Shown: positions 1 to 36,489 of the stretch, piece after piece
Layout of the letters: every line of letters starts with the position of its first letter
Position numbering within the stretch: position 1 is the stretch's first letter
Assembly: GCA_014377525.1 (NCBI GenBank)
Contig: JACMPL010000014.1
Coordinates: 1 to 36,489 of the forward strand
DNA: 36,489 bases
Reading direction: 5' to 3'
DNA from: Candidatus Saccharimonadota bacterium
Lineage (GTDB): Bacteria; Patescibacteriota; Saccharimonadia; Saccharimonadales; UBA4665
Notes under the pieces: generated by a model
Databases searched by the model: none
What the model saw: only the letters and a program-made list of their open reading frames with translations
Told to the model about the DNA's origin: nothing
Position numbers and translations under genes: made by a program

Positions 1-29
1 ATAATAAGAAATTAGCACTCAAGTGTCAA
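1..29 (-). promoter_or_regulatory. predicted dnaK promoter
   Basis: On the minus strand a perfect -35 box TTGACA (24-29) is followed by a 17-base spacer and a -10 box TATTAT (1-6). The -35 box lies in the spacer of the CIRCE operator at 12-38, so HrcA bound there would block RNA polymerase. Transcription runs off the left edge. Since grpE precedes it, the target is most likely dnaK, but that gene is not visible here. Confidence 0.75.
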
Positions 30-38
30 GAGTGCTAA
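12..38. promoter_or_regulatory. CIRCE operator (HrcA binding site)
   Basis: The two half-sites TTAGCACTC and GAGTGCTAA are separated by exactly nine bases and match the known CIRCE consensus perfectly. CIRCE is the operator of the heat-shock repressor HrcA, encoded nearby at 658-1413. The element lies between grpE and the predicted dnaK off the left edge, so dnaK appears to have its own HrcA-controlled promoter in addition to read-through from hrcA-grpE. Confidence 0.95.
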
Positions 39-161
39 TTGTTGTTTTAGTTACAATGTAAGCTTAGAATCTCGGCACATATAGCGCTATTAAATGAATT
101 TTGGCAGTTTAATTGGCAGCAAGAAATACAAAGCTCTTTCAATTTCACTAAGTTTACTGTG

Positions 162-665
162 CTACTTAGTGGTGACTCGCACCATTGCATGGCGTATGAC
201 AGTATCGCCGATTTTGTAACCAGCTTGTAGTTCTTCGGAGACGATTTCTTCGCTGCCGTCGCCATCATCCAGGCTGACAGCTTCGTGATATGTAGGGTCA
301 AACGGTTGATCGACCGTGTTAATGCGCTCCACGCCCATATCGGCCAAGGTTTTTTCAAATTGTTTGACGACTCCTTCGACACCTTTGATGTATTCGTGAT
401 CTTTGATATCGGCTGGGACATGCTTGAGTGCCCGTTCGAAATTATCGATCGTTGGAAGCAGCTCGGTAACGACGCTAGCTTTCGTACGATTTCGCAGATT
501 CGCCAACTCTTCTTCGTACCGGCGACGAAGATTGGTTGCATCGGCCCGTTCTCGCTGCAAAGCTTCGGTGAGCGTACCTACCTGTTGCTGCAATTCAACT
601 GTTTCCGGGTTATTGTTTAGCGATGAATCGTCGGGAATTGATTGGTTGTTCGTTACTTTAGTCAT
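162..665 (-). CDS. grpE: GrpE, nucleotide exchange factor for DnaK
   Basis: This cytoplasmic co-chaperone releases ADP from DnaK. The roughly 167-residue protein has a charged N-terminal region, a long coiled coil with many Glu, Arg and Leu residues, and a C-terminal beta domain with the family signature FDPTYHEAV, a later GYKIGDTVIRHA segment and a Val-rich end. The start is set at the ATG at 665 because AAGGAG lies six bases upstream of it; the open frame extends further upstream to 728 but without such a site. The start overlaps the end of hrcA by 8 bases, so translation is probably coupled. The order hrcA-grpE-(CIRCE)-dnaK is the classic heat-shock operon order. Confidence 0.93.
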   Translation of the reverse strand: MTKVTNNQSIPDDSSLNNNPETVELQQQVGTLTEALQRERADATNLRRRYEEELANLRNRTKASVVTELLPTIDNFERALKHVPADIKDHEYIKGVEGVVKQFEKTLADMGVERINTVDQPFDPTYHEAVSLDDGDGSEEIVSEELQAGYKIGDTVIRHAMVRVTTK

Positions 666-1413
666 GATTGCTCCTTTTAGGTACAAAGTTTTGGTTAATG
701 ACTGGGCCAGCGTATAGCATTTCTTCAAGTTCTTGGCCGGCCCTCGCGACGAGTGTCATCACCTCATGGTAACTTTGTCTTGTCGGGCCGAGCGTTCCGA
801 TGTAACTTCGATCAGAGAACGGACTTCGGAATCGGCTAATGATCAGTGAACAACCAGCCGCTCGACCAATCGGATTCTCTTGACCGATGTAGACGCTTAG
901 TGGTTCGTTTGGTGCGGCTTCGCGTAGCCACGGCTCTAAATTATCGAGCAGCTGAGCCACCTGGCGGACTTGTCCACCGTTCATGAATTCTGGCTGGCCA
1001 AATAAGTTACTAAGCCCGCCCATGTACAATTGGTTACCGATAGTCGCCATACCGAGGTTATGCGTCAGCTCAACGAGTGTATCAACGGCGTTTCGTATCA
1101 TCCGTTCCGGCGCACCGGCTTGCTGAACACGGGATGCTAAAGCACGTTCGCTGCGGCGTTCAGGCGACATTGAACGGGGTACCTCAGAAAAATTATTGAC
1201 GTAAAAGCGATAGCCTTTATCGGTCGGTACGCGGCCGGCACTGGTATGCGGCTGTTTAATGAAGCCTAATCGTTCCAGTTCTGCCATATCGGCTCGTATC
1301 GTTGCCGATGACACGGCAAATAACTTAGCCATTAAGCTTGAACCGACTGGACTGGCGACTTCAGCGTACTGCTCGACAATTGCACTGAGTATTTTTTGCT
1401 GGCGATCTGTCAT
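658..1413 (-). CDS. hrcA: HrcA, heat-inducible transcription repressor
   Basis: HrcA represses class I heat-shock genes by binding CIRCE. The N-terminal winged helix (about residues 1-75) is clear, with the family-typical stretches SSATIRADMAELERLGFI and HTSAGRVPTDKGYRFYV. The remainder (about 76-251) is a shortened version of the HrcA regulatory domain ending with the usual IGPTR-like segment, here LGPTRQSYHEVM. Total length is 251 residues against roughly 340 in model bacteria, so part of the central domain is missing or compact. No Shine-Dalgarno site precedes the ATG. The gene is autoregulated, judging from the CIRCE at 1449-1475. It overlaps grpE by 8 bases. Confidence 0.93.
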   Translation of the reverse strand: MTDRQQKILSAIVEQYAEVASPVGSSLMAKLFAVSSATIRADMAELERLGFIKQPHTSAGRVPTDKGYRFYVNNFSEVPRSMSPERRSERALASRVQQAGAPERMIRNAVDTLVELTHNLGMATIGNQLYMGGLSNLFGQPEFMNGGQVRQVAQLLDNLEPWLREAAPNEPLSVYIGQENPIGRAAGCSLIISRFRSPFSDRSYIGTLGPTRQSYHEVMTLVARAGQELEEMLYAGPVINQNFVPKRSNHD

Positions 1414-1437
1414 AAAAATAATCTAATTTATGCTGAT

Positions 1438-1475
1438 AGTTTAGCATTTTGGCACTCGATTAGCAAGAGTGCTAG
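1438..1475 (-). promoter_or_regulatory. hrcA promoter with embedded CIRCE operator
   Basis: The minus strand carries CTAGCACTC-N9-GAGTGCCAA (1449-1475), a CIRCE with one changed base in each half. A -35 box TTGCTA (1461-1466) lies in the operator spacer, with a 17-base spacer to a -10 box TAAACT (1438-1443). The geometry is the same as at the dnaK promoter (1-29): in both, the -35 box occupies the CIRCE loop. The weaker match here suggests looser repression of hrcA-grpE than of dnaK, as an inference. Confidence 0.88.
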
Positions 1476-1516
1476 TTCGGCCAGTCGCTCGGTTTACCTT
1501 TTGAATGTATCTATAA

Positions 1517-2251
1517 CTACAGAGATTTGAGCAGTGCGGCCGTATCAACATAGAGTTGCTCGGCTAGTTTTCGGCCACTTGACTGCTTAGTTTCATCTAA
1601 AATGTCCAACTTAACTATTTGGTTAACTTCGGCTGCGGCATCATCGATCGAATCATTGACAACAAACCGGAAATAATCGCGTGACAGGGCGATCTCAAAC
1701 TCCGTCAAAGCGCTTTCCATGCGCCGCTTGAACTCTTCGTCGTGCATGTCACCGCGGTAGCGTAACCGGCGTTGCCATTCCTCAAAATTCGGTGGCAGAA
1801 CAAATATGGCGACTGTATCGGGTTTATAGCGGATAGCGTTATCGGCACCAGCGACTTCAGCATCGGTCATCGCTATTTTTCGTAGTTCCTGGGCAGCTTG
1901 GAGCTCACGGATACTAATACCGGATACCTGCTGATTGTGGATAATCGCCGCCTCTAAGAATTTGCCGGAATCAATATCAGCCAACATGTCAGCCTCATTA
2001 CGGAACCAATATTCCCGGCCGTTCTGCTCGAGAATACCGTCGTTAGTCCGCGGTTTTCGGGTTGTGTCGGAGACAATAAAATAGTAGTCATCCGTTTTGA
2101 GTAGTTCACGGATAATAGTGTTACGACCTGATGCAGCTGGCGCGACCAGTAGCACTAGCTCTGTCTGCGAAAGCACCTGGATAGCAGTTTTTGATGGATG
2201 GTAGCCGTTTAATGCCGTTTGAAAATTTTGTATTTGAGCAAGCTGATTCAT
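1517..2251 (-). CDS. guanylate-kinase-like protein with altered P-loop
   Basis: The 244-residue protein is homologous to guanylate kinase (GMP to GDP). It has the GMP-binding signature SDTTRKPR (61-68), NGREYWF (77-83), and the C-terminal pattern LRYRGDMHDEEFKRRM of the family. The nucleotide-binding loop, normally GPSGxGKST, reads APAASGRNT (37-45): the first Gly and the catalytic Lys are replaced by Ala and Arg. The protein also has about 30 extra N-terminal residues. It could be a divergent Gmk or an inactive relative. No other Gmk is visible in the window. The gene lies alone between hrcA and the baeRF gene and probably has a leaderless transcript. Confidence 0.8.
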   Translation of the reverse strand: MNQLAQIQNFQTALNGYHPSKTAIQVLSQTELVLLVAPAASGRNTIIRELLKTDDYYFIVSDTTRKPRTNDGILEQNGREYWFRNEADMLADIDSGKFLEAAIIHNQQVSGISIRELQAAQELRKIAMTDAEVAGADNAIRYKPDTVAIFVLPPNFEEWQRRLRYRGDMHDEEFKRRMESALTEFEIALSRDYFRFVVNDSIDDAAAEVNQIVKLDILDETKQSSGRKLAEQLYVDTAALLKSL

Positions 2252-2257
2252 CTATAG

Positions 2258-2266
2258 TTTATAGCA
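2258..2266 (-). promoter_or_regulatory. extended -10 promoter of the guanylate-kinase-like gene
   Basis: TGC-TATAAA reads toward the gene and ends six bases before the ATG at 2251, placing the transcription start at or next to the start codon. No Shine-Dalgarno sequence is present. A leaderless mRNA is predicted. Confidence 0.6.
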
Positions 2267-2288
2267 TAGATTGCCAGCGCCGGCTACG

Positions 2289-3461
2289 TCAATAGCGCAG
2301 AATAGCCAAGGCCGGTTTACCTGGTTCCGGCATTGCATCCATGGCAATATTCACGATTCGGCCACCGGCGTGGCGAACGCTTGACGCAACAAGTTGGATA
2401 GTTCGGCGAGCCGTATCGCTGGCCGGAAAACTGAGTATCATTCTATCGTTTGAATCGTCGCGTATGGTATCGCGCGTTCGGCGCGTCATGGCGACCAGTA
2501 ACGTTTCGATTCGACCACTTTTGGCCGCCTGCTGCAGCTCCGTGATGTCTTGAATTGTTCGCGCACCTCGTGTTTCCCCTTTGATTCGACTATAATCTTG
2601 GATCGACTTATCGTGGGCCGGTTCGGTTAGCTCGCTGGCAACTAGGTGCCGAGCGGCCTCAGCTAATTCCGGTATTTGGAATTTACTAAAACTGCCGTGA
2701 ATATGCTTGGCAACTAGCTTAGGGTACGCCGAGTGCTCCTTATATTCAGCGATTTCACTGTCGGTACCGGCTAGTAGCATCATTTTAGACGTATCAGCCT
2801 TTGACATAATTTTACTATCGAGAAGTTTCCAGTATCTAGCCCGATTTTCGTCAGCCTGATTTTTGGCGCCACCCCGGCCGTTGTAGGTATCGCTACCGCC
2901 CATAGAACGTTGTTGCTCGCGTCCTAATACCGTTTCATCGATGTTTAGACCATCTTCGAGCGACTTTGGTAAGCCGACCTTCATTAGCGAAAAACTCCCT
3001 GCATCATCTGCAAATAGCATTGGTTCATGCTGTGACATGGCTAGTACGTAATACGATTGTTGATCTTCTAACAAACCGTAAATCGGTGCCAAATAAAATT
3101 GATCATTACTTACATCGACACATTCTTCGGTATCAGTTGGAAGATTATAACTGGACATTGTGTCAGCGTTCATGCAAATCATGAGTCCTAGCGTTTGATT
3201 TTTCCAGAAGCCGGTATCAGCCGTCATAGCAGCAAGCGTCGCCACGATAATCGGTTCGGCCGTGCGTCGTTCAGCGGCGCTCAGCATGTCGCAAGCTTGG
3301 TGCATCAGATTTTTAAGTCTGATCTGATCTTCATTACTATTTGGCGGAGTTGCGGAGTCATGTGTCGGCATATAAATCGTTATAAATGGGCCGGTTCCAT
3401 CAATAGCTATGGACTCAAGTTTTTCTACTTCAGACGACGAGAGTTTACGTGGTTTTTGCAA
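2289..3461 (-). CDS. baeRF3-family protein (bacterial archaeo-eukaryotic release factor family)
   Basis: The 390-residue protein matches the general plan of the bacterial archaeo-eukaryotic release-factor families. It has an N-terminal beta-strand FITIYMPTH (about 26-34) followed by DQIRLKNLMHQA, a middle region, an eRF1-like domain with LLAGTDSEIAEYKEHSAYP, and a C-terminal L7Ae-like part (TLLVAMTRR, then ASSVRHAGGRIVNIAMDAMP and ending ALAILRY). These families are thought to act on ribosomes or stalled translation, but no bacterial member has a settled role that I can cite. The start codon is TTG at 3461, chosen because a near-perfect AGGAGGTG (3466-3473) lies just upstream. It is divergent from the peroxiredoxin. 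Confidence 0.78.
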   Translation of the reverse strand: MQKPRKLSSSEVEKLESIAIDGTGPFITIYMPTHDSATPPNSNEDQIRLKNLMHQACDMLSAAERRTAEPIIVATLAAMTADTGFWKNQTLGLMICMNADTMSSYNLPTDTEECVDVSNDQFYLAPIYGLLEDQQSYYVLAMSQHEPMLFADDAGSFSLMKVGLPKSLEDGLNIDETVLGREQQRSMGGSDTYNGRGGAKNQADENRARYWKLLDSKIMSKADTSKMMLLAGTDSEIAEYKEHSAYPKLVAKHIHGSFSKFQIPELAEAARHLVASELTEPAHDKSIQDYSRIKGETRGARTIQDITELQQAAKSGRIETLLVAMTRRTRDTIRDDSNDRMILSFPASDTARRTIQLVASSVRHAGGRIVNIAMDAMPEPGKPALAILRY

Positions 3462-3465
3462 AATA

Positions 3466-3473
3466 CACCTCCT
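3466..3473 (-). promoter_or_regulatory. strong ribosome binding site fixing a TTG start
   Basis: AGGAGGTG on the minus strand, with about six bases to the TTG at 3461. There is no nearby ATG in frame, so this site decides the start of the baeRF3 gene. It is the best Shine-Dalgarno match seen in the window. Confidence 0.8.
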
Positions 3474-3556
3474 AGCGTTAGTACTACTATGGTAAGCGCA
3501 ACTACTCTACTGCATAGTGATTTTTCTAACAACATATACCGTAACCTATAGTAACG

Positions 3557-3565
3557 TGCTAATAT
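3557..3565 (+). promoter_or_regulatory. extended -10 promoter of the peroxiredoxin gene
   Basis: TGC-TAATAT ends seven bases before the ATG at 3573 and there is no Shine-Dalgarno site, so a leaderless transcript is predicted. Confidence 0.55.
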
Positions 3566-3572
3566 TACGCAT

Positions 3573-4067
3573 ATGCAGCAACGCAAAGCGCCTAGCTTTT
3601 CACTTCTCGATCAACATGGCGAGACTAAACAACTCAAGGACTATATTGGCCGTTGGGTGGTATTATATTTCTATCCGCGAGATTTTGCTTATAATTGTAA
3701 CCGTGAAGCTTGTAATTTTCGTGACGAATACCGGGCAATCGCCCAATTTGGTAATGCTGAAATTATCGGCATTAACCGTGGGTCCGTAGCCAGTCATTCA
3801 GCTTTTTCAAAAAAGTTCCGACTAGAATTTCCGATACTGAGCGATGTTGGCCATGTTATTACCAGCCAGTTTGGTGCTTGGCGTAGTGGAAATGTCCGAT
3901 TGTTCGATAAGCCATTCGGAACCCGGCGCAACACCTACATCATAAATCCCAAAGGCTATATTGTTCAGGAATTTGTAAGTGTGAACCCAGCAACGCACGC
4001 TGAGGAAATTATTAACGCCTTACAGGAGCTTCAGGTACAGAGTAAGCCGCTTGAGCACAGCGCTTAA
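3573..4067 (+). CDS. AhpC/TSA (BCP/PrxQ-like) peroxiredoxin with altered active site
   Basis: The 164-residue thioredoxin-fold protein resembles the bacterioferritin-comigratory/PrxQ group that reduces hydroperoxides. N-terminal APSFSLLDQHGE and WVVLYFYPRD are typical. The peroxidatic Cys is retained (about residue 34, in YNCNREAC), with a second Cys five residues later as in PrxQ. The catalytic motif PxxxTxxC, however, reads P-RDF-A-YN-C, so the conserved Thr/Ser is Ala. The conserved Arg is present in GTRRNTYIINPKG. The family normally has TPGCT here, so activity may be reduced or the substrate changed. It is cytoplasmic, as no signal peptide is seen. Confidence 0.85.
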   Translation: MQQRKAPSFSLLDQHGETKQLKDYIGRWVVLYFYPRDFAYNCNREACNFRDEYRAIAQFGNAEIIGINRGSVASHSAFSKKFRLEFPILSDVGHVITSQFGAWRSGNVRLFDKPFGTRRNTYIINPKGYIVQEFVSVNPATHAEEIINALQELQVQSKPLEHSA

Positions 4068-4094
4068 CATACTGTATAGTCGCTTTATAGCTCG

Positions 4095-4697
4095 CTAATT
4101 TATAAAAATTCGGGTTCGCAGCAAGACTATACGCAAAAATACCACGTTTACGTACAGACTCAGCGCCATGACAATTAAAAAAGCTCCTATATACAGTATG
4201 TCGACAGGCTGGGCAGACAGAGCAGCTGTTCTCGTCATGTTTAGCAAAAATGGAACGGCCGTCTTAAAGAAGAATAGTAGGTATGCCAGCCATAGACCGG
4301 CACCAACCAAGCGGATAAAGGACTCGATAACCGCGCTTCTTATTAGCGACAGGCGGTCGACATTGACATAGTCCATTTCCTCGCGTAGCTCTTCCGTTCT
4401 GCTAACTACTCCGTAAATCTTAACCGCTAATAAATACACGATCGTACCAACCGCCAGCCAAAAAATAAACAACGGTGCATTATTGATAATTTGATTCTTA
4501 GCAAGGCTAGTCGTGAGTGTCTTATACGACGATATTGAAGCGTTTTGCGTCGCAAAAAAGCCATCGAACAAAGCACTGTTCTTACCGCGTACCATAATGA
4601 CCGTGCCTAGCATGATGGCCGAAGCAATCAGCGAAGCCGCGACAGCGCTCGGCCAGCTCGGCGACAACATTGTTAAATATTTTTTATTTTGTTGCAT
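4095..4697 (-). CDS. four-helix membrane protein of unknown function
   Basis: I do not recognise the family. The 200-residue protein has hydrophobic helices at about residues 15-35, 75-98, 125-148 and 165-190, with a short acidic cytoplasmic or external segment (TEELREEMDYVNVDRL, about 101-116) between the second and third. A TACAAT -10 box ends 11 bases before the ATG. It sits between the peroxiredoxin (convergent) and lepA (same strand, 60 bases downstream) with no strong link to either. Confidence 0.65.
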   Translation of the reverse strand: MQQNKKYLTMLSPSWPSAVAASLIASAIMLGTVIMVRGKNSALFDGFFATQNASISSYKTLTTSLAKNQIINNAPLFIFWLAVGTIVYLLAVKIYGVVSRTEELREEMDYVNVDRLSLIRSAVIESFIRLVGAGLWLAYLLFFFKTAVPFLLNMTRTAALSAQPVDILYIGAFLIVMALSLYVNVVFLRIVLLRTRIFIN

Positions 4698-4755
4698 TTG
4701 CTAGACTCATTGTATCGAAATTACTTATAATTTACAGTAGCAAATAGCCTGCCAC

Positions 4756-6534
4756 TTAATCTCGCTTCAGCATAACGGTAAATGCCTCGGCTGGGATATC
4801 GACCTTACCGAAGCGTTTCATACGCTTCTTGCCTTTTGCCTGCTTAGCAAGAACTTTCTTTTTCCGCGAAACGTCGCCGCCATATAGACCGGTAGTAACA
4901 TCTTTTCGAAAAGCCGAAATATCTTCACGGGCGATAAATCTACCGCCGATTGCCGCTTGCAGCGCGACTTGGAAGTTCTGACGCGGAATAACCTCTTTGA
5001 GCTTACTTACGATATCGCGGCCGAGTGGCTCAGCCTCAGTTTTATGAGTCATGACTGACAGCGCATCAACCCGTTCTCCAGCAACGTAGAAATCAACTTT
5101 TACTAAATCCTGTACTCGGTAATCGTCAAGTTCATAATTGAACGAGCCATAGCCGCTAGTAATGCTTTTGAGCTGATCGTAGAAGTCTGTTAGTAAGTTC
5201 GCTAGTGGCGCCTCAAAACTGACGAGTGCTCGTTTTTCCATGTAACTTAGGTTTTTATGAATCCCCCGTTTGCCGGCGATGAGCTGGATGACTCCGCCGA
5301 CGTACTCCTGTGGCACAACGATCTCACCCTTGATCCAGGGTTCTCGAATATTTTCGATTTGCGAAACATCAGGTAGGTCAGCGGCACTTTGAATATCCAA
5401 CTTTTCGCCGTTAATAAGTAGCACTCGATAATCAGTCGAAGGGTTCGTAACAACAAGTTCGAGATTATATTCACGCTCAAGCCGCTCGCGGATGATGTCC
5501 ATGTGCAGTAAGCCCAAGAACCCAATCCGAACGCCAAAACCAAGTACCGGTGAGTTTTCGGGCGTAAATTGCAAGGCTGAATCACTCAAACTCAGTTTTT
5601 CGATGGCATCTTTCAGATCTTGATAATATTCATTACTTTCCGGAAAAAATCCAGCGTATACGAATGGCTTAACGTCCATATAACCTGGAAGCGGCTCAGT
5701 GGACGGAGCATTATAAAGTGTCACGGTGTCGCCGACCTTGGCGTCACGAGTCGTTTTGAGGTTTGTGACGATGTACCCGATTTGGCCACTTTCCAGCGAT
5801 TTACCGGCGATCATATTCGGTTTGAGCGCCCCAACTTCAAGCGCAATACCAGGCGCACCAGTGGCTATCATTTTTATCTGAGCACTTTTCGCGATCGCAC
5901 CGTCGAAAACACGGACATACAAAATGACACCGCGATAATCATCATAGTAGCTATCAAAAATGAGCGCCCGTGTCGTTGTATTCTGGGTAATTTTAGGCGG
6001 TGGAACATCGCTGATGGCGCGTTGCAATACTCCCTCGACACCAACACCGGTTTTGGCAGAAATCTGCAGAATATCTTCGAATTTACAACCGAGCAGACTA
6101 ACTATCTCGGCGCCAACCCGCTCAACGTCAGCGGCCGGTAGGTCAATCTTGTTCAATATCGGGATTATCGCCAGATCGGCGGCGATGGCAAGATAGACGT
6201 TAGCAAGAGTTTGAGCTTGGATACCCTGACTGGCGTCGACAACGAGTAATGCTCCCTCGCAGGCTTCCAAACTACGCGAAACCTCATAGCTAAAATCGAC
6301 ATGACCGGGCGTATCGATCAAATTTAACTCATACCCCTGGTACTCCATGCGAACTGGTGCCAGTTTGATAGTAATACCTTTTTCGCGCTCTAAATCCATT
6401 CGATCAAGTATCTGGGCTTTCATATTACGCTTTTCGATTGTTCCAGTTATTTCAAGCAAGCGGTCGGCAAGCGTCGATTTACCGTGATCGATATGCGCAA
6501 TAATACAAAAATTGCGGATTTTACTTTTTTCCAT
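4756..6534 (-). CDS. lepA: LepA, elongation factor 4 (back-translocating GTPase)
   Basis: LepA/EF4 is a ribosome-associated GTPase that acts during translation and late ribosome assembly. G1 AHIDHGKST (13-21), the G3 motif DTPGHVDF, G4 NKIDLP and the C-terminal LepA signature (KRMKRFGKVDIPAEAF) are present. At 592 residues it has the full family length of about 600. The ATG at 6534 is chosen over the upstream one at 6594 because homology starts at MEKSKIRNF and because a TGT-TATAAT box lies directly upstream of it, which would fall inside the longer frame. The mRNA is probably leaderless. Confidence 0.97.
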   Translation of the reverse strand: MEKSKIRNFCIIAHIDHGKSTLADRLLEITGTIEKRNMKAQILDRMDLEREKGITIKLAPVRMEYQGYELNLIDTPGHVDFSYEVSRSLEACEGALLVVDASQGIQAQTLANVYLAIAADLAIIPILNKIDLPAADVERVGAEIVSLLGCKFEDILQISAKTGVGVEGVLQRAISDVPPPKITQNTTTRALIFDSYYDDYRGVILYVRVFDGAIAKSAQIKMIATGAPGIALEVGALKPNMIAGKSLESGQIGYIVTNLKTTRDAKVGDTVTLYNAPSTEPLPGYMDVKPFVYAGFFPESNEYYQDLKDAIEKLSLSDSALQFTPENSPVLGFGVRIGFLGLLHMDIIRERLEREYNLELVVTNPSTDYRVLLINGEKLDIQSAADLPDVSQIENIREPWIKGEIVVPQEYVGGVIQLIAGKRGIHKNLSYMEKRALVSFEAPLANLLTDFYDQLKSITSGYGSFNYELDDYRVQDLVKVDFYVAGERVDALSVMTHKTEAEPLGRDIVSKLKEVIPRQNFQVALQAAIGGRFIAREDISAFRKDVTTGLYGGDVSRKKKVLAKQAKGKKRMKRFGKVDIPAEAFTVMLKRD

Positions 6535-6543
6535 ATCTAGTAG

Positions 6544-6552
6544 ATTATAACA
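6544..6552 (-). promoter_or_regulatory. extended -10 promoter of lepA
   Basis: TGT-TATAAT, a perfect extended -10 element, ends nine bases before the lepA ATG at 6534. No Shine-Dalgarno site is present. It also argues against the longer upstream start. Confidence 0.65.
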
Positions 6553-6695
6553 GAGGTGAAAATTATTGTCGGTATTCGGGTTTTTTGCAAGCAACCATAT
6601 AGTTTCTTTGAAGATATAACGGCGTTGAAATAGCTGCTTCTAATTCGGCTGGCTAAGTTCCATTTTCGGCATGGAGTTCAGCGTATATTAAATAA

Positions 6696-8288
6696 TTACA
6701 ACGATCGGAACGGTTTGATGACAATCCGACGGATTCGGACGAAAAATGGTCGAACTTCTTCGAGCCCGAACAAAGCCGACAAAGCAATGTGTACGCTAAA
6801 TATAACTAATGAAATAAATGTCAGTTTTGAGCCGAGCACGAAGAATCCTTGATCGCCCGATGTTAATGGATAAAATGAAACGGCGATAAATCCAGCAACG
6901 ATAGTAAAACCAGTTACCGATACTATTTTTGAAACACCATTCAAGAACGCTAGATCAAACAATTTAGGATCGCGTTTAATCATAATCAGACCAAGTACGA
7001 ACACCTCCACTACAGCGGTAATCGATTGAGCCAATGCTAACCCTTCCAGGCCATAAGAAGTTGGTCTCGACAGTGAATAGGCCAGAAAAATATTAAGACC
7101 AATCGTAAATATTGAGACGAATAATGGCGTCTTAGTGTCTTTTTGAGCATAGAACCACCGTGAGACAATGGCGTAAATAATTCTGAAAAAGATTGCGACC
7201 GTTAAAAATCCAAAAATAATGGCAATCTGGGCATTATCTCTCGTGAAGATTAAGCGTGCAAGATAACCACGAGCAAAAAAACAAGCTACGACTAACGGTG
7301 CACTAATCCAGATCATAACCCGTAAAACTGCTAAGAAATCCTGGCGAAAGAGGTCTGGCCTCCCCTGACTTAACCGTTGGTTGAGCCGAGGGAACGCTGC
7401 AGTTGAAATCGCTGTACCTATGAGCAATATTGGTGCCGTGCTTAGCGTAAAGGCGTTATTATAGTAGGAAATCGCACCACTGCCGATAGTACTGGCGATC
7501 CGGGTTTCAACGACGTTCCCAATCTGATCGATGCCCTGGTCAAGCGAGCGTGGTGGCAAGTTGCGTAAGATTGTCCGAAAATCTGGACTTTGCCAGTTAA
7601 TATGCGGTCGATAGTGAAAATCTAATCGTGAAGTGCCTATGACGACCACTATGAGTTGTAATACCGCTCCGACGGCGGCTCCAACGCCTAGTCCAACCAG
7701 CCCGATGTTATGCCTGAAAATAAATATACTGGCGATAATGGAAGCGTTGTAAAACAGCGGTGCTATGGCGTAGAAGAAAAAGCGACCCATCGTCTGTTGG
7801 ACACTCGTCAAAATACCGGAAATAGTAAACAGCAACGGATTAAATGCTACTAGGCGCATAATGCTGGCTGCGTTATTGAGCTGATCGGGCGATAACTTAG
7901 GAGCAACAAGATGGACGATAGGATGAGCGAAAACAAACATAATTACCCCGACAATCGCCATCAGGATGGCCAGTAAGTTCAGCAATGACGTCGATAACTC
8001 CCACACGCCTTTACGATCGTTCTGTTGCAAATGATCAGCCAATATCGGCATAAACGCCACGCCAAGAGCTCCAGCCGCCAGCGTAAAAAAGAAGAGATCA
8101 GGAATAGTAAACGCGGCAAAATAGGCATCGGTGCTTCCGCGACCAGTTGGCGGAAAATTACCATTGACAAGTTTTGTCCTCAGAAATCCCAGTACCTGAC
8201 TAATGAGCGAGGTACCAATAAGTAGCAACGAGATACTCCCGATGTTGACCTTACTTTTTTTGGGTTGGGTTGGGGCTGTCGGATTCAT
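6696..8288 (-). CDS. murJ: MurJ, lipid II flippase (MviN family)
   Basis: MurJ moves undecaprenyl-linked peptidoglycan precursor (lipid II) across the membrane. The 530-residue protein is hydrophobic throughout, with about 14 helices, and has the family's N-terminal pattern: an early helix with QVLGFLRTKLV, then TDAYFAAFTIPDLFFFTLAAGALGVAFMP. A charged central part (RSLDQGIDQIGNVVETRIAS) and the FYAQKDTKTP motif are also typical. It supports a complete peptidoglycan pathway in this cell. The gene lies between ftsH and lepA on the same strand. A TATACT box about 16 bases upstream of the ATG suggests its own promoter. Confidence 0.93.
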   Translation of the reverse strand: MNPTAPTQPKKSKVNIGSISLLLIGTSLISQVLGFLRTKLVNGNFPPTGRGSTDAYFAAFTIPDLFFFTLAAGALGVAFMPILADHLQQNDRKGVWELSTSLLNLLAILMAIVGVIMFVFAHPIVHLVAPKLSPDQLNNAASIMRLVAFNPLLFTISGILTSVQQTMGRFFFYAIAPLFYNASIIASIFIFRHNIGLVGLGVGAAVGAVLQLIVVVIGTSRLDFHYRPHINWQSPDFRTILRNLPPRSLDQGIDQIGNVVETRIASTIGSGAISYYNNAFTLSTAPILLIGTAISTAAFPRLNQRLSQGRPDLFRQDFLAVLRVMIWISAPLVVACFFARGYLARLIFTRDNAQIAIIFGFLTVAIFFRIIYAIVSRWFYAQKDTKTPLFVSIFTIGLNIFLAYSLSRPTSYGLEGLALAQSITAVVEVFVLGLIMIKRDPKLFDLAFLNGVSKIVSVTGFTIVAGFIAVSFYPLTSGDQGFFVLGSKLTFISLVIFSVHIALSALFGLEEVRPFFVRIRRIVIKPFRSL

Positions 8289-8378
8289 AAATAACGCTCA
8301 TTACAGTATAGAGCAGGCGACCACCCGATAATAGCTAGTTTTAGTTTTCAGTCGGGCTGAACATGACTCGTAACTGGT

Positions 8379-10253
8379 CTAGTACTGTGCGGCTGAAGTT
8401 GGAAGCTTTGAACCCGCTAAGATTTCGGCGACTTCTTCGCTATCAACCGTCTCTTTTTCGAGCAAGCGATCTTTGAGAGCCTCGAGCTTACTGAGGTTAG
8501 CCTTAATGACCGCTCGCGCGCGATCGGCAGCTTCTTTGATGAGACCTTCGACTTCTTCGTCAATAATCTTGGCAGTTTGATCGGAATATTGGCGATCGCT
8601 CATCATGCGCTCCATCATCATGCCGTCGTCCGATTTAAAGACTTGATCGCGAAGTTTCGTACCCATACCTTGGTTCACAATCATATCTCGTGCGAGTTCA
8701 GCAGCATTTTGCAAGTCTGACCCGGCACCGGTGGTAATACGATCCTTACCGAGAATGACTTCTTCAGCGATACGGCCGCCCATGCCACGCGCTAACACGT
8801 CTTTGAACTGGACAAGCGACACGTACATGCGATCTTCTGGTGGGATGAACCAAGTCACGCCGCCGGTACCGCCACGAGGAATGATCGTGACTTTATGGAC
8901 AGGGTCGCTGTCCGGCAGAACGTGGCCAACCAGAGCATGGCCAGCTTCATGGTAAGCAGTTGTTGCCTTGTCGGCTTCGGACATAACTTTGCTTTTGCGT
9001 TCTGGCCCGATAGCAACACGCTCGAAAGCTTCGGTAACATCGTGTTGAGAAATTTCAGTATGCCCATTACGGGCGGCAATAATTGCCGACTCATTGGCAA
9101 TGTTTGCGAGGTCAGCACCGGATGAACCAGCTGCTTTAGCAGCCAATGAATCCAGGTCGACATTTTTAGAGACTGGCTTATTCTTAAAGTGCACCTTGAG
9201 GATAGCTTCGCGGTCTTTACGATCGGGCAAGCCAATGTTAACGCGGCGGTCAAAACGACCGGGGCGAAGCAGCGCCGGATCAAGCACATCGGCTCGGTTG
9301 GTTGCAGCTAGGACTATGACATTTTCGCCTTGGTCGAAACCATCCATCTCGACAAGAATTTGGTTGAGGGTTTGCTCACGCTCATCGTGACCACCGCCCA
9401 TACCGCTACCACGCTTGCGACCGACGGCGTCAATTTCATCGACAAAAATAATACACGGTGCGTTTTTCTTGGCCTTGGCGAACAGATCACGGACACGCGA
9501 AGCACCGACGCCGACGAACATCTCGACAAATTCAGAACCGGAGATGCTAAAGAATGGTACGTTAGCTTCGCCGGCAACCGCGCGGGAGAGCAATGTTTTA
9601 CCTGTTCCCGGAGGGCCTATCAAGAGAACACCCTTAGGAATGCGCGCGCCGACACCTTCGAATTTCTTCGGAAACTTCAGAAATTCAACTACTTCTTCTA
9701 AGTCTTGCTTAGCTTCTTCGCTACCGGCGACTTCGTTAAAGGTAACTTTGCCTTTTTCGTTGCCGTAGAGTTTGGCTTTGCTTTTACCGAAGCTCATTGC
9801 CTGATTGCCCTGTCCTTGAGCGCTGCGTAGCATAAAGAAAATAATACCGACTATAAAGACCAGCGGTAAAATGCTGAGTCCCGCGTTGATCCAAGTAGAG
9901 CTGCTGCTGTTGAGCGGTGCCGCCAACAGTTCAAATTTGTTTGCATTAAAACCTTGGTCTTTGAGCGTGGCGTTAGGCTCTAGATACGACTTGAGTGACG
10001 GCTTATCCTCGCCCTTCTTGGTTATTTGCAATTCGTTCGATTTAACAGCGATCTTAGAGTACTGGCCATCGTTAGCTTGTTGGACAGCTGTCGAAACCGG
10101 AATTTGCTTGAGTGGGCTCGGTTGGCTGGTAGCTGCAAAAATAATAAGTCCGAATAAAACGACTAGAGCGATAAAGCCAGCGTTTTTCATGCCTTTACGA
10201 TTATCTTTGGTGGGCTTGCGATTTGGTCGGAACGGTTTTTTATCCATAGACAT
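8379..10253 (-). CDS. ftsH: FtsH, membrane-bound ATP-dependent zinc metalloprotease
   Basis: FtsH degrades misfolded membrane and short-lived regulatory proteins. Two membrane helices (about 25-42 and 122-142) flank a short external domain. The AAA module carries Walker A GPPGTGKT (213-220), Walker B DEID (272-275) and the second region of homology near LRPGRFDR (329-336). The zinc site is HEAGH (435-439) with Asp513 in GAGSDLQNA. The 624-residue length is standard. A TATAAT box at 10256-10261 ends only two bases before the first ATG (10253) but eight bases before a second in-frame ATG (10247), so a leaderless mRNA starting at 10247 is more likely. The longer form is given here. tilS lies just upstream on the same strand. 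Confidence 0.96.
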
Positions 10254-10255
10254 CT

Positions 10256-10261
10256 ATTATA
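10256..10261 (-). promoter_or_regulatory. -10 box of ftsH
   Basis: Perfect TATAAT on the minus strand in the 28-base gap between tilS and ftsH. Its position eight bases before the ATG at 10247 supports that codon as the start and a leaderless transcript independent of tilS. Confidence 0.6.
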
Positions 10262-10281
10262 GCTTGCAATTTCCTTTTTGA

Positions 10282-11166
10282 CTAGCGCTCTAGGTACATG
10301 AGTGCCAAACTTTTCTTGCTTACTAGTAAATAGGCGTTTTTCTTGAGCATGACCTTGTTTCCGGTGTGAGCGGAATGAACAGCAGCAACCACTCGCTCAA
10401 GCATTTTGGTATCAAATCCAGCTAAGTTATTACGTCTCAACCAAGTTGCAATAACTTCAGTGGCAACTGGTACGCCGAGTTGTTTCACCGCGTCTCGTGG
10501 TAGCATGTCAGGCTTATCAAAATCATCAACAATGGCGTCCAAAATTTTGTCGAGTTCAGCATTTATAATCCGTTGCCGTGCTAGTACTTGCACGAAGTCC
10601 GCCAGCTGCTTCGGCGATAATTTAGGAATTACCCGTCTTCGAAAATAATTTCGGCGATACTGAGTTGAGTAATTCGTACTATCCTCTACCCACTCCAAAT
10701 ACTGCTGCATAGCGTAGTCAATAATTTCCGGCTTTGAATATTCTAGTAGCGGACGCACTAATTCTGGACCTGAAGCCAGTGCCGTTAAACCTTTGCGGCC
10801 GGTGCCGCGCTCAATGTTGAGCAGTGCCGTCTCGACAGCATCACCCTGGTGATGCGCCGTAATAATAGCCGCGTCATGCTCGTGCGCCACTCGCCATAAA
10901 AAGTTATAGCGAGCAGTCCGAGACGATGCCTCACTAGCATTCGGACCCAGCTGGGCAGTCTCCGAGACAAATTTAAGCTTATATCGTTCAGCCAGGCCAG
11001 CAACAAAACGTAGATCGTCCTCAGAGTCCGAACGGATGCCATGGTTAAAGTGAGCGACAACCAGATCGACGCCCGCCGAGTTGTGCAAAAGATCGAGCAG
11101 TACCACGGAATCAACCCCACCGCTTACGGCGATGAGGTATCGACCGGGGGCAATAACAATATTCAT
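10282..11166 (-). CDS. tilS: TilS, tRNA(Ile)-lysidine synthetase (short form)
   Basis: TilS converts C34 of the CAU anticodon of tRNA-Ile2 to lysidine, so that it reads AUA as Ile. The N-type ATP pyrophosphatase P-loop SGGVDS is at 15-20, and the family segments HFNHGIRSDSEDD and YNFLWRVAHEHDAAIITAHHQGDAVET follow. At 294 residues it lacks the large C-terminal domains of the E. coli enzyme (432 residues), like the short forms known from several bacteria. Its likely substrate starts at 36425 in this window. It is divergent from the histidine phosphatase gene, and both have extended -10 boxes six bases from ATG. Confidence 0.93.
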   Translation of the reverse strand: MNIVIAPGRYLIAVSGGVDSVVLLDLLHNSAGVDLVVAHFNHGIRSDSEDDLRFVAGLAERYKLKFVSETAQLGPNASEASSRTARYNFLWRVAHEHDAAIITAHHQGDAVETALLNIERGTGRKGLTALASGPELVRPLLEYSKPEIIDYAMQQYLEWVEDSTNYSTQYRRNYFRRRVIPKLSPKQLADFVQVLARQRIINAELDKILDAIVDDFDKPDMLPRDAVKQLGVPVATEVIATWLRRNNLAGFDTKMLERVVAAVHSAHTGNKVMLKKNAYLLVSKKSLALMYLER

Positions 11167-11172
11167 ACAACA

Positions 11173-11181
11173 ATAGTAGCA
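11173..11181 (-). promoter_or_regulatory. extended -10 promoter of tilS
   Basis: TGC-TACTAT on the minus strand ends six bases before the tilS ATG at 11166. A leaderless mRNA is predicted. Confidence 0.55.
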
Positions 11182-11201
11182 AACAAAAGGCCCAGTATTT
11201 T

Positions 11202-11210
11202 TGGTACTAT
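11202..11210 (+). promoter_or_regulatory. extended -10 promoter of the histidine phosphatase gene
   Basis: TGG-TACTAT ends six bases before the ATG at 11217, mirroring the tilS promoter on the other strand. The two divergent genes share only about 50 bases, so their promoters must overlap upstream. Confidence 0.55.
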
Positions 11211-11216
11211 AGATAT

Positions 11217-11729
11217 ATGAAACATCTTTATTTTGTCCGGCACGGGCTCAGCGAAATGAACAAGCAAGGTATATTTTCGGGCCGCACCGAAACATCGTTA
11301 GTGCAAGAAGGCATCGATCAGGCTCATAAGGCTGGCATCAAAGCGCGCGATCACGGCATTCAGTGCATCGTCAGTTCGCCGATGCACCGCGCAAAAGATA
11401 CTGCCGCAATTATCGCCCAGGAAATCAATCTGCCGAGCGAAGATATCATTCACAATGACTTATTTATCGAACGTGGCTTTGGGGTTCTAGAAGGTACGAC
11501 CTATATTCCCGATATAGATTTCGATACCATCGAAGGTGCCGAAGATACCGACGCCATTATCATTCGGGCCGAACAAGGACTAGCCTACCTGCGTAGCCTT
11601 CCTTTTGACACTATCTTAGTTGTCGGACACGGAGCGATTGGGCGCGCCCTGCGCCACGCTATCGATCCGGAGATACCGTTCAAAGGATCCGAAAAATTTG
11701 ATAACGCCAGCATTACCAAACTGATATAA
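11217..11729 (+). CDS. histidine phosphatase family protein (phosphoglycerate-mutase-like)
   Basis: The 170-residue protein has the RHG catalytic motif (8-10, His9 being the phospho-acceptor), the Arg of SSPMHRAKDTA (about 58), a Glu in the ERGFGVLEG stretch (about 85) and the second catalytic His in VVGHGAIGRAL (about 138). This is the complete active site of the family. It lacks the longer insertions of true glycolytic dPGM, so it is more likely a small-molecule or nucleotide phosphatase such as an alpha-ribazole-phosphatase-like or broad-specificity enzyme. The substrate cannot be read from sequence. The TauE/SafE gene follows 25 bases downstream on the same strand. Confidence 0.88.
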   Translation: MKHLYFVRHGLSEMNKQGIFSGRTETSLVQEGIDQAHKAGIKARDHGIQCIVSSPMHRAKDTAAIIAQEINLPSEDIIHNDLFIERGFGVLEGTTYIPDIDFDTIEGAEDTDAIIIRAEQGLAYLRSLPFDTILVVGHGAIGRALRHAIDPEIPFKGSEKFDNASITKLI

Positions 11730-11754
11730 TTTAAATTATAAATAGAAAACAAAC

Positions 11755-12516
11755 ATGCTGCAAGATATTATTCTACTCATTACCGGGCTCGCTGTTGGAG
11801 CTATGAACGCCATCGCTGGTGGTGGAATGCTGCTCGGGTTTCCGGTGATGCTAGCAACTGGTATTTCGCCGATTCATGCCAATGCCTCGGCGGCCGTCGC
11901 AACGCTGCCAGGCTCACTCAGCTCGGCATTTGGGTATCGAAAATATCTCCGGCAAATTCCCAAACAATATCTCTGGCTGATTGTTCCCTGCGCGATCGGT
12001 GCCACCATCGGCGCGCTGATACTGCGCCGAACACCGCCGGGAAACTTCGAAGAAATCGTCCCCGCCTTAGTGCTGTTTGCCGTATTGCTTTTTGCCTTAC
12101 AGCCGCTACTTCATTTTCATTTACACAAACATTTGCATGGCAAATCGAAGGGTGATTTCACGCTACTCTGGATTAGTATTGGCTTCTTGCCAACAGCCAT
12201 CTACGGCGGTTATTTCGGAGCCGGATTTGGGTTTATCGTGTTGGCGTTTTTAGGCTTCACCTCGCTCAAAGACATTCATAAAATGAACGCACTCAAGAAT
12301 TTAGCCGGCGCAACGATCGCTATCGCATCAATCGCCACGCTCTGGAATTCCGGATTAATCGATTGGCACCACGGTCTCGTCATGGCGGTCGGAAGCACTA
12401 TTGGCGGCTTTTGCGGCGCCAAGCTGTCACAACGGGTATCGACGCATGCCTTCCGGATTGGCGTAATCAGCTTTGGCTTACTGGCAGTCGCCTACCTAGC
12501 ATTCAGGACCTATTAA
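11755..12516 (+). CDS. TauE/SafE (TSUP) family membrane transporter
   Basis: The 253-residue protein has about eight helices arranged as two repeats, each opening with a Gly-rich helix (GAMNAIAGGGMLLGFPVM near the N-terminus and YGGYFGAGFGFIVLAFLG near 160), which is the TSUP hallmark. Members export sulfite, sulfonates or other small organic anions; the substrate here is unknown. Both family repeats are present, so it is full length. It is 25 bases downstream of the histidine phosphatase gene and may share its transcript, though AT-rich TATAAT/TATAAA boxes near 11725-11745 could provide a promoter. A tRNA gene follows. Confidence 0.88.
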   Translation: MLQDIILLITGLAVGAMNAIAGGGMLLGFPVMLATGISPIHANASAAVATLPGSLSSAFGYRKYLRQIPKQYLWLIVPCAIGATIGALILRRTPPGNFEEIVPALVLFAVLLFALQPLLHFHLHKHLHGKSKGDFTLLWISIGFLPTAIYGGYFGAGFGFIVLAFLGFTSLKDIHKMNALKNLAGATIAIASIATLWNSGLIDWHHGLVMAVGSTIGGFCGAKLSQRVSTHAFRIGVISFGLLAVAYLAFRTY

Positions 12517-12596
12517 AAGTCTAGTCAACAGATACAAAACATGCTATATTTACCGTTGATGTTTGTAATTTGTCAATCGGCAAATCCAAATGTCGT

Positions 12597-12673
12597 GGTG
12601 GCGTAGCTCAGCTGGTTAGAGCGCCGGACTCATAAGCCGGAGGTCACAAGTTCAAGTCTTGTCGCCGCTACCA
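12597..12673 (+). tRNA. elongator tRNA-Met (CAT)
   Basis: The acceptor stem GGTGGCG pairs with CGCCGCT (two G-T wobbles), and the discriminator A is followed by an encoded CCA. The D arm is GCTC/GAGC, the anticodon loop is CTCATAA, and the T arm is ACAAG-TTCAAGT-CTTGT. The 3' end CGCCGCTACCA and the GTAGCTCAGCTGG segment match the pattern of elongator tRNA-Met from Firmicutes. The first acceptor pair (G-T) rules out the initiator type. The lowest anticodon stem pair is an A-G mismatch. A TGC-TATATT box lies about 50 bases upstream. Confidence 0.92.
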
Positions 12674-12739
12674 TTATGCTTATTGGTACACACCTGTGCA
12701 TACCAACATTATTCTCTCAAACGGTACATTTTCGTACTG

Positions 12740-15646
12740 CTACTTATCAAGTGGTTTCTTCTGTAGTCTGTATACGGCCGTAGCGATGATTATTACCGCC
12801 AATAGGCTCACAAACGCCCAGCCCAACCCGCGCAGTTGGAACAAGATCGCCGCTAGCGCAGTCCAAAGTCCCCAGCGTAGTAAAAAATGTTGGCCTAATG
12901 TATTAGGCGGTAGCATTGAACCGATAGCCATGAACATGATTTGCTCAACAATTAATATCAATCCGTAATTTCCACCAGCTTCGCTGCCCAAACTCTGGAA
13001 AGCCAATGGTATGGTAACGACAAAGAAGACAGCTTTAATGTAGTTCTGAAAACCGTCCGTATCCTGCAGTACATAGCGCCAGTACGCGAATCCAGCCAGG
13101 AACAACGCCAGCAAGTGGGTATGGACGTGTATATTGTGGACACCCAGGGTGTATATAAACAAATGAACGGCCGCGATACATACCCCAAGGCTGGATTCAC
13201 GATTTGACTGCGTGGAATTGCGATTGTAGTGGTACGTGACCAAACCGGCAACTAACAAGCTTACTGGTAATAATACATTACCGGAAGGTCGCAGTAAGGC
13301 CAGCGCCGGCCCACTATACGCTAAGAGCACGCTTACCTGTAACAGCTGTTGCTGCGGATGCTGCTCTTTCCAGACAGTACTGAGCGTTACTGCATAGCTG
13401 GCGGCGGCGGCTACGGTCAACAGCAGCGCGGTAATTCCCAATTGCGCACTATCTTGTAAATGCGGACGAACGGCACTCAGAATAGCGGCCTGCAAAAGTA
13501 GTGGCAAGAACACCAATACATCCAGCTTTTTCTCGATTCGCGCGATTATAAGCACCATTATACTGATGATGCCCAGCAGTAGTGTCGTAAGCCAACGAGA
13601 AGAATCGGTGTTTAATGAGAAGAGTAGTGCGATGATTCCTGAACTGACATAGCCTACTATGTAGGCTTGGCTTGCCTGAGCGTAATAACTTGAAATCGGA
13701 ACCTTAAATGAAACGAGCAGCTTTCCTCGTGCAATAGCTCGCGCTGCTAAACATCCGGCCATCGCCGTCATGTAGCCTACGACATAACCGGTTGATCCCC
13801 ATTGAAAATGAAGGCCACCCTGCCCCAGTGCAACTGGCGGCAGCAGTATAGAAACCACGACCAGTGCTCGGGTTATTTGTTGACGCGTCATCAGGGAGAT
13901 GAAACTATTCCATGCCAGCGCGACTAAGACTGCAGCGCTGAATAACGTACCACCAAAGCCGACGTGCAGCGCGCCGTACACCACCGGTACGAACACGGCC
14001 AAACTCGATCCGATTAACCATGTGGAATCCTTAGACAGCTTATGCAGCAACAAACTGCTTAATAATATCGCCACCACCACACTGGCTACAGCGACTGGTG
14101 AGGTGGCAATAGCAGGTACTAAAGCGACCGCGGTGGCACTCCAATAGAGTACGCTAGCACTCTCGTAAGCCTGACGAAGGTTCTGACGCTTAATAGTCAT
14201 CAGAACTAAAATCTCTAACAGTATTGCTGCGATAACACTCGTTACGAGTTGCAATACGTTGTGCAGGCCGACAGTGAGCGCATACTGGCCAATAACGAAC
14301 GGCAAAGTTATCAGCAGAAGTCCGGCGACTTGTAAAGCTTCATCACTAGTTTGCTTGAGCCAAATCGTAGCGGCTAACACCGTAGCGACAGATAACGCGC
14401 CAACCAAGTACCATGGTTGCGATAAGCTGAGTAGCACACTCAAGCTAGAGCTGATTACACTGATTTCGAACAACCTGTTCTCGGTTGCGATTATTTTGGA
14501 TGACCGCATGATTCCGATAGCATACAGTGCAGTTACAACTGTTAACGCCAACCCGACAGATTCCAAACTTTGATACTGCGCGTAAACCAGGTTGGACAGT
14601 CCGGCAATAGCTGACACCTGCGCCGCCAGCCGGTAATTAGCTTTTTCGGTAGTACTCATATTACTAAGTAGCCAATAGTAAACCGAGCCTAATAGCAACG
14701 TTATAGCAAGCTGGACGCTGCCATACTGGGGGAACAATGCGATTGAACCAATAAGGCTGAGCGGAACTAGTAACATGGCACTGGCCGAACTTGAGCGAGC
14801 GAGCATATCGTCCTTATTTCTACCGCGGTTTCTAACCGTTAAGAAAATGCCGGCCACAACTAATCCCCAAGCGTATCCATACGAAGGCAGTCCAATCGTT
14901 AAGACACTGGACTCTACGGCCGAAACCAGGCTGCCGATAAGCAAGTACGACACAAAGTCATTACGTATCCGTTTTAGTGCATAGGCGTACAAACTGATGC
15001 AGATCACTGAGGTGATTAGCCAAACGATGCCAGCCCCGGATTTATGAGTAACCAAGTTATACCAGGCTACACCGGTAAGAGGAGCAATGATTAGACCACT
15101 GCCGACAAAACTCACACCTGCCAGAGCCAACTTTTGATTCTTTTCATACAACTGGAGACCACCATAAAAGAGTATGCCTGCTGTTGACGCTACGATGATC
15201 GTACGAACCACTCCGCTTAAACCGCTCAAGGCTACAAATAGACCGACCGAAGCGACTAATAAGAACGCGCCAAAATATAATAATAAAAGTGTGCTATCGA
15301 TAGGTTCTTTGGTGGCAGTCGGCTCTACTTTCTGAGCTTCGTGACTGACGTTGGTATCCGTCTGGGCCGCTACGACCTGTGGTTTTGCGGTTCCGTAGAC
15401 TGCACTGTCCATACCTGATAGTAATGCGACAAGTAACTGCGATTCTTTTTTAGTTGTAACGGCATTAGTATAGGACGAGATAAAATTCGTCCATTGTATG
15501 TCGCGCTCGAGTTCAATGGTTTCGCGAGTGGTTTGCAGCTGCTTAGCTTTGGTTGGCCTGTCGTGAATCCCCTTATATACCAAGTAAATGATGAGGGCAG
15601 GCACCCATATAACTGATGTTCCAAGGATTAACTGTAAGCTTAGCAT
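12740..15646 (-). CDS. very large polytopic membrane protein (DUF2157/DUF2339-like)
   Basis: This is a 968-residue protein made almost entirely of membrane helices; I estimate 25 or more. One helix lies at the N-terminus (about 3-25), followed by a charged linker with an acidic/Thr-rich stretch (about 30-115), then an unbroken series of helices from about 118 to 960. The first long-series helices (LLLLYFGAFLLVASVGLFVAL, with a later GILFYGGLQLYEKN) resemble the opening of DUF2157/DUF2339-type multi-helix proteins, whose role is unknown. No catalytic motif is seen. Its size in a small genome implies a structural or transport role at the envelope. It is convergent with the tRNA-Met gene. Confidence 0.8.
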   Translation of the reverse strand: MLSLQLILGTSVIWVPALIIYLVYKGIHDRPTKAKQLQTTRETIELERDIQWTNFISSYTNAVTTKKESQLLVALLSGMDSAVYGTAKPQVVAAQTDTNVSHEAQKVEPTATKEPIDSTLLLLYFGAFLLVASVGLFVALSGLSGVVRTIIVASTAGILFYGGLQLYEKNQKLALAGVSFVGSGLIIAPLTGVAWYNLVTHKSGAGIVWLITSVICISLYAYALKRIRNDFVSYLLIGSLVSAVESSVLTIGLPSYGYAWGLVVAGIFLTVRNRGRNKDDMLARSSSASAMLLVPLSLIGSIALFPQYGSVQLAITLLLGSVYYWLLSNMSTTEKANYRLAAQVSAIAGLSNLVYAQYQSLESVGLALTVVTALYAIGIMRSSKIIATENRLFEISVISSSLSVLLSLSQPWYLVGALSVATVLAATIWLKQTSDEALQVAGLLLITLPFVIGQYALTVGLHNVLQLVTSVIAAILLEILVLMTIKRQNLRQAYESASVLYWSATAVALVPAIATSPVAVASVVVAILLSSLLLHKLSKDSTWLIGSSLAVFVPVVYGALHVGFGGTLFSAAVLVALAWNSFISLMTRQQITRALVVVSILLPPVALGQGGLHFQWGSTGYVVGYMTAMAGCLAARAIARGKLLVSFKVPISSYYAQASQAYIVGYVSSGIIALLFSLNTDSSRWLTTLLLGIISIMVLIIARIEKKLDVLVFLPLLLQAAILSAVRPHLQDSAQLGITALLLTVAAAASYAVTLSTVWKEQHPQQQLLQVSVLLAYSGPALALLRPSGNVLLPVSLLVAGLVTYHYNRNSTQSNRESSLGVCIAAVHLFIYTLGVHNIHVHTHLLALFLAGFAYWRYVLQDTDGFQNYIKAVFFVVTIPLAFQSLGSEAGGNYGLILIVEQIMFMAIGSMLPPNTLGQHFLLRWGLWTALAAILFQLRGLGWAFVSLLAVIIIATAVYRLQKKPLDK

Positions 15647-15766
15647 TTTTGCACTCTAACATAAGCGTAATGCTAAAGACGTAAAATGTCCAACAGCATC
15701 TTGTCGCATGCCTGAGCGGCGTGCGCAGTCGGTACTTACTTATAGCGCCTCGTTCGTAAATCCTGT

Positions 15767-16861
15767 TTAACGGTTTAAATCAGTCTTGCTGATGAGCACT
15801 GTACCATCAATCGTGCTGGTAGCCTGCAGGGCGAAACCAGTACATTTCTTATTTTCGGTCGTACAGCCGACTGGTGTAGCATTGTAGCTGTAGCTGACGC
15901 CCGTTGGAAGCGTATCGACGCTGAGTTTTAGCAAATCGCCGGGATAATAATTATTTTCAGCAAAATAAGATTCGAGCTTGGTCTGAGCGTATTGAATTGA
16001 AGTGACAACTTTGACTTGATCGACGGCGCTTATACCGCCCTGGACGCTCTGGCTTAAGCCGCCGGCAGTGCTTAGGGCTGATTCGACGTCAACACCGTCA
16101 ATCTGCCAGCTCGACCCTTGCCTGACGGCATTAATAGTCAAAGTCGTGGCCGATGTACCGCCGGCTACTACTGATGAATACGAGATGCTCTTACCAATGG
16201 TCTTATCAGCGGCCGTATAGTTCGCATCGGTAGTTTTGGACGGCGAAATGAACAGGCCCGAAAACAGTACCGTGCAGCTCTTGCCTATTTTTTGACAGTT
16301 ATCGTAAAAACTGGTCGTACCAGTAGCAGTTTTGGTCTGGCTGGAGAACGCAGAAGTTTGCATTTTATCGGCAGTGGCTTTGTCTTTTTTCTGAAAAGCA
16401 ACTATAAACTGGCTTACCGCCGATTGGTAACTTTGCGGCGAAGCCGTGTAGACAACTCCGCTCGCCGTACTGGCGACACTACCGTCTTTGTGCATCTTCA
16501 TACCAGCTACTGTTGCTCCGATACCAATTATGAGCAGGACAGCGACACCAGCCGCAATCAGTGTTCGGTGTTTTTTTGGCTGAGGAATTACAGCCTGCTG
16601 CGAACTAATGAACTGTCCTGCCGGATGGACGAATGGTTCGGTTGGAGTTGCCAGTTCGATAATCTCGGGCTCCGTAACGATTGGATCAGAGTCTTGCACA
16701 CTAGGTACGGTACTGGCCTCGGGCGTCGGTGACACCGGTACAGGGCGAGGCTGGAGGTACTGTGTCGGCCGCTGAACGCCATATTGCACCTGGCGGCCAA
16801 AGGTGACCGGCTGGCGAGTTGGCTCCGGCGCGTTAGTAAGATTGTTAGGGGAATTGTCCAT
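15767..16861 (-). CDS. membrane-anchored protein with pilin-like C-terminal domain
   Basis: The 364-residue protein has a long Pro/Gln-rich cytoplasmic N-terminus (1-96), one membrane helix (about 101-120) and an exported remainder. Residues about 137-265 form a helical-then-beta domain (SAVSQFIVAFQKKDKATADK, then GSSWQIDGVDV) resembling small NTF2/DUF4878-like folds. Residues about 275-364 look like the globular part of type II/IV pseudopilins: a helix QYAQTKLESYFAENNYYPGD followed by YSYNATPVGC and GFALQATST. The pilin hydrophobic helix is not adjacent, so this is a fused or convergent domain. Two Cys in the last part may form a disulfide. Unknown function, probably at the cell surface. Confidence 0.7.
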   Translation of the reverse strand: MDNSPNNLTNAPEPTRQPVTFGRQVQYGVQRPTQYLQPRPVPVSPTPEASTVPSVQDSDPIVTEPEIIELATPTEPFVHPAGQFISSQQAVIPQPKKHRTLIAAGVAVLLIIGIGATVAGMKMHKDGSVASTASGVVYTASPQSYQSAVSQFIVAFQKKDKATADKMQTSAFSSQTKTATGTTSFYDNCQKIGKSCTVLFSGLFISPSKTTDANYTAADKTIGKSISYSSVVAGGTSATTLTINAVRQGSSWQIDGVDVESALSTAGGLSQSVQGGISAVDQVKVVTSIQYAQTKLESYFAENNYYPGDLLKLSVDTLPTGVSYSYNATPVGCTTENKKCTGFALQATSTIDGTVLISKTDLNR

Positions 16862-16918
16862 CCAAATAGTATCGCAAAAGACATAAGCTTTAACAATATT
16901 ATTACCGCAGATTTATTG

Positions 16919-17347
16919 TTAGGGCTTTAGGACTTTGGGCTTCTTTGCGGCCTTCTTGGAAGTCGGTAAACGTTTCCGACTGAGAACGATATAAAAAATT
17001 AGCACTACCACCATACTAGCCACAATCATACTACCGATAATAATCGCTAAACTTCGGGATGCCGATACCGGTTGTTTTGCCTTCTGATCGCCCGCAGGAA
17101 ATGTCGGCGCCGATGAATTACCGGTGGCTGCAGATCCCAATTGCGCCATCTGTTGGTCGGAGGTTGTCATAGTATCGCCACTGGCGGCATATGAATGGTA
17201 CATCGTGTTGTTGACGGGGCTAGAAGTTGAAGCCTGAGGATCAGGCTGGGCTAAACCATGTACGTTGTTGGTGCTAAATCCAAAACCAACTAAGAGTACG
17301 AGCGCGAACGCTGCGGAGGACTTTTTGAGCAATCGTCTAAAGTTCAT
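16919..17347 (-). CDS. exported protein with C-terminal membrane anchor, unknown function
   Basis: Unrecognised. The 142-residue protein has a classic signal peptide (1-33, positive RRLLKKS then a hydrophobic core), a Ser/Thr/Ala/Gln-rich external stretch (about 35-95), one membrane helix (about 99-122) and a Lys-rich cytoplasmic tail. This is the layout of a small surface-anchored protein. A TATACT box ends nine bases before the ATG, and the neighbour upstream ends only 20 bases away. Confidence 0.65.
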   Translation of the reverse strand: MNFRRLLKKSSAAFALVLLVGFGFSTNNVHGLAQPDPQASTSSPVNNTMYHSYAASGDTMTTSDQQMAQLGSAATGNSSAPTFPAGDQKAKQPVSASRSLAIIIGSMIVASMVVVLIFYIVLSRKRLPTSKKAAKKPKVLKP

Positions 17348-17367
17348 TCAGGCACTAGTATACGGCA

Positions 17368-18975
17368 CTAGGCCGCAGCGACCATCATTCTGGCGAGCTC
17401 AGCCGATAAATCAGCCATTTTTTTATTGACGGCGCTCATGACGGCACTCATACCGTGCTTGGTTTCGTGAAACACATCGGATTGTTTAACTTGCTCGGCT
17501 TCGTGTAAGGCAGTCGCTTGAGCCTCTCGCAAAATGTTTAAGAATTTTTTAATCAGCAGGTCGTTCTCGGGAAGTCCCAGATCGACCATGAGCTCGATAA
17601 ATTTTGCAGTCATGATTTCCGTCACCTCTGTAGTATCAGGCGTTTGATTCTCAAAGTACGATACTATCAGACTAGGTAATTCGGCTTGAATGGTTGCTAT
17701 GAACGTGTCGATTATTTGCTGCGTTTCTATCGCTGCTGCTTCGGGCTGCATTCCAACAACTCCGTCTAAGCTGTCACGCAGTAGTGAACGTACCTCATTG
17801 ATTACAGGATCGCTGAGTTTTTGCGCTGTTTCGATTAATCCCACTGGGGTTGAAGTCTCAACCTCATTCGTCTCTTGATGTCCAGTTTCACTAAAGCTTA
17901 GCAGCGTAGACTGTGTTGAAGTTTCTAGTTTAGATACAACCTCTCCCGCCTGATTCTCCAAATTAGTAGGAAATACATTTAACGGCTGCTCGGAACCGGT
18001 TTGATGTTCAATGGTAGCGGCTGGCAAGGCAAACTCATCATCAAAATTAGGCTCAATAACTTGTTCGGTGGCAATAATATCAAACTGAGTTTCGCTATTA
18101 GCTAACGCGGCTATCTTGAGATCTTGTAATTTTTCGACGCGCCTAACTGGCTTTGGTAGTTTGGTAGTTCTAAGAGCCTGCACAGTGGCTTTCGGCTCAA
18201 GAGATTCTGACTCAGTTCCCGGGCTATGGCTTACTAATTTTTCTACAAAAGAGTCATGTTGGCTATCGCCAATATTCGCAGTTACAGCCTCAGTCACTGC
18301 AGTCTTAAGCAAGTGGTCGACAATTTCCGTATGGTTGATTATGGCGGGCTTACTGGCTAAATCCGCAGTGTTTTCGGGAACTAAATCTATCAAAGTGATT
18401 TCTCGGACCTTGTTGGCCATTGGAGTATCGACCAAGCGATTTTTAGGGCTAATCGTTGATAATTTCACTGGCTCGTTGGTCGAAAGCGTATCTTTTACGT
18501 CTGGCTTGGCAACTTTCTCGTCGGACTGCGATGCTGATTTATTCGCCTCTGCCACCGCGGTAGCTATTTTGGCATCAATCCTGATTTCGAGGTCAATTGC
18601 CTTCTCGAGCGCTTCGGGACCTTTCATAGCAAGTTTGAGTAAGTATGGACAAGGTTTAAAGACCCCTTTACGCGATAAGGCCTCGGCCTGTACTGTATCG
18701 TCATTTGACTTACCTACATCGCCAATAGCCAGCCTGGTGATCAGCGTTATAACCTCATCTTTAGTCATTTTTATCTCACTGCCGTCCTCGTGACTGTAGC
18801 TAAGTATCGTGTCGCCACTGTAGCTTTCTCTTTGGGATTTCTGGTTGATCGGCGGGCTTGGCGGTACTAATGACTGCTGCGTATTCTCTGCTAGATTACT
18901 GGTCTGCTGCGAAATTAAGCGTTCGCTAGCGTCTGCTCTAAGCGATGTATCGGGACTTTGAACAACTTCTGGCAT
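17368..18975 (-). CDS. large acidic low-complexity protein, unknown function
   Basis: Unrecognised. The 535-residue protein has no signal peptide and no membrane helix. Residues about 60-150 look folded (SHEDGSEIKMTKDEVITL, then CPYLLKLAMKGPEALEKAI), the middle (about 150-380) is Ser/Thr/Glu-rich and probably disordered, and the C-terminal 150 residues are helical (LIETAQKLSDPVINEVRSLL, then a Met/Ala-rich end). The ATG at 18975 is preferred over a TTG at 18978. The stop codon of the upstream gene ends three bases before this start, so translation is coupled. It may be an intracellular scaffold for the envelope proteins encoded downstream, as an inference. Confidence 0.65.
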   Translation of the reverse strand: MPEVVQSPDTSLRADASERLISQQTSNLAENTQQSLVPPSPPINQKSQRESYSGDTILSYSHEDGSEIKMTKDEVITLITRLAIGDVGKSNDDTVQAEALSRKGVFKPCPYLLKLAMKGPEALEKAIDLEIRIDAKIATAVAEANKSASQSDEKVAKPDVKDTLSTNEPVKLSTISPKNRLVDTPMANKVREITLIDLVPENTADLASKPAIINHTEIVDHLLKTAVTEAVTANIGDSQHDSFVEKLVSHSPGTESESLEPKATVQALRTTKLPKPVRRVEKLQDLKIAALANSETQFDIIATEQVIEPNFDDEFALPAATIEHQTGSEQPLNVFPTNLENQAGEVVSKLETSTQSTLLSFSETGHQETNEVETSTPVGLIETAQKLSDPVINEVRSLLRDSLDGVVGMQPEAAAIETQQIIDTFIATIQAELPSLIVSYFENQTPDTTEVTEIMTAKFIELMVDLGLPENDLLIKKFLNILREAQATALHEAEQVKQSDVFHETKHGMSAVMSAVNKKMADLSAELARMMVAAA

Positions 18976-18978
18976 CAA

Positions 18979-19332
18979 CTAGTCAGACTTCTCGGCCACT
19001 TGCTTTATAACATCTTTTAGATACATTTTGACTAGCTCATCTGCATATGCAACTGCATCGTCGCGATCAGGATCGTCGCCAGGTTTCGTATCAGGTCCAG
19101 AGTTTTTGATTGTCTCGGCTATATATTGTAATCGATCCCTAGCTTTGGGATAAATCCAGCACACTTCGACAAATTGCTCTGCTCTCATTGGCTTGCCGTC
19201 TATTTGATATTTGTCAAATGTTTCACCGATAAGACTTCCGTAGCCAAGCACAGTCAATAGGTCACTGCCAAAATTTGGTGGTATTTCTGGGATCCGTTCC
19301 GGTGATGCCCCGGCTTGCTCGTGTGCTGTCAT
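18979..19332 (-). CDS. small cytoplasmic protein, unknown function
   Basis: Unrecognised. About 117 residues, without signal or membrane segments; aromatic and charged helices in the second half (RDRLQYIAETI, later AVAYADELVKMYLKDVIKQVAEK). The open frame reaches a TTG at 19341, but the ATG at 19332 is chosen because a TGA-GATAAT extended -10 box (19341-19349) ends eight bases upstream of it, giving a leaderless mRNA. It is the first gene of a four-gene run (19332 to 15767) and is coupled to the 535-residue gene. Confidence 0.6.
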   Translation of the reverse strand: MTAHEQAGASPERIPEIPPNFGSDLLTVLGYGSLIGETFDKYQIDGKPMRAEQFVEVCWIYPKARDRLQYIAETIKNSGPDTKPGDDPDRDDAVAYADELVKMYLKDVIKQVAEKSD

Positions 19333-19340
19333 ATGACCCA

Positions 19341-19349
19341 ATTATCTCA
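19341..19349 (-). promoter_or_regulatory. extended -10 promoter of the four-gene envelope run
   Basis: TGA-GATAAT on the minus strand, eight bases before the ATG at 19332. It is probably the main promoter for the genes down to 15767. Confidence 0.5.
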
Positions 19350-19373
19350 GAACAAGGCCAGATAGTCTAGAGT

Positions 19374-19390
19374 ACTTAAGTTTCTTAAGT
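19374..19390. promoter_or_regulatory. 17-bp perfect palindrome, candidate operator
   Basis: ACTTAAG-TTT-CTTAAGT lies between two divergent genes, about 45 bases upstream of the ATG of the His-rich protein gene (19436) and 25 bases upstream of the minus-strand -10 box at 19341. It is AT-rich, symmetrical and outside any gene. It could bind a dimeric repressor such as the MarR protein encoded at 21410-21865; that link is inference. Confidence 0.45.
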
Positions 19391-19435
19391 TAAGCCGAGC
19401 TGGGCAGTCGGCCATAAACAGGTTATGATAGTAGT

Positions 19436-20137
19436 ATGCCTAATATAATAAAATCTAATACTGTAAAGACACCAGTCGTACTTGAAGATAAGCCGGTTAC
19501 GCGTCGTAAACTTGCGGCATTCAAGCAGCCGAAAGCGATTTTCGTAGTGGGACTTCTGCTTGGTGCAGTACTAATTCTTGGTATCAGGTTTGTAAGCTAC
19601 ATGCCGATGCATCACACCCATTACCACGCCAACTTCGCACTCTACATTAATGGCATGCGTGAGCAGTTCAAAGACAAACAATATTACGAAGATGTGGCAA
19701 TTTGTAGCGCTTCTACCGGCATCACTTTTCCGCAGCAGCGGGCCCACATGCATGACGGCGTCAATTCGGTTGTCCACGTTCACGATAATTCCACGACCTG
19801 GGGTCAATTTTTTGAAAATATCGGCTGGTACGTCGGCCCTAATTTTGTTCAAACTAAAGCCGGCGTGATATATAAAGCCGATGGTGCAACGAAATTACAC
19901 ATCGTCATCAATGGCCAAGATTACACCGATTTAACACCGATAACCAACCAAGTTATTGGGGACAAAGACCGTTTATTGGTTAGCTACGGTGATCTATCGC
20001 AGAACCAAGTGAATTCCGAAGATAAAACGGTCGCTAGCACTGCCGCCAAATACGACGCCTCAATCGACCCCGCCAGCTGCGCCGGTGGCCATGATGAAGC
20101 GCCAACGCTCAAACAACGATTTAACAACTTATTTTAG
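19436..20137 (+). CDS. membrane-anchored exported His-rich protein, probable metal binding
   Basis: The 233-residue protein has a short cytoplasmic tail, one membrane helix (about 34-52) and an external domain with eight clustered histidines: HHTHYH at 59-64, HMH at 104-106 and HVHD at 114-117. Two Cys (about 90 and 215) may form a disulfide. The pattern HxHYHANFALYING with later HMHDG and HVHD looks like an extracytoplasmic copper- or zinc-binding domain, but I cannot name a characterised family. A TATGAT box ends six bases before the ATG (leaderless). The gene is convergent with the CopC-like gene, with two bases between them. Confidence 0.7.
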   Translation: MPNIIKSNTVKTPVVLEDKPVTRRKLAAFKQPKAIFVVGLLLGAVLILGIRFVSYMPMHHTHYHANFALYINGMREQFKDKQYYEDVAICSASTGITFPQQRAHMHDGVNSVVHVHDNSTTWGQFFENIGWYVGPNFVQTKAGVIYKADGATKLHIVINGQDYTDLTPITNQVIGDKDRLLVSYGDLSQNQVNSEDKTVASTAAKYDASIDPASCAGGHDEAPTLKQRFNNLF

Positions 20138-20139
20138 TC

Positions 20140-20700
20140 TTATTTGCTAGCTTTAGTAGCAGCATACCGGCCACCGCGGCGAACATTACTGACGGCTATC
20201 ATAACGAACACGATACTGACGGTCGCGCTGGTAATAAGCACTATACTTGGATCGGCTGTTTTAGCCGAAACGGCAGCCGTGCCGCCGGCTACACGGACTG
20301 GGTAATCTAGCTTGAAACTTTTTGTAGCTGGGTCGGTTGTCGTGCCGGTAACGATAAGATCGTAGACGTCAGCCGTTGGAAAATCGACGGTTGCTGAGCC
20401 CTTGCTGGCCGCGCCAAAGTAAGCAGGATTTATTTGATACTTTGTCACTGCACCGGTTGCGGACTTTACCGACAGGCTTAGGTCGTAATTGTTGATCGAA
20501 AAGGCTCCGTCGCTGCGGGCAAATAAGAAATAGATGCCGATTTGCTTACCGACAACCGGGTTATCGTCTGGGTTGATATGCAAAATAGCGTTAACGCCGT
20601 TATCCGACTCAAGTTCGTGGGCCGAGGCGGGCAAAGCACTGCTTAGGGTCACGTAACTCAGTAAAAATACTGACGACAAGATTACAAAAAAGTTCTTCAT
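20140..20700 (-). CDS. CopC/YtkA-like exported protein with predicted N-terminal His
   Basis: The 186-residue protein has a signal peptide with a consensus ASA cleavage site (24-26), so the mature protein would begin with His27 (HELESDNG). An immunoglobulin-like beta domain follows (about 27-135, with HINPDDNPVVGKQ and PTADVYDLIVTG), then one membrane helix (about 153-172) and a basic tail. CopC and related copper proteins coordinate copper through the N-terminal amine and His side chain, and YtkA-like domains have the same overall shape. Metal binding is inferred. Its ATG overlaps the stop of the ferric-reductase-like gene (ATGA), so the two are translated together. AGAGGT lies upstream. Confidence 0.68.
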   Translation of the reverse strand: MKNFFVILSSVFLLSYVTLSSALPASAHELESDNGVNAILHINPDDNPVVGKQIGIYFLFARSDGAFSINNYDLSLSVKSATGAVTKYQINPAYFGAASKGSATVDFPTADVYDLIVTGTTTDPATKSFKLDYPVRVAGGTAAVSAKTADPSIVLITSATVSIVFVMIAVSNVRRGGRYAATKASK

Positions 20701-21359
20701 AATACCTCTTTCTGAATAGGTTTAGCGAGTTTACGTGATTGGTTTCGATACAGATGGCCGCCGATTATCAGTAAACCGACCGAGCCAAAAGCAGCTAATA
20801 CTGGCGCCGTCTTGGCATGTACCCCAATCAGCGCGACATGTACTACAACCAGTGCCGCCGCGACGTAAACCAGTCGGTGCAGCCGGAACCACCAGATGCC
20901 CATTGCCCGAAATGCCCGGTTGAACGACGTTGCCGCCAAAGCCAGCAGAATGATAAGCGCAAATAATCCGACTAAAAATGCTCGTTGGTAGGTGAGCGGT
21001 AAATCTAGTGGATTTACCGATTTAAACTGTGCAATATACGTTATCAGACTATGCAAGAGCGCGAACCAGGCAGCACCGATACCTATTAGTCGTCGAGCTT
21101 CAAACAGCTGCCGCCTGCCGGGTAGCCGCTTAAATACCGTTAAAGTTGGGCCTATCAGCAGAGCAACCGACAAGAAGCCGATACTGAGCCAGCCGTAGGA
21201 TTCTTCTAGCCGTATTGTTGCTAAGCTACCGCCACCGTACAATGTTTCGCTTAGCCACAGAACCTCCAGCGTGATTAAAGCTATGCTAATAGCAATATAA
21301 AACCTAACACCAGCTATCCAGGTACGAATGATTTTTTTTGCAGAATTCATATTATACAT
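20697..21359 (-). CDS. ferric-reductase-like transmembrane haem protein (MsrQ/FRD type)
   Basis: The 220-residue protein has about six helices. Histidines sit at 103 (ALLHSLITY), 161 (WWFRLHRLVY) and 174 (VVVHVALIG); the last two are 13 residues apart on one helix, the spacing used for stacked b-haems in ferric reductases, NADPH oxidases and MsrQ. No flavin or NAD domain is present, so electrons must come from a partner. Family role: moving electrons across the membrane to reduce metals or oxidised proteins. It is downstream of marR and overlaps the CopC-like gene by four bases. Two ATGs (21359 and 21350) are possible starts. Confidence 0.75.
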   Translation of the reverse strand: MYNMNSAKKIIRTWIAGVRFYIAISIALITLEVLWLSETLYGGGSLATIRLEESYGWLSIGFLSVALLIGPTLTVFKRLPGRRQLFEARRLIGIGAAWFALLHSLITYIAQFKSVNPLDLPLTYQRAFLVGLFALIILLALAATSFNRAFRAMGIWWFRLHRLVYVAAALVVVHVALIGVHAKTAPVLAAFGSVGLLIIGGHLYRNQSRKLAKPIQKEVL

Positions 21360-21384
21360 GGTACGCTACCACTGTTAAAAACAA

Positions 21385-21408
21385 TAGTTTAATTATGTAG
21401 ATTAACTA
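21385..21408. promoter_or_regulatory. imperfect palindrome between marR and the haem protein gene
   Basis: TAGTTTAAT-N7-ATTAACTA, symmetrical except for one extra base, lies in the 50-base gap just before the ferric-reductase-like gene. It is AT-rich and shares GTT/AAC ends with the palindrome upstream of marR (21955-21973), so it may be a second site for the same regulator. Confidence 0.35.
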
Positions 21409-21409
21409 C

Positions 21410-21865
21410 CTACACTCCTGGCGCTGCATTATCCCTGAATGCAGCGAGCGTCTTAAAATAACCGTTGACCTCTTTGTTTGATAAGCCCTCTTCTAGTTCA
21501 GCTGTCTTTTTCTGTAAGTCTTTGTCTACCTTAGCGATCACTTTCTGACCAGCTGAAGTTAGGCCAACCGGTTTCGTACGCTTATCACCGGTATTCGCTT
21601 TACTCTCGACCAGCCCAGCCTTGATGAGTGAACGCGACAGTCTGGTTATGAGTGGAACCTCTACTTCAAGCGAGCGAGCAATGTCAGTTATACGTAGACC
21701 AGTGGCGCTTTCGTACAAGACACTAAGCATCATCCACTGCGTAGTGTTCAAATCAAATCGATTAAGCACACTGTTCACGGCCAATCTGATGCGCCGGTAG
21801 GCAACGACCTGCAAAATCGCTTTTTTGTGGGTTGGGAGAGCTTCAGTCTTTTTTTGTAGTTTCAT
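21410..21865 (-). CDS. MarR-family transcription regulator
   Basis: The 151-residue protein has the MarR winged-helix fold: a helical dimer arm, then LNTTQWMMLSVLYES, the HTH GLRITDIARSLEVEVPLITRLSRSLIKAGLVE (about 56-87) and the wing D-KRTKPVGLTSAGQKV (about 93-108). MarR proteins usually repress their own operon and respond to oxidants, phenolics or metals. There is no Cys, so direct thiol sensing is unlikely. It is the first gene of a probable operon with the haem membrane protein and the CopC-like protein. The Shine-Dalgarno AAGGAAAGG is eight or so bases from the ATG, so this gene has a normal leader. Confidence 0.88.
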   Translation of the reverse strand: MKLQKKTEALPTHKKAILQVVAYRRIRLAVNSVLNRFDLNTTQWMMLSVLYESATGLRITDIARSLEVEVPLITRLSRSLIKAGLVESKANTGDKRTKPVGLTSAGQKVIAKVDKDLQKKTAELEEGLSNKEVNGYFKTLAAFRDNAAPGV

Positions 21866-21926
21866 ATAGTGCCTTTCCTTAGCTTATTGGGAGAGAGGAA
21901 TTTTTTAGTATATATCAGAAAGTCTT

Positions 21927-21973
21927 AGTATAAGCTGAACCAAACCAAACAATTGTTAAATAATTTACTTAAC
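21927..21973 (-). promoter_or_regulatory. marR promoter and candidate autoregulatory operator
   Basis: A -10 box TATACT (21927-21932, minus strand) lies about 60 bases upstream of the marR ATG. At 21955-21973, where the -35 region falls, there is a 19-base palindrome GTTAAATAATTTACTTAAC with only one mismatched pair. This is the size and position expected for a MarR operator. It also lies about 65 bases upstream of the plus-strand DUF4383-like gene and could control that as well. Confidence 0.5.
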
Positions 21974-22038
21974 ATTGTTCATTTCCTTGTTGGAATTAAG
22001 CATAATCGAAATCAATTATTACAAACAAATGAGTACTT

Positions 22039-22430
22039 ATGTTGAAGAAATTAGCGCTAGTGTTTGGGGTGGTCTTTATATTAGTCGGTCTGCTAGGTTT
22101 CGTACCAGGCATTACCACTTCGCATAGTGACGGAATGAAATATCTACTCGGATTTTTATGGTTGGTGGCATCTACAATGCTGTTCACCTGCTTTCGGGCG
22201 CAGCAGCCGTCCATACCGGAGTGACATTAGAAAAGTTTGCTCGACTGTATTATATTGTTTTCGGATCAGTGTATGCCCTAGTGATGTTCATCGGATTCAT
22301 ACAAGGTGATACGATTCTTGAAATTTTCTACGTTAATGCCGCGGATAAATTCTTGCACTTATCCCTGGTAATTGCAATCATTGAAATCGGCGCTACCATA
22401 AAACCTAACATACTGCTTACCGCAAAATAG
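22039..22430 (+). pseudogene. DUF4383-like membrane protein split by a -1 frame change
   Basis: Two overlapping frames together make one protein of the DUF4383 type. The first (22039 onward) gives VFGVVFILVGLLGFVPGIT and a stretch ending KYLLGFL. The second starts at 22158 with MVGGIYNAVHLLSGAAAVHTG and ends with two more helices at 22430. The family normally has these parts in one reading frame, joined exactly here. The break is at a run of five T (22153-22157): one extra T would restore the frame. Without the shift the first frame ends at 22224 as 61 residues. It could be a pseudogene, a sequencing error, or a site of -1 ribosomal frameshifting (the codons TTT TTA followed by ATG). Confidence 0.72.
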
Positions 22431-22443
22431 TGTAGACATTTAC

Positions 22444-22482
22444 AAATTAAATACACCCGGAATATCCGGGTGTATTTAATTT
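22444..22482. terminator. strong bidirectional terminator hairpin
   Basis: A perfect inverted repeat of 17-18 pairs: AAATTAAATACACCCGG, a five-base loop AATAT, and its complement. The AT-rich outer parts give a T-rich tract on either strand. It separates the plus-strand DUF4383-like gene from the minus-strand microprotein gene and probably terminates both. Confidence 0.85.
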
Positions 22483-22497
22483 AGGCACAGCTATACG

Positions 22498-22587
22498 TTA
22501 TAACTTCTTCAGTAATCGATCGATTTTTAGCAGACCTTGATTAGTTGTACTTGAAAATTCAAAAGCTAGATTGCTTTTTGACTTCAT
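22498..22587 (-). CDS. 29-residue microprotein with complete expression signals
   Basis: This short frame begins MKSKSNLAFEF, continues with a polar Ser/Thr/Asn stretch, and ends with an amphipathic Leu/Lys helix (LLKIDRLLKKL). No family is recognised. The case that it is real is its signals: consensus promoter (22644-22671), a leader of about 50 bases, AGAGGAAC nine or so bases upstream of ATG, and a long terminator hairpin 16 bases after the stop. The Lys/Leu-rich C-terminal helix could bind a membrane or partner protein. It could instead be a short bacteriocin-like or toxin peptide; nothing decides this. Confidence 0.6.
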   Translation of the reverse strand: MKSKSNLAFEFSSTTNQGLLKIDRLLKKL

Positions 22588-22643
22588 ATTATTAGTTCCT
22601 CTTTTATTTTAATAGTTTTTGTTTGTGATCACTAACACTACGT

Positions 22644-22671
22644 ATTATACACATAATTGCTCTTTTGTCAA
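22644..22671 (-). promoter_or_regulatory. consensus promoter of the microprotein gene
   Basis: A perfect -35 TTGACA (22666-22671) and perfect -10 TATAAT (22644-22649) are separated by 16 bases. It is the strongest vegetative promoter in the window. Just downstream, in the predicted leader, is the palindrome GTGATCAC (22624-22631), flanked by TTn and nAA, which could be an operator. Confidence 0.8.
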
Positions 22672-22725
22672 AAATACTACGCTGTGTTAACTGTTTCTCG
22701 ATCTAACCCAATCATACTGCTAATA

Positions 22726-22747
22726 GTACTTAGTAACAACTAAGTAC
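22726..22747. terminator. hairpin after the 106-residue gene
   Basis: GTACTTAGT-AACA-ACTAAGTAC, a perfect nine-pair stem four bases past the stop codon of the minus-strand gene at 22751. There is no clear T tract, so termination strength is uncertain. Confidence 0.5.
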
Positions 22748-22750
22748 AGT

Positions 22751-23071
22751 CTACTCTGTTGTCGTTTTTACTGGTCGCGTGGTGAGATAAAATAATACAG
22801 CTGCAATGACGAACAATAGCACCGAAAGACTTGATAGGGCGACGTTAGAACCGCCGCCGTGCGACGATACTTCTGGCTTGGCCGTCGTGATACTGGCTGT
22901 TGCTGGAAAGGCGACCGTCGAGACGGACGGCGACGTAAGTTCTATACCACCGGACGAGGCGTTCAATAAGCTTGTCGTCGTGCCCGGCTGGACTGCGGTT
23001 TGGTTTGCTGACGACTGCGGTGCTTGCGTACTACTCTGGGAAGCACTTTGGGTTACGGGTAAATCATTCAT
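22751..23071 (-). CDS. small tail-anchored Ser/Thr-rich protein, unknown function
   Basis: Unrecognised. The 106-residue protein starts with a Ser/Thr/Gln/Pro-rich region (1-70) without a signal peptide, followed by a Gly patch, one membrane helix (about 77-96) and a short basic tail. The order (disordered part, helix, basic tail) suggests a surface-exposed N-terminus with the tail in the cytoplasm. A TATACT box ends seven bases before the ATG, so a leaderless mRNA is predicted. A hairpin at 22726-22747 follows the stop. Confidence 0.6.
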   Translation of the reverse strand: MNDLPVTQSASQSSTQAPQSSANQTAVQPGTTTSLLNASSGGIELTSPSVSTVAFPATASITTAKPEVSSHGGGSNVALSSLSVLLFVIAAVLFYLTTRPVKTTTE

Positions 23072-23507
23072 AAAATAAAGTATAAAGTGTATCAGCTACG
23101 AAACAAAACTTAAGGGTTCGCTAAACTTCGCGCCGCGATAAGAAATTGCAACCAGCTGTTAACGGTAAGCTCGGTTGGGCTCCGTTCTATATAATGTCGT
23201 AGAACCCCCGCAACATATCTAAGGTTAGAGTGGTAAGCATTGCTACACTATGCATTTGTCTCATCTCTCGCTAAACCGCATATAGCGTAGCAATAGCAAC
23301 CAAGACTCTCGACACCGGTCTAAGCGTTTTTGAGGGAAGCGTTTAGTAATGGCTTAGCAGCTAAACTATCCATGCCAGCCTGCTCCCAGCTATGCTGAGT
23401 TGAGGACATCTGTGCGGTGAAATGGTAGCTTAGTAATCTTACTTTAGGCAAAAGCTGCATACTATGCAGTGATAGTAGCCGCCTTTTAACAAAATGGCAA
23501 AGGACAC
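23072..23507. other. 436-base gap downstream of the pilin operon with two hairpins
   Basis: No credible gene is seen here. A long imperfect stem pairs 23239-23254 (ATTGCTACACTATGC and one more base) with 23278-23294 across a loop of about 23 bases. A perfect palindrome CTGCATA-C-TATGCAG lies at 23455-23469, about 40 bases after the stop of the pilin-like gene on the minus strand; with the flanking AAAAG and CTTTT it probably forms that operon's terminator. The upstream stem could be part of a small RNA. Confidence 0.45.
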
Positions 23508-24941
23508 TCAAAGCTTTTGGTAATACACCGCACGCCATGTGAGATTGATAGGGATTTGACTAACTGGAAAATTTGGATCAATTCTCAGATCAAATGGTGA
23601 GCCAGGGTTTGTTGCAATGTAAATATTTTTTCCACCGACGCCGCCAATGGCGGGACTAGTCGAAAACTTAGTTTTATCTAAACATACTCCATTATTCGCT
23701 AATATATACAGCGCGGGTGCAGATGTAGTGCCACTATTCCCCAGATAGGCTGCGCCTCCATATGGGCAAATACTTGTATTTGACGACGGGTCAGTGCCGT
23801 ATACAATCAACGCTATCGGGCCACTGCCAACCATTGTCTGTACAGACGCAAAATTAACATCGCCTTCCACGAAAACATATTTAATTGTATTGGTGGGATT
23901 AAAAAATGTTGGGCTACAAGCTGAAGTTACGCATAGATTGGCGCGGAGATGAACGTTATCGGTAATGTTGTATTGGCCAGAGCCCAGACTCAAATCTCCG
24001 TTTGTACCACAGCTGACACTCACGGTGCTACTACTGTCCGGATAATGGGTTTGCTTACTACCGAGCGAGCTCGGTATATTGTGGGTTAAGCCAGTACCTG
24101 TCCAATCAGCGCACCCAGATTGAGAGTTTTGGTAGGTGTTGTCCATAAATTGAGCCCATGGAACATAAACTGATTGCACTGTAGCGATAGTCCCTTGGTT
24201 TGCCATGACATTAAAGTCGTTATTGCTGTTATTCCCTGGCGGTGTGATGCAGTTATTATACGCCGTTGTAACGTTAGTTTTAGTCTGTCCGATTGTTACA
24301 AAAGCACTTGGTTTTACGAGATTACCGGCGCCTCCAATTGAACAATTTCCGGCACTAGTATTTTTCCCAGCGACTGTAATATTTTCGGCTACCAAGTTAG
24401 TCGTGTTTTTAGACATTGTAATGAAGCCATTGACGAATACATCCTTAGCATAGACGTTTTTGACGCCACTACTTATCGCAAATATATTACGACTAACAAT
24501 AGATGACGCTGATGATGTCGAACTTTGTTGGGTAGTCACACGAATAGTTTGCCGATATTTAGCAGTAGTAGCTGTTGCAGGACTGTAGACCAGACCAGTT
24601 GCCGTTAAGATTCGCTCGGTAATAATGCGACCGGGAGTGACTGCAACCGTGAAAGTAGCTCTGTATGACGGAATGTTTTGGATTACCACTTCACTTGTTG
24701 TGCCCGTGTACGAGCTCATGCCGCTATTTAGCGTAGCAACTGCCGAGTCTGCACCTGCTTCAGCAGCATATTGAGCCTCTAACTGCCCAATCCGGCCTTT
24801 TGCTCGTGATAAATTAGCATTAGCCAAACTAAAAATAGCCAAAATAATAACAGTCAAAAAGATTGTTATCCCCAATATTGCCACTAATATGATGCCCTGC
24901 TCGGCACTATGTTGTTTTTTAAATTGCTTATTGGTAATCAT
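23508..24941 (-). CDS. PilX/GspK-like minor pilin with large C-terminal domain
   Basis: The 477-residue protein has a prepilin-type N-terminus: a positive leader, cleavage expected after Gly16 (EQG, then IILVAILG), and a hydrophobic helix up to about 43, followed by AQYAAEAGADSAVATLNSG, typical of PilX. Glu at mature position 5 is missing (Ala21), as in GspK/PilX-type tip subunits. The external part (about 60-477) is large, Ser/Thr/Asn-rich and beta-strand-like, with several Cys. It is the last gene of a three-gene minor pilin operon, 13 bases after the PilW-like gene. Such subunits prime type IV pilus assembly. Confidence 0.8.
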   Translation of the reverse strand: MITNKQFKKQHSAEQGIILVAILGITIFLTVIILAIFSLANANLSRAKGRIGQLEAQYAAEAGADSAVATLNSGMSSYTGTTSEVVIQNIPSYRATFTVAVTPGRIITERILTATGLVYSPATATTAKYRQTIRVTTQQSSTSSASSIVSRNIFAISSGVKNVYAKDVFVNGFITMSKNTTNLVAENITVAGKNTSAGNCSIGGAGNLVKPSAFVTIGQTKTNVTTAYNNCITPPGNNSNNDFNVMANQGTIATVQSVYVPWAQFMDNTYQNSQSGCADWTGTGLTHNIPSSLGSKQTHYPDSSSTVSVSCGTNGDLSLGSGQYNITDNVHLRANLCVTSACSPTFFNPTNTIKYVFVEGDVNFASVQTMVGSGPIALIVYGTDPSSNTSICPYGGAAYLGNSGTTSAPALYILANNGVCLDKTKFSTSPAIGGVGGKNIYIATNPGSPFDLRIDPNFPVSQIPINLTWRAVYYQKL

Positions 24942-24954
24942 ACGATACTATCCT

Positions 24955-25758
24955 CTAATTTCTCAGCGCAACTCTTATGATTGTACTGTTGGTCGCAGCT
25001 TTAGCGTTATGCATAAAACTACTCTGTGCTATATTCAACGTAAACTCGACAATTTTTACAGATGGGAAATTAGGTCCAATGAACTGACCTGTGTTGGTGT
25101 CGATGATTGATGTGTAGTCAATATTGTTACCAGAACGCGAAAAGTAACGCATACTCACACTAGTCACACTTTCAGCGACGACCGTGTCTGCCGGACACGT
25201 CGATGAAGCTATGGCAGCCGGGCATGTCGTCAGAGCCCGATTACCTACGGCATAAGTATTCGCAAGTGTCCGTGCTAATAATTGATTTGTCGATCCATCC
25301 AAATAAAGCATTATATTATCCTCGTAAGGTATCGCGCCGTTCATAATAATATGCTTTGATGTATCGACACTTGCGCGGTTGTAGTAAAGAACTGGCGTAA
25401 TTGTACCGGAGGCACCTTTATGAATCAGTCCTGGAACGGCGTTTAGAACTAGCCAATAGGTACCCGACGAATTTAACGGATCGGCATTACCAGTATTGGT
25501 ATCAGGTATGTTGTTTTGGTTGATTAGACCAGTGGCCTGATCAATTGCAGAATTAAGATAATCACTCGCATTGAGACGAGATACGAGACTAGCCTGATGA
25601 TTACTTGAAGAGACCGTGTTTCCCCAATAATCAAGCGCAAAGGCACCAACTATAGTAATTAGGAACCCGGATATCGAGATAACTACCACCAACTCTATGA
25701 TTGTTAGACCTGTTACGCTACGTTTCAAAGTATCAAGTTTAGTCGTGCGATAGTTCAT
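24955..25758 (-). CDS. PilW-like minor type IV pilin
   Basis: The 267-residue protein has a prepilin peptidase site Gly16 | LTIIELVVVI with Glu at mature position 5, and a single hydrophobic helix (17-40). The external domain (41-267) has a long first helix (HQASLVSRLNASDYLNSAI) and beta strands, with two Cys near 178 and 187 that could form a disulfide loop. It lies five bases after the first pilin gene and 13 before the PilX-like gene. The role is in pilus tip or initiation complex. The main pilin and assembly ATPases are not in this window. Confidence 0.85.
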   Translation of the reverse strand: MNYRTTKLDTLKRSVTGLTIIELVVVISISGFLITIVGAFALDYWGNTVSSSNHQASLVSRLNASDYLNSAIDQATGLINQNNIPDTNTGNADPLNSSGTYWLVLNAVPGLIHKGASGTITPVLYYNRASVDTSKHIIMNGAIPYEDNIMLYLDGSTNQLLARTLANTYAVGNRALTTCPAAIASSTCPADTVVAESVTSVSMRYFSRSGNNIDYTSIIDTNTGQFIGPNFPSVKIVEFTLNIAQSSFMHNAKAATNSTIIRVALRN

Positions 25759-25763
25759 AGAGG

Positions 25764-26243
25764 CTACTCCTGTCCAATTCCATTACGGCTAATCATGAGC
25801 CGTAATTGTACTGGTGGTAAGCTAGCATTAGGAGCCGGCCAACCAACGGAAACATTAATAACTTTGGAGTCGGGAATCGTCGAAAGCGGATCGCTGGCTG
25901 GTAGGTTTGAGGTGTCGGTCAGCGTCAGCACGGGAGAATAGGTAACGGTAGCCGAGCTTCCGTCTTCAACCGCAAATGTGTTATTTGGAATACAATTGTT
26001 TGAACTGCCTAACAAAGTAAATTCTATGCCGCGATCGAGCTCAGGACATGAGCTGAGTACGGCATACATCTCATTCAGCTGACGTGTAACTGTGTAGGTA
26101 TGCTGCGCAGAATTGTACGCACTTGACATACCAGCTACTAAGAATGGAAATATTATTATCGCAACTAACAACTCCACAATGGTGAAGCCACCCTCACTTG
26201 CCTGTCTGAGTATAAAACGATGATTTTTAATCTTAAGCGACAT
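25764..26243 (-). CDS. PilV-like minor type IV pilin
   Basis: The 159-residue protein has a prepilin site Gly19 | FTIVELLVAIIIF with Glu at mature position 5, and one hydrophobic helix. The external part is short, with two Cys (about 67 and 84) likely forming a disulfide, and ends with a beta-rich VNVSVGWPAPNASLPPVQLRL segment typical of PilV-type subunits. It is the first gene of the operon. A TGC-TACAAT extended -10 box ends ten bases before the ATG. Type IV pili in Saccharibacteria are reported to function in twitching and host contact. Confidence 0.85.
   Translation of the reverse strand: MSLKIKNHRFILRQASEGGFTIVELLVAIIIFPFLVAGMSSAYNSAQHTYTVTRQLNEMYAVLSSCPELDRGIEFTLLGSSNNCIPNNTFAVEDGSSATVTYSPVLTLTDTSNLPASDPLSTIPDSKVINVSVGWPAPNASLPPVQLRLMISRNGIGQE
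26054..26062 (-). other. no separate feature: interior of the PilV-like gene
   Basis: Placeholder within the PilV-like coding sequence; nothing beyond coding sequence is seen at this spot. The operon promoter is listed separately at 26254-26262. Confidence 0.05.
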
Positions 26244-26253
26244 GCTTACGCTA

Positions 26254-26262
26254 ATTGTAGCA
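26254..26262 (-). promoter_or_regulatory. extended -10 promoter of the minor pilin operon
   Basis: TGC-TACAAT on the minus strand, ten bases before the ATG at 26243. It predicts a leader of only a few bases and no Shine-Dalgarno-dependent initiation for the first pilin. Confidence 0.5.
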
Positions 26263-26628
26263 GATGTAAAGTAGCTACGTACGTTACATTAATTGACGTC
26301 GATGTACAATCTCTCCCCTAACACAATACATCCGCTGTTATGGTCTCTTGTGTTAGGCGCAGAGTTGCTTTCAGAATTGGCTACACTTACGGCATATAAA
26401 ACTAGCTGGGGGCGTTGGCCTTACTTAATTTAGAAGTTTCACTACGCTCGGTGGCAGCACGACTAACCGCACACTTGAGGCTGAGATTGATAGCAAATAT
26501 AAAGACGAGACTGACAGCTTGGGCTGCTAGTCTCGACCCCGCCTTAGGTTGAGAACGAACGTCCGAGACAGTGGTAACTTGACTAAACTGAGCCCAAGAA
26601 TAGATACAACAACGAAGCTCAGTACAGT
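26263..26628. other. non-coding stretch with several stable hairpins, candidate structured RNA
   Basis: No gene is seen. Three inverted repeats stand out. The first is CCTAACACAA (26317-26326) with TTGTGTTAGG (26348-26357), flanked by CTCT/AGAG. The second is CGAGACT (26506-26512) with AGTCTCG (26529-26535), with CAGC/GCTG stacked inside on a TTGG loop. The third is ACTAAACTGAGC (26582-26593) with its bulged complement at 26617-26633, which runs into the stop of the Lys-rich gene. The last may simply terminate that gene; the other two suggest an RNA. No hallmark of RNase P RNA, tmRNA or SRP RNA was found. Confidence 0.4.
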
Positions 26629-26778
26629 TTAGTTTATCGGAGGTGATTTGAGCTTAGCCAACTTTCCCGCTATTAAACTAGGCTTATACTTTTTGGTAGA
26701 TCGCGCTTTCGTAAAATCGGCACGCTTCTGGGTCACCTTTTGGCGCTTAGCAATTTCTTTTTTAGTCATTTTTTTCAT
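26629..26778 (-). CDS. 49-residue Lys-rich protein
   Basis: A short basic protein, starting MKKMTKKEIAKRQKVTQKRA and continuing with ARSTKKYKPSLIAGKLAKLK. About a third of its residues are Lys or Arg. It looks like a ribosome- or nucleic-acid-associated microprotein; no family is recognised. No clear Shine-Dalgarno site precedes the ATG. It is the third of three consecutive Lys-rich small genes on the minus strand, 43 bases after the 94-residue gene. A bulged hairpin spans its stop codon. Confidence 0.5.
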   Translation of the reverse strand: MKKMTKKEIAKRQKVTQKRADFTKARSTKKYKPSLIAGKLAKLKSPPIN

Positions 26779-26821
26779 ACTACGCCCATTGTAGCGTAAC
26801 TAAAGTCTGACATGCGCACAA

Positions 26822-27106
26822 TTACCCTCTAGTGAACGTAGGACTAGTGACATGAATAGATTTAATTTTTGTCATCATTCGCAGATTCGCGATGTACATC
26901 GTTGAATCGAGCTTAGGGTGAACCTCTAGATACTTCATGTGTTTATCAACGTATGGAATTAGGCTATCAGGATACTGTTCGATGTTTGAAGTGTAGCTCG
27001 ATTCGGTATTGTAGAGTGGGCTGTCGGCCATCATCTGAAGCGTAGCGTGGATTTCTTTGCCTAGCTCTGACTCCGTAAAACCGGCACGCTTTTTAAGAGT
27101 TGCCAT
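26822..27106 (-). CDS. 94-residue small protein, unknown function
   Basis: Unrecognised. The N-terminus is basic (MATLKKRAGF), followed by helical, Met-rich segments (HATLQMMADSPLY and MYIANLRMMTKIKSI). No signal or membrane helix. The Shine-Dalgarno AAGGAG (27112-27117) is five bases before the ATG and is formed by the last two codons of the 18-codon frame upstream, so translation is probably coupled to it. This makes it a credible gene. Confidence 0.65.
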   Translation of the reverse strand: MATLKKRAGFTESELGKEIHATLQMMADSPLYNTESSYTSNIEQYPDSLIPYVDKHMKYLEVHPKLDSTMYIANLRMMTKIKSIHVTSPTFTRG

Positions 27107-27108
27107 GA

Positions 27109-27165
27109 TTACTCCTTAGCTTTCTTAGGCTTTTTGACTTCTTTGCGTCCTTTGTCTCTTGGCAT
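27109..27165 (-). CDS. 18-residue Lys-rich leader-like peptide
   Basis: The frame encodes MPRDKGRKEVKKPKKAKE. Its last codons AAG GAG plus stop TAA create the ribosome site of the 94-residue gene two bases downstream. Very short Lys-rich peptides of this style occur in many bacterial genomes, but I know of no function. It may act as a translational-coupling leader or be a functional microprotein. The transcript begins about 85 bases upstream (TATAAT at 27258-27263), and its leader can form an eight-pair stem (CTACAAAT with ATTTGTAG) before this start. Confidence 0.5.
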   Translation of the reverse strand: MPRDKGRKEVKKPKKAKE

Positions 27166-27257
27166 GTGATTCTTTCTATCTACAAATGATCGATGGTGTC
27201 GTAACGATTTGTAGCATTACTCCAAAGCAGTACGAGTTGAATGCTTACTTGTCGTCT

Positions 27258-27263
27258 ATTATA
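27258..27263 (-). promoter_or_regulatory. -10 box of the small Lys-rich gene cluster
   Basis: Perfect TATAAT on the minus strand, about 93 bases upstream of the 18-residue frame. The -35 region is not well matched. The long leader with a stem-loop (27178-27216) contrasts with the near-leaderless genes elsewhere and hints at post-transcriptional control. Confidence 0.45.
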
Positions 27264-27302
27264 CGCTTGCTCGAAGTTATGGCCTAATTTCACTTGCCAA
27301 AT

Positions 27303-27698
27303 TTAATGATTTATTAATGAATCATCGCTAGCTATATGCGACATGACTAGTTCAACTAATTGGTTCGGCGAAAGACTCGATTTTAGCACGATATCGTTCG
27401 CTCCGAGCTCCGTAACTTGGTCAACAGTATTCCCATCGAATAAATTGCTATACACGATAATCCTAGTGCTCGGGTGCCGACTTTTATCGAAATTCTTAAG
27501 AAATGTCATGCCGTCCATATTGGGCATTAGCAGGTCGAGTAGAATTACATCTGGCTCAAATGTTCGTAACTTGTTTAGCCCATCGACGCCGTCATGCGCC
27601 GTCTGTACAGTGAAATTATTTAGTGAGAGTACGGTGCTGTAGACGCTGCTGAGTAACGATTCATCCTCGACGATCAAAACCTTTTTTAGACTACTCAT
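27303..27698 (-). CDS. stand-alone response regulator receiver protein (CheY-like)
   Basis: The 131-residue protein is a single receiver domain: acidic pair ED (11-12), phospho-acceptor Asp55 in VILLDLLMPNMDG, a Ser in IVYSN (about 84) and the conserved Lys in IVLKSSLSP (about 106). All catalytic residues are present. There is no output domain, so it works by protein contact. No histidine kinase is encoded in the window. In pilus-bearing bacteria such proteins often control pilus motors; the pilin operon about 1 kb away fits, but this is inference. Confidence 0.9.
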   Translation of the reverse strand: MSSLKKVLIVEDESLLSSVYSTVLSLNNFTVQTAHDGVDGLNKLRTFEPDVILLDLLMPNMDGMTFLKNFDKSRHPSTRIIVYSNLFDGNTVDQVTELGANDIVLKSSLSPNQLVELVMSHIASDDSLINH

Positions 27699-27831
27699 AG
27701 CGGTAACACCACCGAAAATATTGATTCTTCATATGGTATAGATTTTACACTAATCATAAATACATTTTAAAATAAGAATACGATTTACAAAGCTAGATTT
27801 ATCTCATTACAATTATAGTTGGTACATAATT

Positions 27832-28287
27832 TTATTTGCCGCTAGGTAAGTACTGGCTCGGTTTGATGCTCGTCGTGTCAGCTGGACCGTTTCTCGAAGT
27901 TTTGTTTCGAGACTGCAACACGTAGAATACGCCTCCAGCGATTGCTAGAGTAGCAATAATAGCGATGACAATTATAATCCGCTTATTGTTAGATTTGCTT
28001 GAGCTACGTACAGTAGTTAGTTTCTGCTCGGAACTTTTGCTTACCGGAGCTGCTGTAGCTTGAGCAATCTTTTCATCGGTCGTCATGGGAATACTTGGCA
28101 GTATAATTGCTGGTTCCGGTGTTGCGACCGGTGGTTTTGGCGATACGAACAATGGCATCGGTAGTGGCTGTGGCGTCGTGTCACGGGGGGGCGTGCTGTT
28201 TGGGTAAATCGTCGTTTGAGGGTTAAGCGGTTGCGGCGCTGGCGGCTGTGGAAGATTATTTTGCGGTGCTTGATTGTTGTTTGGCAT
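27832..28287 (-). CDS. Pro-rich single-pass membrane protein, unknown function
   Basis: Unrecognised. The 151-residue protein has a Pro/Gln-rich N-terminal half with repeated PQP-type runs (1-65), a Lys/Ser-rich linker, one membrane helix (about 104-126) and a short tail ending KPSQYLPSGK. The layout resembles the N-terminal part of the 364-residue protein at 15767-16861 (Pro-rich, helix), but without its external domains. AAGGAA lies 13 bases before the ATG, which is rather far. Confidence 0.6.
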   Translation of the reverse strand: MPNNNQAPQNNLPQPPAPQPLNPQTTIYPNSTPPRDTTPQPLPMPLFVSPKPPVATPEPAIILPSIPMTTDEKIAQATAAPVSKSSEQKLTTVRSSSKSNNKRIIIVIAIIATLAIAGGVFYVLQSRNKTSRNGPADTTSIKPSQYLPSGK

Positions 28288-28388
28288 GATGGTTGCGATT
28301 CCTTCTTCTCTCCTACTCTACTAGATTCTTACTCGCATTATATAATAAATTGTTTTATTTAGCAACAGTATGATTTTACCTATTAAAT

Positions 28389-31163
28389 CTAAGCGCAAAT
28401 CGGGTCTTGAGAAGCAACAACATTCTTAAGCTGACCAAGCGTATATTTCCGGCCATGCTTATCGTACTTACCGTACATAAAGAAGATTTCTCGGCCATCA
28501 GGTAGATAGACATGGTCTTCGTCAATTGCAGCATATTGTTCGGCGTTGTTTTTGACGCCGACCATCGGATCACCTTTTCGGTAGCTCAGTTTCATTGCGA
28601 CACCATCGTACTCGACGTGTTTTGGAGCATTTTTGATGATACTATCCTGCCGTTCCTTAGAAACATACTTTTCGAGGCGAATATCTTGCTCTAGCATAAT
28701 CAATCGCAGATTATTATCAATAATATCTGGACTAGTAACATCAGCTGGTGCAGCCTGCTCTAGCAATCCATGCAATTTGTCTTGCGTAATTTGCTCCACG
28801 GGATAATGCGACATATGGCCGAAGTTTTGAAGTTGATCCTTGATTTCACGTAGGCGGCGTTGCTGATTTCCGGGATTTTTGAGTGCGTGGTCTATAACTT
28901 CTTGGCGAAGCCGTGGTGACGGCTCAGCTTCGACTTCGCGTACGACGCCGAGATCAACTCCGAACAGTTTCTGGCGTTGGATATCGACAAACTTACCACC
29001 ACGCATCGTATAATCTTTGGACTCCCATTCGGTTAAATGAACAGCTACACGGCCCATCGCAGCCAAAGTTGTAGCAGTTCCATCCTCGATAGTATGACGC
29101 TCACCGCGCAACCCGCCGCGGAAGAATTCAACGCGGTATGGGCGTCCAACAATAGCCGATGGCTGTTCTCGAACCGAACTTCGGTTGCTAATTTCGCGTT
29201 CCGGACTATCCGGTTTACCGACTTGCGTGTAAGTACCATTTTCGTTGCGTAAAAAAACGTTGTTTACCATGCCGGCGTAAATACAAAGCTTGAGCTGCTC
29301 ACGTTCTTCCGGTGTCGGGGGCACAATGTGGCCACCAGTTGCCCCAGCCGTCCGGGCGATTTTACGATACTGCTCGCGGGCACGATCAACGTTCTGCAAA
29401 TCGAGGTCATAATCACGGAGTTGCCTATCATCCATCCCTTGTGTCGCAATAAAGATATCGAGCTGGGTTAATATATCCGACGCTGTTTCTTCGCTTAAGG
29501 ACTGCCAGCGTTTAGCGACATCGTGCGCAAAGTACGGTAAGCCGCCGACTTCTTGGGCAGCACTTGCCGCCGCCATGTAGTCCCGAACTTGCTGCGGGTA
29601 ACGGCCAACTTCAACCATCATCTTGGCAGACGATACACGAACAGGAAACTCGTTCATCTTTCGACCGGTATCAAGAATCTTGTTCGAATCGTCGAGTGCT
29701 TCTAATACCCGCAAGACTTCTTGGGCGCGTTCAATATGCACTGAGTCGACTGGATGCAGAAGTTTAAAATTCGCGATATTTAAATCGTGGCCAGCAATCC
29801 GTAGCACGGAACGCGTAATGTCAGTTCGTAGTATTTCTGCCACTGGGAACTTGTCACGGGTTTCGTACGATACAAACGCCGCCTTGCTACTCGGTCTGGT
29901 AAGAACATATAGGCCATCGCAGACTCGCCCAACCCGGCCAGCTCGCTGGTCGCAATCGGCTTGCGATACGTCCGCCAACATCAGGCACGGTACACCCTCG
30001 TTATCGATTTTCATAAGCCGGTGTTGACCCGAATCGATCACTACCTTATTGTGAGGAATCGTTAAACTTGTTTGCCCCATATTAGTAGAAACGATGATGT
30101 TAACGCCCGAATACTTCTGCATGGCGGCTTGCTGCTCGGCTGGAGACAGCTTGGCATGCAGCGGGAATATTTTGGCAGTCTCGGCAATTTCTGGTGGTAA
30201 TTTCTTGCGGATTTCGTCGATGGCATCATCAATTTCTCGTTTACCAGCCACAAACACCTGAATTGCATTTGATAGGCTTGGATCGACTTGTTGCTCAGCA
30301 TGAATTAACTCGGCAGCTTTAATAGTTTCGGTAACAATATCAGAATCTGGCCGCTCTATCTTGTCGACGCGGAAAGTACGACCGGGCACCTCGATGATAG
30401 GTGGCCGCCTATCGACAACATCACCCAAGTAATCGGCAATCTCTTCGGCATTAACAGTAGCACTCATTAATACTATTCGAAGATCGGGGTTACGGGCAGC
30501 CGCCTCCCGGGCAGTTGCAATCAGCATTTCAACATTCATATTTTGTTCGTGTACCTCGTCGATAATGAGTACGTCACCCTTACCGAGCGCCCCTTGATGC
30601 GTATCACGGGCGAAGCTCAGGCCGTCGGTAACAACCTCAATAGCAGTACCATCTGGACCATCGCGCTCGCCAGCCGTGCGGTAACTAACCATTGTTTCGG
30701 CCTTGGCCAAGCCTAGTTTGATGCTCATTTCGTGCCTGATACGCTCAAAGATGTTACGTGCGGCAGCTCGGCGTGGTTGTGTCAGGATTATGCGCTTGTA
30801 GCCTTCGTTGAGCAGTATTTGTGGTATTTGCGTGCTCTTGCCTGCACCGGTTTCGGCGACAATGATCGTAAACATGTTTTCGTTAACGGCAGCGGCAATT
30901 TCGTGGCGCTTATCCCAGACTGGCAACGATTCGTTACCAAGCTCCACGATCTCGGGTTTAGCGTTAAGATATTCCCAGTCAGTGTCAGTTGGAGCCGAAG
31001 TATGCAACTCTACAAAACCATTAAGAGCTCCTGGTAATGGGGCGCGGTTAGTCTCGTCTTCTGAGTAGTGGAATTCTATAAGTTGACTAATAGAAGTGGG
31101 CGATAAGTTGCGGAGTTCGGTGAAGTTATATTTACCAAGATCAGCTTCACCGCGATCGCGCAT
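28389..31163 (-). CDS. HrpA-like DEAH-type RNA helicase
   Basis: The 924-residue protein is an SF2 helicase. Walker A AETGAGKST (103-111), motif II DEVH (202-205, instead of DEAH), motif III SAT (234-236), motif V STNMGQTSLTIP (359-370) and motif VI QRAGRVGR (406-413) are all visible. After the helicase core come the winged-helix/ratchet region and an OB-like C-terminal part. It is shorter than E. coli HrpA (about 1300). HrpA acts on RNA and helps rescue stalled or collided ribosomes in E. coli. It is a single gene with unrelated neighbours. GGGGAA precedes the ATG. Confidence 0.9.
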   Translation of the reverse strand: MRDRGEADLGKYNFTELRNLSPTSISQLIEFHYSEDETNRAPLPGALNGFVELHTSAPTDTDWEYLNAKPEIVELGNESLPVWDKRHEIAAAVNENMFTIIVAETGAGKSTQIPQILLNEGYKRIILTQPRRAAARNIFERIRHEMSIKLGLAKAETMVSYRTAGERDGPDGTAIEVVTDGLSFARDTHQGALGKGDVLIIDEVHEQNMNVEMLIATAREAAARNPDLRIVLMSATVNAEEIADYLGDVVDRRPPIIEVPGRTFRVDKIERPDSDIVTETIKAAELIHAEQQVDPSLSNAIQVFVAGKREIDDAIDEIRKKLPPEIAETAKIFPLHAKLSPAEQQAAMQKYSGVNIIVSTNMGQTSLTIPHNKVVIDSGQHRLMKIDNEGVPCLMLADVSQADCDQRAGRVGRVCDGLYVLTRPSSKAAFVSYETRDKFPVAEILRTDITRSVLRIAGHDLNIANFKLLHPVDSVHIERAQEVLRVLEALDDSNKILDTGRKMNEFPVRVSSAKMMVEVGRYPQQVRDYMAAASAAQEVGGLPYFAHDVAKRWQSLSEETASDILTQLDIFIATQGMDDRQLRDYDLDLQNVDRAREQYRKIARTAGATGGHIVPPTPEEREQLKLCIYAGMVNNVFLRNENGTYTQVGKPDSPEREISNRSSVREQPSAIVGRPYRVEFFRGGLRGERHTIEDGTATTLAAMGRVAVHLTEWESKDYTMRGGKFVDIQRQKLFGVDLGVVREVEAEPSPRLRQEVIDHALKNPGNQQRRLREIKDQLQNFGHMSHYPVEQITQDKLHGLLEQAAPADVTSPDIIDNNLRLIMLEQDIRLEKYVSKERQDSIIKNAPKHVEYDGVAMKLSYRKGDPMVGVKNNAEQYAAIDEDHVYLPDGREIFFMYGKYDKHGRKYTLGQLKNVVASQDPICA

Positions 31164-31437
31164 AAGTCTTCGTTCCCCGTTTTTACACTACTTAATTAAC
31201 CTCATCATAGCACTTAGTTTGGAGCGCGCAACCACATTATTGAGCGAATATTTTGCCACCCCTATTACGCTTATGTTTTAGGCCTAACGTAACGATCTAA
31301 TGTATATTTATTAGCATAGTTGGGCCGCCAATTAATCCTAATGAGCTATGTAATAACACTTTTAAAATTACTGCTACTTATGACCACGCCGAGTTAAATG
31401 GTATGCTATTGCTATATAAACACTAGCGGATCATATA

Positions 31438-32823
31438 GTGAACCTACAACAAGAGATTAAAGCCACCGAAGTATTGCTCGCCAAAGATGTCAGGAAGGCC
31501 AAACGCACCTACAATATTGCCCGGCGGATGCATTATCGTAAACGGTTTGGCCGGTTCGTACGAATACTCGGTCCCGGCGTCGTAACTGGTGCTGCCGATG
31601 ATGATCCATCGGGTATAGCCACTTATTCCCAAGCTGGCGCCGCCTTTGGTACGGGCCTTTTATGGACATTTCCGTTGATGTTACCGTTGTTAATTGCCGT
31701 TCAGGAGTCATGCTCCAGAATTGGCGCCGTAACCGGTAAGGGCCTAGCATCGATTCTTAAAGAAAATTACAGCAAAAAGCTCCTGTACAGTGCTTTGGCG
31801 CTGATTGTTGTCGCTAACACCATTAACATCGGCTCAGATTTAGGTGCGATGGCAGCAAGTACTAAACTGATTTTTAGCGGCGTGCCGTTTAGCGTATTAG
31901 CAATATTTTTTGCGGTACTGATGGTACTTATGGAAATCTTTGTCAGCTACAAAGATTATGTTCGCGCCCTCAAGTGGATCGCCCTCGTACTATTCGCCTA
32001 TCCAATCACGGCCCTGATCATCGGCCAGCCTTGGTTGCACTTGCTCCATGAGACATTTCTGCCCCATCCAATCATTAACTTTACGACCATTTATATTATT
32101 GTTGGCATGCTCGGCACCACCATTTCGCCGTACATGTTCTTCTTGGACACTTCGGAAGTTGTCGAGGACGAGATTGTCAGTCGCCGCATCCGAGCGACCG
32201 GCCAACTGCCGCATGTGACGAAGCATTTTTTGCGAGGTGTTAAGCTCGATAACTTAGTCGGCATGGCCTTTGCCGCCGTCACGGCCTGGTTCATCGTGGT
32301 TGTCTGTGCGTCCGTGTTGTTTACGCATGGCATCACAAACATCAACACCGCTTCGGATGCCGCTCAGGCGCTACAGCCACTTGTAAAGAACTTTCCAAAT
32401 GCTGGCCTTATAGCAAAACTACTATTTTCGATCGGCGTTGTCGGGATTGGATTTCTGGCCGTGCCAGTGCTGGCTGGCTCATCGTCATATGCCATTAGCG
32501 AAACGCTTGGTTGGAAAGAAGGGCTCCACCAAAAGTTTCGACGGGCGCATGGTTTTTACCTCGTTATTGCCGGTGCCACATTTGTCGGATTGCTCATAAA
32601 TTTCCTGGGTATCGACCCGATAAAAGCCCTCGTCTTTACGGCCGTATTCAACGGTATTGCTGCCGTACCATTGCTGTGGATGCTCGTAAAAGTCGGCAAC
32701 AACGCTAAGATCATGGGCGAATACAAGAACAGCCGGCTATCGAGTACCATGATTTACCTTACGTTCAGCATTATGGCTGTCTCGGTGCTGGTTCTGTTTT
32801 ACTCGATGCTGGCAGCCAAGTAG
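31438..32823 (+). CDS. divergent NRAMP-family divalent metal transporter
   Basis: The 461-residue protein has about 11 helices and the NRAMP fold. Family features: helix 1 motif, here DDDPSG (54-59) in place of DPGN, and helix 6, here GTTISPYMF (226-234) in place of the usual MPH. Thus the metal-binding Met and the following His are Ser230 and Tyr232. The Met selects for Mn/Fe and against Mg/Ca in true NRAMPs; members lacking it include Mg transporters. This one may carry Mg or another ion. The start is GTG at 31438. It is divergent from the helicase and convergent with the small exported protein gene. Confidence 0.85.
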   Translation: MNLQQEIKATEVLLAKDVRKAKRTYNIARRMHYRKRFGRFVRILGPGVVTGAADDDPSGIATYSQAGAAFGTGLLWTFPLMLPLLIAVQESCSRIGAVTGKGLASILKENYSKKLLYSALALIVVANTINIGSDLGAMAASTKLIFSGVPFSVLAIFFAVLMVLMEIFVSYKDYVRALKWIALVLFAYPITALIIGQPWLHLLHETFLPHPIINFTTIYIIVGMLGTTISPYMFFLDTSEVVEDEIVSRRIRATGQLPHVTKHFLRGVKLDNLVGMAFAAVTAWFIVVVCASVLFTHGITNINTASDAAQALQPLVKNFPNAGLIAKLLFSIGVVGIGFLAVPVLAGSSSYAISETLGWKEGLHQKFRRAHGFYLVIAGATFVGLLINFLGIDPIKALVFTAVFNGIAAVPLLWMLVKVGNNAKIMGEYKNSRLSSTMIYLTFSIMAVSVLVLFYSMLAAK

Positions 32824-32834
32824 CACGTTATATT

Positions 32835-33181
32835 TTATGTTGTTACCGTCATTCGACACGGTGCGCTGAGCTCACCCGCGTCAGCTGGCCGGTAGTCAAC
32901 GTACTGGCCATTTGTGTCGATAGAATTCGAAACAAGTTTAATCGGTTTCGTGCACTCGTAGCCGTCGGCATCTTTGACGAAGGAAATCGACTCAGACCGG
33001 TGGGAAGGTTGGGTAGCCGGTTTGTTTATAAAACTATAGTCGTTTCTGCACGGCCCGTAGCCGAGCAAATTGGCTTTTCTGTCTGGTGTTGCTTATAGAT
33101 TATTGAACCGAGTGTACCGCCAGCAGCCACAACGATAACGAGCGCTAGTAACATGTGGCACCTTTTGAAGAATTTCCTCAT
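32835..33181 (-). pseudogene. small exported protein disrupted by a frame change
   Basis: The first frame starts at ATG 33181 immediately after the stop of the 128-residue gene. It has a basic N-terminus and a membrane or signal helix (MLLALVIVVAAGGTLGSIIY), then stops at 33026 as 51 residues. A second frame that overlaps it, open from about 33100 to 32835, continues with a hydrophilic domain containing GPCRNDYSF, GYECTKPI and SAPCRMTV, but has only a TTG as a possible start and no ribosome site. Together they would make a signal-anchored Cys-bearing protein of about 110 residues. A one-base change in a short A or T run would explain the split. It may be sequencing error or true decay. Confidence 0.5.
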
Positions 33182-33568
33182 TTAGCTATTATCTATAGAC
33201 GTCACGTTTAAGGTATTTCCAGGTTCAGCTATAGTGTTATTCTTTTCGACGACGCAGTAAGTCTCTTCGGTTTTTATAATTTTTTCTATTTCTTCAACCT
33301 GATGTTTTAGCTTAATAATAAAAGCGTCGCGGTTCTCGTGGATCTCATTGTACACACTTAATTTTATCGGGATACGAGCATCACAATCTTCGTCCGAACA
33401 TTCACATTTAAAGTATAGGAGCAAATCATCGTTTCGAATCAGCTCCGGGTTATCGTCCTCGATATGATTAGCGTCAATTTCGTCAAGACTATCACCCACT
33501 TTTTCATTAGCGCGCCTGAAAATCATTTCATTTTCAATTTGTCGTCGCTCTGACAGAGGAATTAACAT
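33182..33568 (-). CDS. conserved small Cys-containing protein, unknown function
   Basis: The 128-residue protein belongs to a widespread family that I recognise by pattern but cannot name: RRQIENEMIFRRANEKV near the N-terminus, then FKCECSDEDCDARIPIKLSVY (Cys at 54, 56 and 61), an HQVEEIEKII segment and YCVVEKNN near the end. The CxCx4C group may bind zinc. Related proteins occur in Actinobacteria and Proteobacteria. A TATAAT box (33575-33580) ends six bases before the ATG, so the mRNA is probably leaderless. The disrupted exported protein gene follows with no gap. Confidence 0.75.
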   Translation of the reverse strand: MLIPLSERRQIENEMIFRRANEKVGDSLDEIDANHIEDDNPELIRNDDLLLYFKCECSDEDCDARIPIKLSVYNEIHENRDAFIIKLKHQVEEIEKIIKTEETYCVVEKNNTIAEPGNTLNVTSIDNS

Positions 33569-33574
33569 TATACT

Positions 33575-33580
33575 ATTATA
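33575..33580 (-). promoter_or_regulatory. -10 box of the 128-residue gene
   Basis: Perfect TATAAT, six bases before ATG, no Shine-Dalgarno site: leaderless geometry. Confidence 0.55.
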
Positions 33581-33975
33581 CTAAAAAACATAACCAGTTA
33601 CTGTAAGATATCCTGAATATGATCTCGTGCCCGTCACGCGGCAAAATAAACTGAAAAGTTGGGTGCATTGTTTCCAGCATAGTCCAGACAAGCATGATAT
33701 TTCTAACCTTTAACTTTAAGGTTCGAATGAGTTTTAAGCGTTCTTATAAGACTATCTATCGGATACAAGTCGTTTGTGGAACCTGAGTCATTATTTATTA
33801 GCTTAATATTCTACATAATTGAGATTAATACGAATTAACGTACTTATATTCAGAATCTTTTGCTTGTTCTGTTCCAGCGTTAAAATTAATTATGCCAACA
33901 TTGCAAATCCAGTTATTACTCGAAGTTAAGTAACGTGCCGCAGACTTCGAACAGCCTAATTCTTTACGGCTAGTT
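33581..33975. other. AT-rich gap without a gene
   Basis: No coding sequence is credible. Minor hairpins are AACCTT-N7-AAGGTT (33705-33723) and TCGAAGT (33920-33926) paired with ACTTCGA (33944-33950). The latter lies past the stop of the methyltransferase remnant on the minus strand and could be its terminator. Otherwise nothing is seen. Confidence 0.4.
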
Positions 33976-34401
33976 TTAAAGTTTGCTTAATAGCATCATC
34001 AAATATTCGTAATGCTCTACGTCTGATCTGCGGTAATATTCAGCCTCTCGCAGCAATTCTAATTTCTGCTCTTTATTCTTTTCTGGCTTTCTTGCAATTA
34101 TTCTTGAGTACGAACTTATTCCGTCTTTGGTGCTGGCTGGTATATCGTGCCTTTCGTCGTGTTCAAGTATTTCCCAGCCAATTGAGTCATATATCTCCCT
34201 TAACTCGCCAAAATTAAATATAGAATATTTTGGCCTAAACGCAATTTCACTCGGAGTACCGGCATAGACTTTAACGGCATTATACCCATTTTGCTTAGTA
34301 ATTCTTTGCATTTCTGACAGCGCTTTCGAAACGTTTGTCCAGTTCATCATCCCACTGCGAGTCATCTCCACTTGAGCTATTCCGCATAGCTTGCTCGGCA
34401 T
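33976..34401 (-). pseudogene. N-terminally truncated SAM methyltransferase remnant (TehB-like)
   Basis: Residues about 19-105 of the 141-residue frame match the C-terminal half of TehB-like methyltransferases: LSEMQRITKQNGYNAVKVY corresponds to the helix and strand after the SAM fold's fifth strand, then FNFGELREIYDSIGWEILEHDE and SYSRIIARKPE. The N-terminal half with the SAM-binding loop (DLGCGxGR) is missing, and the upstream sequence in all frames does not supply it. The first residues (MPSKLCGIAQVEM) look like out-of-family sequence. The frame cannot make a working methyltransferase, so it is called a remnant, although a reduced protein may still be made. Confidence 0.55.
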
Positions 34402-34792
34402 TCGACATCTTCATTAATTTAGAAGCTAATAAAGTGTTGATCATGCATATATTGTCGCTATTCAAAGATAGAACAGAAAGAGATCTCACGGCCTCTTTCC
34501 TGAAATATTTATAGTTGCAGACCAGGACGGCGCACGTTAATCCAGCCGCGCGCTGCGCTGGGGGCTGTGACTAACAATTAAACCTTGGGATTAATATCGC
34601 TCAGGGTCAAGAAAAAACCTATCTTATGATTGGGTTTTTTCCTTGGTTGCCCATGTACATTCGAATTGGAACAATCTCCTCGTGATGTTAGCTGGATGGA
34701 AAGAAGTGAATGGGAGGGGGGGTGGGGCGCTGTAGAGTTATTCTACAATGTCACACTAGAACATATTGAAAATAGTGTCGGCACTGATATCC
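34402..34792. other. gap with GC-rich patch and terminator
   Basis: No convincing gene. A GC-rich patch at about 34540-34565 (CCAGCCGCGC with GCGCTGG close by) contrasts with the AT-rich surroundings and can fold. A plus-strand frame at 34630-34812 was rejected because it overlaps the terminator at 34612-34640 and a G-run. The stretch appears to be spacer or decayed accessory DNA. Confidence 0.4.
34612..34640. terminator. terminator of the PP2C-like gene
   Basis: AAAAAACCTATC-TTAT-GATTGGGTTTTTT, a stem of about 12 pairs with one T-T mismatch and one bulged G. It has A/T tracts on both sides, so it can act on either strand. It lies about 150 bases past the stop of the minus-strand PP2C-like gene. 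Confidence 0.6.
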
Positions 34793-35614
34793 CTACTGCA
34801 AATTTGCAATAACAACAGTCCTATCATCACTTAATTTGGTCGAACGGTACTGACCACATTTATTAGGATCGACTTGTTCAATGTGAGCGTGCAGTGCTTC
34901 GTAACTAGAAACATTTGTTTCAGGTGGGAAAACGTTACAATAACCATCACTTGCAACCTCAATTGTCTGGACAGCGTTCAGTGGGAATGCATAGTTTTTA
35001 ATGAACTTTTCAGGAACATTTGTTCCATCAATAACACCATAGCCCAGTGGACTAACGGGATTGTTCTGATATTTATGCTGTGTTTTTAGAAGTGGCATTA
35101 TAAAATCACGACTACCCGCAACGTCAGTAGTTGCTTCTATGTATTGTTTACGAGCACCCGCCGTCAAATCGTCGACTATCTTATTATTCGTGTACACGTC
35201 TGCGCCATTGATTCTGAAGGATGAGTCACCAACTTGCGTCACAACAAGCTGATTTTCGACTATTCTTGCGACAACAAGTGTTGCGCCAAATCGGAATGCA
35301 GAGTCCTCCAAAGCAGCTGGATTAATCTTTTCGTACAAACTTTTCAGCGTATCTGTAACTTCAGCGACTAACTCAGTACCGTTCGCTTGTGAACGAATAC
35401 AAACATCAACAACTAGCTGAGAAGCAATCTCACCACCCGACCTACCTTCGAAAGACTGTCCAGACTTATCAGTAGCACCGTCGCTAAGCACTATGCTTGT
35501 CGCACTATAGCCAATAGCGTCTTCGTTTTTGGGTGGATTCTTTCCCTCGGAGAATTGTTCTATATTTGCAAATTTGTATGGTTCTTTTGTTTCGTTGAAG
35601 ATTTCTTTAGACAT
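34793..35614 (-). CDS. PP2C-type protein phosphatase
   Basis: The 273-residue protein has PP2C metal-binding motifs: NEDA (30-33), VLSDGATD (42-49), FGATLVV (109-115), GDSSFRI (129-135), ASDG (221-224) and SDDRT (262-266). These give the metal-binding Asp residues of the catalytic domain. No membrane helix or regulatory domain is present. It probably removes phosphate from Ser/Thr of a target protein; a partner Ser/Thr kinase is not in this window. It stands alone between a methyltransferase remnant and tRNA-fMet, in AT-rich DNA. A TACTAT box ends ten bases before the ATG. Confidence 0.85.
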   Translation of the reverse strand: MSKEIFNETKEPYKFANIEQFSEGKNPPKNEDAIGYSATSIVLSDGATDKSGQSFEGRSGGEIASQLVVDVCIRSQANGTELVAEVTDTLKSLYEKINPAALEDSAFRFGATLVVARIVENQLVVTQVGDSSFRINGADVYTNNKIVDDLTAGARKQYIEATTDVAGSRDFIMPLLKTQHKYQNNPVSPLGYGVIDGTNVPEKFIKNYAFPLNAVQTIEVASDGYCNVFPPETNVSSYEALHAHIEQVDPNKCGQYRSTKLSDDRTVVIANLQ

Positions 35615-35724
35615 ATTTTAAATAATAGTACGTCATTACCAATTACGCAATCATAGGCATTTTGTGAATGCTTGATATTGAATTATTTAAGCGAGACTCG
35701 AACCTGTTTTACAGAAATAACAAA

Positions 35725-35755
35725 TAAAAAGAGATTCGCTAGTATGCGAACCTCT
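35725..35755 (-). terminator. intrinsic terminator of the tRNA-fMet transcript
   Basis: On the minus strand AGAGGTTCGC-ATACTA-GCGAATCTCT forms a ten-pair stem with one G-U wobble and is followed directly by TTTTTA. It lies 17 bases after the tRNA's CCA end. Confidence 0.82.
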
Positions 35756-35771
35756 ATCTCTTGTTGCTATT

Positions 35772-35846
35772 TGGTTGCGGGGCCAGGACTCGAACCTGGG
35801 ACCTCGTGGTTATGAGCCACGCGAGCTGCCGCTGCTCCACCCCGCG
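35772..35846 (-). tRNA. initiator tRNA-fMet (CAT)
   Basis: The acceptor 5' strand CGCGGGG has its first base C opposite A72, the mismatch that defines bacterial initiator tRNA. A11-U24 in the D stem is also typical. The anticodon loop is CTCATAA, the T arm CCAGG-TTCGAGT-CCTGG, and CCA is encoded. The anticodon stem CGTGG/CCACG has U29-A41, then two G-C pairs, so the usual three consecutive G-C pairs are reduced to two. Promoter and terminator are both clear. Confidence 0.95.
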
Positions 35847-35868
35847 ATATTTGTGATAGAACTTGGCT

Positions 35869-35897
35869 ATTATAGCAAAATTACATCTGTTGGTCAA
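35869..35897 (-). promoter_or_regulatory. tRNA-fMet promoter
   Basis: A -35 TTGACC (35892-35897), a 17-base spacer and TGC-TATAAT (35869-35877, extended and perfect -10). The predicted start is about 15 bases upstream of the mature tRNA. Confidence 0.85.
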
Positions 35898-35912
35898 TTC
35901 TGATTACGACTG

Positions 35913-36350
35913 TTACTGGCGGTGCATAAAGAAATCAAACCAGGCCTGCGGATTACTACGATGCGCTGTTTTTGCGATTGTCATGTCCAGCTTGGTGGTT
36001 GTTGGCGTGGTGTAGGCTAGCGCGACCTTTTCGGGAACAATCAGCTCTTTTTCGCCGGCAGCAGCCAGGCCAAAGTTTTGTCGGGCAGACAGCTCGAGGT
36101 ACTGATCACTCTTATAATACTCATCCTGCAGTCTAAGATTATTGTTGGTGAGTTGCTGTAAATCGCGCTGCTGTCGAAGGCCAGATATTTGCTTCTGTAA
36201 TTCGTAGTTTGCCTGAATCGTCTTGATTCCACTCCAGCTTACTAGTAGCACGATCACTACAAACACAAGCTGGCCTAAGAACCGGATGTCTTGGAACCGT
36301 TTGGCGAAATCTGTAACTTTTTTTTGATAGGTTTCTATATGTATTTTCAT
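35913..36350 (-). CDS. septum formation initiator family protein (FtsB/DivIC-like)
   Basis: The 145-residue protein has a cytoplasmic N-terminus, one membrane helix (about 25-45), a coiled coil (about 46-80, YELQKQISGLRQQRDLQQLTNNNLRLQDEY-type heptads, of which 20 are shown in part here) and an external end with ELSARQNFGLAAAGEKELIV, the usual FtsB/DivIC ending. It joins FtsL and FtsQ-like proteins at the division site. The remaining tail (about 110-145) is longer than usual. The gene is divergent from the Ile2-like tRNA gene. Confidence 0.85.
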   Translation of the reverse strand: MKIHIETYQKKVTDFAKRFQDIRFLGQLVFVVIVLLVSWSGIKTIQANYELQKQISGLRQQRDLQQLTNNNLRLQDEYYKSDQYLELSARQNFGLAAAGEKELIVPEKVALAYTTPTTTKLDMTIAKTAHRSNPQAWFDFFMHRQ

Positions 36351-36392
36351 GGGCTATACCGTCTAGATATTATATAACTCTTGCCTGCTATC

Positions 36393-36401
36393 TGCTATAC
36401 T
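36393..36401 (+). promoter_or_regulatory. extended -10 promoter of the Ile2-like tRNA gene
   Basis: TGC-TATACT lies about 23 bases upstream of the tRNA. A small palindrome GTTAGC-TT-GCTAAC (36409-36422) sits between the box and the tRNA, in the predicted leader. Confidence 0.6.
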
Positions 36402-36424
36402 CCTATCTGTTAGCTTGCTAACGC

Positions 36425-36489
36425 GGGGGCATAGCTCAGTGGTTAGAGCAGTCGGCTCATAACTGATTGGTCCTTGGTTCAAGTCCAAG
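36425..36489 (+). tRNA. tRNA with CAT anticodon, probably tRNA-Ile2 (partial)
   Basis: The 3' end is cut by the window edge. Acceptor 5' strand GGGGGCA, D arm GCTC/GAGC, anticodon stem GTCGG/CTGAT around CTCATAA, and T arm CTTGG-TTCAAGT-CCAAG are all present. The segment AGAGCAGTCGGCTCATAA with TGGTC resembles known Ile2 tRNAs, and differs from both other CAU tRNAs of the window. If so, its C34 is modified to lysidine by TilS. A second elongator Met is the alternative. Confidence 0.75.

What the first reader, a model, noticed from the sequence alone, without database searches (positions are those of the whole stretch)
19374..21973. MarR-linked haem membrane protein, CopC-like protein and His-rich protein: a candidate envelope metal/redox system
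Seen: a probable marR - ferric-reductase-like - CopC/YtkA-like operon (marR and the haem protein gene 50 bases apart, the last two overlapping by four bases), facing a membrane-anchored protein with eight clustered histidines, only two bases from its end. Palindromes sit upstream of marR (21955-21973), before the haem protein gene (21385-21408) and upstream of the His-rich gene (19374-19390). Known: FRD/MsrQ-type proteins move electrons across membranes with b-haem, and CopC-like proteins bind copper. Inference: the four genes form a regulated extracytoplasmic copper or iron handling/repair unit. It is striking in a lineage thought to lack haem synthesis and respiration, so haem would have to be taken from a host.
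Basis: partly seen in the sequence, partly recalled or inferred. Interest (0 to 1): 0.72.

Follow-up and report, generated by a model that had tools for sequence, protein, structure and literature searches.

The report
Haem–copper protein pair in Saccharibacteria
Two neighbouring genes encode a membrane haem protein of the metal-reductase type and a surface-anchored protein with a likely copper site; across the relatives surveyed they occur as a pair, often beside a third copper-protein gene, which suggests they capture and reduce copper for these bacteria's oxygen-using enzyme.

Summary
Two form a real conserved unit: a YedZ/STEAP-type haem membrane protein (HAEM) and a CrdA/P19-fold secreted protein (COPC) with an invariant mature N-terminal histidine. 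In 393 genomes of the class, all 21 with HAEM have COPC next door, and all 20 with the copper protein YcnI (DUF1775) also carry COPC, usually just downstream. COPC genomes encode a haem-copper oxidase in 27 of 30 cases (138 of 393 overall); in two congeners the pair ends the cyo oxidase operon. CopD and MsrP were not found in the carriers searched. Best reading: Cu(II) capture plus transmembrane haem reduction to supply copper, mainly to bo3 oxidase. Copper context is strong; reductase activity is inferred. MarR control is plausible: TTAA-N9-TTAA dyads precede marR and HAEM. The His-rich gene is probably a neighbour, not a component: it occurs in half of relatives and usually lies elsewhere, often beside the ATP synthase operon. 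The premise of no respiration is wrong, since the genome has cyoABCDE; lack of haem synthesis is supported by absence of ferrochelatase. New variant of a known kind.

The parts
20697..21359 (-). HAEM: short ferric-reductase-domain membrane protein (220 aa), YedZ/STEAP type; predicted haem ligands H103 and H174 (H161 usually present), Arg89 in place of the first canonical haem histidine
   Evidence: PF01794 E 2e-12; R89, R90, H103, H174 22/22 and H161 20/22 in homologues; profile's best PDB match STEAP2 E 1e-4; always beside COPC
20140..20700 (-). COPC: signal peptide, CrdA/P19-like beta-sandwich, C-terminal membrane helix; mature N-terminal His28 plus His41 as candidate Cu(II) site
   Evidence: A27-H28, H41, P44, P48, Y113 invariant 31/31, D46 29/31; AF2 domain pLDDT about 90; CrdA Z 13.7, 1.8 A over 99 residues
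21410..21865 (-). marR: MarR/SlyA-family regulator without cysteine, probable local regulator
   Evidence: PF01047 E 2e-12; no Cys, one His; homologue in the same cluster in G007, 35% identical; homologue beside the His-rich gene in G003, 38% identical
21955..21973 (.). candidate operator upstream of marR, GTTAAATAATTTACTTAAC
   Evidence: same spacing upstream of the marR homologue in G003 (GTTAAGTATAATACTTAAC, which may be part of a terminator)
21388..21406 (.). candidate operator between marR and HAEM, TTTAATTATGTAGATTAAC
19436..20137 (+). HIS: membrane-anchored His-rich protein, convergent neighbour; judged not a core part of the module
   Evidence: conserved in 30/60 relatives; adjacent to COPC only in G000, G002, G005; beside ATP synthase genes in other families
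19374..19390 (.). perfect 7-bp-arm palindrome ACTTAAGTTTCTTAAGT upstream of HIS; TTAA half-sites but different spacing from the other two

Best explanation
HAEM and COPC form a two-gene copper-supply module on the outer face of the cell membrane. COPC, once its signal peptide is cut at ASA|H, starts with a histidine that, with His14 of the mature protein (His41 of the precursor), binds extracellular Cu(II), as in CopC, YcnI and other N-terminal-histidine copper proteins. In many relatives it can exchange copper with YcnI (DUF1775), encoded just downstream. HAEM, a single-b-haem membrane protein of the YedZ/STEAP type, carries electrons from the quinol or cytosolic flavin pool outward and reduces Cu(II) to Cu(I) at or near COPC. 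Cu(I) is then taken in or handed to cuproenzymes, chiefly the CuB site of the cytochrome bo3 oxidase, with cupredoxins or multicopper oxidases as other clients. HAEM thus stands where CopD stands in Bacillus YcnJ. In this species a MarR-family repressor probably controls the pair through TTAA-N9-TTAA dyads. Shown: gene neighbourhoods, co-occurrence, invariant residues, predicted fold. Inferred: copper binding, haem binding, reduction, direction of transfer, client, MarR control.
For: Strict pairing: 21/21 HAEM genomes have adjacent COPC. YcnI/DUF1775 found in 20/393 genomes, all with COPC, usually immediately downstream (P about 1e-26 uncorrected for phylogeny), with its mature N-terminal His invariant 20/20. 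COX1 in 27/30 COPC genomes against 138/393 overall. In G003 and G004 the order is cyoA-cyoB-cyoC-(small gene)-ctaB-HAEM-COPC, with DUF1775 next in G004. In G007 a plastocyanin-type cupredoxin gene is directly upstream of HAEM; a more distant HAEM relative in a Pacebacteria contig sits in a CsoR, DoxX/MauE, multicopper oxidase, cupredoxin cluster. HAEM carries the YedZ/STEAP signature (Arg for the first haem His) defined in PMC3591440, and its best PDB profile match is the metalloreductase STEAP2. COPC fold matches copper proteins CrdA and FetP/P19/HftA. CopD absent from 24/24 carriers searched, MsrP from 15/15. B. subtilis YcnJ/YcnI import Cu(II) for haem-copper oxidases and no reductase is known for them (PMC13344008); CrpH, a haem membrane protein of another family, supports haem-copper oxidases and is a proposed copper reductase (PMC13038864).
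Against: No biochemical data. Linkage to the cyo operon itself is seen in only 2 of 21 HAEM genomes, both congeners, whose HAEM copies fall on other branches than the window's. Three carriers (G040, G293, G299) have neither COX1 nor cytochrome bd, so the oxidase cannot be the only client. The window genome lacks DUF1775. COPC has no Pfam CopC/YtkA match, and its second conserved His is not at the CopC position; CrdA itself lacks His. STEAP-type proteins reduce several substrates, so the metal could be iron. No importer for the Cu(I) is identified. COX1 co-occurrence is partly phylogenetic.
Confidence: 0.6

Rival explanations
1. Reductive iron handling: HAEM reduces Fe(III), and COPC, whose fold resembles FetP/P19/Tp34, presents iron or copper to an iron importer.
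For: PF01794 is the ferric reductase domain; P19/FetP/HftA are second-best fold matches and those systems serve iron; an NRAMP-type transporter gene lies 10 kb away.
Against: Recurrent partners are copper proteins: YcnI, cupredoxin, multicopper oxidase with CsoR, cyo operon. No recurrent iron permease family showed up in the neighbourhood clustering, though not every neighbour was identified.
Confidence: 0.13
2. Electron delivery to a copper redox protein: HAEM feeds electrons to COPC or a cupredoxin that works as a redox carrier or N-terminal-His copper enzyme, rather than reducing nutrient copper.
For: COPC has an invariant N-terminal His plus a second invariant His and is membrane-anchored next to HAEM; a cupredoxin gene abuts HAEM in G007 and is beside the relative in Pacebacteria.
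Against: COPC and YcnI pairing mirrors the YcnI-YcnJ copper-import system; the fold match is to copper-binding chaperone-like proteins, not oxygenases.
Confidence: 0.12
3. Copper defence: the module binds and transforms excess copper at the surface (as CrdA does for resistance) rather than supplying it.
For: CrdA is a copper resistance determinant and the closest fold; the Pacebacteria cluster has CsoR and a multicopper oxidase.
Against: Reducing Cu(II) to Cu(I) outside would raise toxicity; linkage to cyo and to YcnI, and enrichment in oxidase genomes, fit supply.
Confidence: 0.1
4. MsrQ-type repair of oxidised envelope proteins by a haem protein and a partner reductase.
For: Best NCBIfam hit is MsrQ (54.5 bits, below the 130-bit cut-off); haem histidines align with YedZ.
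Against: No MsrP/Oxidored_molyb family in 15/15 carrier genomes.
Confidence: 0.04
5. All four genes, including the His-rich protein, act as one MarR-regulated system.
For: Convergent adjacency retained in G000, G002, G005; the His-rich gene is next to a MarR homologue in G003; invariant His cluster suggests a metal site.
Against: The His-rich gene occurs in 30/60 relatives, the haem gene in 9/60, and it is mostly unlinked; in other families it sits beside ATP synthase and CobO genes; its upstream palindrome has different spacing.
Confidence: 0.1

Closest known systems
Bacillus subtilis ycnKJI (YcnJ = CopC-CopD-YtkA, YcnI = DUF1775)
   Same: An N-terminal-His Cu(II)-binding domain on the outer face, partnership with YcnI, support of haem-copper oxidases under copper limitation (PMC8424229, PMC13344008)
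   Different: Here a YedZ/STEAP-type haem protein replaces CopD (no CopD in 24 carriers); COPC is not a Pfam CopC; regulator is MarR, not YcnK; the window genome lacks YcnI
STEAP metalloreductases / YedZ (MsrQ)
   Same: Short ferric reductase domain, Arg replacing the first haem His, conserved His pair or triplet (PMC3591440)
   Different: No NADPH domain (unlike STEAP2-4), no MsrP partner (unlike MsrQ), obligate pairing with COPC
CrpH of Bordetella (PepSY_TM) and CcoG
   Same: Membrane copper-reductase candidates supporting haem-copper oxidases (PMC13038864)
   Different: Different protein families; CrpH is tied to a TonB-dependent importer operon, HAEM to COPC/YcnI
Helicobacter pylori CrdA; FetP/P19/FtrA
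   Same: Predicted fold of COPC
   Different: CrdA uses methionines and has no His (PMC9182242); P19 family works with iron transporters (own knowledge); COPC has invariant N-terminal His, His14 and a C-terminal membrane anchor

Membership tests
Ferric reductase domain, YedZ/STEAP group | PF01794 match above gathering cut-off | tested here: met
   47.5 bits against cut-off 28
Ferric reductase domain, YedZ/STEAP group | First canonical haem His replaced by Arg; His at the NOX2 115, 222 (and often 209) positions | tested here: met
   R89 22/22, H103 22/22, H174 22/22, H161 20/22 with Gln in two; spacings 14 and 13 as in the family (PMC3591440)
MsrQ (equivalog) | Score above NF003831 cut-off and an MsrP partner | tested here: not met
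   54.5 bits against 130; PF00174 absent in 15/15
CopC / YtkA | Sequence match to a Pfam CopC or YtkA model | tested here: not met
   No such Pfam hit for the window protein or any of 9 homologues at E up to 10
CopC-like N-terminal-His Cu(II) proteins | Mature protein begins with His after signal-peptide cleavage | tested here: met
   A-H at the apparent cleavage site 31/31; cleavage itself not shown
CopC-like N-terminal-His Cu(II) proteins | Cu(II) binding | not testable with these tools
   needs purified protein
CrdA/P19 fold group | Same beta-sandwich fold | tested here: met
   CrdA Z 13.7, 1.8 A over 99 of 110 residues; FetP Z 11.5; a shared fold shows no function
ycnKJI-type copper import system | YcnI present with a CopC-type protein | tested here: inconclusive
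   Met in 20 relatives, not met in the window genome
ycnKJI-type copper import system | CopD membrane domain | tested here: not met
   PF05425 absent in 24/24
MarR family | PF01047 match | tested here: met
   47.1 bits against 24.6

The most novel reading that the evidence does not exclude
A previously undescribed copper-acquisition system in which a STEAP-like haem membrane protein, instead of CopD, works with an N-terminal-His copper-binding protein (and YcnI) as the dedicated cupric reductase for bo3 oxidase metalation, in bacteria that must scavenge their haem. It would fill the missing Cu(II)-reduction step noted for YcnJ-type systems.
Probability: 0.4. Interest if true: 0.75.

Novelty: new variant of a known kind. 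Interest (0 to 1): 0.6.

Why it matters
How copper is reduced and delivered to the CuB site of quinol oxidases is poorly known; recent work on Bacillus YcnJ (PMC13344008) and Bordetella CrpH (PMC13038864) argues that a dedicated copper reductase is expected, but none is known for the YcnJ system. A two-gene haem/copper pair, conserved in very small genomes and often next to YcnI, gives a simple testable candidate. It also shows that respiring Saccharibacteria invest in copper supply while depending on outside haem. No paper on this pairing was found in the searched library, which holds only open-licence papers.

Tried and rejected
MsrPQ repair: rejected, no MsrP. His-rich protein as a component: set aside after the neighbourhood survey. 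Its AF2 model is weak (3 sequences, mean pLDDT 58.5); fold search gave only E about 0.02 or worse matches to transcobalamin/haptocorrin beta domains and a putative metal-binding protein, too weak to use. PDB profile search with COPC gave nothing significant. Viral contigs held no His-rich relatives; plasmids held no HAEM or COPC relatives. Cytochrome bd as alternative client in oxidase-less carriers: not found. Whole-genome pattern search for the dyad could not be run (cap). A good -35/-10 match at the haem gene start was discounted: promoter-like hits in the region equal the shuffled expectation. Occurrence of the pair outside the class was barely sampled (one genome-contig scan, 6 loci).

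Full report
Observation. All four genes, their spacing and the palindromes are as described. Translation signals fit: AAGGAAAGG precedes marR and AGAAAGAGG precedes COPC inside the end of HAEM, which suggests coupled translation of HAEM-COPC; HAEM itself has no clear Shine-Dalgarno sequence. Pfam identifies MarR and the ferric reductase domain only.

Where it comes from. Records of close relatives are named Candidatus Saccharibacteria or Patescibacteria. The assembly has 890,971 bases in 40 contigs and is 97% complete. It carries a cyo operon, cyoA-B-C-D-ctaB, on contig C38, so the premise of no respiration is wrong; bo3 oxidases and proposed haem scavenging in Saccharibacteria are published (PMC6031116, PMC8407418). 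Ferrochelatase is absent here and in all but one of the other genomes searched, so haem would be imported.

The conserved unit. In 60 relatives HAEM occurs in 9 and HIS in 30. In 393 genomes of the class, profile searches find HAEM strongly in 21, and each has COPC beside it; COPC occurs in 30. Weaker hits of the HAEM profile (E above 1e-10) are taken to be other ferric-reductase proteins. DUF1775/YcnI was found in 20 genomes, all among the 30 with COPC, in most cases within about 200 bases downstream. COX1 is in 138 of 393 genomes but in 27 of the 30 with COPC. These P values ignore phylogeny; family f1 is nearly all COX1-positive, but the eight COPC genomes of family f26, where COX1 is patchy, are also all positive. 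In G003 and G004 the pair follows ctaB in the cyo operon, with DUF1775 next in G004. In G007 the order is MarR, unknown, cupredoxin, HAEM, COPC, with a second ferric-reductase-like gene facing away from marR. A more distant HAEM relative in a Pacebacteria contig sits behind CsoR, a DoxX/MauE protein, a multicopper oxidase and a cupredoxin. Many of these settings point to copper.

HAEM. Across 22 homologues R89, R90, H103, R162, H174 are invariant and H161 is His in 20, Gln in 2. Spacings of 14 and 13 residues place R89/H103 and H161/H174 at the four haem-ligand positions of the superfamily; Arg at the first is the YedZ/STEAP signature, and presence or absence of the third His is what separates YedZ/STEAP1 from STEAP2-4 (PMC3591440). 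The best PDB profile match is STEAP2, aligned on the two haem histidines. STEAPs have ferric and cupric reductase activity (PMC3591440). No MsrP is present.

COPC. In 31 homologues Ala27-His28, His41, Pro44, Pro48 and Tyr113 are invariant and Asp46 nearly so. Cleavage at A-x-A|H would leave His as residue 1. The AF2 model of the mature protein is confident for residues 1-110, and its first hairpin (strands 2-6 and 9-15) should bring residues 1 and 14 opposite each other, so H1 and H14 could form a copper site; the distance was not measured. The closest solved fold is H. pylori CrdA (Z 13.7), then copper-binding FetP/P19-type proteins. It is not a member of the Pfam CopC or YtkA families.

Regulation. 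MarR homologues occur in G007, upstream in the same cluster, and in G003, beside HIS at a locus from which HAEM-COPC is missing. [GT]TTAA-N9-TTAA[AC] occurs upstream of marR and of HAEM in the window, and upstream of marR in G003, where the same element could be part of a terminator; G007 has a related dyad with other spacing. MarR has no cysteine, so thiol-redox sensing is unlikely; its ligand is unknown.

His-rich protein. Conserved HYHANF, HMHD and HVHD motifs suggest a metal site, but the gene is mostly unlinked to the pair. In the genus it is often near a small membrane-protein gene (the window's 22751-23071 family) and in other families it is followed by ATP synthase genes, with CobO or glutaredoxin genes nearby. 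The simplest history is that the pair was gained at, or lost from, a HIS - marR - small-protein locus; direction not tested.

Mechanism and confidence. That this is a copper-handling pair I put at about 0.85; that HAEM reduces copper at about 0.6-0.65; that bo3 oxidase is the main client at about 0.55. The overall statement gets 0.6. Precedents: YcnI-YcnJ copper exchange supporting Qox with no known reductase (PMC13344008), and CrpH as a haem-dependent copper-reductase candidate (PMC13038864).

Noticed in passing
22039-22430 (+): A DUF4383 membrane-protein gene, divergent from marR, is split between two frames near the T-run at about 22153-22157; both halves match PF14325. Assembly error, pseudogene or frameshift, not resolved.
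   Followed up: partly
19436-20137 and loci L029-L036, L060, L061: In distant relatives the His-rich gene lies between CobO (corrinoid adenosyltransferase)/glutaredoxin genes and the ATP synthase operon, while its weak fold model best resembles cobalamin-binding haptocorrin/transcobalamin beta domains. Possibly coincidence.
   Followed up: partly
G012 (L180, L181): One Saccharimonadia relative has two strong ferrochelatase matches although the 35 other genomes searched have none.
   Followed up: no
L001:529-1899 (G000:C12): The same genome has a long ferric-reductase protein (456 aa) whose C-terminal half looks like a flavin/NAD domain, a possible second transmembrane electron route.
   Followed up: no
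22751-23071 (-): Small Ser/Thr/Gln-rich protein with a C-terminal membrane helix and no Pfam match, conserved near this locus in the genus and in G007.
   Followed up: partly
23508-26243 (-): Pseudopilin-like cluster: two proteins with N-terminal methylation motifs (weak Pfam matches) and a 477-aa protein of similar N-terminal type.
   Followed up: no
31438-32823 (+): NRAMP-family metal transporter gene in the same window.
   Followed up: no
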